Positions 1-64,000 of a stretch of 64,000 nucleotides of DNA are shown here, one piece after another. Within the stretch, counting starts at the first letter, position 1, and each line of letters begins with the position of its first letter. The notes under the pieces are model-generated. The model had not been told where the DNA came from and did not search any database. It was given only the letters and a program-made list of their open reading frames with translations. Source of the stretch: Natrinema ejinorense (GTDB lineage: Archaea > Halobacteriota > Halobacteria > Halobacteriales > Natrialbaceae); NCBI RefSeq assembly GCF_002494345.1, contig NZ_NXNI01000001.1:2418001-2482000 (forward strand), written 5' to 3'. Position numbers and translations under genes: made by a program.

Positions 1-9
1 GTGTGTCAG

Positions 10-1065
10 TCATTGGTGGGCCCTCCGTGCGAGTGCGGCCGTCGCGAGCAGTGCAACAGCGGCGGCGACGATCCCGAAGCCGGGCGTCCCGTCGACGGTC
101 GAGTCCTCGGCGTCGCCTCCTTCGTCGGCGGCCCGCCCGTCGCCCGCCGCCGTCCCGGAGTCGCTGGAAAAGTCGCTCACTTCGATCCCCTCGGACCCGT
201 TCGGTTCGTCGACGGACAGCGATCCGGGACCGAGATTCGCGACCGCGCGGTTCGTGGCGACGATGGTGTCGTCCCGCCAGAGAACCGCATCGAGGTAGTA
301 GTCGTACTCCTGGGGAACCGTGAGGTCGACGCTCGGCGAGGCGGTTTTCCCGGGCTCGATCGCCGACAGCTCGGCGGTCGCCGAATCGGCGACGACGTTC
401 GAATCCGACTGTCGCGCGATCACCTGGAGCACGAGGTCGGACTCGGTATCGTCGCCGGTATTCGTGAGATAGCTATCGACTTCCAGGGTCGCCGTCTCGT
501 CGGCCGTCGACGCGACCGAGTAGCTGATCGCGGGAACGTCCGCGAGGCTCCCACCGGACTCCCCGCCAAAGCGGTGGAACTCGACGTCGGTATCGGCGTA
601 GGCGGGTGTCAGCGAACCGACTCCCTCGACGGTGTGGCTGGCCGATTCGGTCCGCGTTCCGTTGCGGTAGACGAAGGTTTCGATTTCGTAACCACTTTGC
701 CGTGGAACTGCGACCGTCCCGGAGACGACGACTTCGGATTCGTCGTCGACCGTCCCGACCTCCCGCTCGGTGGTGTCCTCGACGAGCCCGGTCTGCATAT
801 CGGTCGCCCGGTGGACGACGGTAACGTTCCTGACGGGGTTGCCCCGGTGCTCGAGATACGTGTCGACGGCGAGCGTGGCGGTGCCGCCGCTGATCTCGTC
901 GGCGCTGATCGTGAGTTCCGTCAGCGACACGTGGCCGGGAGTCTCGACGTCGGCCGCGGTCTCGGACTCGTCGGGATCGGACACCGCGCCGGCGAGAGCG
1001 AGGGTCGTGATTGCCCCGACCACGACGATGACCGTCGCGACGGCCAGGAGGGACTCGCGGTTCAT
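10..1065 (-). CDS. Secreted surface protein with PGF-CTERM anchor
   Basis: Predicted 351-residue exported protein. An N-terminal hydrophobic segment (about residues 5-27) serves as signal or anchor. The body consists of two similar beta-rich halves, each with a pattern of the type TATLxVDxYLxxxG, like haloarchaeal surface proteins of the DUF7490 type. The C-terminus carries PGF followed by a hydrophobic stretch and a short Arg-rich tail. This is the PGF-CTERM signal processed by archaeosortase A, after which a lipid anchor is attached. The ATG at 1065 is preferred over an upstream TTG at 1080 because a TATA-like box lies about 25 bases before it. The biochemical role is unknown. Confidence 0.75.
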   Translation of the reverse strand: MNRESLLAVATVIVVVGAITTLALAGAVSDPDESETAADVETPGHVSLTELTISADEISGGTATLAVDTYLEHRGNPVRNVTVVHRATDMQTGLVEDTTEREVGTVDDESEVVVSGTVAVPRQSGYEIETFVYRNGTRTESASHTVEGVGSLTPAYADTDVEFHRFGGESGGSLADVPAISYSVASTADETATLEVDSYLTNTGDDTESDLVLQVIARQSDSNVVADSATAELSAIEPGKTASPSVDLTVPQEYDYYLDAVLWRDDTIVATNRAVANLGPGSLSVDEPNGSEGIEVSDFSSDSGTAAGDGRAADEGGDAEDSTVDGTPGFGIVAAAVALLATAALARRAHQ

Positions 1066-1131
1066 GTCAGAGACCACCAATCAGTTCTATAAGTGTTTTG
1101 TGTAGTACGACGAGCACGACCGTCCGAGACT

Positions 1132-1617
1132 GTGAACCGAAGCAGTACGAGCAAGGGGTCGGAGACGGAACGATCCGGCGTGCTCGTCTTCGTCTACGGA
1201 ACCCTGACTGATCCCGCTCGAGTCACAGCCGTCCTCGAGTTGGAACCGCCGGCGGCGGCCGATCGCTTCGTCGGCAACGCGACGCTCGAGGGACTCCACC
1301 GGGTCGATGGCCGCTATCCGACACTCGCACCCGGCGGCAGCGTCGACGGACGTTTGCTCGCGGTCGACGAGACCGAACTCGCCGCACTCGATCGGTACGA
1401 GGGGGTCGAAAACGGGCTGTACGTCCGGGTCGCAGTGCCAGTGGCGGCCGTAGACGACGGGGGAGAGGGGGTGGCCGAGGGCGATCAGTGTTGGGCATAC
1501 GTCGGGAAACCGGATCGACTCGACGTCGACGCGACCTGGCCCGGCGGCGGGTCGTTTCGAGAGCGCGTTCGATCGGTCGTGTCACGGACTGGGATCGCCG
1601 TCCGAACCCGCGAATGA
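1132..1617 (+). CDS. Gamma-glutamylcyclotransferase-like (AIG2) protein
   Basis: A 161-residue protein of the gamma-glutamylcyclotransferase/AIG2 fold. It shows the signature VFVYGTLTDP near the N-terminus (the YGTL loop that binds the gamma-glutamyl group), the LDRYEGVENGLYVR segment, and a C-terminal region ending in YVGKPD. Family members convert gamma-glutamyl amines to 5-oxoproline. The natural substrate here cannot be read from sequence; haloarchaea use gamma-glutamylcysteine, which is one plausible relative of the substrate. The in-frame GTG at 1132 is chosen because the extension to 1093 adds unconserved residues and overlaps the divergent promoter. It is divergent from the surface protein. 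Confidence 0.75.
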   Translation: MNRSSTSKGSETERSGVLVFVYGTLTDPARVTAVLELEPPAAADRFVGNATLEGLHRVDGRYPTLAPGGSVDGRLLAVDETELAALDRYEGVENGLYVRVAVPVAAVDDGGEGVAEGDQCWAYVGKPDRLDVDATWPGGGSFRERVRSVVSRTGIAVRTRE

Positions 1618-1876
1618 CACGCGTCTGTCTTGCGTCTGACGCCGCCAAAATCCCGCCGCAGTAGTGCGCTTTCACTTTCACCGCGGGTGCATGAGATTTA
1701 TATGGACGGGGTTCCCTTCCTCATTCGCACGTCACACGCCGTGCATTCCCTGTATTCCCTGTCGTGTTGCCCAGATCTGGCGGCACATCACTGTCAGCGG
1801 ACGACGGTGCGAGCCCGAAACGGCTCTCACGGTCTCCGACAGTAATCCTTACACCACACGCCGAGTAGACGGGGAT

Positions 1877-3088
1877 ATGCTCGAACTCTCCGATATCCTC
1901 GAGGCACGCGAGCGGGTCCGAGAGACGTCTCGGCACACGCCACTCGAGCACTCGCACACGTACTCCGCGATGACCGGCGCAGACATCCGCCTGAAACTGG
2001 AGAACTTCCAGCGGACGGGCGCGTTCAAGATCCGCGGGGCGACCAACCGGATCGCGACGCTCTCGGCGGCCCAGAAGGACGCGGGCGTCGTCACCGCGAG
2101 TGCGGGCAACCACGCGCAGGGGGTCGCGCTCGCGGCCACGCGGTCGGGCGTCGACTCGAAGATCGTCATGCCCGAGCACGCGCCGATCTCGAAGGTCAAG
2201 GCGACCAAGAGCTACGGCGCGGAGGTCGTCCTCTCGGGACGTGACTACAACGAGGCCGCCGAGCGCGCCCACGAGATCGAGCGCGAGGAGGACCGCACCT
2301 ACGTCCACGCCTTCGACGACGAGTACGTCATGGCCGGTCAGGGGACGATCGGCCTCGAGATCCTCGAGGACTGCCCCGACGTCGAGACCGTCGTCGTCCC
2401 GATCGGCGGTGGCGGGCTGATCAGCGGCATCGCAACGGCCATCAAGGAGCAAAAGCCAGACGCGCGCGTGATCGGCGTCCAGGCGGAGGGTGCCTCGAGC
2501 GCCGCGACGTCCCTCGAGAAAGGCGAACGGGTCTCGCTCGACGGCGTGGATACGATCGCCGACGGCATCGCCACCCGCAGCGTCGGCGAGCAAACGTTCC
2601 CCTACATTCAGAAATACGTCGACGAGGTCGTTACCGTCTCCGATCCCGAAATCGCCGTCGCCCTGGTCTACCTGCTCGAGCGCTCGAAGACCCTCGTCGA
2701 GGGCGCGGGTGCAGTCGCACTCGCCGCCGTCCTCTTCGAGCACTTCGACTACGAGAAAGAGGAGGTCATCGTCCCCGCGCTCTGTGGCGGCAACATCGAC
2801 CTCAACACGCTCACCAACGTCATCGTCCGCGGCCTCGTCGAAACCGGCCGCTACCTGAAGATCCGGACCGTGCTGAAGGATCGGCCGGGCGCGCTCGAGG
2901 ACCTGCTGGACATCTTCACCGCTCACCGGGCGAACATCTACGCGATCCACCACGACCGGACCTCCCGCGAGGTCGAGATGAGCGACACCGAGGTCGAGAT
3001 CGAACTCGAGATGCGCGGCCCGGACCACGTCGACGCCTTCCTCTCGGATCTCCGCGAGGCGGGGTACGAGGTCGACGTGCTCGCCTGA
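1877..3088 (+). CDS. ilvA: Threonine ammonia-lyase with C-terminal ACT domain
   Basis: A 403-residue PLP enzyme that deaminates threonine to 2-oxobutanoate, the entry to isoleucine synthesis (or threonine catabolism). The PLP lysine is K51 in RTGAFKIRGA, the phosphate-binding glycine loop is GGGG at 177-180, and CGGN lies at about 303-306. One ACT domain occupies about 327-403, as in the single-ACT TdcB/IlvA type, so allosteric control is likely. The ATG at 1877 is used because upstream in-frame sequence from 1664 is not conserved, and a TATA-like box (around 1848) fits this start. A second family member lies at 38701-39969. Confidence 0.9.
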   Translation: MLELSDILEARERVRETSRHTPLEHSHTYSAMTGADIRLKLENFQRTGAFKIRGATNRIATLSAAQKDAGVVTASAGNHAQGVALAATRSGVDSKIVMPEHAPISKVKATKSYGAEVVLSGRDYNEAAERAHEIEREEDRTYVHAFDDEYVMAGQGTIGLEILEDCPDVETVVVPIGGGGLISGIATAIKEQKPDARVIGVQAEGASSAATSLEKGERVSLDGVDTIADGIATRSVGEQTFPYIQKYVDEVVTVSDPEIAVALVYLLERSKTLVEGAGAVALAAVLFEHFDYEKEEVIVPALCGGNIDLNTLTNVIVRGLVETGRYLKIRTVLKDRPGALEDLLDIFTAHRANIYAIHHDRTSREVEMSDTEVEIELEMRGPDHVDAFLSDLREAGYEVDVLA

Positions 3089-3344
3089 CTGGCGCCAGCA
3101 GATCCCGGAGCTACCGGTGTGCAGCAGTTCAGGAGCTGTGGGTAGTAAGCGGGGTCAGCGAGCGACATCTCTGATCGCGAGAGCACCGATGAAACACTCC
3201 TGTCGCACCGAGCAGTCCCTCCCTCGCGTCACACAACTGCTGAATAGCGGCTGTATCCAGGGGGACTTCGGAATCCGGGAGACGTTTCAATCGATGAGGA
3301 TACCCCCTCAACTTATACCCTGGTTTGGTATCGACTAGCATGTA

Positions 3345-4418
3345 ATGTCGATGCAAGCCGTCGTCCTCGAGGAATTTCAAGAACCGCTCGACGTACAGGA
3401 AGTCGAACGGCCAGATCCGGAGCCCCACGGCGTGATCGCGGAGGTAGAGGGCTGTGGTGTCTGTCGGAGCGACTGGCACTGTTGGCAGGGAGACTGGGAC
3501 TGGTTTGGCTACCGTCCCGATCTGCCGCACATCCTCGGCCACGAACCCACTGGAACCGTCGTCGAGGTCGGTGACGACGTCGAGAACATCGAAGAGGGCC
3601 AAGAGATCGCGATCCCCTTCAATTTCGCCTGCGGGAAGTGTTCGCTCTGCCGGAACGGGCGGGAAAACATCTGTGAGAACCACATCGGACTCGGCTTTAT
3701 GAACGAGGCACCGGGCGCGTTCGCCGAGGAAGTACATATCCCGAACGGAGACATCAACGCCGTCCCGCTTCCGGATAGCATTGACGTCGAGACCGCCGCC
3801 GGTTGTGGCTGTCGCTTCATGACATCCTATCACGGAATGGCACATCAGGGGGATGTCGGCAACGGTGAGGACGTCGTCGTCCACGGCTGTGGCGGGATCG
3901 GGCTCTCGGCGATACACATTGCGAACGCGCTGGGTGCGAACGTCATCGGCGTCGACCTGATGGACGACAAACTCGACAGAGCCGAAGAACTCGGTGCCGT
4001 GACGACGGTCAACGCGAAGGACGTCGACGATCCTGCCACGGAGGTCCGCGATATCACGAACGGCGGTGCCGACGTCTCCGTCGACGCGCTCGGAATCGAG
4101 ACGACCTGTCGAAACGCCGTCGACTCGCTCGGAAAGGGTGGCCGTCACGTTCAGATCGGGCTCACCACCAGCGATGAACGGGGCGAGATTCCGCTTCCGA
4201 CCGACGAAATCGTCGCCAAGGAGATCGAGTTCGTCGGCTCGCTCGGATTGCAGCCATCGCGCTACTCGGAGATGCTCGATATGATCGAGAGCGGCAAACT
4301 CGACCCGACCGCCCTCGTCGAAGAGAAAATCGACATTCATCAGGTGCCGGACGAACTCGAGGCGATGACCGATTTCAACACCGTCGGCATCCCAGTCTGT
4401 AACGATTTCAGTAGCTAA
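3345..4418 (+). CDS. Zinc-dependent alcohol dehydrogenase
   Basis: A 357-residue medium-chain dehydrogenase/reductase. Catalytic zinc ligands are C40, H66 (followed by E67) and C154. Structural zinc ligands are C96, C99, C102 and C110. The Rossmann motif GCGGIG is at 181-186, and an Asp at 204 at the end of the second strand suggests NAD rather than NADP. It should oxidise an alcohol or reduce an aldehyde; the substrate is not evident. ATG codons lie at 3345 and 3351. A TATA box CTTATACC at 3312-3319 indicates a very short or absent leader. It appears monocistronic and is followed by a T-rich stretch (about 4434-4440). Confidence 0.88.
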   Translation: MSMQAVVLEEFQEPLDVQEVERPDPEPHGVIAEVEGCGVCRSDWHCWQGDWDWFGYRPDLPHILGHEPTGTVVEVGDDVENIEEGQEIAIPFNFACGKCSLCRNGRENICENHIGLGFMNEAPGAFAEEVHIPNGDINAVPLPDSIDVETAAGCGCRFMTSYHGMAHQGDVGNGEDVVVHGCGGIGLSAIHIANALGANVIGVDLMDDKLDRAEELGAVTTVNAKDVDDPATEVRDITNGGADVSVDALGIETTCRNAVDSLGKGGRHVQIGLTTSDERGEIPLPTDEIVAKEIEFVGSLGLQPSRYSEMLDMIESGKLDPTALVEEKIDIHQVPDELEAMTDFNTVGIPVCNDFSS

Positions 4419-4785
4419 CCCGCACCTGTGTTCTTTTTGTGGGTGCTACTGTCTGTCGAATCACACATGTCGAATGGGATGGCGTGACGTTCACGCCGAT
4501 CCCGGAGCGTGCAAAGCGTCTCCAGGGGCGGCGTCGCTGGCCGCTATAGTAGCAACTGAAAGTCATTGCACACCTGATCGCACGACAGCGTTGCGATCAG
4601 TGTGTAAATCGTTTCAGTTGCTACTATAGTTCGTGAGCGAATGTTCGCTGACCGTCACCGGCGACGCTCCCGCGCCGGGCCGGCAGTGTGACGATAGCGC
4701 GATACCGGTTGGGTGTGGTTACCATCACGGCCCCGAGACGGAATGGACGGACTACCAAATAGGATCCCCCTCTTGACATCGGGCA
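4419..4785. other. Intergenic region holding a palindromic element
   Basis: No gene is visible in this 367-base gap. A T-rich stretch just after the dehydrogenase stop may end its transcript. The main content is an 86-base palindrome described in its own entry. The remaining 150 bases before the acyltransferase show no recognisable feature. Confidence 0.6.
4544..4629. repeat. 86-bp palindromic element, copy 1
   Basis: The outer arms are a perfect 18-base inverted repeat, CTATAGTAGCAACTGAAA (4544-4561) against 4612-4629. An inner stem pairs CACAC-TGATCGCA with TGCGATCA-GTGTG around a GC-rich loop, with one bulged base. The same 86-base structure recurs at 49773-49858 with paired substitutions. 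There is no transposase and no obvious target duplication. It could be a non-autonomous mobile element, or a structured RNA or terminator element. Confidence 0.8.
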
Positions 4786-5901
4786 ATGGCACAACAGACC
4801 GGCGGCACTCCACGCTCGAGATTGCATCGGATCGGGTCGCTGTTCTCGAACCGGTATGGGCGGTCCACGGGGAACAGGGAGTCGAGTCTCGAGGTGACTG
4901 TCGTCGAATCGATAGATGAGGTGGGGAAAGCCCAGTGGAACGGGCTCGTCGAGCGCTCGAGTCGCGGCAGCGTCTTCCATCGCTACGAGTGGCTCGAGGC
5001 GATCGAGACCGGGCTGGGCTATCAGCCAAGACACCTCACGGTCACCAAGGACGGGAACACGATCGGCGCGATGCCCAACTTCGTGGTCGAAATCGAAAAA
5101 ACCCCGTTCGACCGGCTTTCGTCGCTCTATCCCGGCTTCGGTGGCCCGTTGCTGCCGACTGACACGAGCGACGCGCTCGATCGGATCCTCGGGGCCGTCC
5201 CGGCGGTCTGTCGGGGGACGGCGATCGTCCACCAGATCCGCGGGCTCGATACGAGCTACCTGCGGTACAACGACGCGCTCCAGTCGTCGGGCTATCGTCC
5301 CTTTCGGCGGGAGTGTCGGTTCCTGCTCGACCTCACCAAGGGCCACGAGGGGATCCTCGCGGACATGAGTCGGACCCGGCGGCGCGGGATCGAACGCGGT
5401 CGCGACGGCGACGTCGAGATCGCCGAGGAGCCGCTCACGCGGGAGAACCTCTCGCGGTTCTATCGGACGTACGAACGCGTTATGGAGCGGGTCGGCGGGA
5501 GCGTGTATCCGTTCTCGTTCTTCGAGGCCCTCCTGGGGTTCGAGGATCGGCTCCTCTTCGTGACGCTTCGGATCGACGGCGAGTATGCCGGCGGAATGCT
5601 CGAGTTGCTCGACGACGAGCGCGATTCGATCCACGGCTTTTTCGCCGCCGTTCCCCGGGAGTACTTCGACGACCACGCGTCGGAACTCCTCTACGATTAC
5701 GTCTTCCGGTGGGGGATCGAGAACGGCTACGAAACGTACGACTTCGGGAGTACGAACACGGACTTCGAGGACGGCGTGTTTCGGTTCAAAGAGGGGTTCG
5801 GCGGGCGGGCCGTGCCGATCCTGGTCTGGGAGCGGGGCTGTAGTCCGCTCTGGCCGCTCGTAAAAGCCGGGCGGGCGCTGTACTGGCCGTACTACACGTG
5901 A
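4786..5901 (+). CDS. FemAB/BioF2-like GNAT acyltransferase
   Basis: A 371-residue protein with the layout of FemAB-like (BioF2-type) GNAT proteins, two tandem GNAT-like halves. The second half contains the stretch around YDFGSTNTDFEDGVFRFKEGFG, which resembles the conserved DFGG.....G..FK.GFG region of that family. In bacteria such proteins transfer amino acids to peptidoglycan or build polysaccharides. In archaea, which lack peptidoglycan, the acceptor is unknown and may be a cell-surface polymer or small molecule. The Arg-rich stretch TRRRGIERGR near residue 200 could contact a charged substrate such as an aminoacyl-tRNA. It starts at ATG 4786 after the palindromic element. Confidence 0.7.
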   Translation: MAQQTGGTPRSRLHRIGSLFSNRYGRSTGNRESSLEVTVVESIDEVGKAQWNGLVERSSRGSVFHRYEWLEAIETGLGYQPRHLTVTKDGNTIGAMPNFVVEIEKTPFDRLSSLYPGFGGPLLPTDTSDALDRILGAVPAVCRGTAIVHQIRGLDTSYLRYNDALQSSGYRPFRRECRFLLDLTKGHEGILADMSRTRRRGIERGRDGDVEIAEEPLTRENLSRFYRTYERVMERVGGSVYPFSFFEALLGFEDRLLFVTLRIDGEYAGGMLELLDDERDSIHGFFAAVPREYFDDHASELLYDYVFRWGIENGYETYDFGSTNTDFEDGVFRFKEGFGGRAVPILVWERGCSPLWPLVKAGRALYWPYYT

Positions 5902-6007
5902 GCGTCGTCGTGATCGACTTCGACCTGCTCTGATCACTGGACCGATACCTCGAGTCACCGCTCCCACCGGGGGACGACTCATGTGCACCGACCACGTTGG
6001 GAGCCGT

Positions 6008-7081
6008 ATGACGACGGTGATCGCGGCCCTCCGAGATCGACTGCTCGTCTGTACGGCCGACGGAATCGGCCCGGACGGCTGGACGACCGAGACGAGACTC
6101 GAGGGCCACGCCCTCGAATGCGTCGCCGCCGACGCGAGCGCACCCGACCGGATCTTCGTCGGGGCCGACGAGGGATTCTACAGGAGCGTCGACGGCGGGG
6201 AGTCGTTCGACCGCCTCGAAACGCGATTCGTCGCCGGTGGCTCGTCGAGCGGACGCACGGCAGGGGAACCCGGCGGCGGGACGGCCGACCGCGGGGGCGA
6301 TCCCGTGATGGCCGCGGCGATCAGCCCTCACGATCCGACCGTCGTCTACGCCGGCACCGAACCCAGCCGGGTCTACCGCTCCCGCGACGGCGGCGACACC
6401 TGGTCCCGCCTCGAGGGCCTGACCGCCCTCCCCTCCGCCGAGGAGTGGTCGTTCCCCCCGCGCCCGCACACCCATCACGTCCGCTGTCTCGCGGTCGATC
6501 CGACCGATCCCGACCGACTCTCCGTCGGGATCGAAGCCGGTGCGTTCGTCTACACGCCCGACGGCGGCGAGACCTGGCGCGATCGGCCGCCAGGCTCCCG
6601 TCGGGATAATCACAGCCTGGCGACGCACCCGGCTCTCGAGGGGCGACTCTACGCGGCTGCCGGCGACGGCTACGCCGAGAGCGACGACGGCGGCCAGTCG
6701 TGGCGACGGCCACAGGACGGGCTCGAGCACCGCTACTGCTGGTCGGTCGTCCCCGATCCCGACGACCCGGATCGGGTGCTCGTCTCGAGCGCGCGCGGCG
6801 CAGCGACGGCCCACACTGCGAGCAGGGCCGACTCGTTCGTCTACCGCCGTACGGACGGCGGACCGTGGGACCGTCTCGACGGCCGTGGCCTACCGACCGG
6901 CGAGGGAGTCGTCCGAGCGGTGTTCGCGACGAGTGGCGAGCCGGGCGTCGTCTTCGCGGTGAACAACCGCGGGCTGTTCCTGACGCGGGATTTTGGCGGC
7001 TCGTGGACGCGCATCGAGACCGAGTGGCCGACGGCCCTCGAGACGCAGTCGCCACGCGGGCTGGTCGCACTGCCAGCGTAA
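6008..7081 (+). CDS. Asp-box (BNR) beta-propeller protein
   Basis: A 357-residue repeat protein with at least five Asp-box motifs of the form S-x-D-x-G-x-T/S-W: SVDGGESF, SRDGGDTW, PDGGETW, SDDGGQSW and TRDFGGSW. These mark blades of a six- or seven-bladed propeller, as in sialidases and BNR-repeat proteins. Sialidase catalytic residues cannot be assigned, so it is more likely a scaffold or binding protein than a glycosidase. No signal peptide is visible, so it is probably cytoplasmic. ATG 6008 is preferred over 5981 because the repeat-like sequence begins right after it. It converges with the membrane protein gene that ends at 7096. Confidence 0.75.
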   Translation: MTTVIAALRDRLLVCTADGIGPDGWTTETRLEGHALECVAADASAPDRIFVGADEGFYRSVDGGESFDRLETRFVAGGSSSGRTAGEPGGGTADRGGDPVMAAAISPHDPTVVYAGTEPSRVYRSRDGGDTWSRLEGLTALPSAEEWSFPPRPHTHHVRCLAVDPTDPDRLSVGIEAGAFVYTPDGGETWRDRPPGSRRDNHSLATHPALEGRLYAAAGDGYAESDDGGQSWRRPQDGLEHRYCWSVVPDPDDPDRVLVSSARGAATAHTASRADSFVYRRTDGGPWDRLDGRGLPTGEGVVRAVFATSGEPGVVFAVNNRGLFLTRDFGGSWTRIETEWPTALETQSPRGLVALPA

Positions 7082-7095
7082 TCGACCCGGAGCAG

Positions 7096-7881
7096 TTACC
7101 GGAACGCGGGGTGGCTCCGGTCGCGCTCGAGAACGACGACGATCGCGACGGCGTGAACGGGCGCGACGAGGGCACTGCTCAGGACCGTTCCCAGGGGGAG
7201 GCTCGCGAGGAGCCAGGCCGAGAGTCCGATCGCGACGACCAGTCCGAAGAGCCGCCAGCCACGGCCCGCCGTCCGTCGGAGACTGCCCCGGATCGCTGCC
7301 TGTATGGAGCGTCCGTCGACGAGCAGCCCCGGTGCGACGAAGAAGCGAACGAACAGGTAGCAATAGATCGCCAGCGGAACGACGCCCCACAACCCCATCG
7401 CCTGCAATAGCTCGATCGATCCCAGCAGCCGCTGGAACAGGTCCGTTGCCACGACGAACCCGAACAGCGAGCGCACGGCTCCGAGCCGAACGTCTCGCCC
7501 CATCGCGTGAGCCATCGTCACGACGCCAGCGACGCTGACCGCGAGGGTCGTGAGCCCGTACAGTCCCAGCCCCCAGACGAGATACCCCGGCTCGAGCCCG
7601 ATCAGGGACTCGAGCGGACGCATCGTTTGGCCGATCCCCGTCGGATAGCCGACGAACTCGAGCCGGATATCGATGCCGTTCGTTCCGAACCCCGCGCGCT
7701 CGGGTGCCGGGAGCGGATCGCGTCGGCGGAGCCAGTCGACGAGCGAGAGCGCGATTCCGACCAGGAGAAAGGGCCCGAACAGCGCCGGATCGCGACGAAG
7801 CCGGGCGAGCGCCGCCCGGAGAGGGTGCGACAGCGTTCGTTCGGCGTCGCACACCGCCGCGGGATCGTGTTCTCCGGACAT
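7096..7881 (-). CDS. Polytopic membrane protein, function unknown
   Basis: A 261-residue protein with five or six hydrophobic segments. The first is near residues 31-50, then come a long GLGLYGLTTLAVSVAGVV stretch, one at LWGVVPLAIYCYLFVRFF, and two near the C-terminus. The topology and the FVAPGLLVDGRSIQAAIRGSLR stretch recall haloarchaeal proteins related to the membrane part of glycerophosphodiesterase-type proteins (DUF7847-like), but I cannot confirm that. ATG 7881 lies 2 bases after the stop of the upstream propeller gene, so the two are almost certainly co-transcribed. An exported propeller and a membrane partner may work together at the cell surface. Confidence 0.65.
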   Translation of the reverse strand: MSGEHDPAAVCDAERTLSHPLRAALARLRRDPALFGPFLLVGIALSLVDWLRRRDPLPAPERAGFGTNGIDIRLEFVGYPTGIGQTMRPLESLIGLEPGYLVWGLGLYGLTTLAVSVAGVVTMAHAMGRDVRLGAVRSLFGFVVATDLFQRLLGSIELLQAMGLWGVVPLAIYCYLFVRFFVAPGLLVDGRSIQAAIRGSLRRTAGRGWRLFGLVVAIGLSAWLLASLPLGTVLSSALVAPVHAVAIVVVLERDRSHPAFR

Positions 7882-7883
7882 GC

Positions 7884-9122
7884 TTACTCGGCCTCCTCGA
7901 GGGCGAGCACGCGTCCGTGTGCGACGACGTAGAGGGCACCGTCGCCGACGATGGGTTGGGAGGGACCGTGTGAGAGTTCGTACGTCCATCGCCTGTCACC
8001 GGTTTCGGCGTCGAAGGCGTGCAGTTCGGGGAGCCAGAAATCCGCAACGTAGACGACGCCGTCTGCGACCACCGGATGGACGTCGCGGGTGTACTCGGCC
8101 GTCCACACCTCGTCGCCGGTCTCGAGATCGATCGCATGGAGCGATTCGTCGCCGTCCGTGGCGTAGACCGTTCCGTCGGCGACGGCGACGCTCCCGTGGC
8201 TGGCGACCCCGTCGTGGACGTACTCCCACCGGATATCGTCGCCGCCGGGCTCGAGAAGCGTCACGGCGCGCCGGTTCGGGACGACGAGCCCCGCACTGGT
8301 CGCAGTCGGTGGGTTGCTCTGGCGAGCGACGAACTCGTCGTCGGGATCGAGGGGTTCGACCCGCCCGTCCCAGCGGCGATCGCCGGTCTCGGCGTCGACC
8401 GCGACGACGTGACCGGCCCCACACGTCACGTAGACGGTGCCGTCGCGAACCGCCGGTCGGTTCGCGGTGTGCAACCCTTCGCCGATCTCGATCTCCCAGC
8501 GGACCCGGCCGCTGCTGGCATCGAGCGCGACGACGCGGTTCGTCTCGGGGACGACCGAGTAGATCACCCCGTCGACCGCGACGGGAGCGGGCGCGGTCGG
8601 ATTCGCGATGCGCTTGATCGGCGGTGGCTGTCCCGGCGCGTGCCAGCGCTCGAGGCCGACGCTCCGGCCGAAGACGTCGTAGCCGCCGCCGGCCTGGAGC
8701 CCGTAGATCCCGTCGATCCCCCTGACGGCCAGGGTGGCAGTGCGATAGGCCGTTGCATTCGCCCACGTCGGCGACGACAGGTACGAGTAGCCGTCCCGTT
8801 CGTACTGGAGCCGGCCGCTCGGTCGCTCGAGCGCGATCAGCGACGTTCGACCGACGACCGAGAGCGTCCCGCCGCGTAGCGTCGGCGGTGCCGGTCCCCT
8901 GACGGTCGCGTCGGGCTCGCGTTCCCAGCGAATCGTCACGCCGTCTTTCGGTCCCGATGCCGCGGGGTTGTAGCCGGTTCCGGCGGCGTCGTACCGGGCC
9001 ATCGGCCAGTCAGTGTCGGAGGCTGTCGCGGCCGACACCGGTCGGTCGAGCCGGTGCGTTCCGCCGATGATGCCCGTCAAAGCGAGTCCACCGACGGCGA
9101 GCACACGACGTCTGGAGGTCAT
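7884..9122 (-). CDS. Tat-exported PQQ-like beta-propeller protein
   Basis: A 412-residue protein with an N-terminal twin-arginine signal (TSRRRVLAVGG, then a hydrophobic core to about residue 20 and an Ala-rich cleavage region). The remainder is a beta-propeller of PQQ/BamB-like repeats, seen as repeated motifs such as VVALDASSGRVRWE, VVAVDAETGDRRWD, HAIDLETGDEVWT and HAFDAETGDRRWT. No lipobox cysteine is present, so it is probably released or held at the membrane by its signal. Cofactor-binding residues cannot be assigned. ATG 9122 precedes the Tat motif directly. It is the first gene of a two-gene unit with the membrane protein downstream. Confidence 0.82.
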   Translation of the reverse strand: MTSRRRVLAVGGLALTGIIGGTHRLDRPVSAATASDTDWPMARYDAAGTGYNPAASGPKDGVTIRWEREPDATVRGPAPPTLRGGTLSVVGRTSLIALERPSGRLQYERDGYSYLSSPTWANATAYRTATLAVRGIDGIYGLQAGGGYDVFGRSVGLERWHAPGQPPPIKRIANPTAPAPVAVDGVIYSVVPETNRVVALDASSGRVRWEIEIGEGLHTANRPAVRDGTVYVTCGAGHVVAVDAETGDRRWDGRVEPLDPDDEFVARQSNPPTATSAGLVVPNRRAVTLLEPGGDDIRWEYVHDGVASHGSVAVADGTVYATDGDESLHAIDLETGDEVWTAEYTRDVHPVVADGVVYVADFWLPELHAFDAETGDRRWTYELSHGPSQPIVGDGALYVVAHGRVLALEEAE

Positions 9123-9274
9123 TGTTACGACATGCTCAGTTCGGATACAAAAACAGTTCGTGAACTCGCCGGTTCGCAACGCGGTCCGCTCGAGCCGGTC
9201 GGTCGCGAGCGAGTCGGGCGCTTCGAAATCCTTTTAGGCGCTACACGGGGATAGTAGGGTAACTGAGTGATATC

Positions 9275-9601
9275 ATGGACGTCGACATCATCTCCGAAGA
9301 GGAAAACCCCATGTTGCATCGGACTGACGTGACCTTCGAACTCTCCCACGAGGACGCGACCCCCGAACGACTGCAGGTTCGGGACAGCCTCGCGGCGAAG
9401 TTGAACAAGGACGCCGACGAGGTCGTCATCCGCAAACTCGACACCAAGTTCGGGATGCGCAAGACCGTCGGCCAGGCGAAAGTCTACGACACGGCCGACT
9501 ACGCCCGCGACGTCGAGCAAGACCACATGCTCGAGCGCAACAAGATCGGCGCCGAGGAAGAGGCCGAGGCCGAGGCTGAAGCCGAAGCGGAGGAAGCATA
9601 G
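9275..9601 (+). CDS. rps24e: 30S ribosomal protein S24e
   Basis: A 108-residue small-subunit ribosomal protein of the archaeal/eukaryotic S24e family. It is recognised by the N-terminal segment NPMLHRTDVTFELSHEDATP, the middle LDTKFGMRKTVGQAKVYD, and the family spacing. The tail (EEEAEAEAEAEAEEA) is a Glu/Ala-rich halophilic extension. It is the first gene of the conserved archaeal order S24e-S27ae-Kae1/Bud32. Its stop is followed immediately by the S27ae start, so translation is probably coupled. Confidence 0.97.
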   Translation: MDVDIISEEENPMLHRTDVTFELSHEDATPERLQVRDSLAAKLNKDADEVVIRKLDTKFGMRKTVGQAKVYDTADYARDVEQDHMLERNKIGAEEEAEAEAEAEAEEA

Positions 9602-9736
9602 ATGGCGCGCTACGACCTCTACGGCGACGACGGCTCCACCGAGGGCGAACTCTGTCCCCGCTGTGGCGACGTCTTCCTCGCCAACCACGGCGACCGCAAG
9701 CACTGCGGGAAGTGCAGTTACACCGAGTGGGAGTAA
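9602..9736 (+). CDS. rps27ae: 30S ribosomal protein S27ae
   Basis: A 44-residue zinc-ribbon ribosomal protein, directly abutting the S24e stop. It reads [11 protein letters not shown] at the start, with two Cys pairs, CPRC and CGKC, that bind one zinc ion, and ends SYTEWE. The length is normal for archaeal S27ae, which lacks the eukaryotic ubiquitin fusion. The position between S24e and the Kae1-Bud32 gene is conserved in archaea and supports the call. Confidence 0.95.
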
Positions 9737-9791
9737 GGCGCTGTGTCGGCCACAGCGGCAGATCGAACCACGACCACACCCGTTCTAATCC

Positions 9792-11426
9792 GTGAGTAAC
9801 ACCGTTCGCGTTCTCGGGATTGAGGGCACCGCCTGGGCGGCCAGCGCGGCGGTCTACGACGCCGATCGCGACGACGTGGTGATCGAAAGCGACGCCTACC
9901 AGCCCGAGAGCGGCGGCATTCACCCCCGCGAAGCCGCCGAGCACATGCACGACGCGATCCCCCGCGTCGTCGAGCGGGCCCTCGAGCACGCCCGCGAGAG
10001 CCACGACGGCCCGGCGACGGAGCCACCGATCGACGCCGTCGCCTTTTCCCGCGGTCCCGGCCTCGGTCCCTGCCTGCGCGTCGTCGGTACCGCCGCGCGT
10101 GCACTGAGTCAGGCACTCGCGGTACCCCTCGTCGGCGTGAACCACATGGTGGCACACCTCGAGATCGGCCGCCACACGTCGGGGTTCGACTCCCCGGTCT
10201 GTCTCAACGCGAGCGGGGCGAACGCGCACCTGCTGGCCTACCGGAACGGCCGGTATCGCGTGCTCGGCGAGACGATGGATACCGGCGTCGGCAACGCGAT
10301 CGACAAGTTCACGCGCCACGTCGGCTGGTCACATCCCGGCGGGCCGAAGGTCGAAGCGGCTGCCGAGGACGGTGACTACGTCAGCCTTCCGTACGTCGTC
10401 AAAGGAATGGACTTCTCCTTCTCGGGGATCATGAGCGCCGCGAAGCAGGCCGTCGACGACGGGACGCCGGTCGAAGACGTCTGTTACTCCCTGCAGGAGA
10501 ACGTCTTCGGCATGCTGACCGAGGTGTCGGAACGCGCGCTCTCGCTGACCGGCAGCGACGAACTCGTCCTCGGCGGCGGCGTCGGCCAGAACGCCCGGTT
10601 GCGCGAGATGCTCGCGGAGATGTGTGCCCAGCGCGGGGCCGAGTTCCACGCGCCCGAGCCGCGCTTCCTGCGCGATAACGCGGGGATGATCGCCGTCCTC
10701 GGGGCGAAGATGTACGCGGCCGGTGACACGCTCGCGCTCGAGGACTCGCGCGTCGATCCCGATTTCCGTCCCGACCAGGTACCCGTGAGCTGGCGGGTCG
10801 ACGAACCGGAGCTCGCGGCCGGACGCGGCGAGGGGGCCACGGCGGAGCGGCAGGTCCGCGGGGCCGAAGCGTTGGTCGACATCGTGCCCGAGCGAGGGCG
10901 CGTGCGGAAGCGCCGCGAGTCCAAGACCTACCGCCACCCCCAACTCGACGACCGACTCCGCAGGGAGCGGACTACGCTCGAGGCTCGCCTGACGAGTCTG
11001 GCCCGCCGCGAGGGGGTTCCGACGCCCGTGCTCTCGGACGTCGATCCCCGCGAGGCGCGCCTCGACCTCGAGTACGTCGGCCAGCGGGATCTCCGCGATG
11101 GACTGTCCCCTGAACGGGTCCGCGACGTCGGCCGTCATCTCGCTCGACTCCATCGGGCGGGGTTCGTCCACGGCGATCCGACGACCCGGAACGTACGGGT
11201 AAACGGAGCCCGGACCTACCTCATCGACTTCGGGCTCGGCTATCACACCGATCACGTCGAGGACTACGCGATGGACCTGCACGTCTTCGATCAGAGCCTC
11301 GTCGGCACCGCCGACGAGCCCGAGCCGCTCCGCGGGGCCGTCCGCGAGGGCTACCGCGAGGTCGGCGAGGAGCGGGTCCTCGAGCGGTTGCGAGACGTCG
11401 AGGGGCGCGGCCGCTATCGATCCTGA
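9792..11426 (+). CDS. kae1-bud32: Kae1-Bud32 fusion, tRNA t6A synthesis (KEOPS)
   Basis: A 544-residue bifunctional protein. Residues 1 to about 325 form the Kae1 threonylcarbamoyltransferase, with the metal-binding motif NHMVAH, the SRGPGLGPCLR loop and the ATP-binding GGGVGQNARL region. It installs threonylcarbamoyl on A37 of ANN-decoding tRNAs. Residues from about 340 form the small atypical kinase/ATPase Bud32, with HGDPTTRNVRV as catalytic loop and DFGLG as metal-binding motif. The fusion is known in several euryarchaea including haloarchaea. The GTG start at 9792 lies 55 bases after S27ae, so it is in the same operon. Confidence 0.95.
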   Translation: MSNTVRVLGIEGTAWAASAAVYDADRDDVVIESDAYQPESGGIHPREAAEHMHDAIPRVVERALEHARESHDGPATEPPIDAVAFSRGPGLGPCLRVVGTAARALSQALAVPLVGVNHMVAHLEIGRHTSGFDSPVCLNASGANAHLLAYRNGRYRVLGETMDTGVGNAIDKFTRHVGWSHPGGPKVEAAAEDGDYVSLPYVVKGMDFSFSGIMSAAKQAVDDGTPVEDVCYSLQENVFGMLTEVSERALSLTGSDELVLGGGVGQNARLREMLAEMCAQRGAEFHAPEPRFLRDNAGMIAVLGAKMYAAGDTLALEDSRVDPDFRPDQVPVSWRVDEPELAAGRGEGATAERQVRGAEALVDIVPERGRVRKRRESKTYRHPQLDDRLRRERTTLEARLTSLARREGVPTPVLSDVDPREARLDLEYVGQRDLRDGLSPERVRDVGRHLARLHRAGFVHGDPTTRNVRVNGARTYLIDFGLGYHTDHVEDYAMDLHVFDQSLVGTADEPEPLRGAVREGYREVGEERVLERLRDVEGRGRYRS

Positions 11427-11514
11427 CGGGGCGGATCGACTGGCGGCAGTCGACTGTTTGCACCGATCGTCGCAGCACACAATACCTTTATCGGGGGAAG
11501 ACGTATCACCGGCC

Positions 11515-11802
11515 ATGGCAGAGAAGCCGACTTCGGGTGAGATTCTTGGGGTACCGTACAACTTCGAGCGACCGAGCATCAGTCGCATGCTCTCGTCGTA
11601 CTGGCAGCCCGGCGAGGGGATGCTCGTCGAGAAGCCTTTCGGGGTCGGCTACACCCTGAACCTCGCCAACTGGCGGTCGTGGATCGTCGTCCTCGTCGCG
11701 GGCGCGCTCCTGTGGCACCAGGAACGTGGCTCCGGCCAGGAGAGCGAGGACACGACGGACGAACCCGTCGAGGTCATCGTCGACGGCGACACGGACGACT
11801 GA
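11515..11802 (+). CDS. Small membrane-anchored protein (DUF5808-like)
   Basis: A 95-residue haloarchaeal protein. The N-terminal half has a motif around GVPYNFERPSISRMLSSYW and PFGVGYTLNLANWRSW, as in DUF5808-type small proteins. One transmembrane helix (IVVLVAGALLW, near residues 60-71) follows, then an acidic tail. No function is known. ATG 11515 is chosen over the upstream frame because a TATA-like box (around 11483) sits about 30 bases before it. It is transcribed alone, between Kae1-Bud32 and the convergent nuoCD. Confidence 0.8.
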   Translation: MAEKPTSGEILGVPYNFERPSISRMLSSYWQPGEGMLVEKPFGVGYTLNLANWRSWIVVLVAGALLWHQERGSGQESEDTTDEPVEVIVDGDTDD

Positions 11803-11948
11803 GACGGTTTGCTGTCGGTCAGTTTCGGCGCGCTCGCGAACCCGCCGTACAGGTGCGCCAGGTGCCAGTGACAACAGCCCGTCCGAGCGGCTGTAAATTC
11901 GTTTTCGCGGTCACGTGATAGCTCACGGATCTGCCGTCCGCGGGCCGA

Positions 11949-13610
11949 TTACCGGTCGACCTCGCCCATGATACAGTCGAGACTGCCGATCGCCGCGACG
12001 AGGTCGGCGACGTACTCGCCGCGAGTGATCTCGGGGAGGACGGAGAGGTTCGAGAAACAGGGGCTTCGAATCTTGAACCGCGCCGGCGTCTCGGTGCCGT
12101 CCGAACGGACGTAGATGCCGAGTTCGCCTTTCGCCCCCTCGACGGCGCGGTAGCTCTCGGCGTCGGCCTCCGGTTTGAGCGTTCTGGGCACGTTGCTCTG
12201 GATCTCGCGGTCGTCGTCGGGCCACTCGACGAGCAGGTCGAGACATTGTTCGACGAGCTTCGCGGACTCCTCGAGTTCGCGCATGCGGACGAGCACGCGA
12301 CTGTAGTTGTCGCCGTCGGGCTCCGTGACGACGTCCCACTCGAGGTTCTCGTAGTAGCCGTAGGGGTCGTCTCGCCGGAGGTCGTAGTCGATACCCGAGC
12401 CCCGGGCGACCGGGCCGGTACAGCCGTACTGTTTGGCCACCTCCGGTTCGAGGACACCGGTGTCGATACACCGGCGCTGGAAGATTTCGTTCGTGACCAG
12501 CAGGTCGTGGTACTCCTCGAGTTTGGCCGGGAGTCCGTCGAGGACCCCCCGGACGTCCGCGATGAACTCCTCTCGAGGTTCGGGCAGGTCCCAAGCGACC
12601 CCGCCCAGCCGGAAGTAGTTGAACATCATCCGTTGGCCGGTCAGCGCCTCGAGCAGGTCGAGGACGAGTTCCCGATCGCGGATGGCGTACTGGAAGGTGG
12701 CGGTGAATTCGCCGACGATGTCGAGCGCGTAAGTCCCAAGAGCGATGAAGTGGGAGGCCAGCCGCGAGAGTTCGGCCCCCATCGTCCGGATGATCTGGGC
12801 GTACTCGGGGACCTCGATGTCTGCCAGATCCTCGGCGACGCGGGCGTAGGCCCACTCGTTCAGGAGGCCGGCGGAGACCCAGTCCCACCGGTCGGGATAG
12901 GGCATGATCTGGTGGCGGTACGTGGCGTTCTGGCACATCTGCTCCTCGCAGCGGTGGATGTAGCCGATGTCGGGGTCGGCGTCGACGACCGTCTCGCCGT
13001 CCAGCACCGCTTTGACGTGGAGGACGCCGTGGGTCGACGGATGGTGCGGGCCGATGTTGAGAAACATCGTCTCCGAGTCGGCGTCGTGCTCGTCGCCCGC
13101 GATGGGGTTTTCGTGCTCCGAGAGAGTGACGACCTGGGGCTGGGCCTGATCGTACGACAGCGAGAGCGGATGGCCCTGCCACGTGTCCGGCAGGAGGATC
13201 CGTCGCAGGTCGGGATGGTCCTCGTACGCGATGCCGACGAGGTCGTAGGCTTCGCGCTCGTGCCAGTCCGCCGTTCGGAAGACGGGTTCGGCGGACTCGC
13301 TGACCGGGTCCGCGACCGCCGTCGGAACGACGACGCTCACCTCGCGGGTCGGATCATCGTAGGATTTCAGGTGATAGATCGTCTCGAACCGATCGGGATA
13401 CTGCTGGGCGGTCACGCACGAACAGTGGTCGAACCCCGCGTCCTCGCGGAGCGTCTCGAGGACGCGCTGGACCGCGTCGGGCCGAATCACGAAGCCCGGT
13501 GCGTTCAGGTGATCGTCGCGACGGAGAACGGCGTCGCCGAGCAGGGCCTCGAGGTCGCGGCCGGCCGCGGCGTCGGCCGGTCGGGACTCGAGCGTCGAAT
13601 CCGGTGACAT
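11949..13610 (-). CDS. nuoCD: NADH dehydrogenase-type complex I subunit NuoCD fusion (orphan)
   Basis: A 553-residue fusion. Residues 1 to about 150 are NuoC (30-kDa subunit), with the signature WHEREAYDLVGIAYEDHPDLRRIL. From about 180 to the end is NuoD (49-kDa subunit, related to NiFe hydrogenase large subunits), with GPHHPSTHGVLH, GYIHRCEEQM and the final SLDCIMGEVDR. NuoD contributes to the quinone site of complex I. The protein is complete. In haloarchaea nuoCD normally lies inside a nuoABCDHIJKLMN-type operon, but here no other nuo gene is near. It is divergent from an HTH-10 regulator 83 bases away. Confidence 0.92.
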   Translation of the reverse strand: MSPDSTLESRPADAAAGRDLEALLGDAVLRRDDHLNAPGFVIRPDAVQRVLETLREDAGFDHCSCVTAQQYPDRFETIYHLKSYDDPTREVSVVVPTAVADPVSESAEPVFRTADWHEREAYDLVGIAYEDHPDLRRILLPDTWQGHPLSLSYDQAQPQVVTLSEHENPIAGDEHDADSETMFLNIGPHHPSTHGVLHVKAVLDGETVVDADPDIGYIHRCEEQMCQNATYRHQIMPYPDRWDWVSAGLLNEWAYARVAEDLADIEVPEYAQIIRTMGAELSRLASHFIALGTYALDIVGEFTATFQYAIRDRELVLDLLEALTGQRMMFNYFRLGGVAWDLPEPREEFIADVRGVLDGLPAKLEEYHDLLVTNEIFQRRCIDTGVLEPEVAKQYGCTGPVARGSGIDYDLRRDDPYGYYENLEWDVVTEPDGDNYSRVLVRMRELEESAKLVEQCLDLLVEWPDDDREIQSNVPRTLKPEADAESYRAVEGAKGELGIYVRSDGTETPARFKIRSPCFSNLSVLPEITRGEYVADLVAAIGSLDCIMGEVDR

Positions 13611-13693
13611 AGCTACCCGTTCGGACGCGGTCGGCGTGTCGGTTCTGCGTCACGAGCGAGGCTATTTATATACGCCGACCGGAGTATCCGGTC

Positions 13694-14344
13694 GTGAAGA
13701 CGGTTCGGCTCACGCTCCGGTACGACGCGGAGACGATCCACCCGATGCACCGGTTCGTCGCCGACAGCGACGCGTTCGATTCCTACCGGATGGTCCACGG
13801 AAACTTCGCCGGGGGCGACGATCATGCCTTCATCTTCCACGTCGTCGGCGATCCGGACGTCTACGAGGCCGCACTCGCGGACGCCGACCGGGTCCGCGAG
13901 TACGAACTCACGCGGACCGGTGACCGGTCGTTTACCGTCTACGTTCGCGACACGCCCGAGGGAATCGACGAGCGACTGCTCGGATCGTTCACGCAGGGGA
14001 GTCTCGTGACGCTCCCGCCGATCGAATATCGGTCGGACTGGACGACTCGGTTCTCGGTCGTCGGCGAACCGGCGGATCTCCGGCAGGCACTCGAGGAGGT
14101 TCCCGAGGGGATCGAGACGACCGTCGACCGGATCGGCGAGTACGACGGGAGCGACGCCGCGGTCGGAGCGCTGACCGAACGCCAGCGCGAGGCAGTTCGG
14201 ATCGCCCGCGAGGTGGGCTACTTCGAGGTTCCCCGTTCGGCGAGCGTCGACGACGTGGCCGCAGAACTCGACTGTGCACCGGGGACGGCCGCCGAACACC
14301 TCCGGAAGGCGGAGGCGACCGTCATGAACGCCCTCGAGTTGTAG
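13694..14344 (+). CDS. HTH-10 (Bat-type) transcriptional regulator
   Basis: A 216-residue regulator. The N-terminal part (about 1-155) resembles the haloarchaeal bacterio-opsin activator-like (GAF/HTH-associated) domain. Residues about 160-212 form the HTH-10 domain, with LTERQREAVRIAREVGYFEVPR followed by VDDVAAELDCAPGTAAEHLRKAE. It likely controls a small number of genes, and the divergent nuoCD is the nearest candidate. The GTG start at 13694 is supported by a strong TATA box TTTATATA at 13665-13672, 22 bases upstream, implying a leaderless mRNA. The ligand is unknown. Confidence 0.88.
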   Translation: MKTVRLTLRYDAETIHPMHRFVADSDAFDSYRMVHGNFAGGDDHAFIFHVVGDPDVYEAALADADRVREYELTRTGDRSFTVYVRDTPEGIDERLLGSFTQGSLVTLPPIEYRSDWTTRFSVVGEPADLRQALEEVPEGIETTVDRIGEYDGSDAAVGALTERQREAVRIAREVGYFEVPRSASVDDVAAELDCAPGTAAEHLRKAEATVMNALEL

Positions 14345-14435
14345 CGTCCGACGATCGGGCCGCCGAACCGGGGAAACCGCCGCCGGAACGCGGGTAATCG
14401 ACGCCTATTTTCCGGTCGCGGACGCTCCCTCCGAC

Positions 14436-14981
14436 ATGACCGTTCGGTTCGTCACCGGCAACGAAGGGAAGGTCCGCGAGGCGCGGGCGTACCTCGAGGG
14501 GATCGATCCCGTCGAACAGATCGAGTACGATTACACCGAGGTACAGAGCGACTCGCTCGCGGAGATCGCGGCGTACGGAGCCCGCGAGGCCTTCGAGGAA
14601 TTGGGGAGCGACGATCCGGTGCTCGTCGACGATGCGGGACTGTTCGTCGACGCGCTGGGCGGGTTCCCGGGGCCGTACTCGGCGTACGTCGAGGACACCG
14701 TCGGCGTCGAACGGCTCTGGCGGCTCGCCGAGGCGGAGGAGAACCGTCGTGCCCGCTTTCGAACCGTTCTCGCGTACGCGGACGAGAACGGCACCGAGAC
14801 GTTCGATGGAAGCGTCGCCGGAACGCTCGTCGCCCCCCGCGGCGACGGCGGGTTCGGCTACGACCCGATCTTCGAGTACAACGGGCAGACGATGGCCGAG
14901 ATGAGCACCGAGGAGAAGAACGCGATCTCGCATCGGGGTCGCGCGCTGGCGGCGTTCGCGGAGTGGTACGCCGACCGCTGA
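14436..14981 (+). CDS. XTP/dITP pyrophosphatase (HAM1/RdgB)
   Basis: A 181-residue house-cleaning nucleotidase that hydrolyses dITP, XTP and ITP to the monophosphates, keeping deaminated purines out of nucleic acids. The family signatures are clear: FVTGNEGKVREA near the N-terminus, the catalytic segment DDAGLFVDALGGFPGPYSAY, GDGGFGYDPIF, and EKNAISHRGRALAAF at the C-terminus. Length is normal. It starts at ATG 14436, 91 bases after the regulator. Confidence 0.95.
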   Translation: MTVRFVTGNEGKVREARAYLEGIDPVEQIEYDYTEVQSDSLAEIAAYGAREAFEELGSDDPVLVDDAGLFVDALGGFPGPYSAYVEDTVGVERLWRLAEAEENRRARFRTVLAYADENGTETFDGSVAGTLVAPRGDGGFGYDPIFEYNGQTMAEMSTEEKNAISHRGRALAAFAEWYADR

Positions 14982-15011
14982 GACGGCCTGCTGGTGGTCG
15001 ATCGGCCGACC

Positions 15012-16139
15012 TCAGTCGTCGCTCTCGGCGGCGGAGTTTGCGGTGTCGTCGTCTCCGACCCCCGATTCGGTGTCTATCTTCGCTGTGCTATCCACGCTGA
15101 CGCCCTCCCAGTCCTGATCGGCGTGGTATCCCTCGCGTTCTTTCGCACTCGGTGCAACGCGGATGAACTCGGCCCGTTCGCGGGCGTCGGCTATCGTGTG
15201 GCCGCCACAGTAGGAGAGCCCCGACTGGATACCGGCACAGAACTCGTCGACGACGTTGGCGACCGGTCCCTTGTACGGCGTCAGCGCCTCGACGCCTTCG
15301 TCGGCGCGGACGTCGGCGTCCTTGTCGTCGCGTTTTTCGGCGGCCGTCGTGGTCGCCATTCCCCGCGAGCGCTTGTACCGCGTCCCGTCGACCTCGACCA
15401 CCGCACCCGGGGCTTCCTCGGTCCCGGCAAAGAGGCTTCCCAGCATTACGGTGTCGGCGCCTGCCATCAGCGCCTTCACCGCATCGCCCGACGTTCGAAT
15501 CCCGCCGTCGGCACAGATCGTCACGTCCAGCTCCTCGGCCGCGGTCGCACAGTCGTCGACGGCGGTCAGCTGTGGGACGCCGGCACCGGCGACCTTCCGG
15601 GTCGTACAGTGGGAGCCGGGACCGATACCGACCTTCACGCAGTCGGCTCCGGCCGCGGCCAGATCCTCGACGCCCGCCGGCGTCGCGACGTTGCCGGCGA
15701 CGAGATCGGTCTCCGGAAACTCCTCCCGCAGGATCTCGACGGCCTCGAGCGTCCGCTCGAGGTGGCCGTGGGCGACGTCGACCACGAGCGCGTCGACGCC
15801 CGCCGTGACCAGGGCGTCGCTACGAGCGACGTAATCCTCGTTGATCCCGACGGCAGCGCCGACCTGTTCGCCGGCGGCGGCGACCCGTTCGACCTGTGTG
15901 GCCTGTTCCGCCGGCGTGAGGAACCGATGGAGGATACCGACGCCCCCGGCGCGTGCGAGTTCGATCGCCAGCTCGGCCTCCGTGACGGTGTCCATCGCGG
16001 CGGAGACGAGCGGCCGCTCCAACTCGATGCTCGGTGTGAACATCGTCGAGAGGTCAACGGTACTGCGGCTATCGACCGGCGAGCGTTTCGGGACGAGGAG
16101 TACGTCGCCGTAACTCAACCCGGTGCGGAGATCGTTCAT
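15012..16139 (-). CDS. GMP reductase / IMP dehydrogenase-family enzyme without CBS domains
   Basis: A 375-residue TIM-barrel enzyme of the IMPDH/GMPR family. The catalytic loop [10 protein letters not shown] carries Cys178, preceded by the NAD/IMP-binding GNVATPAG. The CBS pair usually inserted in IMP dehydrogenase after GGVGILHR is absent. The mobile flap ([12 protein letters not shown]...VRADEG) lacks the Arg-Tyr pair of IMP dehydrogenase and resembles the GMP reductase arrangement. It therefore more likely reduces GMP to IMP for purine salvage, although CBS-less IMPDHs exist. The C-terminal 30 residues are a poorly conserved acidic tail. Confidence 0.85.
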
Positions 16140-16243
16140 AACCCGTACCGGATCAGTGTTCCCGCCAAATAAGACTGTCGGCGAGTGTCCAGGAACTGCA
16201 AATCGAGCCCCGTCAGGTGCGCTTGCGGGGCGATCTCGATCGG

Positions 16244-16723
16244 TCAGGCTCGCGGATCCCGATCCGGTCCCGGATACTCGCCGCCCTCGACGACCTCGTA
16301 CAGGCTCGCGGGATCGAACAGCCGGGCGAACGCGTCGGGCGGACGGATACTGACGGCGACGCGGGGCTGAAGCGTCAATCCGGCTTTCGTCGATCGAAGC
16401 CGTTCGTCGTAGGAGAGCAGGTGGGCCGCCTCGCCCTGGTAGGCAGAGGCCAGCGCCGGATGGTCGCCCTCGGGCTGGTCGACCGCGACGCGCTCGGCCG
16501 CGAGTCGCTCGCGGTGGGCGGCGGCGAGCGCTGGATCGGCGAGAGCCGCGACGAGTCGCTCGGTCTCCTCGAGCAGCGGGTCGCTGGCGATCAGGTCGAT
16601 CCAGGAATGCTCGCGCACGTGATCGAGCGCCTCGCGTGCCTCGCCGCCGACGAGGAGATCCGCCGCGAGGACATCGGCGTCCGCGACGACGCGAGCGGGA
16701 TTCGGTCGCTCGTCCTCAGTCAT
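16244..16723 (-). CDS. PIN-like domain protein
   Basis: A 159-residue protein. Its first strand, VVADADVLAADLL, and the pattern of acidic residues (further Asp near SDPLLEE and YDERL) resemble PIN-domain nucleases, as in the haloarchaeal DUF7384 group. It could be a tRNA- or mRNA-cleaving toxin or an RNA-processing nuclease. A classic antitoxin is not recognisable, but a 35-codon gene overlaps its start by 8 bases and could be a partner. ATG 16723 lies within the ATGACTGA overlap. Confidence 0.6.
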   Translation of the reverse strand: MTEDERPNPARVVADADVLAADLLVGGEAREALDHVREHSWIDLIASDPLLEETERLVAALADPALAAAHRERLAAERVAVDQPEGDHPALASAYQGEAAHLLSYDERLRSTKAGLTLQPRVAVSIRPPDAFARLFDPASLYEVVEGGEYPGPDRDPRA

Positions 16724-16823
16724 CGTCGCCCTCTCGGATCGCCTCGAGTTCGGTATGGATTCGCTCGAGATCGCCGTCGTACGCCGCCGCCCGGTCGAAC
16801 AGGGATTCCCAGCTCGCGCTCAT
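16716..16823 (-). CDS. Small acidic protein upstream of PIN-like gene
   Basis: A 35-codon reading frame beginning MSASWESLFDRAAAYDG and ending EAIREGDDD. Its stop overlaps the start of the PIN-like gene by 8 bases (ATGACTGA), typical of translational coupling. The composition is acidic and probably helical. The even halophilic codon use and the overlap suggest a real gene. It is too short for domain assignment. It could be a small antitoxin-like partner of the PIN protein, but that is speculation. Confidence 0.55.
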   Translation of the reverse strand: MSASWESLFDRAAAYDGDLERIHTELEAIREGDDD

Positions 16824-16873
16824 CGGTGGCCGTTGGAGCCACGGCATCAAAGGTCGTCCGGCTCGAGCCTGCC

Positions 16874-17977
16874 TCACGGCCGCCGTGAGAGCAACCAGAA
16901 CGCGACGGTGCCGAGGACGAACGCGACGCCGACGTTGCCCACGAGGCCGACGATCCCGACGCCCGCGACGAGCGCGAGGGAGCGACCGTCGCTGACGGGC
17001 GCGAACGCCGCGCGCCCGAGTTCGAGTGCGACGACGACGAGCAAGACGCCGAGGATCGCCATCGGGAAGGCGGCGAGGACGGCTCCGGCGGCGACCAACG
17101 CGAGCGCGAGATAGCCCACCCCGAGCAGGACGTTCGCGCCGCCGGTTCGCGCGCCGAAGGCGTACTTGCCGGCGAGGCCGCCGCTGCCGTGACACATCGG
17201 CACGCCGCCGAGGGGAACCGCCGCGAGACAGGTAACCCCCATACTCCTCGAGAGTTCATCCGCGGAGATATCTCGGTCGTAGAGATCGCCACAGAGCAAC
17301 GCGGTCGCGATCGCCGCGTTCCCGACGGTCATTCCGAGTTGGGCGACGGTCCCCTCGAGTGCGGCCGCGGTAACCGACGGCACACCGGCGGGAAAGAGGG
17401 TGAGCTGGGGGACCGCCGGCGAGGGGACCCCGGCCGTCACGACGGCAGCGATCCCGCCGACTCCGAGCACGACCAGGACGCTCGCCTGGCGGTAGCCGAC
17501 CAGCGCCAGGAGCCCGACGACGACCAGCCCGCCCGCCGCCACGGCGGGGTTTCCAAGCGAGAGATCGACGGCCGCCTCGAGCAGGAGCAGCGCTACGGCG
17601 AGTTGGACGCCGCGAATGACGGGTTCGCCGACCACCCGCTGGAGGCGACCGACGAGCCCGAGGTGGCCGACGGCGAGCAAAACGCCGCCGGCGAGTATCC
17701 CGGCGGCGGCGAGTTCGGCGTAGGAAAGTGCTCCGACGATCGCGAGGCCGATCAGTGCCTTCATCGGCTCGACGGAGAGGGGCATGCCGTAGTGGAGCCC
17801 CCAGACGATCTGGAAGACGCCAAAGCCAAGCAGGACGTGGGGAAGCGAGACGCTCGTCGTCGCACCGAGTGCCACCACCAGCGGCAATACCGTAACCGAA
17901 TCACCTAGCGCGCCGGTGAGTTCGCCGACGGAGAACTCGAGGTCGGATTCCGCCCCCGATCGGACCGTGTACGCCAT
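16874..17977 (-). CDS. MOT1-type sulfate/molybdate transporter
   Basis: A 367-residue integral membrane protein with about ten to eleven helices. Two family signatures of the MOT1/SulP-like molybdate transporter group are clear: GELTGALGDSVTVLPLVVAL near the N-terminus, followed by PMKALIG, and PLGGVPMCHGSGGLAGKYAF with ARTGG in the second half. There is no STAS domain, as expected for MOT1-type rather than SulP sulfate transporters. It should import molybdate or sulfate. The ATG at 17977 has an adjacent AT-rich promoter region. It is the first gene of a run that continues with the small ORF and PIN-like gene. Confidence 0.85.
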   Translation of the reverse strand: MAYTVRSGAESDLEFSVGELTGALGDSVTVLPLVVALGATTSVSLPHVLLGFGVFQIVWGLHYGMPLSVEPMKALIGLAIVGALSYAELAAAGILAGGVLLAVGHLGLVGRLQRVVGEPVIRGVQLAVALLLLEAAVDLSLGNPAVAAGGLVVVGLLALVGYRQASVLVVLGVGGIAAVVTAGVPSPAVPQLTLFPAGVPSVTAAALEGTVAQLGMTVGNAAIATALLCGDLYDRDISADELSRSMGVTCLAAVPLGGVPMCHGSGGLAGKYAFGARTGGANVLLGVGYLALALVAAGAVLAAFPMAILGVLLVVVALELGRAAFAPVSDGRSLALVAGVGIVGLVGNVGVAFVLGTVAFWLLSRRP

Positions 17978-18063
17978 CTATCCCCGCTATGAGTGCCGCC
18001 ATCTTGACTCTTGGCAGTAACCGCAACCGATTTCGTTCCCTGGCGTCAGAAGTGTGGTTTTGG

Positions 18064-18963
18064 TTACGTCGACGAATCCGGGTTCGTCGAGTCCGTCGCT
18101 TCGAGGGCGTCCGCGAGTACCGAATCGAGTTCCTCGCGGGCCGTCTCCGCGAGGGGCTCGAGCGGTCGCCGAAGCGAGCCCGCCGGCCGGTCCCGTAACG
18201 AGAGGGCGGCTTTGAGCCCCGGCACGCCGTATTGGGTCGTGACGGCGTGGTTGAGTTCGACGAGGTCGGCGTTCCGTGATCGTGCCCGCTCGGATCGACC
18301 GCCCTCGTGACGACGATAGATTTCGCTCGCCCGTCCGGGGACGACGTTCGCCAGCGCCAATACACCGCCATCGGCACCCGCATCGAGGCCGGCGGCGTAG
18401 ATGCTTCCGCTGCCGACGAGCACCGCGAAGGACTCGTCGGCGGTGAGACGGACGAGTCGCTGGATCGATTCGAGGCTCCCGCTCGAGTCTTTGATCCCCG
18501 CGACGTTCTCGTGGGTGGCGAGGGACGCGACGGTCCGCGGCGAGAGGGCGTGATCGGTGAACTTCGGGACGCTGTACAGGTAGATCGGAATCGGTGACTC
18601 GTCGGCGAGGGATCGATAGTAGGCAGCAAGCGCCGCGTCCTCGGAGGCGTAGTAGGAGGGAGTTACGACCAGTGCCGCCTCTGCACCCGCCGCTGCGGCG
18701 CGCTCGGTGGTCTCGAGCGTCGGCTCGTACCCCTCCCATCCGGTTCCCGCGAGCACCGACAGCGAGGTAGCCTCCGCGACGGTTTCGACGATCGCGACCC
18801 GTTCGTCGGCCGTCAACAGCGGTGCCTCGCCCGACGACCCGCAGGGAACCAGGAAATCGACGCCTGCTTCCTCGAGCCAGTCGACGAGGCTTCGAAGCCG
18901 CGCGTGATCGACGCGGCCGGACGAATCGAACGGCGTGACGACCGGGACACCAGTTCCCTGCAT
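18064..18963 (-). CDS. Dihydrodipicolinate synthase-family aldolase/lyase
   Basis: A 299-residue class I aldolase-type protein. The Schiff-base lysine is K158 in VAGIKDSSG, the Tyr that activates it is Y130 in IYLYSVP, and the pyruvate carboxylate-binding loop is CGSSGEAPLL at about 41-50. Members condense or cleave 2-oxo acids (dihydrodipicolinate, N-acetylneuraminate or keto-deoxy-sugar acids), and the actual substrate is not predictable here. ATG 18963 (MQGTGVPVVTPF) fits the family start better than GTG 18984, and a TTTTAGG box lies 25-33 bases upstream. Confidence 0.85.
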   Translation of the reverse strand: MQGTGVPVVTPFDSSGRVDHARLRSLVDWLEEAGVDFLVPCGSSGEAPLLTADERVAIVETVAEATSLSVLAGTGWEGYEPTLETTERAAAAGAEAALVVTPSYYASEDAALAAYYRSLADESPIPIYLYSVPKFTDHALSPRTVASLATHENVAGIKDSSGSLESIQRLVRLTADESFAVLVGSGSIYAAGLDAGADGGVLALANVVPGRASEIYRRHEGGRSERARSRNADLVELNHAVTTQYGVPGLKAALSLRDRPAGSLRRPLEPLAETAREELDSVLADALEATDSTNPDSST

Positions 18964-19048
18964 GCAGGGGGCCACGAACGACACGGTCCTAAAACTGCTC
19001 GTTCGCTCCGAGAGCGGCCACCCGGTTTCGAGCGACCGGACGACGCCG

Positions 19049-20665
19049 CTATCGGGACCCGCTGGCGCCGTCTCCGATCGTCTCCGGCACCGAATCGGTG
19101 GTCGACACTGCCTCCGGATCCACGTCGTCGGCCGTCCGCGCTTCGGGGAGATCGTACCCGCTCTCCGTGACGTAACGCTCGAGCTGGGCGTTCAACTCGC
19201 TGGCCTGCTCGGTGAGCACGGTGGCGCTGCGGGCGACGTGGGAGAGCGCATCGGCCTGTGCCGAGGCTCGGCGGGCCGCTCTCGCGGAGGTCTCGGCCGT
19301 CTTGTCGCTCGTTTCGGCGGCGGATTCGACCAGGACGACGACCTCCTCGGTCGCCGAGGCCTGCTCTTCGGTCGCCGCGGAGATCTCCTGGACGCCGTCG
19401 TTCGTCCGCTCGGCGAGGGTCGCGATCCGCTCGAGCGCGTTCGCCGCCTCCTCGACGTCGGCGACGCTATCCGTGATTCGGTCGCGGCTCGTCCGGACCT
19501 CGTCGGCCGCCGACATCGCCCGCTGCTTGAGCCCTTCGAGGCGCTCCTCGACGGCCTGGACCGAGTCGTAGACCTCCTCGGAGAGGTTCTGGATCTCGTC
19601 GGCGACCGCGCCAAAGCCTTGGCCGCCGCCCTCGTCCGATCGGGTCGCCTCGATGTTGGCGTTGAGCGCCAGCATGTTCGTCTGCTCGGCGATGTCGCTG
19701 ATTGAATCGACGAGTTCGTCGATCCGTTCGGCCTCGGCCTCGAGCGCCTCGATCTCCTCGAGCGTTCGTTCGCTCTCCCTGTCGATCACGTCCATTCCTT
19801 CGATCGCATCGCTGGCGGCACTGCTCCCGTCCTGTCCGGCTCTGGCGGTCTGATCCGCGGTGTCCGCGACTTCCGAGGCCGTCGCGGCGATCTCCTCGAT
19901 CGTCGTCGAGAACGACTCCATCTCGGTCGCGACGCTCCGAAGTTGGTCGTTTTGCTCCCTGTTGTCCCTGACGACCTCGGTGAGCGCCTCGCTCGTGCGC
20001 TCGCCTTCCGCCTGGACCGTCTCCATGCTCGTTTTGAGTTCGCGACTGTAGGTGACGACCTCGCCGGAGAACGACTTCAGCGTCCCGAAGGTGTCCTCGA
20101 ACTCCGCCAGCATCGCGTTGGAGTTGCTGGCCAGTTCGTCGATCGCATCGTGGGTCCCCTGCTGGTCGAATCGACGCGTGAGATCGCCCGCTGCGACCGC
20201 CCGCGTCGTCTCGGCGTGTGCCGAGACGGTGCTCTCGAGTTCGTCCAGCGACCGATCCGTTTGCTCGCCCGCCGTGAGCTGGTCCCGGATCCCCGCGAGT
20301 GACCCCCCGAGTCGGCCGAGCGCGTCCTCACGGTCGGTCGCGAAGGAGACATCGTACGCTCCGTCCTCGAGACGGGCCGTCCGCTCGGCCACGTCGGCGA
20401 TCCCCTCGCGGAGTTCCTCGCGCTGGCGCGGTGCAGCGCGAACGTCCGAGACTGCAGCGATCGACGCCGCGACCCCGGTGGCCGCGACGACGCCGCCGGC
20501 ACCGACTCCCAGAACCGTCGGGGTTAGCTCCCCGAGAGCGGCGGCTGCTGTGGCCACGACGACCAGACCGACGACCGCGATCACGAAGCCGAACCCGACC
20601 GGACTCCCCGACTGGATCGCGGACGGGAGCGACGACCGCTCGGCGGCGCTTGCGGACTCAGTCAT
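19049..20665 (-). CDS. Methyl-accepting chemotaxis transducer
   Basis: A 538-residue transducer. Two transmembrane helices (about 23-45 and 50-74) are separated by only a few residues, so there is no extracellular sensor domain. HAMP-like sequence spans about 75-190, followed by a long coiled coil. The signalling hairpin is at about 325-365 (IAEQTNMLALNANIEA...FGAVADEIQNL), where CheA and CheW bind. Glu/Gln-rich stretches on both sides are candidate methylation sites. Its start overlaps the stop of the upstream H-NOX gene by 8 bases. The H-NOX protein is therefore the likely input sensor. Confidence 0.92.
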   Translation of the reverse strand: MTESASAAERSSLPSAIQSGSPVGFGFVIAVVGLVVVATAAAALGELTPTVLGVGAGGVVAATGVAASIAAVSDVRAAPRQREELREGIADVAERTARLEDGAYDVSFATDREDALGRLGGSLAGIRDQLTAGEQTDRSLDELESTVSAHAETTRAVAAGDLTRRFDQQGTHDAIDELASNSNAMLAEFEDTFGTLKSFSGEVVTYSRELKTSMETVQAEGERTSEALTEVVRDNREQNDQLRSVATEMESFSTTIEEIAATASEVADTADQTARAGQDGSSAASDAIEGMDVIDRESERTLEEIEALEAEAERIDELVDSISDIAEQTNMLALNANIEATRSDEGGGQGFGAVADEIQNLSEEVYDSVQAVEERLEGLKQRAMSAADEVRTSRDRITDSVADVEEAANALERIATLAERTNDGVQEISAATEEQASATEEVVVLVESAAETSDKTAETSARAARRASAQADALSHVARSATVLTEQASELNAQLERYVTESGYDLPEARTADDVDPEAVSTTDSVPETIGDGASGSR

Positions 20666-21323
20666 TCGTTTCCCCACTGGGAGCATCGGTCGCCGATTGA
20701 GCGTCGAATTCGAACGCGGCTCCCGTCTCATCGGCGGCGCTCGCGTCCGATTCCGACTTCGCCGCGTGCGTGGCTCCGGGAGTCGCGGCTCGTCGAATAT
20801 CGAACTGGCACGCGTCGTCGCCCTCGTGCATACACGTTCGCTCCTCCGCGATCAGTTCCTCGTCGAACCGCTCGGCGACGCCCTGAATCGCACCGCGAGC
20901 GACGTCACAGAGCTTTCGATCGGAGTCGTAGGTGATCCGGACCCGATCGTCGTCGATTCGCTCCGACCGAATTCGCGGCGTCGTCAACGTCGTCATATCC
21001 CGCGTCCGCAGGGACGTGTGGAACTGCTGGATGTTCGCGATGAGCTCTAACCCCTCCCACTCGTCGTCGATGTGGAGATCGTAGGTCTCGAGCAGTGCGG
21101 GGACGACCCACGTGCCGTACTGGGTCAGAATCGTCCGCGGGCTCTGATCCGTGAGCTCGCCGGCCGTCCGCGCGATCTCGTAGACGTCGCGGTCCGGATA
21201 GACGGTGACGGGAACGTAGACTTTCTCCTCGATGTCCGCCTGGGCTTGAATCGCGAGCCAGGCGTCCTCGCCGTAGGTATCCACGATGAACGCCTGCAGC
21301 GTCTTCAGAATTATTCCGTGCAT
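20658..21323 (-). CDS. H-NOX (heme NO/O2-binding) sensor protein
   Basis: A 221-residue cytoplasmic heme sensor. It starts with the family pattern MHGIILKTLQAFIVDTYGEDAW. His102 (in NIQQFHTSLR) is at the position of the heme-ligating proximal histidine. The YxSxR heme-propionate motif is at 132-136 (YDSDR). A Cys pair near residues 168 and 176 and an acidic tail follow. H-NOX domains bind NO, CO or O2 and signal to partner proteins. Here the partner should be the transducer translated from the overlapping next gene, giving gas-directed taxis. ATG 21323 is the family-typical start. Confidence 0.9.
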   Translation of the reverse strand: MHGIILKTLQAFIVDTYGEDAWLAIQAQADIEEKVYVPVTVYPDRDVYEIARTAGELTDQSPRTILTQYGTWVVPALLETYDLHIDDEWEGLELIANIQQFHTSLRTRDMTTLTTPRIRSERIDDDRVRITYDSDRKLCDVARGAIQGVAERFDEELIAEERTCMHEGDDACQFDIRRAATPGATHAAKSESDASAADETGAAFEFDAQSATDAPSGETND

Positions 21324-21612
21324 ATGGCCCCTCTTTTTTCCGTCCCCCCGGCGATCTCTGTTCGGTCCGAATCAGAACTCATGACTGAAAACTTCTGTTG
21401 TAATTATTCCTGTTTAATCGCTTTCCCTACATTGTTGGGTGGGAACCGATCGATCGACAGTGTCCCGCTCTCGAGCCGATCGACTGTGGCGAGACGACAC
21501 CTGTCGTTGCAGTCGTCCGTCCGGGAACGATCGCATCGGCGGTGGACGCCGTTGATCGCGATCCAATCGACGAATCAGCACGGATAAGGTGACCGGACGG
21601 GATCGAGTACCC

Positions 21613-22653
21613 GTGAGCGACCTCGGAAAAATCGATCGGGCGTTTTTCGACCGTCACATCGCACCGAACCTGGGTGCCGACCGCGACGACGTCGCCGTCG
21701 GCCCGACCCACGGCGTCGACTTCGGCGTCATCGATGTCGGCGGCCAGGCACTGGTTACCGCCACCGATCCGCTGTCGATCCTGCCGGCGCTGGGCCTCGA
21801 GCGAGCCGCACGGTTCGCCCTCGATCTCGTGCTCGCGGACGTGGCCGTCAGCGGCGTCGCCCCCTCGCATCTCTCGATCTGTTTCACGCTTCCCGAGGGG
21901 ATGACCGACGAGGAGTTCGCGACCGTCTGGGAGACGATCCACGCGGAGTGTGCCGATCTGGGGGTCGCCGTCGTGACGGGCCACACCGCCCGCTACGCCG
22001 ATCCCTCGCATCCGTGGGTCGGTGCCGCCACCGCGATGGGCGTCGGCGACCACGACGAGATCGTTCGCCCCGACGGTGCCCGGCCGGGCGATCGGCTCCT
22101 CCTGACGAACGGCCCCGCCGTCGAATCCGTCGGCCTCCTGAGCACCCTCTATGGCGACCGCTTCGAGTTGTCCGACGACGTGATCGCGGCCGCCCAGGAC
22201 CGCCTCGAGGAGGTCTTCGCGGTCCGCGACGCCCTCACGGCGGCCGCTGCGGGGCCGGTGCGGGCGATGCACGACGTGACCGAAGGCGGGCTCGCCGGCG
22301 CGCTCAACGAGATGGCCGACGGTGCGGGGGTCCGATTCGCAATCGACCGCGACGCCGTCCCCATGCGTCCCGGCGTCCGCGAGGTCTGCGATGCGCTCGA
22401 GTTCGACCCCTGGGCGGCGACCAGTTGTGGCTCGCTCGTGATCGCGGTCGACCCCGACGGTGTCGACGACGTGCGTGGTGCGCTCGAGGACCGGAACACG
22501 CCGGTTGCCGAAATCGGTCGCGTCGAGACCCCTGGAGACGAGGGGAGCGACGTGCTGGTCGACGGGGACCGCCTCGAGCATCCGCGCGTCGATCCGTCGT
22601 GGGAGGCATATGCCGCATTAGCCGCGGCGGAGACCAACGACGGGGAATCGTAA
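21613..22653 (+). CDS. AIR synthase/HypE-related ATP-binding protein
   Basis: A 346-residue protein of the PurM/HypE/ThiL fold. The N-terminal ATP-binding half contains DLGKIDRAFFDRHIAPNLG and DPLSILPALGLERAARFALDLVLADVAVSGV. The second half has MHDVTEGGLAGALNEMADGAG and TSCGSLVIAV. These match AIR synthase-like proteins found widely in archaea without hydrogenases, so a role in hydrogenase maturation is unlikely. The C-terminal Cys motif of true HypE is not seen. A GTG at 21613 fits the conserved start; another GTG lies at 21589. Confidence 0.8.
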   Translation: MSDLGKIDRAFFDRHIAPNLGADRDDVAVGPTHGVDFGVIDVGGQALVTATDPLSILPALGLERAARFALDLVLADVAVSGVAPSHLSICFTLPEGMTDEEFATVWETIHAECADLGVAVVTGHTARYADPSHPWVGAATAMGVGDHDEIVRPDGARPGDRLLLTNGPAVESVGLLSTLYGDRFELSDDVIAAAQDRLEEVFAVRDALTAAAAGPVRAMHDVTEGGLAGALNEMADGAGVRFAIDRDAVPMRPGVREVCDALEFDPWAATSCGSLVIAVDPDGVDDVRGALEDRNTPVAEIGRVETPGDEGSDVLVDGDRLEHPRVDPSWEAYAALAAAETNDGES

Positions 22654-22766
22654 CGCCCCGGATCGACTTCACCGGACTCGAGTCCGTCTGGAGTCCAGTC
22701 GTTTGGTGGCAGACGTAATGTCACGGCGGACGACTGACGAACCGCGACGGATGTCCACGCGCGTCG

Positions 22767-23969
22767 TCACGAGAGGACGACCAGTTCTGCGGACTCATCT
22801 CCGAACCGTTCGACATTCGTCGTCGCGAACAGCTTCCCGTCAGCTGCAGTAACGAAGGAGACCGCGTCGTCCTCGTCGTGTTCGAATCGTTGTTCGCCGA
22901 CGCGAAGCGATCGAATGCCGATCCCGCCGTCGATATCGATCGCTCGGAGCTTGTCGCCGCCGAGGTATACCGTATCACCGACGACGATCGGCGGGTTGTT
23001 GGAGCCACGACCGAGATCGACGCGCCAGCGGCCGCTTCCGTCGTTCGGATCGAGGGCGTGCAGCGTTGATCCCGACCGGGCGAGCAGCGTTCGGTGGGCA
23101 ATCGCCAATCCGTCGTCTCCGAACCCGCCGAGCTCGGTCTGCCACTCTCGTGCTCCGCCCATGCCGAAGTAGGTGATCGAGCCGTCTCCGCCCGCGACCG
23201 CCACGCCCGGTCCGGCGTCACCGTCGCTCGAGGAGAGGGCTATCGGCGCACTCGTGATCCCCGCTTCGACGGTTCGCCGCCACTCGACGGCTCCCCATCG
23301 AGTGATGGCGTACAATTCGCCGCCGCTCGTCGCGACGTACAGGTAATCCGTATACTTCGCGAGCGAGTACCGCGCGGTTCCGAACAACTCCTGTTCCCAC
23401 AGGTGATCGCCAGTCTCGGCATCAAGCGCGTGCACATAGTTGCCGCCGGCCGCGAAAACGCGGCCGTTCTCTCCGCCGTCCGAAACCAACAGAGATCCTT
23501 GCCCGATCGTCGTGTCGAACTCGTGTGACCAGTCGATCTCGCCGGTCTCGAGGTCTCTGGCGGTCAGGGAGGTCACTTCGGGGACGTACGCCGTGCCATC
23601 GAACACCGTTGGCGAGCTTCTGTACATGTAAGCATCGTTCTCGGGGTCGATAGACCACCGTCGGTCCGCCGTTTCCCTGTCGAACGCCACGACGTCAGTT
23701 CCGACCGCGACTAGAACGGTATCGTCGGTCACAATCGGTTCGTCGGTAGCAACGGGTGACCCGAACTCGACGCGCCAGTCGACAGTCGGCTCGTCTCGCG
23801 GTGCGGTACCGTCGGGGATCGCTCGTGAGTTGCGGCGATCGGCTCCGCTTGTCGTCCACGTGTAGGACTCGAGAGACCCTGGGTCGGCGGACGGTCCGCC
23901 GAGACAGCCCGCGACCGCCGCGGTACCGACCGCTCCGATTCCGAAAAGAACGTCGCGTCTGGAGGGCAT
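22767..23969 (-). CDS. Tat lipoprotein with PQQ-like beta-propeller
   Basis: A 400-residue exported lipoprotein. The N-terminus PSRRDVLFGIGAVGTAAVAGC has the twin-arginine motif and a lipobox with the lipidated Cys at position 22. The mature part is a beta-propeller of PQQ-like repeats (VVAFDRETADRRW, TARDLETGEIDWS, VHALDAETGDHLWE, LHALDPNDGSGRW). It should sit on the outer face of the membrane. Ligand and partners are unknown. ATG 23969 is chosen because it precedes the Tat motif; an upstream ATG at 24044 would add 25 residues and spoil the signal. It resembles the Tat propeller at 7884-9122 in architecture but has a lipid anchor. Confidence 0.85.
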   Translation of the reverse strand: MPSRRDVLFGIGAVGTAAVAGCLGGPSADPGSLESYTWTTSGADRRNSRAIPDGTAPRDEPTVDWRVEFGSPVATDEPIVTDDTVLVAVGTDVVAFDRETADRRWSIDPENDAYMYRSSPTVFDGTAYVPEVTSLTARDLETGEIDWSHEFDTTIGQGSLLVSDGGENGRVFAAGGNYVHALDAETGDHLWEQELFGTARYSLAKYTDYLYVATSGGELYAITRWGAVEWRRTVEAGITSAPIALSSSDGDAGPGVAVAGGDGSITYFGMGGAREWQTELGGFGDDGLAIAHRTLLARSGSTLHALDPNDGSGRWRVDLGRGSNNPPIVVGDTVYLGGDKLRAIDIDGGIGIRSLRVGEQRFEHDEDDAVSFVTAADGKLFATTNVERFGDESAELVVLS

Positions 23970-24140
23970 CTTCCCATAATTGGGACGGAAGAAGTGATGT
24001 ATTTTGTGAATTGCGCGCTCGATTCTCCTTTCGTTTTCCGTCACTTACGGTGATCTCTCCGGCCACTGTCGCCGATAACCGATCGATTCTCACCGTTGCT
24101 GACCATCACCGCTTAGTATAACCCGAGAATACAGTCCCAC

Positions 24141-25502
24141 ATGAGAATACCAGCACCCGATAGCAGGCCGGTCGCGCTGACGATCGCGGGTAGCGACTCC
24201 GGCGGCGGTGCGGGAATCCAGGCCGATCTCGCCACGATGGCCGCCCACGGCGTTTTCGGAACCTCGGCGGTCACCGCTGTCACCGCCCAGAACACGCGCG
24301 GCGTCGAGTCCTCGCACGTCCTGCCGATCGAGGAGATCGAGGCGCAACTCGAGGCCGTCACCGACGATTTCGCGGTCGGGGCGGCCAAGACCGGCATGCT
24401 CGCGACGACTACTGTGATCGAGACCGTCGCGGACCGCGCTCGAGCGTTCGACTTCCCGCTGGTCGTCGATCCCGTCATGGTCGCGACGTCGGGCGATCGG
24501 CTCCTCGAGGCCGACGCCGAACGCGCCTACGAGGACCTACTCGGCGAGGCGACGCTGGCGACGCCCAACGCCGACGAAGCCGCGGTCCTGACCGACGTCG
24601 CCGTGACCGACGGGGAGAGCGCCCGCGAAGCCGGCGAGGCGATCCTCGAGACCGGCGTCGACGCGGTCCTCGTCAAGGGGGGCCACGTCCCCGGGGAACG
24701 GGTTCGGGACGTCCTCGTCACCGACGACAGTGTCCGGGCGTTCGAACACCCCCGCGTCGACACCGACGCGACCCACGGCTCGGGCTGTGCGCTCGCCGCC
24801 GCGATCGCGGCGCGACTCGCGAGCGGGGACTCCCTCGAGTCCGCCGTCGAGGGTGCGACGGACTTCCTCGCCCGCGCGGTGCGGTACTCCTACGACGTCG
24901 GCGAGGGCGACGGTGCGGTCAACCACATGGCACCGCTGCGAAACCAGGCCGCTCGAGAGCCCACCGCCGAGGACGTGCACGCACTCGTCGACCGGTTCGT
25001 CGACGCCGACGTCTCGTCGCTGGTTCCCGAGGTCGGGATGAACGTCGTCGGCGCGACGCCCTACGCCGAATCCGTCGCCGAGACCGCGGCCGTCGAAGGC
25101 CGGATCACGCGCACGCTCTCGGGAATCAAGCCCAACCGCGGCGTTCGGTTCGGTGCCTCGAGTCACGTCGCCCGCTTCCTCCTCGCGGCCCGTGAGTTCG
25201 CCCCCGACCTCCGGTTCGCGCTCAACTGTCGCTTCGACGCGGACGTGGAAGTCGCCCTCGAGGAACGCGACTGGCCCGTCGCCGAGTACGACCGGGGCGC
25301 TCAGCCGAGTGAAATCAGGGACACGGAGGGTAGTACGATGGGCTGGGGGGCCCGGCAGGCCTTCGCGGACCGCGAGGAGCCACCGGTCGCCGTCATCGAT
25401 CGCGGCGAGGTCGGCAAAGAAGCGCTCGTGAAACTCCTCGCCGCCGATCCGGACGCCCTCGCCGATCGAGCGCTGACGCTCGAGTCAACGCTCGGCCAGT
25501 GA
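24141..25502 (+). CDS. thiDN: ThiDN: HMP(-P) kinase fused to ThiN thiamine-phosphate synthase
   Basis: A 453-residue thiamine biosynthesis enzyme. The N-terminal ThiD domain (about 1-270) phosphorylates hydroxymethylpyrimidine and its phosphate, with [17 protein letters not shown] and the anion hole [15 protein letters not shown]. The C-terminal ThiN domain (about 285-453) condenses HMP-PP with thiazole phosphate, and shows the [17 protein letters not shown] and [13 protein letters not shown] segments. The fusion is common in archaea. A TATA box (TTAGTATAAC, 24113-24122) lies about 20-28 bases before ATG 24141, so the mRNA is leaderless or nearly so. No thiamine riboswitch is present. Confidence 0.94.
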
Positions 25503-25592
25503 GCGACCGGCCTCGAGATCGACGGCCTCCGTCGCCGGCAGCGACCGATACCGGGAGGGCACGGACCACCGTACCCAGGCCGGACGGCTGGG

Positions 25593-27890
25593 TTATTCCT
25601 CTTTGAGACCCAGGAGCCGCTCCCGCAGGGTCCGCTTTCGGGCCGTCTCGGCGAGCAGCACCGAACACTCGATGTCGTCGAGGACGTCCAGCACCAGCGA
25701 CCCCCGGACGAGCCGCGAGAGCAGCCCCTCTTCGGTCGCGCCGATGACGACGAGCGTCGCGTCCGTGGCCGCATCCTCGATCGCGGTCTCGACGTCGCGA
25801 TCGTCGACGAGCAGTTCCGCATCGGCCAGCCCGTTCTCGGCGGCCCACTCCTCGAGGAACTGCTCGCCCTCCTCGTGGGATTCGTCCCCGGAGAGGGCAT
25901 GCAAGAGCGTGATCCGGGAGTCGAACTCGTCGCGGAGCAGTCGGACGACCTCCGCGCCGAGCACCGAGTCCGGGCCGCCGGCAGTCGGCAACAGGATGCG
26001 CGACGGGTCGAAGCCCCGCTCTTTCAACACCAGGAAGTCACAGGGGAGGTCGTGAGTCAGTTCGTCGATCCGGGACTCGGCGCGACCGTGGGCGGCGGGC
26101 CCCCAGCCCATGACGACCTGATCGGCGTCGAAGGTCCGCGCGGCGTCGAACACCTCCTCGAAGGAGCGGTGTGAGAGCACCGTGTGCGTCTCGAGGGGAG
26201 CGCCGAACGTCTCGGCGTCGGTTCGAGCTTGCTCGAGCAACTTCTCGGACTCGGCGTCGATCCGTTCGGCCTGCTCGGCGCGTTGGAGGGGCGTCTGGTC
26301 GGGGACCTGCACGATGTGGACCGCGTGAACGGTGCCGCCGCGTTGGGTCGCGATCGCACCGGCGAGCGTGATGAGTTCCTTCTCGGTACGGGGGTTCGAC
26401 AGCGGGACCATCACGCGGAAGTCACCGCCGTCGGCGCTCGCATCGAGTGTCCTGGCGGCGTCGGGGCGAACCGAGTCGGCCGCGGTCACGGCGGCGTCGG
26501 GCATCGCCTCGGATCGATCGAGGATCCAGCCGGCGAAGACGCCGGCGCTCTCGACGCGCTGGCGGGCATAGAGCAGGTACCAGACGGTCGCGAAGACGAC
26601 CAGTCCCGCCGAAAGGAAGATAACGGACGGGTCGATGTACGCGATCAGCGCGAACGACGAGATCGTCCCGACGATCGGGACGACCGGATACAGCGGCACC
26701 TCGAAGTCGGGATCGTACTCGGCCGGTTCGGCCTCCCGCATGACGATCAGTGCGATGTTCAACAGGCCGTAGACGATCAGGTGAAGGACCGAGCCAGCGG
26801 TCGAGAGGATCTCGAGGTTGCCAAACAGGAGGAAGGCGATGATGAGTGAGCCGGTGATCAGGATGGATTTGTACGGGGTCCCGAAGCGAGGGTGGATCTC
26901 GTTGACCGACGGCGAGATGATCTTCTCCCGGCCCATCGCGAAGTTGATCCGCGAGGACGAGAGGATCGACGCGTTCGCGCTCGAGGCCGTCGCCAGCAAT
27001 CCGCCGAGCAGCAGTAATCCCCAGCCGAGCACGCCCAGACTGAAGCCGAAGATGCTGTACTGTCCGAACAGCAACTCGGCGGCCTCGACGACGGCCGTGT
27101 CGTTGTTCGCGACGAGGTCGTTGGGAACCGCCGCCAGCAACACGAGGAGGAACAGGGCGTAGACGATCGTGACGATGACGACCGATCCGATGACCGCGAG
27201 CGGGAGGTTCCGACCCGGATTTTTGATCTCCTCGGCGACGGAGGTAATCTGGACGAAGCCGAGATAGGAGACGAAGACGATCGCAGTCACCGGGAGTACT
27301 TCGCCGGTCGTTCCCGCCGGCGCGAGCGGTCGCAACGACTCGAGGTCGGCGTTCAAGAGGCCGACGATCGTGAACATCCCGAGGATAGCCAGCAGCGTGA
27401 GCACGATCCCGATCTGGAGCCCGCCGGTCTCCTTGGCACCCATGTAGTTGATCGCGATGAACAGCGCCGCCCCGATGAGTCCGATCGTCTGGGCCGCCGA
27501 AATCGTCACTGGCCCCAGTGCCAGCGCCGGCGCGCCCACGAGCTGGTTGACGTACTCGCCGAAGCCGTACATGTAGAACGCGGACGCGAAGGCGAGTCCG
27601 AGCCAGTTCGCCCAGCCGCTGATCGACCCGAACAGCGGACCGAGCGCGCGATTGATGTAGAAGTACGCCCCGCCGGATTTGGGCATCGCCGTTCCGAGTT
27701 CCGAGGCCGACAGTGCCGTAAACAGGGCAGTGACGCCGCCGATAACGAAGGTGAGCGCCGCGAGCGGCCCTGCTCGAGCGACGGCGGTTCCCGGAAGCAC
27801 GAAAATACCCGCCCCGATCATCGTCCCGATACCGATCGCGATCGCCGACAGCAGGCCGAGGTCTTTCGCGAGTTCCTCGTCGGCGCTCAT
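25593..27890 (-). CDS. APC-family amino acid permease with two C-terminal UspA domains
   Basis: A 765-residue protein. Residues 1 to about 430 form a 12-helix APC permease, with the family start LGLLSAIAIGIGTMIGAGIFVLPG and SGGAYFYINRALG. Two cytoplasmic universal-stress-protein domains follow (about 485-625 and 635-765), ending in FLVLKERG and SVLLAETARKR stretches. Halophilic archaea often carry such fusions, and the Usp parts may bind ATP and regulate transport. It should import amino acids or a related amine. It lies at the left edge of the catabolic island and is divergent from the aminotransferase at 28374. Confidence 0.9.
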   Translation of the reverse strand: MSADEELAKDLGLLSAIAIGIGTMIGAGIFVLPGTAVARAGPLAALTFVIGGVTALFTALSASELGTAMPKSGGAYFYINRALGPLFGSISGWANWLGLAFASAFYMYGFGEYVNQLVGAPALALGPVTISAAQTIGLIGAALFIAINYMGAKETGGLQIGIVLTLLAILGMFTIVGLLNADLESLRPLAPAGTTGEVLPVTAIVFVSYLGFVQITSVAEEIKNPGRNLPLAVIGSVVIVTIVYALFLLVLLAAVPNDLVANNDTAVVEAAELLFGQYSIFGFSLGVLGWGLLLLGGLLATASSANASILSSSRINFAMGREKIISPSVNEIHPRFGTPYKSILITGSLIIAFLLFGNLEILSTAGSVLHLIVYGLLNIALIVMREAEPAEYDPDFEVPLYPVVPIVGTISSFALIAYIDPSVIFLSAGLVVFATVWYLLYARQRVESAGVFAGWILDRSEAMPDAAVTAADSVRPDAARTLDASADGGDFRVMVPLSNPRTEKELITLAGAIATQRGGTVHAVHIVQVPDQTPLQRAEQAERIDAESEKLLEQARTDAETFGAPLETHTVLSHRSFEEVFDAARTFDADQVVMGWGPAAHGRAESRIDELTHDLPCDFLVLKERGFDPSRILLPTAGGPDSVLGAEVVRLLRDEFDSRITLLHALSGDESHEEGEQFLEEWAAENGLADAELLVDDRDVETAIEDAATDATLVVIGATEEGLLSRLVRGSLVLDVLDDIECSVLLAETARKRTLRERLLGLKEE

Positions 27891-28154
27891 ATGGGGCCAC
27901 CCCCGGCGGTGCCGTTTCCGTCGACATCGAAATCCGAATCCGTCTCGTCGCGGGCGTCACTGATCGGACTCACACCCGCGCCACGCGGTCTCGGCCGCCG
28001 ACTCCGGCCGCCGGTCGCGTTCGATACCGACCTCCCGGGGGGACTGCGCACACGATGACGAGGATTCATTGATTCGGAGTTGTGAAGGTGACGATGATAA
28101 ACCCCCGGATTGTCTCGTTGGATCCGTTTTTCCTGATAAAATAGTGACGGGCGT

Positions 28155-28179
28155 GGATAATTCACGGCTACAATTATCC
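28155..28179. promoter_or_regulatory. Inverted repeat GGATAATT-N9-AATTATCC
   Basis: Two perfect 8-base arms, at 28155-28162 and 28172-28179, are separated by 9 bases in the gap between the permease and the aminotransferase. The symmetry and the AT-rich setting resemble a dimeric regulator site, possibly for the permease, whose start lies 265 bases away. It differs from the island palindrome. Confidence 0.4.
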
Positions 28180-28299
28180 GAATGTTGGGGCGAAGACGAA
28201 ACATCGTCCGAAACGACCGCCGTAACGTGATCGATGGCCGCCCTTCGCTTCCGCTCGCCGTCTCGAGGAAGCGACGGGGTCCGCTCGCCACGACATCGA

Positions 28300-28316
28300 T
28301 ATTCAATAACTGTATA
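28300..28316. promoter_or_regulatory. Island palindrome, site 1 (TATTCA-N5-TGTATA)
   Basis: The 6-5-6 palindrome TATTCA-ATAAC-TGTATA lies 58 bases before the aminotransferase ATG and upstream of its TATA box. It has one mismatch between arms. It matches the consensus TANNCA-N5-TGTNTA seen at five other promoters in this window. Confidence 0.5.
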
Positions 28317-28373
28317 CTACCTGCATAGATATTGTGGACAAGTTATTTATAATCGTTCCACCTGGCCATACGT

Positions 28374-29756
28374 ATGACGGCAGGACCGCCGATAGACGAA
28401 CTCCACTTCGAGGACGCACCGACCGTCGATTCCGTTCCCGGTCCGAACACGCGGGCCTTGCTCGAGAAACAACGCGAGATCGACAGCAGCGCAGTCGCCT
28501 ATCCCGAAGACATCCCGATCGCCTTCGAGGAGGGAAAAGGTGCGACGGTCCGGGACGCCGACGGCAACACCTACATCGACCTCTTCGCGGGGATCGGCGT
28601 GCTCAACGTCGGACACTCGAACCCCTACGTGCTCGAGGCGGTCCACGAGCAGGCGGACAAGTTCGTCCACACGGTCGACTTCCCGACCGAGGCGCGCCTC
28701 GAGCTGATCGAAAAACTCGACGAGATCGCACCCGACGGGCTCCAGGGCCAGAACAAGGTCGTCTTCGGCGGCCCGACCGGCAGCGACGCCGTCGAAGCGT
28801 CGATCAAACTCGCCAAGTACAACACCGGCGGCGACGGCCTCATCGCCTTCCGCGGTGCCTACCACGGCGCGACGACCGGCGCGATGAGCGTCACGTCGAA
28901 CAAGAAGTTCAAAGGCCACTACACGCCGTTGCTCTCCGACGTCGTCCACGCGCCCTATCCGCACCCGTTCCGACAGGACAAGACGCCCGAAGCGGCCGTC
29001 GATCACGCGCTCGAGGAGGTTCAGGCGATCGTCGAGGACCCCTACGGTGGCCTCGCGAACCCCGCGGGGATCATCGTCGAACCGATCCAGGGCGAGGGCG
29101 GGATCGTCACGCCGCCGGAGGGCTTCCTCCAGGGACTGCGCGACATCGCCGACGACAACGACGTCACCCTCGTTTTCGACGAGATACAGAGTGGGCTGGG
29201 CCGCACCGGCCAGTGGTGGGCCAGCGATTGGGACGGTGTCACCCCCGACGCGATGACCTCCGCGAAAGCGCTTGGCGGCGTCGGCTTCCCGCTCTCGGCG
29301 ACGATGTACCACGAGGATCTGGACACGTGGGGGTCGGGCGACCACGCCGGTACCTACCGCGGCCACGTCGTCGGCATGCGCGCCGGCACTCGCGCCATCG
29401 AGTACATCCAGGACCACGACCTGCTCGCACACGCCCGCGACCTCGGCGAATACATTCAGGGTCGGCTCCGCGAGGCCGGCGCGGGCAACGAACACCTCGC
29501 CGACATCCGCGGCAAAGGCCTGTTCATCGGCGCGGAGTTCGTCGATAGCGACGGCAAGCCCGACGGCGATCTCGTCGACGCGATCCAGCAGTACTGCTTC
29601 GAACGCGGCGTCCTGATCTGGACGGCCGGTCGCCACGGCAACGTGCTTCGATTCCTGCCGCCGCTCGTGCTCACCCACGAGCTGGCCGAAACGGCACTCG
29701 ACGTCGTCGTCGAAGCGATCGAAGAAGTGACCGCCGAAGCGAATCGGGCCGCCTGA
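28374..29756 (+). CDS. Class III PLP aminotransferase (GABA/diaminobutyrate type)
   Basis: A 460-residue fold-type I aminotransferase of class III. The PLP lysine lies in [12 protein letters not shown], preceded by [11 protein letters not shown] whose Asp binds the pyridine nitrogen. The G-S-D phosphate region is [12 protein letters not shown]. Substrates of this class are omega-amino groups: 4-aminobutyrate, acetylornithine, 2,4-diaminobutyrate or beta-alanine. In this island, conversion of L-2,4-diaminobutyrate to L-aspartate 4-semialdehyde (DoeD-like) is a reasonable guess but not proven. RidA follows 11 bases downstream, in the same operon. A TATA box at 28343-28353 supports ATG 28374. 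Confidence 0.85.
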
Positions 29757-29767
29757 ACCGGACCACT

Positions 29768-30157
29768 ATGTCCGAGACTCACGCCATCGAAACCGACGAC
29801 GCACCGAGCAACGACAACCCCTACTCGCAGGGGGTTCGCGCCGGCGACACGCTCTACGTCTCCGGCTACGGCCCGGTCGATCCCGACACGGGCGAGCCCG
29901 TCGACGGCGACATCGAAGCCCAGACGGACCAGGTGCTCGACAACATCGCTGCCGTCGTCGCGGACGCCGGCGGTGACGGACTCGCGGACGTCGTCAAAGT
30001 CACCGTCTACCTGACCGACCTCGAGGACTACGAGCGAGTCAACGAGGCCTACGGCGCACGATTCGGCGCGGAACCGCCGGCACGCGTCTGCGTCGAAGTC
30101 TCACGGCTCCCCGACGACGTTCGCGTCGAACTGGACGCAACCGCGTATCTGGGCTGA
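29768..30157 (+). CDS. RidA-family enamine/imine deaminase
   Basis: A 129-residue member of the RidA/YjgF family. The conserved Arg that binds the substrate carboxylate is R106 in ARVCVEVSRLP, and SGYGPVDPDTGE matches the N-terminal signature. RidA proteins hydrolyse reactive 2-aminoacrylate-type enamines and imines released by PLP enzymes, so co-transcription with an aminotransferase and the nearby dehydratase-family enzyme makes sense. The start lies 11 bases after the aminotransferase stop. Confidence 0.9.
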   Translation: MSETHAIETDDAPSNDNPYSQGVRAGDTLYVSGYGPVDPDTGEPVDGDIEAQTDQVLDNIAAVVADAGGDGLADVVKVTVYLTDLEDYERVNEAYGARFGAEPPARVCVEVSRLPDDVRVELDATAYLG

Positions 30158-30187
30158 GCCGTCCCGGGCCAAGCACTGCCGGCCCTA

Positions 30188-30625
30188 TTAGACGAGTTTC
30201 GGGGCGAACGGGTAGCGCCACGCCTCGCCGAAGATGGCTTTCGCCATCGCGATGATCCAAAGGAAGACGCTGAGGAACCCGAGTAGGATCGCGATGAACG
30301 CCAGTGCGAAGACGGGAAGGAAGACGACGGTTTCGACTATCTCCGGCGGCCGAACGTACTCGAACAGCGCGTCCAGTCCGAACAGGAGGACGAACGTCGC
30401 GAGGAACGATCCGCTGACGAACAGGTGCCAGTCGAGCGCGTTCCGAGCGTTGGCTCGCGTGAACTCGTGGTTCGATGCCACGTAAATGACGACGGTGGCG
30501 ATCAGTCCGACGAACGGCAACATTGCGATGAAATGGACGAAGATCCCGAGGAGCGACCGCTCCGTGAGGAGCGACGGTCCGGGCTCGGTCGGCGACGATT
30601 CGGTCGGTGATGGATTCGTTGACAT
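30188..30625 (-). CDS. DUF4870 small membrane protein
   Basis: A 145-residue membrane protein with three or four hydrophobic helices, starting after a Ser/Pro/Thr-rich N-terminus. The pattern HFIAMLPFVGLIATVVIYV, NARNALDWHLF and IAMAKAIFGEAWRYPF matches DUF4870 (Tic20-like) proteins. Their function in archaea is unknown. It starts at ATG 30625 and converges with ridA. Confidence 0.85.
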   Translation of the reverse strand: MSTNPSPTESSPTEPGPSLLTERSLLGIFVHFIAMLPFVGLIATVVIYVASNHEFTRANARNALDWHLFVSGSFLATFVLLFGLDALFEYVRPPEIVETVVFLPVFALAFIAILLGFLSVFLWIIAMAKAIFGEAWRYPFAPKLV

Positions 30626-30661
30626 GGATTGCGTTGGTGAGTGGTGTCTGAGACGGGTGCG

Positions 30662-31264
30662 TTACTGCTGCCCGGAACGATCGGCCGTCGGAACGGCACG
30701 GGTGAGGCCGTCGTCGCGGACTTTGCGAGCGAGGCGCTCGGCACCGAGGAGGACCAGACAGACGACGAAGAGGTTGCCAGCGGCCACCCACAGTCCGTGG
30801 CTCGCTTCGACGGGTGCCTCGATCGTCAGCACGGCCATGCCGACGCCGACACAGAACAACAACAGACTGAGCTGGAAGCCTGCCAACACCAGCGTTCTGA
30901 TCCCGGCTGGATTCCGGAGTCGGAGGAAGTCCGTCAGCGACAGTGTCTCGAGTGGCGAGTCGACGGCGAGTGCCTGCTGGCCCGCCGGCGAGAGCGGCCA
31001 GTTCGATTCGGGGTGGTTGATGTAGTACAGGGTGATCGTTTCCGGATACGTTTCGGCGGCGACGACGTCGATCTCGCGGAGTTCGTTGAGTCGGTTCCGC
31101 ACGGTTTCCTTGCTGACCGTCGGGCTGACGCGGGACCGGAGCTGTTGGATCGAAAAGAACGGCCGGTCGGACTCGAGCATCACCTCGACGACGTGTCGTT
31201 GCGTGAGTTTCTTATCGAACGCGGGATCGATTCGGTCGTCGATCCACGTCGGGAGGGTCGTCAT
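30662..31264 (-). CDS. Winged-helix membrane protein
   Basis: A 200-residue protein with an N-terminal winged helix (about 1-75: TWIDDRIDPAFDKKLTQRHV, then VSKETVRNRLNELREIDVV). A linker and two transmembrane helices follow (about 120-150 and 155-178). It could be a membrane-tethered DNA-binding regulator. The ATG at 31264 (MTTLPTW) is chosen because the neighbouring paralog begins MSTLPTW. The neighbour at 31510-32080 is a frameshifted copy of the same family. Confidence 0.75.
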   Translation of the reverse strand: MTTLPTWIDDRIDPAFDKKLTQRHVVEVMLESDRPFFSIQQLRSRVSPTVSKETVRNRLNELREIDVVAAETYPETITLYYINHPESNWPLSPAGQQALAVDSPLETLSLTDFLRLRNPAGIRTLVLAGFQLSLLLFCVGVGMAVLTIEAPVEASHGLWVAAGNLFVVCLVLLGAERLARKVRDDGLTRAVPTADRSGQQ

Positions 31265-31509
31265 CGTTCGTCCATCCATTGGTTGGCGAAACAGTAAACC
31301 CCTGCCCGGATTTGACGGGCACCAAACTCGAATTCGTGCCCGCAAAACGACACAGTTATCCATTGAAAACCGGAATCAGCCGGCTCTTCCAGGAGTCACC
31401 CGTTCGACCGGTGTCGGGGGCTCGAGTCAGACGGTCCGTGGTAACGATGGCCCGGTGCCACCGCTAGACGGGTCGCGGTTGCACCGTCACTGACTGACAG
31501 CAGACCGCC

Positions 31510-32080
31510 TCAGGAGCGATCGCGCCGCGAGCGGATCCGTCGTGCGGTTCGTTCGGCGAGTCGAATCCCGACACAGAGCAAGAGGAGGTTCAGCGCGGCT
31601 GCCCAGAGCCCGTGGCTGCTGTCGACCGGTGCCTCGATCCCGACAGCCGCCAGCACGATCCCGAGCGTGAACAACACCAGGGCGAGCTGGTACCCCGCGA
31701 GGACGAGCGTCCCGATCCCGTCCGGCTCTCGAAGCAACAGGAAGTCCCTCGCCGAGAGCCGATCGAGCGGGTTTGCCGGTGGTCGTGCCCGCGTTTCCAC
31801 CGAGTGGCCTGCGCCGGCACCGCCCGGATGATCGATATAGTAGAGGGCCGTCGACGCCGGATACGTCTCGACGGCGACGACGTCGCGTTCACGGAGTTCC
31901 TCGAGGCGATTTCGGACCTGCTTTTCGGTGGCGTCCGGGCCGATCCGCGCACCGAGTTGGGACGCCGAGAAAGAACGGGCGATCCGCTGCTAGCATCGCC
32001 TCGGCGACGCGGCGCTGAGTGAGCGCGCTGGTTGGCTCCGATTCGATCCGGTCTTCGATCCACGTCGGAAGCGTCGACAT
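31510..32080 (-). pseudogene. Frameshifted paralog of the winged-helix membrane protein
   Basis: The N-terminal part (MSTLPTWIEDRIES...MLAADRPFF, from ATG 32080) and the C-terminal part (ending RRIRSRRDRS at 31510, with the two membrane helices) are in different frames. Compared with the intact paralog at 30662-31264, where the codons after CCG TTC TTT continue TCG, this copy has one extra C on the minus strand near position 31969. Correcting it joins the frames into a protein of about 189 residues with sustained similarity throughout. A recent loss of function or a sequencing error are both possible. Confidence 0.75.
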
Positions 32081-32454
32081 GTGTATGGCGGCTCTCGACG
32101 CGATGTCGCATAAATCCCCTATCGAATTTGACGGACGCCGACCGGGCCTCGAGTGACGGCGTCCGATTTCGAGCCGCGAATCGGACGCCGTCACTGGGTC
32201 GCGGACGCCGGGTGGCGCGTGGCGGCCACCGAATTCAGGCCCGGATTTATCCCCGGTAACTAGATGATACGCCGACGGGAGCGGTACCGCACGCTCCTCG
32301 GGCTCACCCTTCGGCCCTCCACGCGGTTTCGGTCTGGTGCGCCGGGCCTCCGTCCGGCGGCCGGTGACTTCGGATCGAACCGAGATCGATCCGTGACTCC
32401 CGCTATCGTTCGTGAACGGTCTCCCGAATCCCTCCATCGATCGTGCGTAATCGG

Positions 32455-32471
32455 TACACGATTATTGACTA
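32455..32471. promoter_or_regulatory. Island palindrome, site 2 (TACACG-N5-TGACTA)
   Basis: TACACG-ATTAT-TGACTA lies 36-52 bases before the first M20 gene, directly beside a TATA-like box (GATTAAGTA, 32473-32481). It is the weakest match of the set, but the spacing and position fit the other sites. Confidence 0.35.
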
Positions 32472-32506
32472 CGATTAAGTATCTCCCGCGCGTAGAAGCG
32501 GCAAGA

Positions 32507-33787
32507 ATGCCTTACGACGTGCGAAACAGGTTAAGCGATCTCCGGCGGGCGTTTCACCGCCACCCCGAACCCGGCTGGCGTGAGTTTCGGACGACCGCGC
32601 GCGTCGTCGAGGAACTCGAGGGGATCGGCGTCGACGAGATCGCCGTCGGCCGGGAGGCGCTGGCGGTCGACGAGCGCATGGCAGTCCCGCCGGCATCGGA
32701 GCTCGAGCCGTGGCTCGAACGTGCTCGGGAAGCGGGGGTCCGATCGGACATCCTCGAGCGCACTGCCGACGGTCACACCGGGGTCGTGGCGGTGCTCGAG
32801 CAGGGTTCGGGGCCGTGTATCGGGTTGCGCGTCGATCTCGACGCGATCTCGATGCGGGAGTCCTCCGAGAGCGATCACCGGCCAGCCACCGAGGGATTCC
32901 GCTCCGAACACGACGGCTACATGCACGCCTGCGGGCACGATGCCCATCTCGCGATCGCGCTGGGGACCCTCGAGGCGGTCAAGGAAAGCGAGTTCGAGGG
33001 GACGCTGAAGATCTTCTTCCAGCCCGCCGAGGAGATCTCCGGCGGCGGGAAGGCGATGGCCGAGACCGGCTACCTCGACGACATCGACTACCTCCTCGCG
33101 CTCCACGTTGGCCTGGACCATCCGACGGGCGAGATCGTCGCCGGCATCGAGAAACCGCTGGCGATGGCCCACCTGACCGCGACTTTCGAGGGGGCGAGCG
33201 CCCACGCGGGCAAGGCTCCCAACGAGGGGGCAAACGCCATGCAGGCGGCGGCGACCGCAGTCCAGAACGCGTACGCAATTCCCCGGCACAGCGACGGGAT
33301 GACCCGGATCAACGTCGGCCACATCGAGGGGGGCACCGCGAGCAACGTCATCGCCGAGGAGGTCGCGATCGAGGCCGAGGTCCGCGGCGAGACCACCGCG
33401 CTGATGGAGTACATGCGCACGGAACTCGAGCGGGTGCTGTACGCCGCCGCGGAGATGCACGACTGCGACGTCGCGCCGCGAGTGATCAGCGAGTCGCCCC
33501 GCGTCGACAGCCACCCCGCGCTCCGCGATCTCGTGGGCAACGTCGCCTGGGAGGTCGAGGGCGTCGACCGAGTGATCCCGACCGAGGAGTTCGGCGTCAG
33601 CGAGGACGTGACCTACCTCATGCAACGCGTCCAGGACAACGGCGGCCTCGCCTCGTACGTGCTCGTCGGCACCGACCACCCGACGAGTCACCACACGCCG
33701 ACGTTCGACATCGACGAATCGAGCCTCGAGATCGGGGTGGGACTGCTCGCCGAGACGGCGATCGAACTCTCTCGGCGACGGCCGTGA
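32507..33787 (+). CDS. M20-family amidohydrolase, candidate N-acetyl-diaminobutyrate deacetylase
   Basis: A 426-residue zinc-type amidohydrolase. Metal ligands are visible: C142 and H144 in MHACGHDAH, E175/E176 in FFQPAEE, H200 in LALHVGLDHPTG, and a C-terminal His in TSHHTPTFD. These enzymes deacylate N-acyl amino acids (AbgA and hippurate-hydrolase types; DoeB2-type N-acetyl-2,4-diaminobutyrate deacetylases also belong to M20). Because a DoeA-like gene is in the island, such a deacetylase is the preferred guess. ATG 32507 matches the paralog start and follows a TATA-like box. A paralog lies at 39966-41321. Confidence 0.83.
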   Translation: MPYDVRNRLSDLRRAFHRHPEPGWREFRTTARVVEELEGIGVDEIAVGREALAVDERMAVPPASELEPWLERAREAGVRSDILERTADGHTGVVAVLEQGSGPCIGLRVDLDAISMRESSESDHRPATEGFRSEHDGYMHACGHDAHLAIALGTLEAVKESEFEGTLKIFFQPAEEISGGGKAMAETGYLDDIDYLLALHVGLDHPTGEIVAGIEKPLAMAHLTATFEGASAHAGKAPNEGANAMQAAATAVQNAYAIPRHSDGMTRINVGHIEGGTASNVIAEEVAIEAEVRGETTALMEYMRTELERVLYAAAEMHDCDVAPRVISESPRVDSHPALRDLVGNVAWEVEGVDRVIPTEEFGVSEDVTYLMQRVQDNGGLASYVLVGTDHPTSHHTPTFDIDESSLEIGVGLLAETAIELSRRRP

Positions 33788-33902
33788 TTGCCGTCGGCAG
33801 CGTTCGGCCCGGAATCATATTACGATAAGTGATGGATTGTTCGTCTAAATCCACGTTCGGGGAATCAGTAACGTTAATTCGCCCGCTCCCCGTGTACCCC
33901 GT

Positions 33903-34550
33903 ATGAGCCAGGACGACGTGCCGGAGTCGCTGCGAATGGCGGCGGACTCGGATCGCCCGCGTGGAATCCTCACCCCCTCCGATCGCGACTTTCTGCTCGG
34001 CCGCAAGACGGATTACACGGATCACTCGAAGAAACAGAAGCGAAACCGGATCCGACGACGCGTCCGGAACGCGATTCTCGATTTCAGCATTCTCTTCGAG
34101 TACATGGAGGAACGCGACCGGGAGACCGTCTTCGACCCCAACGACGAGGATCGCGACGCCTACACGCAGGGGATCACCGACATGCTGGCATTCCTCCATC
34201 TGGGAACGATGGGGTATCACACGCCGTTCAAGGACATGCTTTCGGAGGGCGTCGGCAAGGCCGAACAGCGCCTCGCCGGCTCGAACTACCGGATGGTCAA
34301 CGTCGAGTTCAACGTCGAGCCAGTCGGCCAGATCGACGTCGACGAGGTCGTCGAAAAGCTCGAGAACGAAGAGTTCGCTCAGCTCACCGACGAGGAACTC
34401 CGCGCGTTCGTCCGTCTACTGACGATGTCCGACGGTTTCTCGCCGTCGGACAACCGCGAGGAGATCAAAGACCGCGTCGACGAGTTCGCCGAGCAAGTGG
34501 CCGAAAGCACCGACTCCCGAGAGCAGACGCTCGAGGAACTGACGAACTGA
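33903..34550 (+). CDS. Haloarchaeal conserved protein, function unknown
   Basis: A 215-residue soluble, acidic protein. The N-terminus carries SDRPRGILTPSDRDFLLGRK, an element shared by a family of haloarchaeal proteins of unknown function. A basic KKQKRNRIRRRVRNAILDF segment, a predominantly helical middle (YTQGITDMLAFLHLG) and an acidic C-terminus follow. I do not recognise a catalytic motif. It is transcribed alone, between the M20 gene and the BCCT transporter. Confidence 0.75.
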   Translation: MSQDDVPESLRMAADSDRPRGILTPSDRDFLLGRKTDYTDHSKKQKRNRIRRRVRNAILDFSILFEYMEERDRETVFDPNDEDRDAYTQGITDMLAFLHLGTMGYHTPFKDMLSEGVGKAEQRLAGSNYRMVNVEFNVEPVGQIDVDEVVEKLENEEFAQLTDEELRAFVRLLTMSDGFSPSDNREEIKDRVDEFAEQVAESTDSREQTLEELTN

Positions 34551-34649
34551 GAGCCGCCGCATCGATTTTCGATTACGACTCGCGACGCTTCGGAGCCAGC
34601 ACGCCACCGGACCGATCGACGATCCGCCTCGTTTCGTCCTGTTGTAATC

Positions 34650-34774
34650 AGATATCGAACAGCCCTATATGCATCTATTTCCCACAATATAGTGGGATTT
34701 CCCGCCCAGTTGTTTTACTATATGTTGAATAGCGATCCGAATGCACATATACTTCTGGTTTCTGTTCGATATCT
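34650..34774. repeat. Distant 13-bp inverted repeat enclosing a hairpin
   Basis: AGATATCGAACAG at 34650-34662 pairs perfectly with 34762-34774, enclosing 99 bases that contain the hairpin CCCACAATATAGTGGG. This could be a short remnant element or an operator pair. No target duplication is evident. Confidence 0.5.
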
Positions 34775-34821
34775 AATCAAACGTCAAATAAACGTAATCC
34801 GTGGATGGATGAACAGAGTGA

Positions 34822-34838
34822 GAAACACTTATTGTATA
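34822..34838. promoter_or_regulatory. Island palindrome, site 3 (GAAACA-N5-TGTATA)
   Basis: GAAACA-CTTAT-TGTATA lies 20 bases before the leader ATG at 34858 and overlaps the TATA-like TTATTGTATA. Read on the other strand it is TATACA-ATAAG-TGTTTC, very close to site 5 (TACACA-ATCAG-TGTTTA). Confidence 0.5.
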
Positions 34839-34857
34839 CGCTGTCAATGGTGGCGGT

Positions 34858-34944
34858 ATGCCATCATGCAGCATGGCGAACGGTAGGTGGAGTCACGAGC
34901 AATCAGCACGCTGTCGTCCGGCTCCGGGGGGTGAGATCGGATGA
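34858..34944 (+). CDS. Possible leader peptide overlapping the BCCT start
   Basis: A 28-codon frame (MPSCSMANGRWSHEQ...) begins about 20-25 bases after a TATA-like box and its TGA overlaps the transporter ATG (ATGA at 34941). Position and overlap suggest that a leaderless transcript begins here, with translation coupled to the transporter. The sequence has no recognised domain, and it could be only the untranslated leader. Confidence 0.25.
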   Translation: MPSCSMANGRWSHEQSARCRPAPGGEIG

Positions 34945-36584
34945 GCGGTGCCGAGAAGGGGATGGTCGACGAGTTCCTCGAGGAGATCGACCTGGTCGTC
35001 TTCGCGTTCGGCGCATTGTTGACCGTCGGCGTGATCGCGGCGTTCTTCATCAACCAGACACTGGTCACCGAGACGATCGGGACCGTTTACGAGTGGGTGG
35101 TCACGTATCTGAACTGGGCACTGCTGGTGATCGTGTTCCTGATCGTTCTCTTCCTGTTGTTCCTGATCGTGGGCCCGTGGGGGAAGATCAAGATGGGCGA
35201 CACCGATCCCGAGTACAGTTTTCTGTCGTTCTTCGCGATGCTGTACTCCGCCGGGTTCGCGGCGGGTGTCGTCTTCTGGGGCCCCACCGAAGCGCTGTTC
35301 TACTACGATAACCCGTCGCCGCTGTTCGGCGTCGAAGGCGGGACGAGCGAAGCGATTCCGATCGCGATCCAGCAGACGCTGTTCCACTGGGCGCTGCCCC
35401 AGTTGGCCGTGTTCACGATCATGGGCCTTGCGATCGGCTACTTCGCGTACAATTACGAGAACGTCCCGCTCCGGGTGTCCTCGGCGCTGACGCCGATCAT
35501 CGGGAAGGAGAACCTCGATGGGCCGTTCGCGAAAGTCATCGACATCCTCGCCGTGTTCGCGACGATCGGCGGCGTGGCGACGTCGCTGGGCTTCATCGGG
35601 AGCCAGTTCATCGCCGGCCTCAACTACCAGTGGGGGATCGACCTCGGAAACGTCGGCATCCTCCTCGTGGTGACCACGATGACGCTCCTGTTTACGATCT
35701 CGATGGTGCTCGGGGTCGACAGGGGGATCCGCCGGCTGTCGAACTTCAACATGATCCTGTTCGTCGTGCTCATGCTCGCGACGTTCATCCTCGGGCCGAC
35801 GCTGTTCTTGCTCCTGCTGGGCTCGCAGGCGATGGGCGGCATGATCGCCGACTTCACGTCTATGAGCCTCTACACGGGAGCCGGCTCCGACGGCGGTACC
35901 GGGTGGATGAACTCTTGGACGGTCTTCTACTGGGCGTGGGCGCTCTCGTGGTCTCCGTTCGCCGGCCTGTTCATCGCCCGCATCTCCAAGGGTCGGACCG
36001 TCCGCGAAGTCGCCTTTACCGGTATCGGCGCGACCTCGGCCGCGACCATCCCGTGGTTCACGTTCGTCGGCGGCACCGCGTTACAATACCACCACACCGG
36101 CACGGCCGACTTCAGTTCCGTGATCGCCAACGGCACCCCGGAAATTTCGGGGTTCATCCTCTTCGAAGCGTTCCCCCTGGGAACCGTGTTCATGGTGGCC
36201 TTCATGATCCTCGTGACGACGTTCTTCATCACGTCGGCGGACTCCTCGACGCTCGCCGTCTCGATGATGACGACCGGCGGGAAAGCGAGACCCTCGACGA
36301 TCAATCGGGTCTTCTGGGGCGTCGTCCTCGGGATGACCGCTGCGATCCTCATGATCATCGGCGGTGAGGGCGGGACGGGCGCGCTCCAGAACGCGGTCAT
36401 CATCACCGGGGCACCGTTCGCGTTCGTCTGCTTCCTGGCAATGCTCTCGCTGATCAAGAACTTCAGCTCGAACTACGGCCGGGTGTTACTGCAGGACGAA
36501 ACCGTCCTCATCGGCTCGAGTCGAACGAGCGAGACCGACTCGCCGTCCGGACCGCCCGGCACCGTCGAATCCGACGACGACTGA
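34941..36584 (+). CDS. BCCT-family transporter (betaine/choline/ectoine type)
   Basis: A 547-residue membrane transporter with 12 expected helices. Two BCCT signatures are plain: FAAGVVFWGPTEAL at 106-119, and WAWALSWSPFAGLFIARIS (331-349), the aromatic motif lining the substrate and sodium path. BCCT proteins import betaine, choline, carnitine or ectoine with sodium or protons. In halophiles this can serve osmoprotection as well as nutrition. Here the gene lies in an island with an ectoine-hydrolase-like gene, so ectoine/hydroxyectoine uptake is a likely role. Upstream lie the shared palindrome and a short leader frame. Confidence 0.9.
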   Translation: MSGAEKGMVDEFLEEIDLVVFAFGALLTVGVIAAFFINQTLVTETIGTVYEWVVTYLNWALLVIVFLIVLFLLFLIVGPWGKIKMGDTDPEYSFLSFFAMLYSAGFAAGVVFWGPTEALFYYDNPSPLFGVEGGTSEAIPIAIQQTLFHWALPQLAVFTIMGLAIGYFAYNYENVPLRVSSALTPIIGKENLDGPFAKVIDILAVFATIGGVATSLGFIGSQFIAGLNYQWGIDLGNVGILLVVTTMTLLFTISMVLGVDRGIRRLSNFNMILFVVLMLATFILGPTLFLLLLGSQAMGGMIADFTSMSLYTGAGSDGGTGWMNSWTVFYWAWALSWSPFAGLFIARISKGRTVREVAFTGIGATSAATIPWFTFVGGTALQYHHTGTADFSSVIANGTPEISGFILFEAFPLGTVFMVAFMILVTTFFITSADSSTLAVSMMTTGGKARPSTINRVFWGVVLGMTAAILMIIGGEGGTGALQNAVIITGAPFAFVCFLAMLSLIKNFSSNYGRVLLQDETVLIGSSRTSETDSPSGPPGTVESDDD

Positions 36585-36803
36585 GACGGTCTCCTGTCCG
36601 TCAGTGCCGGTGGGATCGGGACCGCCCTGCGGTCCCACCGGGACATCGGGACAGCAAACCGTATGAATCGACGACGCCCTCTACCTCGCCGGTCGACGGC
36701 ATCCGTCGACCGTCATGCTGTCCGTCAGTTCGCGTTCGGGGTGTACCCGTTCGCGTCCCGTGTCGGTACCTCGACAATCTATAACAAGTTTTAATGTATG
36801 AGG

Positions 36804-36820
36804 TACACATAAACTGTGTA
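36804..36820. promoter_or_regulatory. Island palindrome, site 4 (TACACA-N5-TGTGTA)
   Basis: A perfect palindrome TACACA-TAAAC-TGTGTA whose last base is the A of the aminotransferase ATG at 36820. It sits downstream of the TATA-like GTTTTAATGTA (36788-36798), covering the presumed transcription start. This placement favours repression. An extra TGTA half site at 36795-36798 is spaced in phase. Confidence 0.6.
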
Positions 36821-38181
36821 TGGACAGGGACACAGCGGAACCCGACGCGGACGCGATTCCGGGTCCGAACGCCCAGCAGTGGGTGGACTTCCACCAGGAG
36901 TACTCCGCGCCCAGCGAGTACTCCCACGAGTTCGTCTGGGACATCACTCGCGAGGCCGACGGGCCGTTCGTCACCGACGTCGACGGCAACGTGCTCCTCG
37001 ATTTCACCTGCCACATCGGCGCGGCACCGCTTGGCTACAACAACGAGAAGGTCCTCGGAAAGCTCCGGGAGTTCGACCTCGTCGAGCCGATGAAGATCGC
37101 CGGCCAGGACATGTACTTCGGCTCCGGCCCGAGCCCCGACGACGCCGACTTCCCCGGCTCGAGTCACCTCATGGCGAAGCTCACCGAGGTCTCGAGTCAG
37201 TACGGCATGGACACCGTCTTCCTCTCGAACTCCGGCGCGGAGGCCATGGAGAACGCGATGAAGATCACCCACGATCGGCGAGCGCCCGCGAAATACGGCG
37301 TCGCCTTCTCCGGGAGTTTCCACGGCCGCACCCTCGGAACGCTCTCGCTGACGAAGTCCAAGGAGGTCTACACGCGCCACTACCCCGAGATCAGCGGGAT
37401 CGAAACGGTCCCGTTCTGTGCCGATCGCGGCTGTGACGCCGATAGCTGTGACTGTGGCTTCTTCACCGATCCGGGCTCGCAACTCCGTAACTCGCTGTCG
37501 CCCGAGGGCGGTCACATCAATCCCGACGAGATCGCCTTCCTCACCCTCGAGCCCATCCAGGGCGTCGGCGGCTACCGCTTCCCCAGCGAGGCCTTCATGC
37601 AGGAGGTCGCGGACGTCACCGACGAGTACGACATCCCGCTGGTCGTCGACGAGATCCAGTCGGGCGTGGGCCGCACCGGCGAGATCTGGGCCTCCGATCA
37701 CTATCCCATCGAACCCGACGTCATCGCCAGCGCGAAGGCCCTGCGCGTCGGCGCGACCATCTCGCGGTCGGAGGTCTTCCCCAGCCAGAAGAACCGGCTG
37801 GGATCGACGTTTGGCGGCGGCGACCTGCTGGGCTCGATGATGGGCGCGTTGACGCTCGAGGCGATCCAGGAACACGACCTGCTCGACAACGCGACTCGGC
37901 GCGGCGAGCAGGCCAAAGAGCTTCTGCGCGACGATGCACCCAACTACGTCGAGGACGTCCGCGGCAAGGGCCTGATGCTCGCCGTCGAGTTCGACACCCC
38001 CGAGCGCCGGAGTGCGGTCGTCCAGGCCGCCCTCGAGCGCGGCCTCCTGACGCTCGGCTGCGGCAAGAAGACCATTCGGCTGCTCCCGCCGCTGGACTCG
38101 ACCGAACGCGAGATCGAAATGGGGATCGACATCTTCCTCGAGGCGATCGAGGCCGTCGGCGCGAGCGCGAAGGCGGCCTGA
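36820..38181 (+). CDS. Class III aminotransferase, second copy
   Basis: A 453-residue class III PLP aminotransferase. The PLP-binding lysine is in ASAKALRVGATIS, the Asp that holds the pyridine ring is in DEIQSGVGRTG, and the phosphate region is NSGAEAMENAMK. A Cys-rich stretch (CADRGCDADSCDCGFF) is unusual and could be a metal or disulfide site. The family includes acetylornithine, lysine 6- and diaminobutyrate aminotransferases. Together with the first copy at 28374, the island has two candidates for the amino-transfer step of diaminobutyrate breakdown. The shared palindrome overlaps its start codon. Confidence 0.85.
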   Translation: MDRDTAEPDADAIPGPNAQQWVDFHQEYSAPSEYSHEFVWDITREADGPFVTDVDGNVLLDFTCHIGAAPLGYNNEKVLGKLREFDLVEPMKIAGQDMYFGSGPSPDDADFPGSSHLMAKLTEVSSQYGMDTVFLSNSGAEAMENAMKITHDRRAPAKYGVAFSGSFHGRTLGTLSLTKSKEVYTRHYPEISGIETVPFCADRGCDADSCDCGFFTDPGSQLRNSLSPEGGHINPDEIAFLTLEPIQGVGGYRFPSEAFMQEVADVTDEYDIPLVVDEIQSGVGRTGEIWASDHYPIEPDVIASAKALRVGATISRSEVFPSQKNRLGSTFGGGDLLGSMMGALTLEAIQEHDLLDNATRRGEQAKELLRDDAPNYVEDVRGKGLMLAVEFDTPERRSAVVQAALERGLLTLGCGKKTIRLLPPLDSTEREIEMGIDIFLEAIEAVGASAKAA

Positions 38182-38320
38182 CGGTCCTCGTTCCCGCCGA
38201 TCGAACGTCGTTTCCCTAACCGCACCATTCGAGCCCGCTGATCTCCTTTCGCCGGCCAGATACCCGAATCCCGACTCGCTGAATCGACCGGAGCGCGAGG
38301 AACGACTCCGCCGCTCCGCG

Positions 38321-38602
38321 TTAGACCGCGAACGACAACACGCCCGCGATCAGAATGAGCACCGCAGCGACGATCGAGAGCCAGAAGCTCACGGGCCCGA
38401 CGTCGACGCGGTCGGCGTTCTCGTTCAGAATATGGTAGCCGTTACCGAGCACGATCCCGACGCCGCCGATGATCATCAATGCCGTGCTGACGGGCATCAC
38501 GAACCCGTCGAGATCGCCAGTCACGACGTTCGAAACCGCGATCAGGGCGAGGCCGACGCCGACGACCATTTGTGAGATGTGATAGACGACCGGTCGATTC
38601 AC
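38321..38602 (-). CDS. Small membrane protein with three helices
   Basis: A 93-residue hydrophobic protein, with helices at about 10-27, 35-55 and 70-92, and a loop bearing NENADRVDVG. I do not recognise the family. It lies between the second aminotransferase and the dehydratase-family gene, convergent with the former. Confidence 0.6.
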   Translation of the reverse strand: MNRPVVYHISQMVVGVGLALIAVSNVVTGDLDGFVMPVSTALMIIGGVGIVLGNGYHILNENADRVDVGPVSFWLSIVAAVLILIAGVLSFAV

Positions 38603-38700
38603 GTTCGGATTTGTCTACGCAGTGTAGAAAACGTTTCGTTGACATTCGTCGGATCGCCGGCCGGTCCTCCTCGTCGGACGAACGGGAATACGGCCGGCGG

Positions 38701-39969
38701 CTACTCGATCGAGCGCTCGACGACCGCCACGTCCTCGAGCCCCGCCAGCGCCTCGAGCACCCCTTCGAGATGCTTGGGTCCGCTCCCCTCGAGCCCGATC
38801 GTCACCGGCGTCCGATTCGGGTGATCGACCGACGTTCGACGGGCGCGCTCGAGGACGTCCAGTTCGGCACCCTCGGCTTCGACGGTCTCGACTACGTCGC
38901 CGACCGCCGTCGGCCACCCCTCGAGCGCGAGTCTCGCCTCGGTGTAGCGCTCGAGTTCGTGGAGGCCGGTCCGGGTGAGTTCGGCGTGCTCGGTGAGGTT
39001 CACGTTCCCGCCCGAGACGACGACGCCGACGTGCGCTCCCTCGAGGTCCAACTCGTCCGAAAGCGCGGCGGCCAGCGGGGCGGCCCCGGCGCTCTCGGCG
39101 ACCGTCTTCGCGCGCTCGGCGAGCAGCGTCACGGCAGCGGCGATCTCCCGATCGCTCACGCTCACCACGTCGTCGACGACGTCGCGAGCGATCTCGAAGG
39201 TGGTCTCGAGCATGCGCGTGTCCGCGATCCCCTCCGCGACGGTGTCGACGTCCGGGAGTTCGTGGATCTCCTCCCCCTCGAGCGATGGTTTCGCGTGCGC
39301 CGCGCCCTCGGGCTGTACACCGATGACGCGCACGTCGCGCTCGGCTGCTTTCAGAACGGTCCCGATGCCCGAGACGAGCCCGCCGCCGCCGATGGCGACC
39401 AGCACGGTGTCGATGCTGGGGTATTGCTCGAGCAACTCCAGACCGACCGTCCCCTGTCCGGCGACGATGGCCTCGTCGTCGAAGGGATGGACGAACGTCT
39501 CACCGGTCTCGGCGGCGCGCTCGAGGGCGTGCTCGTAGGAGCGCTCGTAGATGTCGCCCTCGACGACCACCTCGGCACCGTAGCCGCGGGTGGCCTCGAT
39601 CTTCGCGGCCGGGGTGACCTCGGGGACGACGATGGTCGTCTCGATATCGAGTCGGTCGCCAGCCAGCGCCACGCCCTGGGCGTGGTTGCCCGCGCTCGAG
39701 GCGATAACGCCCGCCTCGCGCTCGGCGGGCGACAGCTGTGCCATCGTGTTGTACGCGCCTCGAATCTTGAACGAGCCCGTCCGCTGGACGTTCTCGAGTT
39801 TGAGGCCCACCGAGGCCGCACCGCTCATCTCGGCGAACGTCCGCGAGGTGTCCAGGGGCGTCCGGTGGACGACATCGGCGAGACGCTCCCGGGCTGCCTC
39901 GACGTCCTCGCGAGTGACGCGGGATCCACCGGCCCCGTCGATCCCCGTCGAGTCGCTGCTCTCGTTCAT
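38701..39969 (-). CDS. Threonine-dehydratase-family PLP enzyme (IlvA/EutB-like)
   Basis: A 422-residue fold-type II PLP enzyme. The lysine is K68 in RTGSFKIRGA, the glycine loop is GGGG at 194-197, and there is a C-terminal region (about 335-422) that could be an ACT-like domain. Its start overlaps the stop of the M20 gene by 4 bases (ATGA), so the two proteins are made together. In bacterial hydroxyectoine utilisation an enzyme of this family (EutB) acts after deacetylation, which fits this pairing. Ordinary threonine or serine deamination is an equal alternative, as it is longer than typical EutB. Confidence 0.83.
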   Translation of the reverse strand: MNESSDSTGIDGAGGSRVTREDVEAARERLADVVHRTPLDTSRTFAEMSGAASVGLKLENVQRTGSFKIRGAYNTMAQLSPAEREAGVIASSAGNHAQGVALAGDRLDIETTIVVPEVTPAAKIEATRGYGAEVVVEGDIYERSYEHALERAAETGETFVHPFDDEAIVAGQGTVGLELLEQYPSIDTVLVAIGGGGLVSGIGTVLKAAERDVRVIGVQPEGAAHAKPSLEGEEIHELPDVDTVAEGIADTRMLETTFEIARDVVDDVVSVSDREIAAAVTLLAERAKTVAESAGAAPLAAALSDELDLEGAHVGVVVSGGNVNLTEHAELTRTGLHELERYTEARLALEGWPTAVGDVVETVEAEGAELDVLERARRTSVDHPNRTPVTIGLEGSGPKHLEGVLEALAGLEDVAVVERSIE

Positions 39970-41321
39970 TCGTCGATCTCGGCGTCCCCGCCGCCTGCCA
40001 CGTCGTCGACCTGTCCGTCGTCCGCCATCGCGTCGACCTGTGGAACCGGATGTCGGTGCTCGAGTTCCCGGATCGTCCCGACCAGCACGTCGAGGCCGTG
40101 TCGCAGACTTTCCTCGTCGACGTCGAACGTCGGCGTGTGGTGGCTCGTGGGGTGGTCAGTGCCGACGATCATGTACGTCGCCAGGCCGCCGTCCTGCTGG
40201 ACGCGCTCCATGAGGAAAGTCGCGTCCTCGCTCGCGCCGAAGTCGGCGGCCGGCAGAACGTGCTCGATCCCCTCGACGCCGCCGGCGATCTCGCTGACCA
40301 GCGCCTGCAGTTCGGGATCGCTGTCGGCTCGCGGCGACTTGCTGACGACGTCGACCGTGGCGCGGCAGCCGTGCATCTTCGCCGCCGACTTGACCGTCCG
40401 CTCGAGTCGTCGTTCCATGTACTCCATCAGCGCGGTGGTCTCGCCGCGGGCTTCGGCCTCCATGTGTGCGCGCTCGGCGATGACGTTGCTCGCGGTCCCC
40501 GCTTCCGCTTTCCCGACGTTGACGCGGGTCATCCCGTCGCTGTGCCGGGGGATCCCGTACGCGTTCTCGATCGCCGTCCCCATGGCGTGCATGGCGTTGT
40601 CGCCTTCCTGTGGGGCCTTCCCGGCGTGCGCGGAGGTCCCCTCGATGGTCGCGTCGACGTGGCACATCGCCAGTGGCTTCTCGATGCCGGCCACCACTTC
40701 GCCGGTCGGGTGGTCGAGTCCGACGTGGATCGCGAGCAGGTAGTCCAGGTCGTCGGCGAACTCGCTCTTGGCCATCGGACAGCCCCCGCCGCCGGTCTCC
40801 TCGGCGGGCTGGAAGAAGACGACCAGCCGTCCCGAGAAGTCGCTCTCCGCGATCGCCTCGAGGGTCGCCAGCCCCCAGGTCATGTGGGCGTCGTGGCCAC
40901 AGGCGTGCATCGTCCCGTCGATCTCCGAGCGAAAGCCCTCGTCGACGGGGTCGTGATCATCGTCGGTCGATTCCTCGATGAACAGCGCGTCGATGTCGAC
41001 GCGCAGCCCGATCGCCGGCCCTTCGCCGCGCTCGAGGACCGCGACCGCGCCGGTGTTGCCGCCGGTCATCCGCTCGAGGAGCGCGTCGTCCGCGCCACGC
41101 TCGCGGGCGCGCTCGAGCCACGGCGTGAGATCGGCATCGGGGACGGCCATCCGATCGGCGGGGTCGTAGGCGTCCGGGCCGACGGCCAGTTCGTCGACGC
41201 CGATAGCCCGGATTTCCTCGACGACGCGAGCGGTGGTGTAGAACTCGCGCCACGCGGGCTCGGGGTAGCGGTGCAGACTCCGCCGGAGGGACACGAGGCG
41301 GTCCCGTATCGGCTCGTTCAT
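39966..41321 (-). CDS. M20-family amidohydrolase, second copy
   Basis: A 451-residue paralog of the enzyme at 32507-33787, with the same motifs: C141 and H143 in MHACGHDAH, E174/E175 in FFQPAEE, AIHVGLDHPTGE, and TSHHTPTFD. It has an added acidic tail of about 25 residues. It should remove an acyl group from an amino acid; N-acetyl-2,4-diaminobutyrate is the context-based guess (DoeB2-like). It forms an operon with the dehydratase-family gene. The promoter is shared divergently with the hydroxyacid dehydrogenase gene; the TATA (TTAATTATA on the plus strand, 41348-41356) abuts the island palindrome. Confidence 0.85.
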   Translation of the reverse strand: MNEPIRDRLVSLRRSLHRYPEPAWREFYTTARVVEEIRAIGVDELAVGPDAYDPADRMAVPDADLTPWLERARERGADDALLERMTGGNTGAVAVLERGEGPAIGLRVDIDALFIEESTDDDHDPVDEGFRSEIDGTMHACGHDAHMTWGLATLEAIAESDFSGRLVVFFQPAEETGGGGCPMAKSEFADDLDYLLAIHVGLDHPTGEVVAGIEKPLAMCHVDATIEGTSAHAGKAPQEGDNAMHAMGTAIENAYGIPRHSDGMTRVNVGKAEAGTASNVIAERAHMEAEARGETTALMEYMERRLERTVKSAAKMHGCRATVDVVSKSPRADSDPELQALVSEIAGGVEGIEHVLPAADFGASEDATFLMERVQQDGGLATYMIVGTDHPTSHHTPTFDVDEESLRHGLDVLVGTIRELEHRHPVPQVDAMADDGQVDDVAGGGDAEIDE

Positions 41322-41354
41322 GCGAGTCGCTGACGCGCCCCAGCAACTTAATTA

Positions 41355-41371
41355 TACACAATCAGTGTTTA
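41355..41371. promoter_or_regulatory. Island palindrome, site 5 (TACACA-N5-TGTTTA)
   Basis: TACACA-ATCAG-TGTTTA lies in the 111-base gap between the divergent M20 gene and the hydroxyacid dehydrogenase gene, beside the TATA of the M20 gene. A further TACACA half site follows at 41379-41384. It can serve both transcription units. Confidence 0.55.
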
Positions 41372-41432
41372 CGATGGATACACAAAAGGAATAAGTCGGC
41401 CGATGACAATCGTAGGCCAACGTACCAACCCT

Positions 41433-42410
41433 ATGAGCACCGATCCAGACGTCGTCGTTCTTCGAGAGGGGACGGAAGGGCTGTCGATGGAATCGTACGC
41501 CGAAACGCTTCGCGATCGGTTGCCCGACCACACCGTCGCGCTCGCGCGGACGCCGAAAGCGGAGCGCGAACTCGTTCCGAAGGCACGGGTCGTCACCGGG
41601 ATCACGATCGATGCCGACCTCCTCGAGCGGGCCGACCGTCTCGAACTGTTCGCGTGTACCTTCGCCGGCACCGACCACGTGCCGATGGACGCGCTGGCCG
41701 ACCACGGCGTCACCGTGACGAACGCGGGGGGCATCCACGCGCCCGGCATCGCCGAGCAATCGATCGGCAACATGCTCGTCTTCGCGCGCCGGCTCCACGA
41801 GGGCTGGCGGCGCAAGGAGAACAGCGAGTGGCGGCACTTCCAGTCCCACGAATTTACCGACAGCACCGTCACGATCGTCGGTCTCGGCTCGATCGGGCAG
41901 GAGATCGTCCAGCGCCTCGAGGGGTTCGAGGTCGAGACGATCGGCATCCGCTACACCCCCGAGAAAGGCGGCCCCACCGACGAGGTGCTCGGCTTCGAGA
42001 CGGACGACGTTCACGAGGCGTTCTCCCGGAGCGACTACGTCGTCCTCGCCTGTCCGCTCAACGACCTGACTCGCGGGCTCGTGGGCGAGGACGAACTGGC
42101 GACGCTCCCCCCGAACGCGGTCGTCGTCAACGCGGCCCGCGGCGGCATCGTCGATACCGACGCGCTCGTCTCGGCGCTGCAGTTCGAGGGGATCCGCGGC
42201 GCTGCACTCGACGTTACCGACCCCGAGCCGCTCCCCGCCGATCACCCGCTCTGGGACCTCGAGAACTGTCTCATCACGCCCCACACCGGCGGTCACACGC
42301 CGAAACACTGGGACCGGCTGGCGGACATCGTCGCGGGCAACGTCGACGCCCTCGAGACCGGCGGCGAGCTCGAAAACGCCGTCTTCCAGCCGGACGCCGA
42401 CGCAGCGTAA
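41433..42410 (+). CDS. D-2-hydroxyacid dehydrogenase
   Basis: A 325-residue NAD-dependent dehydrogenase. The Rossmann motif is GLGSIGQEIVQRL at about 150-162. The catalytic triad is visible as R236 (NAARGGIVD), E265 (DVTDPEPLP) and H284 (TPHTGG). It should reduce a 2-oxo acid to a D-2-hydroxy acid or run the reverse. ATG 41433 (MSTDPDVVVLREG) is preferred by its sequence; ATG 41403 is also possible. It lies one base before the FAD/Fe-S gene, an arrangement that points to one pathway for a D-hydroxy acid. Confidence 0.85.
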   Translation: MSTDPDVVVLREGTEGLSMESYAETLRDRLPDHTVALARTPKAERELVPKARVVTGITIDADLLERADRLELFACTFAGTDHVPMDALADHGVTVTNAGGIHAPGIAEQSIGNMLVFARRLHEGWRRKENSEWRHFQSHEFTDSTVTIVGLGSIGQEIVQRLEGFEVETIGIRYTPEKGGPTDEVLGFETDDVHEAFSRSDYVVLACPLNDLTRGLVGEDELATLPPNAVVVNAARGGIVDTDALVSALQFEGIRGAALDVTDPEPLPADHPLWDLENCLITPHTGGHTPKHWDRLADIVAGNVDALETGGELENAVFQPDADAA

Positions 42411-42411
42411 G

Positions 42412-45400
42412 ATGGCGACCGATAACTCGCGGTCGACGACCGACCACAGCGAGCGGACGTCGACCCCGGACGAGCGGGAGCTCGGACCGCCGTCGGATCC
42501 GCGAACCGGCGATCCCGCAGCGGACCCGCGCGCCGACTACGACTACGTGGGCGGCGATATCGATCGGCCCGAACTCGTCGCGGCCCTCGACGAGCGGATC
42601 GACGGGGAGGTCCGGTTCGACGAGTACAGCCGGCGACTCTACGCGACCGATGCGAGCGCCTACGAGGTGACCCCGGTCGGCGTCGTCCTTCCGCGCTCGA
42701 CCGACGACGTCGCTGCAGTCGTCGAGTACTGCGCGGACAACGGGATACGGGTCCTCCCCCGGGGCGGTGGCACCAGCCTCGCCGGCCAGGCGGTCAACGA
42801 GGCCGTCGTCCTCGATTTCACGACGCACATGGGCGACGTACTCGAGGTCGCGCCCGACGAACGCCACGCGACGGCCCAGGCCGGAACCGTCCTCGCGGAC
42901 CTCAACGGCGCACTCGAGGCCCACGACCTGAAGTTCGCGCCCGATCCCGCGGCGGGAAATCGCAGCACGATCGGCGGCGCGATCGGCAACAACTCCACGG
43001 GCGCACACTCGCTGCAGTACGGCAAGACCGACGCCTACGTCGACGAGGTCGAGGTCGTCCTCGCCGACGGCTCCGTCGAGCGCTTCGGCGAAGTGACGGT
43101 CGCCGACCTCCGCGAGAACGCAGATCCAGACGGCGACTTCCTCGAGCGGATCTCCGAGGTACTGCGCCGCGTCGTCGACGAGGAAGCCGCGGCGATCAGC
43201 GAGGTCTTCCCACAACTCAAACGGAACGTCTCCGGCTACAACCTCGATCGGTTGGTCGCGGAAGCCTACGGCGAGCCCGAGGCGTTCGACGAAAACACCG
43301 ACGAGACGGTCGAAATCGACGGCGATCCCGAGCCCGACGCGACCGTCAACCTCGCCCGCGTCTTCGCCGGCAGCGAGGGGACGCTCGGCGTGATCACGGA
43401 GGCCACCGTCTCGCTCGAGCCCGTTCCCGAGACGACGGGCGTCGCGTTGTTGACCTACGAGGACTTGCTCGAGGCGATGGCCGACGTCGACACGATCGTC
43501 CGCAACTACGACCCCGCGGCGATCGAGGCGATCGACGACGTGTTGCTCGAACTCGCCCGGAACACCGAGGAGTTCGCCGACCTCGCGGCGACCCTCCCCG
43601 AGGGGACCGAGACGGCGCTGCTCGTCGAGTTCTACGCCGACAGCGAGGCCGACGCGCGGCGAAACGTGTCCGAAATGCTCGCCGACCGGCTCCCGGAACC
43701 GCAGGCCCCGACACCGAACGGCGGAACGACCGTCCAGGAGCGGGAGGCCGGTGAAGCCCCCGTCCGCGCGTTCGACGCCCTCGAGGCCTACGAGCCCGCC
43801 GATCGCGCGGAACTCTGGAAGCTCCGCAAGAGCGCGGCACCGATCCTGCTCTCGCGGACCTCCGACGCCAAGCACATCTCGTTCATCGAGGACACGGCCG
43901 TCCCGACGGAGAACCTCGCGGACTACGTCGCCGACTTCCAGGACGTACTCGAGGAACAGGACACGTTCGCGAGCTTCTACGCCCACGCCGGGCCGGGCTG
44001 TATGCACATGCGGCCGCTGGTCGATACCAAGAGTCCGGCCGGGCTGACCCAGTTCGAGGCGATCGCCGACGCCGTGACCGATCTCGTCGTCCAGTACGGC
44101 GGGTCGGTCTCGGGCGAACACGGCGACGGGCGCGCTCGGACCCAGTGGAACCGGAAACTCTACGGCGAGGACGTCTGGTCGCTGTTCCGCGACCTGAAGA
44201 CGGCCTTCGACCCCGACTGGCTCCTCAATCCGGGCACCGTCTGTGGCGATCACGACATGACCGAGCACCTCCGGTTCTCGCCCGACTACGAGTTCGATGC
44301 CGGCTTCGAGCCCGCCCTCGAGTGGGACGTCGACAACGGCATGCAGGGGATGGTCGAACTCTGTCACGGCTGTGCCGGCTGTCGGGGCAGTCAGGAGACG
44401 ACCGGCGGCGTGATGTGTCCGACCTACCGCGCGGCCGAAGAGGAGAGTCTGAGCACCCGTGGGCGCGCGAACATGCTTCGCGGTGCGATGAACGGCGAAC
44501 TCGACGCGGAGACCGCCGATCCGGAGTTCCTGGCGGAGGTGATGGACCTCTGTATCGGCTGCAAGGGCTGTGCCCGGGACTGTCCGAGCGAGGTCGACAT
44601 GGCCAAACTCAAAGCCGAAGTCGAGCACGCGAACCACGAGGAAAACGGGGCGTCCCTCCGCGATCGGCTCTTCGCCAACGTCGACCGACTCAACGCCGTC
44701 GGCTCGGCGCTCGCGCCCCTCTCGAACTGGGCCGCGTCGCTGCCCGGTGCCGGCACGATCGCCGAGAAAACGGTCGGCATCGCGCGCGAACGCGACCTAC
44801 CGACGTTCGCGAGCGAGAGCTTCGCGGACTGGTTCGAGGCCCGTGGCGGCTCCCGGGTCCCGCTCGAGGAGGCCACGCGCACGGTCTTACTCTTCCCCGA
44901 TACCTACACCAACTACAACCATCCGCGAGCGGGGAAGGCGGCCGTGCAGGTGCTCGAGACGGCCGGCGTCCGCGTCGAACTCCCCGACGGCGTGACCTCG
45001 ACCGGCCGGCCGGCGCACTCGAAGGGGTTCCTCGACGTCTCGCGCGAGCGCGCCCGAACCAACGTCGAGGCGCTGGCTCCCCGAATCGAGGACGGCTGGG
45101 AGGTCGTCCTGGTCGAGCCCTCGGACGCGGTGATGCTCCAGTCGGACTATCTGGACCTACTGTCCGGACGCGACGCGGAGCGGGTCGCGGCCAACACCTA
45201 CGGCGTCATGGAGTATCTCGACCGGTTCGAACTGGCAGCCGACCTGCCGACCGCCGCGCCCGGCGAACGGCTGACCTACCACGGCCACTGCCATCAGAAG
45301 GCGACGAAGAAAGACGGACACGCGGCCGCCGTCCTGCGGACGGCCGGCTACGAGGTCGACGCGCTCGATTCGGGCTGTTGTGGCATGGCCGGCTCCTTTG

Positions 45401-45588
45401 GCTACGAGGCCGAACACTACTCGCTGAGCCAGTCGATCGCGCGAATTCTCTTCGATCAGGTCGACGACAGCGACGGCGAGACCGTCGTCGCGCCGGGGGC
45501 GTCCTGCCGGACCCAGCTCTCCGGCTACGACGGCTGTGACGACCCGCCCCACCCGATCGAAAAACTCGCGGCTGCGCTTTCGCGGTAG
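42412..45588 (+). CDS. FAD- and Fe-S-containing D-hydroxyacid oxidase (D-lactate dehydrogenase/GlcDF-like)
   Basis: A 1058-residue fusion. The N-terminal half (about 80-600) is a vanillyl-alcohol-oxidase-type FAD domain, with PRGGGTSLAGQAVNEAVVLDF, ATAQAGTVLADLN and SGEHGDGRARTQWN. The C-terminal half resembles GlcF/DLD subunits, with 4Fe-4S motifs CHGCAGC (about residue 650) and CIGCKGCARDC (about 715), then CCG domains (GHCHQKA, SGCCGMAG). It should oxidise a D-2-hydroxy acid such as D-lactate or glycolate and pass electrons to the quinone pool. It is one base after the hydroxyacid dehydrogenase. Confidence 0.9.
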   Translation: MATDNSRSTTDHSERTSTPDERELGPPSDPRTGDPAADPRADYDYVGGDIDRPELVAALDERIDGEVRFDEYSRRLYATDASAYEVTPVGVVLPRSTDDVAAVVEYCADNGIRVLPRGGGTSLAGQAVNEAVVLDFTTHMGDVLEVAPDERHATAQAGTVLADLNGALEAHDLKFAPDPAAGNRSTIGGAIGNNSTGAHSLQYGKTDAYVDEVEVVLADGSVERFGEVTVADLRENADPDGDFLERISEVLRRVVDEEAAAISEVFPQLKRNVSGYNLDRLVAEAYGEPEAFDENTDETVEIDGDPEPDATVNLARVFAGSEGTLGVITEATVSLEPVPETTGVALLTYEDLLEAMADVDTIVRNYDPAAIEAIDDVLLELARNTEEFADLAATLPEGTETALLVEFYADSEADARRNVSEMLADRLPEPQAPTPNGGTTVQEREAGEAPVRAFDALEAYEPADRAELWKLRKSAAPILLSRTSDAKHISFIEDTAVPTENLADYVADFQDVLEEQDTFASFYAHAGPGCMHMRPLVDTKSPAGLTQFEAIADAVTDLVVQYGGSVSGEHGDGRARTQWNRKLYGEDVWSLFRDLKTAFDPDWLLNPGTVCGDHDMTEHLRFSPDYEFDAGFEPALEWDVDNGMQGMVELCHGCAGCRGSQETTGGVMCPTYRAAEEESLSTRGRANMLRGAMNGELDAETADPEFLAEVMDLCIGCKGCARDCPSEVDMAKLKAEVEHANHEENGASLRDRLFANVDRLNAVGSALAPLSNWAASLPGAGTIAEKTVGIARERDLPTFASESFADWFEARGGSRVPLEEATRTVLLFPDTYTNYNHPRAGKAAVQVLETAGVRVELPDGVTSTGRPAHSKGFLDVSRERARTNVEALAPRIEDGWEVVLVEPSDAVMLQSDYLDLLSGRDAERVAANTYGVMEYLDRFELAADLPTAAPGERLTYHGHCHQKATKKDGHAAAVLRTAGYEVDALDSGCCGMAGSFGYEAEHYSLSQSIARILFDQVDDSDGETVVAPGASCRTQLSGYDGCDDPPHPIEKLAAALSR

Positions 45589-45688
45589 ACCCCCTCACGG
45601 AATCGAATCGACGCACTGTCGCGTCTCGCCGTCTCCACTCGAGTTCTCTCCCGCGCTCTCGTCGTCTCTGGTAGGCTCTCGAGTCCGC

Positions 45689-46363
45689 CTACCGTCGCTC
45701 TTCGTCCGTCGTCCGATCGTCGGCCGTGTCGAACGGGACCGTTGGATCGCTCTTCTGGGGATGTTTCGACTCGCCGAACCCGCCGCTCAGCACTCGAGCG
45801 AGCGTTTCTTCGACAGTTTCGTCCGTTTCGGTGACCCGGTCGGCGTCGGCTTCGACCACGAACCCCGAGGAGACGTTCGGCGCCGTCGGAATGAACAGTA
45901 CCACTCGCCCGTCGTCGGTCGTGTGTCCGGTCTTGAAGGCAGGCATCTCGACGTCGTCCCAGCTCTGGACCCTGACCGGCTCCTGTAACGCCTGTTCCGT
46001 GCCGAGCGTGGTTTCGGCGGCGATCTTGGACGCGTTGTAGACGACGCGCAGGCCGGGAACGCGGTTCGCGATGCCGTCGACGGTCCGCGCGAAGACGTCA
46101 CCGATCGTCGTTCGGGTCAACACGCCGACCGCGATCGTCAACAGCAGAAAGGCGCTCAGTGAAGCGGTAATCTGGAGGAGGCGGACGATCAGCATGCGAG
46201 TCGGCTCGTGACCGATGGTGCCGGCCAGCATCGCGGCGTCGAACGTGGGCGTCGGCGTGATACCGGTTACGATCGCGTAGGCCCGGTAGACGACGTACAG
46301 CGTGACGAGTATCGGCCCGATGAGGATCAACCCGCTCGCGAACGTCCGCTTCCACGACGCCAT
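45689..46363 (-). CDS. DUF502 membrane protein
   Basis: A 224-residue protein. Two N-terminal helices (about 8-30 and 55-80), then a soluble part with GVLTRTTIGDVFARTVDGIANRVPGLRVVYNASK and GFVVEADAD. These features match DUF502 proteins, conserved in haloarchaea and many bacteria and in plant LCV-like proteins, with unknown function. ATG 46363 is preferred over 46390 because the conserved stretch begins with MASWKRTFASGL. Confidence 0.85.
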   Translation of the reverse strand: MASWKRTFASGLILIGPILVTLYVVYRAYAIVTGITPTPTFDAAMLAGTIGHEPTRMLIVRLLQITASLSAFLLLTIAVGVLTRTTIGDVFARTVDGIANRVPGLRVVYNASKIAAETTLGTEQALQEPVRVQSWDDVEMPAFKTGHTTDDGRVVLFIPTAPNVSSGFVVEADADRVTETDETVEETLARVLSGGFGESKHPQKSDPTVPFDTADDRTTDEERR

Positions 46364-46470
46364 TATCGACGCATGTGACCGCTGGGACATGAGCCCTTCC
46401 CTTCTCCCGTTCCGGATCGCCGGGGAACTCCGCTACCACGTCTCCCGTCGTGGCTGCTGGTCGGGTTCGA

Positions 46471-47778
46471 CTACGGCCAGAGCCCGCGCGTCTCCTTTGC
46501 CGCCGCGATTCGGGAGAGCGCAACCACGTAGGCGGCGTCACGCCAGGTCAGTCCTTCGGCGTCGACCTCCGCGCGAACGTCGTCCCAGGCCTCGAGCATG
46601 TGCTCCTCGAGTTCCTCGTTGACGCGTTCGAGCGACCACTGGCGGCGGTTGATGTCCTGGAGCCACTCGAAGTAGCTGACCGTGACGCCGCCCGCGTTCG
46701 CGAGGATGTCCGGGATCACCGGCACGTCCCGCTCCTCGAGGATAGTGTCGGCAGCGAACGTGGTCGGCCCGTTAGCTCCTTCGACGACGATGTCGGCGGC
46801 GATCGCGTCGGCGTTGTCCGCCGTGATGACGTTGCCGACGGCCGCCGGGATCAGGACGTCGACGTCTAACTCGAGCAGGTCCGCGTTCGAGAGCCGCCGG
46901 ACGCTGTCGTCGCCGTCGAGGTCGTTCGCGAAGCTGGTGACCGCCTCCGGCTCCTCGTGGTGGGACGGGATCGCCTCGACGTCGAGCCCGTCGACGTCGT
47001 AGAGCGCGCTGTTGACGTCCGACACGGCGACGATCGACGCGCCCCACTCGTGGAGCAGGCGGGCGGCGTTGGCTCCGACGCTGCCGAATCCCTGGACGGC
47101 GACGGTGATCTCCGAGACCTCGCGATCGTAGTACTGAATTGCCTCGCGTGCGGCGATCGCGGTCGAGCGACCGGGAGCCTCCTCCCGACCGTAGGAGCCG
47201 CCGACGACGGGTGGTTTCCCGGTGACGACGCCGGGAATCGTCTCGCCCTGTTGCATCGAGTAGGCGTCCATAAACCAGGCCATCGTCTGGGCGTCGGTCC
47301 CCATGTCCGGCGCGGGGACGTCCTTGGTCGGGCCGACGGCGTCGCGCAGTTCCTCGGCGAACCGACGGGTGAGCCGCTCGGTCTCCTCGCCGGTCAACGA
47401 CTTGGGATCGACGGCGATCCCGCCTTTCCCGCCGCCGAAGGGGAGATCCATCACCGCACACTTCCAGGTCATCCACATCGAGAGCCCGGTACACTCCTCG
47501 GCGCTGACCTCGGGATGATACCGGAGCCCGCCCTTGTAGGGGCCCCGAACGTCGTCGTGCTGTGCCCGGTAGCCCGTAAAGACCTCGACGGTGCCGTCCT
47601 CGCGCTCGAGGGGGACCGATACCTGCTGGACCCGCGTCGGGTGTTTCAGCCGTTCGACGACGCCGGGATCGACGTCGGCGTGGGTCGCTGCTCGCTCTAA
47701 CTGTCGGCGGGCGGTGACGAGCGCCGAATCGAGGTCGTCCTCGGATGTGCTCTCGGTTGCGGGCGATGGTGTCGTCAT
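46471..47778 (-). CDS. Glutamate dehydrogenase
   Basis: A 435-residue Glu/Leu/Phe/Val dehydrogenase. [13 protein letters not shown] and [10 protein letters not shown] carry the catalytic Lys residues. The Rossmann motif is [15 protein letters not shown], and [15 protein letters not shown] is the nucleotide-domain signature. It interconverts 2-oxoglutarate plus ammonia and glutamate. In a catabolic island it can remove amino groups collected by the aminotransferases. It lies 46 bases downstream of the ectoine-hydrolase-like gene, so the two are probably in one operon. Confidence 0.94.
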
Positions 47779-47824
47779 TGGTATGGCAATAGTGTCGGGG
47801 GTGGGGTGGTCGAGACGGATCGCG

Positions 47825-49006
47825 TTACGTCGTGAACAGTTGTCGCGGGAAGTCGGCCAGCGTCTCCGCGCCGTCGCTGGTGACGTGGAACGTCTCGCTG
47901 ATCTCCATGCCGATCTCGTCGGTCCAGATGCCGGGGATCATGTGGAAGGTCATGTCCTCCTCGAGCACCGTCTCGTCGCCGGGGCGGATGCTCGCGGTGT
48001 GTTCGCCCCAGTCCGGCGGGTAGCCAAGCCCCATCGAGTAGCCGATGCGGTCCTCCTTCTCGAGGCCGTACTGTGCGATCGTCTCGCGCCAGGCTTTCTC
48101 GACCGACTCGCAGGTGACGCCCGGTTCGGCGGCGTCGAGTGCGGCTTCCAGTCCCTCGACGACGATCTCGGCGGTCTCCTCGAGTTCTTCGGGCGGGTCG
48201 CCGACGAACGTCGTCCGGGCCAGCGGCGAGTGATACCGGTGGCGACAGCCCGAGAGTTCGATGATGACCGGATCCCCGTCTTCGAACTCGCGGTCGGTCC
48301 AGGTCAGGTGTGGCGTGCCGGTGTGATCGCCCGAGGGCATCAGCGGGACGATCGAGGGGTAGTCGCCGCCGTACTCGTCGGTGCCGGTGATCAACTGCTC
48401 GTAGATCGCCGCTGCGGCCTCGTACTCCGGGACGCCCGCCTCGATGACGTCGAGGCCCGCCTGCATCGCGTTCTCCGAAATGCGGGCGGCCTCGCGCATG
48501 TACTCGAGTTCCTGCTCCGATTTTTTGATCCGGACCCAGCCGACCAGCAGCGTCGCGTCCTCGAACTCGGCGTCGGGGAGGTTTTGCTGCAATCGAGTGT
48601 ACGACTTCGCGGTGAAGTAGGCGGCGTCCATCTCGAGACCGATCCGACCGTCGTCGACCTCGAGTTCCTCGAGGACGCCCGCGACGTAGTCCATCGGGTG
48701 GAGGTCGTGTGGCGAGTGGACGTGGTCGTCGCTGTACGCGCGGATGCTCTCGTCGGCGAGATGAGTCGTCGCTCGCGCGCCGCCGCCGTCCATGTCGCGG
48801 CCGATCCAGACGGGCTCCTCGCGGTCGGGCGTGACCACGACGGCCTGATGGACGTAGAACGACCAGCCGTCGTACCCCGTCAGGTAGTTCATGTTCGCCG
48901 GATCGGCGACGACGATGGCGTCGAGGTCCTCCTCGCGCAGCCGCTCCTTCGTTCGAGCGACCCGCCGCTCGTACTCGGCTTCGTCGAAAATATGCTCTCG
49001 TGGCAT
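47825..49006 (-). CDS. doeA: Ectoine hydrolase-like M24 protein (DoeA/EutD)
   Basis: A 393-residue creatinase/prolidase-fold protein. The signatures [14 protein letters not shown] (41-54), [14 protein letters not shown] (213-226), [16 protein letters not shown] (329-344) and a final FPRQLF match DoeA/EutD, which opens the ectoine ring to N-acetyl-2,4-diaminobutyrate. The M24 metal ligands are lost: the first Asp is Glu250 (IELSGC), the second is Pro261 ([10 protein letters not shown]), and the His position reads [10 protein letters not shown]. This rules out an ordinary Xaa-Pro peptidase. GDH follows downstream. ATG 49006 is chosen by the conserved start; the shared palindrome lies upstream. 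Confidence 0.82.
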
Positions 49007-49067
49007 GGTGACAGGGGCTCTACGAGGTGCATCGATCAGGAGTAATAAAAGTTTTTCGTGTATATAG

Positions 49068-49084
49068 AACACAGATACTGTTTA
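49068..49084. promoter_or_regulatory. Island palindrome, site 6 (AACACA-N5-TGTTTA)
   Basis: AACACA-GATAC-TGTTTA lies 62 bases before the doeA-like start. A TATA-like TTTATTA (minus strand, 49042-49050) is between it and the gene. The right half is identical to site 5. Confidence 0.5.
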
Positions 49085-49176
49085 CATTGTGAGCTGCCGG
49101 ATCCCCGGCGATGCGGTCGGGAATCGCTCCCGCCGAACCACCGCCCGTTAAGACACGTCGGTTCCTCCCGGCCGAT

Positions 49177-49722
49177 ATGGCAGTACTCGAGACTATCGCG
49201 ATCGCGTTCTGGGCGATGTTGCCCGCCTACGTTCCCAACAACGCCGCGGTACTGGCGGGTGGCGGCCGACCGATCGACGGGGGCCGGACGTGGGGTGAGA
49301 AGCGAGTACTCGGAAACGGCAAGACGTGGCGCGGGACGGCGATCGGAGTCACTGCGGGCCTCGCGCTGGCGGCCGCGTTGACCCTCCTCGCGGAAGACGT
49401 CAGTAGTCTGCTCGGCTTCACGGTTCCGGAATTCTCCCCGTCCGCGGCGCTCGGTCTCGCCGGCGGCGCGATGCTCGGCGACATCCTCGCCTCGTTTCTG
49501 AAACGTCGAAGCGGCCGCGAGCGCGGCGCGATGTTCCCCGGCCTCGACCAGTTGGACTTCGTCGTCGTCTCCCTGCCGCTGACCGCGCTGCTGGCGACCG
49601 ACTGGTTCCGCGAGTGGTTCACGCTCGAGGTCATCCTCGTCGTCGTCGTCCTCACGCCGATCCTCCACGTGACGACGAACATGATCGCGTACAAACTCGG
49701 GCTGAAGAACGAGCCCTGGTAG
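49177..49722 (+). CDS. carS: CDP-2,3-bis-(O-geranylgeranyl)-sn-glycerol synthase
   Basis: A 181-residue integral membrane enzyme of archaeal phospholipid synthesis. It transfers CMP from CTP to unsaturated archaetidic acid to form CDP-archaeol. Family signatures are MLPAYVPNNAAVLAGGG, GKRVLGNGKTWRG-type sequence (KRVLGNGKTWRG), and GDILASFLKRRSGRERGAMFPGLDQLDFV. Four to five helices are expected. ATG 49177 (MAVLETIAIAFWAMLP) is the family-typical start. It is divergent from the doeA-like gene. Confidence 0.95.
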   Translation: MAVLETIAIAFWAMLPAYVPNNAAVLAGGGRPIDGGRTWGEKRVLGNGKTWRGTAIGVTAGLALAAALTLLAEDVSSLLGFTVPEFSPSAALGLAGGAMLGDILASFLKRRSGRERGAMFPGLDQLDFVVVSLPLTALLATDWFREWFTLEVILVVVVLTPILHVTTNMIAYKLGLKNEPW

Positions 49723-49772
49723 GCGTCGCTCGGTTGTCGGCTGCGTTCGCTTCGAAACGGCGGCGGCTCGTT

Positions 49773-49858
49773 CTATCGTAGCCACTGCACGTCGATGCAC
49801 ACCTGACCGAACGACGGCGTCGCGGTCGGTGTGGAACTCGTTTCAGTGGCTACGATAG
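49773..49858. repeat. 86-bp palindromic element, copy 2
   Basis: Arms CTATCGTAGCCACTG (49773-49787) and CAGTGGCTACGATAG (49844-49858) pair perfectly. The inner stem pairs CACACC-GACCG with CGGTC-GGTGTG. It aligns without gaps to the copy at 4544-4629. Two arm positions changed A-to-C on one side and T-to-G on the other. It lies in the gap between the convergent carS and esterase genes. Confidence 0.8.
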
Positions 49859-49950
49859 CGGCCATCCGCCATCAAGTCCGGCGTCGGTCCGTCCGCAGAT
49901 TCCGCGACGTCGGACTCGATCGTCGTCGACGACTCGCCGCGGTGGCGAAC

Positions 49951-50910
49951 TCACTCGAGGGCTGCGTGCAGATCCGAAACCGCCTGGGCGTGTGCCTCGT
50001 GGGCCCGATCCAGATCGACCGGCTCGGAAACCATGCCGAAGAAGCCGTGGATCACGTCATCGTAGTGGTGGTACTCGACGGGAACGCCGTCGTCCTCGAG
50101 CCGCTCGACGAGGTTCGCCCCGTCGTCCCGGAGCGGATCGAAGCCGGCCGTGAGGACCGTCGTCGGCGGCAGCTCCGAGAGGTCGTGTGCGAGCTGGGGC
50201 ATCGCGTAGACGTTCCCTTGATCGATCACGCGCTCGAAGCGGTGATCCCGGAACCACTCCATCTCCTCTGCCGTGAGCAGGTAGCCCTCGCCGTTCTCCT
50301 CGTAGGCTGCCGTCTCGGTCGCATCGCCCGTACTGGGGTAGATCAACAACTGATAGGCGATCTCGGGACCGCCGTGATCCCGAACGAACAGGGACAGTCC
50401 CGCTGCCAGATTACCGCCGGCGCTATCGCCCGCCACGGCGATCCGTTCGGGGTCTGCGCCCAGTTCGTCGGCCGCGTCGGCGGCCCACTCGAGGGCGGCA
50501 TAACAGTCCTCCAGCCCCTCGGGGAAGGGATGTTCGGGCGCGAGGCCGTAGTCGACGCTGACGACGGGATACCCCGACTCGGCGGCGAGCTTGCGGCAGG
50601 TGCCGTCGTGGGTGTCGATACTACCGATGACCCAGCCGCCGCCGTGGAAGTAGAGGAGTAGCGGCCGGTCCTCGCCGTCGGTTCCTGGATCGTAAATCCT
50701 GATCGGCAGGTCGCCGTGGGGACCGTCGATGGTCCGATCCGCGACGGACTCGAGGTCGATGGCGGGCTCGTCGGTGACCTGCATCTCGGCGAACATCCGG
50801 CGAGCCTCCTGTGCCGAAACCTCGTCGAACGAGGGCGTATCGAGGGAGTTGTATAGCTCGAGAAACGCCTGCACGTCCGGGTGTGGTTCGTCCGCCCTGG
50901 TTGGTGTCAT
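49951..50910 (-). CDS. HSL-family esterase/lipase
   Basis: A 319-residue alpha/beta hydrolase. The oxyanion-hole motif is HGGGW at 89-93. The catalytic triad is S163 in GDSAGG, D258 in GFDPLRDDG and H288 in VIHGF. These are the marks of the hormone-sensitive lipase type, which cleaves short- to medium-chain esters. No signal peptide is visible, so it is intracellular. The cap region is the acidic N-terminal 50 residues. It converges with carS. Confidence 0.92.
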
Positions 50911-51073
50911 CGTACGGAACAGTTGGGAGTGGAGGATAAAAAGATACCTCCAGCGGAACGCAGTCAGTGCGTCGCGCTCGAGCGATCGGCTCCGATCCTC
51001 GACGCCGATTCGAGCGCGACCGACCGGTCCGGTTCCACACCGCTTATTTCGGTGCGGGACGCTCTCTCGAGCA

Positions 51074-51598
51074 ATGACGAATCAGGACCTCATCGACGCC
51101 CTTCGCGCGGCCGACGCCGTCCAATTCGGCGAGTTCGAACTCTCCCATGGCGGCACCAGCGAGTACTACGTCGACAAGTACCTCTTCGAGACCGATCCCG
51201 ACTGCCTCGAGTCCATCGCCGAGGCCTTCGCCCAGCGACTCGACGCGGACGACAAACTCGGCGGCGTCGCACTCGGTGGCGTCCCTCTGGCCGCCGCGAC
51301 GAGCGTCGCGGCCGGCGTCCCCTACGTCATCGCGCGCAAGCAGCGCAAGGAGTACGGTACCGGGAACCTGATCGAGGGGGAACTCGCCGACGGCGAGGAA
51401 GTCGTCGTCGTCGAGGACATCGTCACGACGGGGACGAGCCTCGTCGAGGCCGTCGAGGCCCTGCGGGACGCGGGCGCGACCGTCGACCGTGCACTGGTCG
51501 TCGTCGACCGCGAGGAAGGCGGCCGCGAGACCGTCGAGGATGCCGGCGTCGAACTAGAGTCGCTGGTGACGGCAAGCGAGTTGCTCGAGAGTCAGTAA
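51074..51598 (+). CDS. pyrE: Orotate phosphoribosyltransferase
   Basis: A 174-residue enzyme that makes orotidine 5-phosphate from orotate and PRPP in pyrimidine synthesis. The PRPP-binding motif is [39 protein letters not shown] is the substrate region, and [15 protein letters not shown] contains the flexible loop lysines. ATG 51074 follows the conserved family start. It is divergent from the esterase. Confidence 0.95.
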
Positions 51599-51793
51599 GG
51601 CACGTCCTCGAGCGCGGTTGGCGAGCGGATGTGTGGGCACGTCCGCGGCCGACGGGTACGTCCGGACCGATCGCCCGACGGTGGGACTGCCCCCGCGATC
51701 GTTGTCACTCGGTTACTCAAAACAGCGGCGAATCGTGAAAACATCAGCTACTTATGGAATATGGGATCGTAGACGGGGACCGAGGGGCTGCCC

Positions 51794-52246
51794 ATGATCG
51801 ATAAGACCGATAGAATCGACGTCGACGGGACGATCGCTGGGGGGAGTACAGTCGAGACCGACGATGGAAGCGACGTCGACGATATATTCGACGCGTTGGC
51901 GAACGTTCACCGCCGCCGGTTGCTGTTCGAGTTGTTGCACTGTACTCGCCAGCACGTTTCGACAGTGACCGGCGTTTCCCGGGAACTCGCCCAGGCGGAC
52001 GAGGAACTGCTCCGCACGCACCTGGCAGCGTCCAGACGCGTTTCGGAAGCGGACGAGGAACTCCTCGTGAAACGTCATATCCACCTGCCCAAACTGGCCG
52101 AGTACGGCTTCGTCGAGTGGAACCGAGACGACCACGTCGTCACGAGAGGGCCGCGATTCGGCGAGGTCAGGCCCGTTCTCGAGTTCCTGAACGGGCAGCG
52201 GGACGACCGGCATCTCGAGACGATCGAGATTCCCCTTCGACGATGA
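51794..52246 (+). CDS. Small ArsR-like winged-helix protein
   Basis: A 150-residue haloarchaeal winged-helix protein. The core is FDALANVHRRRLLFELLHC, then a linker, then VKRHIHLPKLAEYGFVEWNRDDHVVTRGPRFGEVRPVLEFL. That pattern is the halophile HTH type related to DUF7344. The N-terminal 30 residues are acidic and unstructured. Between helix 2 and the conserved HLPKLAEYGFV there is an inserted SRRVSEADEELL segment. The target genes are unknown. Confidence 0.75.
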   Translation: MIDKTDRIDVDGTIAGGSTVETDDGSDVDDIFDALANVHRRRLLFELLHCTRQHVSTVTGVSRELAQADEELLRTHLAASRRVSEADEELLVKRHIHLPKLAEYGFVEWNRDDHVVTRGPRFGEVRPVLEFLNGQRDDRHLETIEIPLRR

Positions 52247-52563
52247 GAACGCGGGAACGGCATACTGTGGTCGGTCCGCTCCTCGTTGCTGCATTCGATC
52301 GCAGCGGGCGTCTCCGAAATCGATCGTCGGATTTCGTCGCCGGCCGTTCGCTCGAGGTCCGGTGACGCCGCCGCCGCTCGCCCCCCATCACAACGCTTTT
52401 ATCCGACTCGAGAGTACGCGTAGCCACGATGGTAGGTGTCCGCTTTACAGGGGCGTTCCCCCGTTTCTAACTCCCACCTACCGCGTATTGTGTCGGCACG
52501 AGTCGGCCAGTGTGCGGAACGCGGATGCGGACACGCCACCGGATTTTCACCACATCCACAGCC
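52247..52563. other. Leader region of thrS
   Basis: A 317-base gap. It holds a TATA box (CTTTTATCC, about 52396-52404) and the structured leader described separately. Between 52247 and 52390 I see nothing else. Confidence 0.6.
52415..52487 (+). promoter_or_regulatory. Structured leader RNA upstream of thrS
   Basis: A TATA-like CTTTTATCC (52396-52404) predicts transcription from about 52428, giving a leader of about 135 bases. In it, GGTAGGTG (52431-52438) pairs with CACCTACC (52475-52482), enclosing a second hairpin GGGG-CGTT-CCCC (52450-52461). TACGCG (52415-52420) can pair with CGCGTA (52482-52487) only if transcription starts earlier. A regulatory role in thrS expression is likely but inferred. 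Confidence 0.45.
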
Positions 52564-54510
52564 ATGTCAGAATCAGACTCACAGGAGCAGCTAACGGTCG
52601 TACTGCCCGACGGATCCGAACTCGAGGTCGACGCCGACGCCACGGTCGAGGACTGTGCCTACGAGATCGGGCCCGGTCTCGGTAGCGATACGGTCGCCGG
52701 CAAACTCGACGGCGACCTCGTCGCTAAAGAGGAGCCGGTCTACGACGGGGCCGAACTCGAGATCATCACCGACGGGAGCGAGGAGTATCTCGAGGTCATG
52801 CGCCACTCCGCGGCCCACTGTCTCGCCCAGGCCGTCGAGCGCCTATACGACGCCGAGGAAGTCAAACTCGCGATCGGTCCGCCGACCGACGAGGGCTTTT
52901 ACTACGACTTCGACAACCTCGACGTCGACGAGGAAGACCTCGCCGAACTCGAGGACGAGATGGAGACGATCGTCGCCGAAGACTACGACATCGAGCGCGA
53001 GGTCGTCTCGATCGAGGAGGCACGGGAGCGACTAGCCGACGAGCCCTACAAACTCGAACTCCTCGAGGAGTTCGCCGAGACGGACGACACCGTCACCTTC
53101 TACACGCAAGGCGAGTGGGAGGACCTCTGTGCCGGCCCCCACGTCGAGTCGACGGGCGAAATCGGCGCGATCGATCTGCTCGAGATCGCCGGTGCCTACT
53201 GGCGCGGGGACGAGGAAAACACGATGCAGACGCGCATCTACGGCACCGCCTTCGAGGACGAGAGCGACCTCGAGGCCTACCTCGAGCGCAAGCGGGAAGC
53301 CGAGAAGCGCGACCACCGCCGGATCGGCAACGAAATGAACCTGTTCTCGATCCAGGACGTCACCGGCCCCGGTCTCCCGCTCTATCACCCGCCGGGGAAG
53401 ACGATCCTCAAAGAGCTCGAGGGGTTCGTCGAGGGACTCAACCAGGACGCGGGCTACGACTACGTGGAGACGCCCCACGTCTTCAAGACGGATCTCTGGC
53501 ACCGGTCGGGCCACTACGAGAACTACCAGGACAGCATGTTCGTCTTCGACGTCGGTGACGACGAGTTCGGTCTGAAGCCGATGAACTGTCCGGGCCACGC
53601 CGCGATCTTCCAGGATCAGTCCTGGAGCTACCGCGACCTGCCGATCCGGTACGCCGAGGACGGCAAGGTCTACCGCAAGGAACAACGCGGCGAGCTCTCG
53701 GGACTCTCGCGGGTGTGGGCGTTCACGATCGACGACGGCCACCTGTTCGTCCGCCCCGATCAGATCGAGCGGGAAGTCAGGCAGATCATCGACATGATCT
53801 TTACCGTCCTCGATACGTTCGATCTCGACTACGAGGTGTCGCTGGCGACGCGTCCCGAGAAGAGCGTCGGCAGCGACGAGATCTGGGAGCGAGCCGAGTC
53901 GATCCTCGAGTCGGTGCTCGACGAGTCGAAGATGGAGTACGAAGTCGAGGAGGGCGACGGCGCGTTCTACGGACCGAAGATCGACTTCGGGTTCGAGGAC
54001 GCCATCGGTCGTCTCTGGGACGGCCCGACGGTCCAGCTCGACTTCAACATGCCCGAGCGCTTCGACCTGAGCTACGTCGGCGAGGACAACGAGGAGCACC
54101 GCCCGGTGATGATCCACCGCGGCATCTACGGCAGCTACGAGCGGTTCTTCATGGTGCTCATCGAGCACTACGAGGGCCGGTTCCCGCTGTGGCTCGCACC
54201 CGAACAGGTCCGCGTGCTGCCGATCTCCGACGACAACCTCGGCTACGCCCACCGCGTCGCAAACGAGTTCGACGACTTCCGCGTCGAGGTCGACGATCGC
54301 GACTCCACCCTCGAGCGCAAGATCCGCGCGGCCCACGACGACCGGGTCCCCTACCAGATCATCGTCGGGGACAACGAGGAGGAAGACGGTAACATCTCGG
54401 TCCGTGATCGCTTCGAGGACCAGGAGTACGACGTCGAGATCGACGCGTTCCGCGCTCACCTCGAGGACGAACGCGACGAAAAGCGGACGGAACCGGACTT
54501 CCTGCAGTAG
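52564..54510 (+). CDS. thrS: Threonyl-tRNA synthetase (bacterial type)
   Basis: A 648-residue enzyme. An N-terminal TGS domain (about 1-62), the second additional domain with the editing-site motif HSAAH near residue 80, a class II catalytic core with [11 protein letters not shown] (zinc ligand Cys), [26 protein letters not shown] and [22 protein letters not shown], and a C-terminal anticodon-binding domain. The order and the editing domain are of bacterial type, as in many haloarchaea. ATG 52564 ([17 protein letters not shown]) is the start before the TGS domain. Confidence 0.95.
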
Positions 54511-54668
54511 CGCCCTCGAGACCCCGTCGCCGCGTTTTTCGGCTACCGTCGACGATCCGCCGACCCGTTCGAGCGAGGCGGTGGTCGCTCGGATGAACCA
54601 CGTTCGTGCTGATTCGCTTGCCTGAATCCGATCGTAATACCCATAGTTGTGGGATCGTGCATATCTGT

Positions 54669-55379
54669 ATGAACAGAGCGGAGAAGGCAGCCCTTCAGTT
54701 GCGGGCCGTCGACGTGTTGCGAATGTTGAAAGAGACGAGAACCTACGACGAACTTGCCGAGACGACCGGGCTTCCGGCGGGCGATCTCAATCGCTACGTC
54801 AACGGGCACGTCCTCCCCGGGACCGATCGGGCGCGCGAGGTCGTCGAGGAGCTCGGCCGGGAGGCGCTGGCGGCGGAACTCGACGCGCGAATCACCGTCG
54901 ACGACGAGGGGTACGTCGACAACTCCGCGACCGTCTTCGACCAGCCGTTCCTCGATCTGGCCGCACCGGTCGTGGCAAACGGGTTCGACTTCGATCGCCC
55001 CGACGTCGTCCTCACCGCTGCGACCGACGGTATCACGCTCGCGGCCGCGCTCGCGAGCTACTACGGAGTCCGCTGTGCCTACGCGAAAAAGCGCAAGGAG
55101 ACTGCCGTCGAGGATTTCATCGAGGCCCGCCAGCGTTTGCAGTCGGGGATCGAACTCACCTACTACCTTCCGGCCGCCGCGATCGAGTCGGGCGAGTCCG
55201 TCCTGGTCGTCGACGACCTCATCCGGTCGGGCGAGACCCAGGAACTGCTCCTCGACATCGCCCACAGCGCCGAGGCCGATGTCGCAGGTGTCTTCGCGCT
55301 CATCGCGGCCGGCGAGGACGGCATCCGGCGCGCCCGCGAACGCACCGACGCCCCGATCGGCTCGCTCACGAGCGTGTGA
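54669..55379 (+). CDS. gfcR: PRTase-domain transcription regulator GfcR
   Basis: A 236-residue regulator. A small N-terminal HTH (LRMLKETRTYDELAETTGLPAGDLNRYVNGHVLPG, about 17-52) is followed by a phosphoribosyltransferase-type fold with VVANGFDF, TAATDGITLAAAL and the PRPP-loop-like ESVLVVDDLIRSGETQELLL. This matches GfcR, which activates glycolytic genes in Haloferax volcanii; binding of a PRPP-like or sugar-phosphate ligand is inferred. The ATG at 54669 follows an AT-rich promoter. Confidence 0.88.
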   Translation: MNRAEKAALQLRAVDVLRMLKETRTYDELAETTGLPAGDLNRYVNGHVLPGTDRAREVVEELGREALAAELDARITVDDEGYVDNSATVFDQPFLDLAAPVVANGFDFDRPDVVLTAATDGITLAAALASYYGVRCAYAKKRKETAVEDFIEARQRLQSGIELTYYLPAAAIESGESVLVVDDLIRSGETQELLLDIAHSAEADVAGVFALIAAGEDGIRRARERTDAPIGSLTSV

Positions 55380-55572
55380 CCGATCGACTCGCGTTTCGAT
55401 CATCGACGGGACGATCGGACGGGATTCGGCTGCGAGGATGTACGGACGATTTCTCGAGCACGCAGTTCGCAAAGAAACGGCGAGTAATCACACGAGGGGA
55501 GGCGTGTGAACCATTAGCACATTATTAATCATTAGGTTTATGGTGGTGCCCCCAGTTTGTGGTGGTACGCAC

Positions 55573-56019
55573 ATGACGAAGACAGTCATCCTCGGCGTGA
55601 TCGGGTCCGACGCTCACGTCGTCGGGATTACCATCCTGGAACAGGCCCTGGAGGCAGCCGGATTCGACGTCGTCAATCTGGGGGTCCAAAGCTCCCAAGA
55701 AGAGTTCGTTGAAGCCGCATCCGCCAACGACGCCGAGGCTGTACTCGTCTCCTCGCTCTATGGCCACGCCAAACAAGACTGCGAGGGCTTCCACCAGCGG
55801 ATCGCGGACGCCGACCTCGACGTTACGACCTACATCGGCGGCAACCTCGCCGTCGGGCAGGACGACTTCGAGGAGACCCGCAAGTTCTTCCGCGAGATGG
55901 GATTCGATCGCGTCTTCGATTCGGAGACCGATCCCGAGGACGCCATCGAAGCCCTCACGGCTGATCTCGACATGCGCTCGACGGAGGGCGAACGGGAAGG
56001 CCGGACGGTGTCCGCATAA
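55573..56019 (+). CDS. mamA: Methylaspartate (glutamate) mutase, cobalamin-binding subunit
   Basis: A 148-residue B12-binding subunit, with the DxHxxG motif at D13/H15/G18 in GVIGSDAHVVGITI, and LVSSLYGHAKQD and YIGGNLAVGQ as the rest of the nucleotide-binding fold. It pairs with MamB (GlmE) to convert L-glutamate to 3-methylaspartate, as in the haloarchaeal methylaspartate cycle for acetyl-CoA assimilation. MamB and methylaspartate ammonia-lyase, which often follow, are not here. ATG 55573 is the family start. Terminator-like sequence follows. Confidence 0.88.
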   Translation: MTKTVILGVIGSDAHVVGITILEQALEAAGFDVVNLGVQSSQEEFVEAASANDAEAVLVSSLYGHAKQDCEGFHQRIADADLDVTTYIGGNLAVGQDDFEETRKFFREMGFDRVFDSETDPEDAIEALTADLDMRSTEGEREGRTVSA

Positions 56020-56062
56020 CTGACGCTGGGTCCATGTCACACGCTGTCTTCTAACCCGACTG

Positions 56063-56086
56063 AGAGTGGTTGCTACTCTTGTTTTT
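56063..56086 (+). terminator. Stem-loop with T tract after mamA
   Basis: AGAGTGG (56063-56069) pairs with CTACTCT (56073-56079), with one G-T pair, over a TTG loop, followed by TGTTTTT. It lies between convergent mamA and the stress-protein gene. Confidence 0.45.
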
Positions 56087-56133
56087 CGACGTTAGCCGTG
56101 CGACCGGGACGACGCAACGTCCCAGCCCGCGGA

Positions 56134-56568
56134 CTATCGAACGATCGTCACCGGGACCGGTGACCGGCGGGCGACCGTCTCCGCGACGCTGCCCAGGAGG
56201 ATCCGACTCGCGCCCGTCCGGCCGTGACTGCCGACGACGATGTGGTCGACGTCGTGTTCGGCGGCGTAGTCGACGATCGAGCGCGAGACGCCGCCGAGGG
56301 CGTGCTCGGTTTCGATCTCGACGCCGTGGTCGGCGGCCTGCTCCCGTGCTCGCTCGAGGATCTCCTCGGCCCGGTCCTCGTGGTGGCCCTGTATCTCGTC
56401 GTAATTGGCCATCGCGGTCCCCTCGACGCCGCTGACCGCGTAGAAGTCGCCCGGATCGAGGACGTAGAGGGCGGTGATCGTCGCCTCCGGATACTCCGTG
56501 CAGGCGAACTCGAGCGCTTCAGTCGACTGATTCGAGTCATCGACCGCCACGAGAACGTGTCGTGCCAT
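56134..56568 (-). CDS. Universal stress protein
   Basis: A 144-residue UspA-domain protein. It starts MARHVLVAVDDSNQSTEALEFA and contains the ATP-binding glycine motif VVGSHGRTGASRILLGSVAETVARRSPVPVTI (about 111-142, given here as the G-x2-G-x9-G(S/T) pattern). It probably binds ATP and acts in stress responses. ATG 56568 is the family start. It converges with mamA. Confidence 0.92.
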   Translation of the reverse strand: MARHVLVAVDDSNQSTEALEFACTEYPEATITALYVLDPGDFYAVSGVEGTAMANYDEIQGHHEDRAEEILERAREQAADHGVEIETEHALGGVSRSIVDYAAEHDVDHIVVGSHGRTGASRILLGSVAETVARRSPVPVTIVR

Positions 56569-56627
56569 ACGCCCCAGTATACCAGCCGACGGAATAAGTC
56601 CACCTCTGAATCCGACGCGGTGGGACG

Positions 56628-58763
56628 CTACGCGGCGAGCACCCGTTCGATCGTGGCACGGATTCGATCCGGACCGGGGCGGTAAGACTCCTCGCGGGCC
56701 GGCAGCGGAACCGGCACGTCGTAGCCCGTCACCCGCTCGATGGGTGCCTCGAGGTACCAGACGGCCTCGTCGGCGATCCGGGCCGCGATTTCGCCGGCGA
56801 ACCCACCCGTTCGGGGAGCCTCGTGGACGACGACGCAGCGACCGGTCTTGCGGACCGATTCGAGGACGGTCTCGGTGTCCATCGGACTGATCGTCCGCAG
56901 GTCGATCACCTCGATGTCGGCCTCGAGATCGGCGACTGCGTCTTCGACCTCCCGGACCATCGCTCCCCACGCGACGACGGTGGCGTCGGTCCCCTGATCG
57001 ACCAGCTGCGCCTCACCTAGCGGGACGACGGTTTCCTCGGGAACCGGCCGTCTGGCTGCCCGATACAGCACCATGGGTTCGAGGAACACGACCGGATCGG
57101 GGCTGCGGATCGCCGACCGTAACAGGCCGGCAGCGTCCCTGGCCGTCGAGGGAATCGCGACGTTGAGTCCCGGAATGTGGGCGTAGCCCGCCTCGTAGCT
57201 CTCCGAGTGGTGCTCGAGGGCCTTCACCCCGAGGCCGTAGGGAGCGCGGATCACCATCGGACACGTGATCGTCCCGCGCGACCGACTGCGGATCCGCGAG
57301 CAGTGCTGGTGGATCTGTGCGAACGCCTGGAAGCTAAAGCCGGCGAACTGGATCTCGGCTACCGGCCGATAGCCCGCCGCTGCGAGACCGACGCCGAGGC
57401 CGACGATGCCCGCCTCGGCCACCGGCGCGTCGTGGACCCGACCGGGGAAGCCCTCCAGGAGCCCCTGCGTCGCCCGGAAGACGCCGCCGTCGACGCCGAC
57501 GTCCTGGCCGTAGACGAGCACGTCGTCGTCCCGCTCGAGTTCGGCGTGTAACGTCCCCCGGATCGCCTCGACCATGTTCAGTCGGTCGGCGCTCTCGAGA
57601 TCCGCATCGGTGGCAGCGTCGGCACCGGCCCTCGTATCGGCCGTCGACGACCCGCCGTCACCGCGACGGTCCCCGCTTGCGGGAGCGACCGTCCGGCCCT
57701 CGTCCGCACGGAACGCCTCGCGCTGGCGCTCGAGATAGGGCGGTCGCTCCGCGTAGGCGGTGTCGAACATGTCCGCCGGATCGGCGTTCGCTTTCGTCTC
57801 CCGGGCCGCCTCGAGGGCATCCTCGAGGTCGGCCTCGATCTCGGCGTCGATCGATTCGACCGTCTCGTCGTCGAGGAGTCCGCGTTCCCGGAGGTACTGT
57901 TGGAATCGCAGGATCGGGTCCAGTGGTTCCCACGACGCTTCTTCCTCGGTCGTCCGATAGACGGAGGGATCGTCCGCCGTCGTGTGCATCTCCCGGCGGT
58001 AGGTCGTCGCCTCGATCAGCGTCGGGACGCCGCGACGGGCGCGCTCGCGGGCCCTCCTCGTGACCGCGTAGACGCCGAGCACGTCGTTCCCGTCTACCTG
58101 CACCGGCTCGATCCCCGCCGCGACGGCCTTCTGGGCGAGCGTCGCCGCGCGCGTCTGTTTCGACAGCGGCGTCGAAATTGCGTACTGATTGTTCTGGCAG
58201 AAGAAGATCGTTTGTGCCTCGTAGACCCCGGCCAGGTTCATCGCCTCGTACACCTCGCCCTCGCTCGTGGCACCGTCGCCGAAGTAGGTGAGCGCGACCG
58301 AATCGCTGTCGTTCATCGCCTCGGCCCAGCCGATCCCCGCGGCGTGTAGCGGCTGGGTCCCCACCGCGATCGACGGCGGCAGCATCGGGACGTCGTCGGG
58401 GGGCTCTCCCCCCTCCTCGAGGCCCATCGCGTACTCGATGATCTCCTGGGCGGAGCCGCCGCGGGCGAGCGCCGACGGATGCTCCCGGAACGCGGGCACC
58501 GTCCAATCGTCCTCGTCCAGCGCCGCGGTGCTCCCGACCTGAGCGGCCTCCTGACCCGTCGCGGGCGCAAACGTTCCCAGCTCACCCCGTCGCTGGAGCG
58601 CGATCACCCGCTGATCGAGCCGCCGCGAGCGCTTCATCGTCCGGTACCACTCGAGCAGGCGTTCGTCGTCGATATCGGGCTCGAGCGATTCGTCGACGCG
58701 GCCGTCCTGGTCGAGTATCTCGACGCGATCGATCGAGAACGTGGCGAGCTGAGAGCGTGGCAT
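56628..58763 (-). CDS. Thiamine-dependent 2-oxoacid dehydrogenase E1, alpha and beta fused
   Basis: A 711-residue single-chain E1. Residues about 30-350 are the alpha part, with the thiamine-diphosphate motif GDG (162-164) to NN (191-192) and HTTADDPSVYR. A linker rich in Gly/Asp/Ala occupies about 352-393. Residues about 395-711 are the beta part (LNMVEAIRGTLHAELERDDDVLVYGQDVG, MVIRAPYG, then VIDLRTISPMD). It decarboxylates a branched-chain or pyruvate-type 2-oxo acid for an E2. Haloarchaeal E1 is usually two genes. No E2 or E3 is nearby. ATG 58763 (MPRSQLATF) is chosen as in separate E1-alpha proteins. Confidence 0.88.
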   Translation of the reverse strand: MPRSQLATFSIDRVEILDQDGRVDESLEPDIDDERLLEWYRTMKRSRRLDQRVIALQRRGELGTFAPATGQEAAQVGSTAALDEDDWTVPAFREHPSALARGGSAQEIIEYAMGLEEGGEPPDDVPMLPPSIAVGTQPLHAAGIGWAEAMNDSDSVALTYFGDGATSEGEVYEAMNLAGVYEAQTIFFCQNNQYAISTPLSKQTRAATLAQKAVAAGIEPVQVDGNDVLGVYAVTRRARERARRGVPTLIEATTYRREMHTTADDPSVYRTTEEEASWEPLDPILRFQQYLRERGLLDDETVESIDAEIEADLEDALEAARETKANADPADMFDTAYAERPPYLERQREAFRADEGRTVAPASGDRRGDGGSSTADTRAGADAATDADLESADRLNMVEAIRGTLHAELERDDDVLVYGQDVGVDGGVFRATQGLLEGFPGRVHDAPVAEAGIVGLGVGLAAAGYRPVAEIQFAGFSFQAFAQIHQHCSRIRSRSRGTITCPMVIRAPYGLGVKALEHHSESYEAGYAHIPGLNVAIPSTARDAAGLLRSAIRSPDPVVFLEPMVLYRAARRPVPEETVVPLGEAQLVDQGTDATVVAWGAMVREVEDAVADLEADIEVIDLRTISPMDTETVLESVRKTGRCVVVHEAPRTGGFAGEIAARIADEAVWYLEAPIERVTGYDVPVPLPAREESYRPGPDRIRATIERVLAA

Positions 58764-58905
58764 ACGACCGGTACCACGGTCGCCCACTTAGTGCCCGCCT
58801 CGGCCATTGCGCGGCTCGCGTTCCGGGCCGCTGGCCAGGACGGAAAGCAGGCGCTCTCGAAACGAGTCCCAGAAAATCGGTGTGAAACCGGCTGCAGTGA
58901 CTGCG

Positions 58906-59496
58906 TTACTTCGCGCGGCCTTGGCCGCCGGTGTTGGACGGGCGGACCTTCTCCGCACCTTTGCCGCGGTTGTTGAGCCCGCGGTTTGCCTTGCCGGCGT
59001 TGGTGAGCCCGCGGAACGCGCGGTTCTGGTGGGCGTCGTCGCAGATCCAGTTGAGGTCGTCGTCGTTCTCGATCGCGGGGTGGTTCGGATCCACGAGGAT
59101 CGCTTCGAACCACTTCTGCGAGCCGTCTTCTCCGACCCAGTAGCTGTTGAGCACCCGCATGTTGGGGTACTTCCGGGAGACGCGTTCCTCACCGATGCGC
59201 TGGATGTTCTTGCGCCGCCCGATGCGGTTGACACCCTGGCGCTTCGAGCGCCGACCGGCTTTGTGTCGCTGTTTCCGGGCGGTCCCTTTCCGGACCGAGA
59301 CCCGGGTCACGATGATGCCCTGTTTGGCCTTGTAGCCGAGTTCGCGTGCCTTGTCGAGACGCGTCGGGCGATCGATCCGCTCGATCGCACCCTGGTCGCG
59401 CCACTCCTGTTTGCGCTGCCACTGCAGCTCCCCGAGCTTGCCGTCGTCGGGGTCTTTCCATGCGTCCTTGATGTGGGAATAGAAGCTTTCTGCCAT
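58906..59496 (-). CDS. rpl15e: 50S ribosomal protein L15e
   Basis: A 196-residue large-subunit protein of the archaeal/eukaryotic L15e family. Recognised by MAESFYSHIKDAWKDP, the middle RKGTARKQRHKAGRRSKRQG, and RVLNSYWVGEDGSQKWFEAILVDPNHPAIENDDDLNWIC, with a C-terminal Gly/Arg/Asn tail. Basic for a haloarchaeal protein, as expected for an RNA binder. ATG 59496 is the family start. A long GC-rich leader lies upstream. Confidence 0.97.
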   Translation of the reverse strand: MAESFYSHIKDAWKDPDDGKLGELQWQRKQEWRDQGAIERIDRPTRLDKARELGYKAKQGIIVTRVSVRKGTARKQRHKAGRRSKRQGVNRIGRRKNIQRIGEERVSRKYPNMRVLNSYWVGEDGSQKWFEAILVDPNHPAIENDDDLNWICDDAHQNRAFRGLTNAGKANRGLNNRGKGAEKVRPSNTGGQGRAK

Positions 59497-60111
59497 TGTA
59501 TTCACCCGCGGGCGTTGCGTGGTTCAATCCCGACCGGGGCGCGTGCCCCGCGGATCACATCCCGACCTGTGGCACACTGCCGTGCAGGTGCCCGCTGATG
59601 CCCGCGAACCAGCGAGTCACCCAAACGTATCCAGCGGCCGTGTATAAGCGCTTCGAAGCGAGCGACGAGCCACCTCAGTCCGTACGGAAAACGGCATTGG
59701 AGCCGTCGACGGCGACCTGAAGGCGGCCATCCCTAAACGTCGACTCGTCGATCCGATCGAAGCCGGCACGGATGCCCTCAACCACCCACGAAAACGGGTC
59801 CGGCGTCGCGTGCCGCACGGACGAACACGTACGTGCTCGATACCGTCTGTGGAATACGCTTTGAGACGGCATCACCGAAGTAACGGAAGCGAGCAGAACT
59901 GAAACGAACGTACCTGTGATTTGCACCGCGATTGATTCCCCAACGCGACAATTATCCATAGGTGGTTTCAATAATACAGCAAGGTCTATTTTGTTCAGAA
60001 AACTCATGTCGCTGTGTCCCCAGATCGAAATGAACCCCCGGTAAACCCCCCGAAGGAACCGCTTTCGAACACGCCGTTGCGGCAGTCAAACACGTCATCG
60101 CAGCGATCGCC
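59497..60111. other. Intergenic region: L15e leader and unassigned sequence
   Basis: A 615-base gap. Positions 59497-59650 form the L15e promoter and leader. From about 59660 to 60110 I see no convincing gene: a 110-codon minus-strand frame (59675-60007) has no recognisable start or domain, although its tail (FRDGRLQVAVDGSNAVFRTD) looks protein-like. It may be a degraded gene. The region is less GC-rich than its flanks. Confidence 0.5.
59527..59648 (-). promoter_or_regulatory. Structured leader and TATA box of rpl15e
   Basis: On the minus strand a TATA box GCTTATACAC (59638-59647) is about 140 bases before the ATG, implying a long leader. It contains a hairpin with stem CGGGGC/GCCCCG (59535-59550) and two copies of GGTCGGGAT (plus-strand ATCCCGACC at 59527-59535 and 59559-59567) flanking it. 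Such structure could bind L15e itself for autoregulation, which is inferred. Confidence 0.4.
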
Positions 60112-60708
60112 GTGTTGTACGCGTCGTTCAGGGATCCCGTCACATCCCGCTCCTCCCTCGAGCGCGTCTGGTATGGAGTAGTCGGCCGGCGACGACGGAC
60201 GTCAGTCAAAGCGATCCTGTCCGCGCCGGTACTGGCAGTTGTGACCGGCCCACTGGTAGCCACCACGGTTGGGTATAGCCAGATCGAGCGGTGGGTTCTG
60301 GGCAATACCTACAGCCTTAGACAGTTGGTTCTAGGTCCGTTGAACGGGACGGGAGCGAACGCAATAGCGCTCGTCGGCATCGGTATGCTCGTGGCGTTCG
60401 CTGCTAAAAACTCCGGTTTGGTGCCAACGCTCATCCTGGTTATGGGACCGGTATTCGGGATCGTCCTCGCACGATACGGGACGTTCATCGAGCACTTCTC
60501 ACCGAGCAAACTTCACCGATGGTTCGGTATCACGGATCTGCACGTCGCGACAGTCGGTCCAGTAGAGACTCTGGGAACGTCCCTCTTCCTTGCATTCGTG
60601 TGGGGAATCCCTCTCGGGATAATCGGCTTCGTACTCGGAACACTCGGCCGGAGAGTCAACGGCCTGCTTGGCCGCCGTGTCAATAGTACTGGAGTCTCAG
60701 GAACGTAA
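60112..60708 (+). CDS. Putative membrane protein with several helices
   Basis: A reading frame of up to 198 codons from a TTG at 60112. It contains at least four hydrophobic segments (SAPVLAVVTGPLVATTVGY, AIALVGIGMLVAFAA, LVPTLILVMGPVFGIVLA and LFLAFVWGIPLGIIGFVLG). No family recognised, and the true start may lie further downstream. The composition is less acidic and less GC-rich than most neighbours, suggesting transfer or relaxed constraint. Confidence 0.5.
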   Translation: MLYASFRDPVTSRSSLERVWYGVVGRRRRTSVKAILSAPVLAVVTGPLVATTVGYSQIERWVLGNTYSLRQLVLGPLNGTGANAIALVGIGMLVAFAAKNSGLVPTLILVMGPVFGIVLARYGTFIEHFSPSKLHRWFGITDLHVATVGPVETLGTSLFLAFVWGIPLGIIGFVLGTLGRRVNGLLGRRVNSTGVSGT

Positions 60709-60872
60709 CCACACAATGACGGCTCCGTTGAAATCGTTAGTGAGTTACAGATTCAGTCAGCCGTTCGAGTAGCCACAAACCCTCCCAACGTCTCGGTTAC
60801 TCCGATTCGTCTTCGGTTCACGCGTTTCTCGAGTGGACATACGGTGTACCCGTGTGTTCGCTCAGCAGTTGA

Positions 60873-61403
60873 TTACCGCACTGGGACGCGCTCCCGAACG
60901 CCACTCGGCGTAATCCCGTTGATCGTCGCGAAGACGGCACCCAGGACCAGCCCGTAGACGAGGTGGCCGAGGCCAAAGAGGAGCGCACTGAACAGCTCCG
61001 CTGCGGGCCCCGAAATCGGGAGGAAGGGAAGCGGCAACGCCACCACACCGGCCCGTTCCATCGCCAGGGGAAACACGACGCCGCCGGCGAAGAGCCCGAG
61101 GAGCGCACCGAAGACGAGCCCGAGGACGACGTAGTCGCTGAAATCGTCCACTAGCTGCTGAACTGCCCGCCTCGAGGCGATCGCGGCGAACAGGAGCCCG
61201 AAGGCGATGCTGATCATCAAATGGATCGTCCAGCCGACGCCGACCGCCGTGCCGGGATCGGTCGCGAGCCCGCCAAGCAGCTCGATCTGGTTCCCACCGA
61301 AGTGGAGGACCAGTCCCATGGCGATCCCGGCAACGACGCCGCCCGTCACGCCGCCGCCCCAGGTCCCGATCCCGTCCAGATCGTGTGTGTTATTATCTTC
61401 CAT
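60873..61403 (-). CDS. Small polytopic membrane protein
   Basis: A 176-residue protein with four to five helices: GGVVAGIAMGLVLHFGG, GWTIHLMISIAFGLLFAAIA, YVVLGLVFGALLGLFAGGVVFPLAM and LFSALLFGLGHLVYGLVLGAVFATI. The pattern HLMISIAFGLLF and FGLGHLVYGLVLGAV recalls the haloarchaeal DUF6789/permease-like small membrane proteins. Substrate unknown. ATG 61403 is chosen because the acidic MEDNNTHDLDGIGTW N-terminus begins there. Confidence 0.65.
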   Translation of the reverse strand: MEDNNTHDLDGIGTWGGGVTGGVVAGIAMGLVLHFGGNQIELLGGLATDPGTAVGVGWTIHLMISIAFGLLFAAIASRRAVQQLVDDFSDYVVLGLVFGALLGLFAGGVVFPLAMERAGVVALPLPFLPISGPAAELFSALLFGLGHLVYGLVLGAVFATINGITPSGVRERVPVR

Positions 61404-61812
61404 ATGTGGGGCTATGGAAGCGAGTGTAATCAATTCGACCATCGACGGGGATCCCTGAAAGTCGGGTTTCCCGATAGTGTCGCCGCATCTGCCCTCCACT
61501 CGTGTCGTCGATTCTCGCGTTCGTGTAGCCTCGAGCCGTCCACTCCACCGCCCTCGAAGGAGTTATGATCGCTTGCGGACTGACGGTCGTACATTCCATA
61601 TATCGATATATAATATATCACGGTGCCTACAACGATTCGAACGGGACCGCAGACGGGCGTCCACTCGAAGCCGCTGCCGCCGACGAGACGGTCGTCGCGG
61701 CCTCAAATCGGATTTCGCCACCGTGTTCTCCTGGTTTCGCGATTCGCATCCCAGACCGGCTGCCGCCGGTCCTGTCGAACCCCCGTACTGGATCGGTTCC
61801 TCCAAGACGGAG
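61404..61812. other. Intergenic region left of the insertion sequence
   Basis: A 409-base gap. A very AT-rich run (about 61597-61620, ATATATCGATATATAATATA) resembles a strong promoter, but no convincing gene follows it before the insertion sequence; frames of 72 to 87 codons that cross into the element lack recognisable motifs. The region may have held the 5-prime part of a gene cut by the insertion. Confidence 0.5.
61805..61812. repeat. 8-bp target duplication, left copy
   Basis: AGACGGAG directly left of the IS element. The identical octamer follows the right end. Confidence 0.8.
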
Positions 61813-62509
61813 GGCGGTGTTCAGATAAGGATGAAGGATGAGGCGGTTCGTTTTCTGAGTGATCTATGCCCGAAAACGACCGCCTCAACGGTTGTTTAGA
61901 CGAGATCAACTTAGAGTTTGTTGAACGAGAAGCGACACCGCGATTGCTGATGAAGCTCAGTATTCAACTGCACCTCGCTGGACTTTCGCTTTCGAATACT
62001 GTCTCTGTTCTTGAGGTATTCGGTGTCAAACGCGCTCGGTCTACTGTTCACAATTGGGTACACAAGGCCGATCTACAGCCCGAATCTGGCCGGTGTCCGG
62101 ATCACGTTGCGGTTGACGAGACCGTGATCCGACTGAACGATGAGCAGTATTGGCTGTACGCCGCAATCGATCCAGAGACAAACGAATTGCTCCATACAAA
62201 GCTTGAACCGACAACAACGAAGGTTCTCGCTCATTCGTTTCTTACGGAACTATCCGAGAAACACAACGTCTCTGACGCCGTGTTTCTCGTTGATGGGTCG
62301 CACTCGTTACAAGATGCATGTCAGCGCCACGGCTTCGATTTCAGATACGAAAAGCATGGAAATCGAAATGCTGTTGAACGTGTCTTTAGAGAGATAAAAC
62401 GACGAACACTCTGCTTCTCAAACTGCTTCAGCAACGCCGAAGCAGAAACTGCCGACGACTGGCTCAGATCGTTCAGCTTCGCATGGAATCAGCTTATCTG
62501 AACACTACC
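61813..62509 (+). mobile_element. Complete IS6-family insertion sequence (ISH14/ISH15-like)
   Basis: A 697-base element. Its ends are 17-base inverted repeats, GGCGGTGTTCAGATAAG (left) and GGTAGTGTTCAGATAAG (right end, reverse complement), 15 of 17 identical. It is flanked by AGACGGAG at 61805-61812 and 62510-62517, an 8-base duplication as expected for IS6. It carries one transposase. Ends and duplication are intact, so insertion is recent. Confidence 0.88.
61866..62501 (+). CDS. IS6-family transposase
   Basis: A 211-residue DDE transposase. The catalytic residues are D84 (HVAVDETVI), D143 (FLVDGSH) and E171 (NAVERVFREIKRRT). An N-terminal helix-turn-helix-like region contains KRARSTVHNWVHKAD. 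The frame is intact with start and stop inside the IS ends, so it may be active. The codon use is less GC-biased than neighbouring genes, as is usual for haloarchaeal IS elements. Confidence 0.92.
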   Translation: MPENDRLNGCLDEINLEFVEREATPRLLMKLSIQLHLAGLSLSNTVSVLEVFGVKRARSTVHNWVHKADLQPESGRCPDHVAVDETVIRLNDEQYWLYAAIDPETNELLHTKLEPTTTKVLAHSFLTELSEKHNVSDAVFLVDGSHSLQDACQRHGFDFRYEKHGNRNAVERVFREIKRRTLCFSNCFSNAEAETADDWLRSFSFAWNQLI

Positions 62510-62517
62510 AGACGGAG
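62510..62517. repeat. 8-bp target duplication, right copy
   Basis: AGACGGAG directly right of the IS element, identical to the left copy. Confidence 0.8.
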
Positions 62518-62561
62518 AGACCGAACGTTTTTGCTCGACGAATAGAGTCAGTTGAAGAGAA

Positions 62562-63254
62562 ATGAGGTCACTGGACGACCGCTCCCGTCGGCGGGTGCTC
62601 CGAACTGCCAGCACCACTCTCGCTGCTGGGAGTCTGGCAGGGTGTCTGGGCAGTCGGCCCGATTCGCAGCCGAACGCTGGACCAGGTGGTTCCGAGGCAA
62701 ATACCTCCGGAGCCGGCGATTCCGTGCCCAGTGACGCCGAATCCGACGGTTCGGAACCTGCCGACTCCGGCGACGGGAACTGTGATCGTGAGCCGGCAGC
62801 GATAACCGACCCCGACGGCGATGCCATGGTGGCGGTTACGGCGAGAGAGTCGATCAGTTACGACACGCCTGACGACGGCGTGACACTGGACGTATCGCGC
62901 ATCGAATTCGACGGCGCCGACGTTCCCACCGTCGTCTACGAGGCGGATCGGACCGTCGAGCTCTGGTCGGACGCCACGGACGACACGAACGGCGAACTCA
63001 CGCTCCTCGAGAAGCGCCCGATACCAGTCGGGACGTACAGCGGCATCCGGGTATACGGGAGCGCGTCCGTCACCGAGCCGTCTCGCAGCGACGACCGGGG
63101 CATTCGACTCAGCGGCGGCGAATACATCGAAGACGTGTTCGGGACCGTCTTCCAAGCCGACGATCGGACGGAATTCGTCTTCCAGACGGTGCTCGGCGGG
63201 GTATCCGACGAGAACGAACTCGAATTCTACGGTCGGATCACGACCGGCTGGTAA
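62562..63254 (+). CDS. Tat lipoprotein, DUF4382-like
   Basis: A 230-residue exported lipoprotein. A twin-arginine motif (SRRRVLRTAS) leads to a lipobox SLAGC with the Cys at 28. A Ser/Gly/Asp-rich spacer (about 30-75) follows. The mature domain has ESISYDTPDDGVTLDVSRIEFDG, LEKRPIPVGTYSGIRVYGS and EFVFQTVLGG, resembling DUF4382 surface proteins. It sits 45 bases right of the IS duplication, and its promoter may have been altered by that insertion. Function unknown. Confidence 0.75.
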   Translation: MRSLDDRSRRRVLRTASTTLAAGSLAGCLGSRPDSQPNAGPGGSEANTSGAGDSVPSDAESDGSEPADSGDGNCDREPAAITDPDGDAMVAVTARESISYDTPDDGVTLDVSRIEFDGADVPTVVYEADRTVELWSDATDDTNGELTLLEKRPIPVGTYSGIRVYGSASVTEPSRSDDRGIRLSGGEYIEDVFGTVFQADDRTEFVFQTVLGGVSDENELEFYGRITTGW

Positions 63255-63315
63255 TTCCCGAGTTCGAGTCGGTCAATCGAGACACTCGGGGGTCACGAGG
63301 ACCAGCGCTGGCCTC

Positions 63316-64000
63316 TCAGACGAAGTCGGTAATCGTCTCGAAGGAGTCGGCAGTAATCGATTCGGCCAGTTCGTCGCTCCCGAGGTCGTCGGGGACGTAC
63401 TGTGGGTACTTTCGGCGGAAATATCCCACGATATTGGTCAGATCACGCCGAAGGAACTTGGCGGCGTTTTCGTGATCCGTCGGGACGGCCTGGGGCCAGT
63501 CGAAGATTTTCACTCCCGCTTCATCGACGAAGACGTTGTACTCGCTCATGTCGGCGTGGACGTAGCCGTTCGTGTACGCACGTGCGATTTCGGCGAGTAA
63601 CAGCTCCAGAACACCGAGTATCTGTTCGTCCTCGAGTCGGGTCCGCGAGAGCTCGACGCCGTCCATCTTCTCCATGACGATGGCGTGGCGGTTCTGCCCG
63701 ATCGGCTGGGGGACCGCGACGTCGGGGTAGAGGGACTCGAGAATCCCGTGCTCGCGCTCGGCGGCCTTCCGGGCGGTGTACATCCAGGAGACGTGGTCGT
63801 TGTCCGACGTGTAGTCGCGCTCCTTGTGTACCTCCCGGAAGTTCGTATAGCCCTCGCGGTGATACTTCAGCGCGAGCGGTTTGTAGGATTTGACCTCGTA
63901 GACGTCGCTTTCCTTGCCGACGCCGAGTGGCGAGCCGAACTCCGAGATCGTGTCCTGCTCGACGAGCGCCCGCAGGGCGAGGACGTCGTATCCCTCGAAC
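63316..64000 (-). CDS. rio2: RIO2-type serine/threonine protein kinase (partial)
   Basis: The gene runs off the right edge; at least 227 codons are visible. The region at the edge (FEGYDVLALRALVEQDTIS then FGSPLGVGKESDVYEV) carries the P-loop-like GVGKESDV and the end of the N-terminal winged helix, typical of RIO2. The catalytic loop is YVHADMSEYNVFV and the metal-binding loop is IFDWPQAV. RIO2 kinases act in 40S/30S ribosome maturation. The stop is at 63316. Confidence 0.92.
   Translation of the reverse strand, partial: FEGYDVLALRALVEQDTISEFGSPLGVGKESDVYEVKSYKPLALKYHREGYTNFREVHKERDYTSDNDHVSWMYTARKAAEREHGILESLYPDVAVPQPIGQNRHAIVMEKMDGVELSRTRLEDEQILGVLELLLAEIARAYTNGYVHADMSEYNVFVDEAGVKIFDWPQAVPTDHENAAKFLRRDLTNIVGYFRRKYPQYVPDDLGSDELAESITADSFETITDFV

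Follow-up and report, generated by a model that had tools for sequence, protein, structure and literature searches.

AceE is a single-chain E1. One report on E1 describes the E1 of Gram-negative bacteria as carrying its α- and β-like parts in one chain (PMC2663715). That report places the binding domain on the two-fold axis of E1 and assigns H128β and H271α to decarboxylation and to the acylation of the lipoyl group; the H128Qβ mutant retained its dye activity (100%), and its complex activity was 3.8% (PMC2663715). For haloarchaea, another publication states that pyruvate and 2-oxoglutarate are handled by ferredoxin-linked enzymes and that the substrates of haloarchaeal 2-oxoacid dehydrogenases are mostly not identified, with one paralogue tied to isoleucine (PMC8305020). 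A search of titles and abstract beginnings in the open-licence literature found no description of a fused E1 α-β, haloarchaeal or other, which may still be in print.

The window analyzed here, a stretch of 64,000 nt from Natrinema ejinorense, encodes on the minus strand a single-chain E1 α-β of 711 aa (56628..58763 including the stop codon), as the first-pass annotation had proposed. The frame is open over 711 codons from an ATG at 58763 and contains, according to Pfam, E1_dh (residues 41-325, 7.5e-81 for the whole protein), Transket_pyr (residues 395-568, 1.7e-39) and Transketolase_C (residues 583-701, 3.6e-34), which are the domains of an α2β2-type E1. Based on Pfam and residue alignment, the protein was divided into an E1-α half (residues 1-350; 57714..58763, minus strand) and an E1-β half (residues 393-711; 56631..57587, minus strand). 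The linker between them (residues 351-392; 57588..57713, minus strand) was delimited by an alignment of 19 relatives and by pLDDT. It had been described as a Gly/Asp/Ala linker of 40 residues and comprises 42 residues, mainly Ala, Asp, Gly and Arg. Because α and β lie in one open frame instead of separate polypeptides, the protein is filed as a variant of the α2β2-type E1 and not as a plain member. The start ATG and the following 'MPRS' are common to all 19 fused relatives. A CACTAAGT box at -30 to -23 from the ATG (58786..58793, minus strand) is shared without a change by all 19 fused genes; it is likely a core promoter element of an own, nearly leaderless transcript. A longer start at GTG 58787, 8 codons upstream of the ATG, was rejected: it overlaps this invariant box and the 8 added residues are unconserved.

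The ThDP motif is located in the α half (GDG at residues 162-164, NN at 191-192) and is identical in all 19 fused proteins. The catalytic residues of α2β2-type E1, namely His260 in the α half as well as Glu450 and His519 in the β half, are invariant in the same set. In HMMER alignments, His260 aligns with residue 271 of the α chain, i.e. H271 of the 1w85 α chain, and His519 with index 129 of 3duf_B, which was taken as H128β with the initial Met as offset. The closest solved relatives are α and β chains of two-chain E1s, including the pyruvate dehydrogenase E1 of Geobacillus stearothermophilus and a Pyrobaculum β chain. The AlphaFold2 model, based on an alignment of 64 rows, reached a mean pLDDT of 84.4 and a pTM of 0.86; values below 50 were obtained for the linker core (residues 356-383), which is predicted to be disordered, and also for residues 511-521. 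In Foldseek searches, each half of the model matches the 1w85 chains with a TM-score by target of 0.84-0.90. By analogy with two-chain E1 enzymes, two fused chains would pair into an (αβ)2 dimer, an (α-linker-β)2 homodimer that would mimic the α2β2 heterotetramer at a fixed 1:1 ratio. The enzyme would be a ThDP-dependent decarboxylase of a 2-oxoacid, not necessarily pyruvate. It does pass the NCBIfam model for the pyruvate dehydrogenase E1 α subunit (TIGR03181; 428.3 vs. the cut-off of 411.35 bits), but this label is not trusted since a lone E1-α of the source genome passes the model as well; no substrate prediction is obtainable from family models. The lone E1-α gene (G000:C1 3856146-3857177; L060 5099-6226) encodes 375 aa, and no adjoining E1-β was seen. 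Among the matches listed, α matches of about 50% identity without a β alongside recur in many relatives.

The first-pass annotation had stated that E1 α and β are usually two genes in haloarchaea, and this holds: in an order-level sample, the present fusion was found in at least 16 of 392 genomes and a different E1 α-β fusion in at least 7 of 392 (E ≤ 1e-128). It had also proposed to compare fused and split forms among relatives. Within the family, a whole-protein search retrieved a complete one-frame match without stop codon in 19 of 125 genomes at 76-100% identity, and related orphan pairs are split. Of these 19 carriers, 10 belong to Natrinema; the others fall into three genera with 3, 5 and 1 carriers, Haloterrigena and Natronorubrum being two of these genera. 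They include Natrinema versiforme, N. salsiterrestre, N. zhouii, Natronorubrum texcoconense and Haloterrigena salina, and also a second genome of the source species (G108), whose fusion is 98% identical. All 19 fused proteins can be aligned end to end. Their linkers vary between 33 and 49 residues through frame-preserving indels around a recurring GDG core. For 12 pairs, dN/dS amounted to 0.06-0.17 in the α half and 0.07-0.18 in the β half, whereas most linker values fell at 0.12-0.95; one linker value was undefined, and another reached 2.8 but was based on few sites. Such a pattern is that of a working enzyme whose tether is under little constraint.

To place the gene in its genomic context, the neighborhood was compared among carriers and non-carriers. 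At 13 loci in 12 carrier genomes, the fused gene lies between rpl15e, the upstream neighbor encoding ribosomal protein L15e (58906..59496, minus strand; named from sequence and located in relatives), and the universal stress protein gene uspA on the other flank (Usp, PF00582; 56134..56568, minus strand; Pfam and relatives). The surrounding block reads LplA-RIO-...-rpl15e-E1-uspA-GlmS-APRT-ThrS, although some members were not found at some loci. Of 24 non-carrier genomes in which rpl15e was located, 20 were examined at this site, 15 of them from the same genus. In all 20 the site is empty and most of the block is present; the gap between rpl15e and uspA measures 124-382 bases in these non-carriers vs. 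2338-4693 bases in carriers. The longer gaps, found in Haloterrigena and G036, hold extra genes between rpl15e and E1 that appear protease-like and ABC-transporter-like by eye. Since non-carriers keep the block without it, the fused gene is regarded as an accessory unit of its own. For the same reason, two candidate functional links were dismissed. The nearby gene of the lipoate-protein ligase family (PF21948; G000:C1 2482371-2483264, immediately beyond the window) is not specific, as the order LplA-RIO-L15e-UspA-GlmS-APRT-ThrS also occurs in non-carriers, and the gene order around the neighboring methylaspartate mutase S gene is the same in non-carriers. The latter gene (window 55540-56019) exceeds the cut-off of NF002612 and keeps a conserved order with uspA and the adenine phosphoribosyltransferase gene; no further methylaspartate-cycle gene was noticed beside it. 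The interval from rpl15e to the RIO kinase gene holds an ORF (window 61866-62501) that looks transposase-like by eye and was not found by tblastn in G108 or the other carriers.

The origin of the fusion was traced in phylogenetic trees of 157 β and 151 α rows, from which partial sequences (< 290 or 300 aa) and identical ones had been removed; loci L001-L007, L037-L040 and L157-L161 were omitted as duplicates or unrelated. The 19 fused rows form one clade with a support of 100 in the β tree and are set off by a branch of support 100 in the α tree. In the β tree they are nested in a haloarchaeal clade of 39 rows (support 99), in which all other members are two-gene pairs. These split orphan pairs (e.g. 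in G042, G190, Halegenticoccus and Halorussus) are about 57-70% identical to the fused E1 per half and resemble it in having no E2 or E3 alongside, but differ in consisting of two overlapping genes in different frames. No adjoining E2 was found at 20 split orphan loci flanked by 3 kb or more, nor at 13 fused loci. Because the fused clade nests among two-gene pairs without a neighboring E2, the separation from E2 predates the fusion. One early-branching member of the orphan clade, G046, encodes E1α, E1β, E2 and E3 in a row together with an LplA-like gene. In a sample of 20 chosen pairs from the orphan clade plus G046, with β starts judged from candidate codons, the likely β start precedes the end of the α stop codon by 4-11 bases and is out of frame with α in all 20. 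As the split β gene begins inside the α end in a different frame, fusion required a frame change together with the loss of the stop codon. Going by the trees, the fusion arose once in this Natrialbaceae lineage, and it probably did so in an ancestor of a group of Natrialbaceae, where a shift of frame bridged the overlapping α stop and β start. In the β tree, G190 provides the sister of the fused clade (support 93), and its split α already has a Gly/Asp-rich tail ending in GGASGDGTSAGGHGE; because the α tree groups G190 with other split rows, its role as an intermediate is a hint only. In G042 and G195, the split pair also neighbors rpl15e, but with the E1 genes facing it tail to tail, so that this common neighborhood is suggestive at most. 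Among the matches listed for 11 carriers, with up to 18 candidates scored per genome, no split orphan pair was found in addition to the fusion.

No E2 or E3 gene is encoded next to the fused E1, as the first-pass annotation had noted; such linkage is usual, though not strictly defining, for α2β2-type E1. The two E2 genes of the source genome are located at 2.044 and 3.646 Mb, both more than 400 kb from the fused E1 (window 2.418-2.482 Mb), and E3-type matches (PF02852) lie at 1.369, 2.176, 3.671 and 3.712 Mb as well as on contig 2. The two E2 genes are candidates for the matching E2 that had been proposed as a search target. Both E2 proteins comprise lipoyl, subunit-binding (PF02817) and acyltransferase domains. 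One is encoded in an E1α-E1β-E2 locus after an apparent LipA gene, the other in the vicinity of an AcoX-like gene and an E1 pair similar, by eye, to acetoin dehydrogenase. The E2 near the acetoin-dehydrogenase-like genes (L058 3400-5217; G000:C1 near 2.044 Mb) has an additional C-terminal OsmC domain, so that lipoyl, subunit-binding, acyltransferase and OsmC domains share a single frame of 606 aa. Downstream of the operonic E2, contractile tail- or injection-like genes were observed, including a tail-sheath-like protein by eye (L059 7041-11571; G000:C1 about 3.647-3.652 Mb). The best E3 gene lies about 24 kb beyond these tail-like genes; relatives including G022 and G005 have E3 directly after E2.

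We consider it somewhat probable that the fused protein, a complete two-subunit-type E1 that was fused once and should be homodimeric, feeds a shared remote E2/E3 core. The acyl group would then be passed to the lipoyl domain of this core, for which the remote E1-E2 operon codes; this transfer is the most conjectural step. The first-pass annotation had suggested that the enzyme could serve a remote complex, and this stands in part. An E2 is encoded elsewhere in all 19 fusion carriers, in G015, G021 and G025 as a sole E2 adjoining the operonic E1 pair, and the complete cluster of G046 also speaks for a shared core. The co-occurrence of fused E1 and E2 cannot discriminate, however, because E2 is nearly universal in the family (122 of 125 genomes); outside the family, all 18 genomes checked as split-form carriers have one (including G046, which is not an orphan). 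The absence of complex genes nearby counts against a shared core, and so does the C-terminal end of E1-β, which we take to lie at the E2-docking site in the Bacillus enzyme. The last residue of E1-β is aromatic (F/Y/W/H) in 73 of 85 E2-adjacent rows and in 24 of 34 rows outside the clade with no or unknown E2, but the split orphan rows show it in only 5 of 19 cases and the fusions of the window type in none of 19. Fusion itself does not explain this loss, given that an aromatic end persists in 6 of 7 members of a second haloarchaeal clade of fusions.

These same observations, i.e. the lack of E2 at both split and fused orphan loci and the missing aromatic end in 14 of 19 split and all fused rows, would fit an orphan E1 that works without E2 in split or fused form. 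It would be a ThDP decarboxylase that passes its product to another acceptor, in an aldehyde or acyloin reaction or by electron transfer to a redox protein, and would be released from the constraint of E2 docking. We regard this as rather doubtful. The lipoyl-step residues are invariant, from which it can be argued that lipoyl transfer is still under selection, and the loss of the aromatic end alone does not equal the loss of E2, because 12 of the 85 E2-adjacent rows lack it too. These include the bacterial fusions L101 and L103; it is also absent from a third bacterial fusion with adjoining E2, L104, which is not counted in the 85 because its sequence is partial. Still more unlikely is a stepwise exit from the complex, in which E2 and E3 were lost from the locus, the docking end of β changed and the subunits fused, leaving a free-standing, transketolase-like 2-oxoacid decarboxylase without a lipoyl E2. 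Independent of the preferred shared remote core, as it concerns history only and fits either mechanism, the fused gene might be cargo at the rpl15e-uspA site that spread by recombination. Its patchy occurrence (present in 10 of 29 Natrinema genomes), the empty site in all 20 non-carriers examined and the other genes in the same interval of some carriers point in this direction. This scenario is tentative as well, since the site is the same in all 12 carrier genomes checked and the gene tree mostly separates the genera, as expected under inheritance with repeated loss. It is extremely improbable that the linker junction is an artefact of sequencing or assembly, the case that had been named as refuting, or that the gene is a decaying pseudogene: the same open junction is found in 18 other genomes including G108, all linker indels are in frame and both halves are under purifying selection.

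Other E1 α-β fusions exist. The second haloarchaeal clade (L169-L175; G297, G122, G267, G259, G286, G415 and G356) is separate from the window type in both trees and includes one split pair, G016. Like the window fusion, it is haloarchaeal and has the same domain order in one frame; unlike it, it often has E2 or E3 alongside, and the two are 42-45% identical. Within the 19 kb fetched, E2 was found alongside in 5 of 7 cases (L170, L172, L173, L174, L175) and E3 in 3 of 7 (L171, L172, L173). A plasmid record of Natronococcus sp. AD-5 contains one member of this clade. Among 79 named loci, 3 are bacterial one-frame fusions, all with adjoining E2 (L101, L103, L104). The β tree requires 4 changes of the 'fused' label, at least 3 of them by strong branches, and by this measure E1 α-β fusion arose more than once.

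Given these other fusions, nothing here is categorically new. The fusion is real and conserved, yet it modifies a familiar design; its lineage-specific orphan form adds a further variant, with ordinary chemistry and an unusual gene architecture. As a single chain, the orphan E1 offers an easily purified entry to the substrate question of haloarchaeal dehydrogenases and a natural test of an E1 working apart from E2. It also illustrates that the two-chain E1 turned into a one-chain layout, as in transketolase, more than once in evolution.

Compared with known systems, the fused E1 is closest to the Geobacillus stearothermophilus pyruvate dehydrogenase E1 (1w85, 3duf): both halves match its α and β chains lengthwise, and the ThDP motif and catalytic His and Glu residues are shared. 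It differs in being a single chain, in having no adjoining E2 or E3 gene and in a β part without C-terminal aromatic residue. With single-chain E1s (SucA/OdhA, DHTKD1) and transketolase, it shares the domain order and the one-chain layout. In Foldseek, OdhA, SucA-type, DHTKD1 and transketolase chains span both halves, but with an identity of 14-16% and a poor overall superposition (rmsd of 10-13 Å). An AceE/SucA-type single-chain E1 was rejected on this identity and because the matches of SucA-type NCBIfam models are confined to a portion of the α half and score far below cut-off. By sequence comparison, the window protein is an α-β fusion and not a descendant of SucA/OdhA-type chains.
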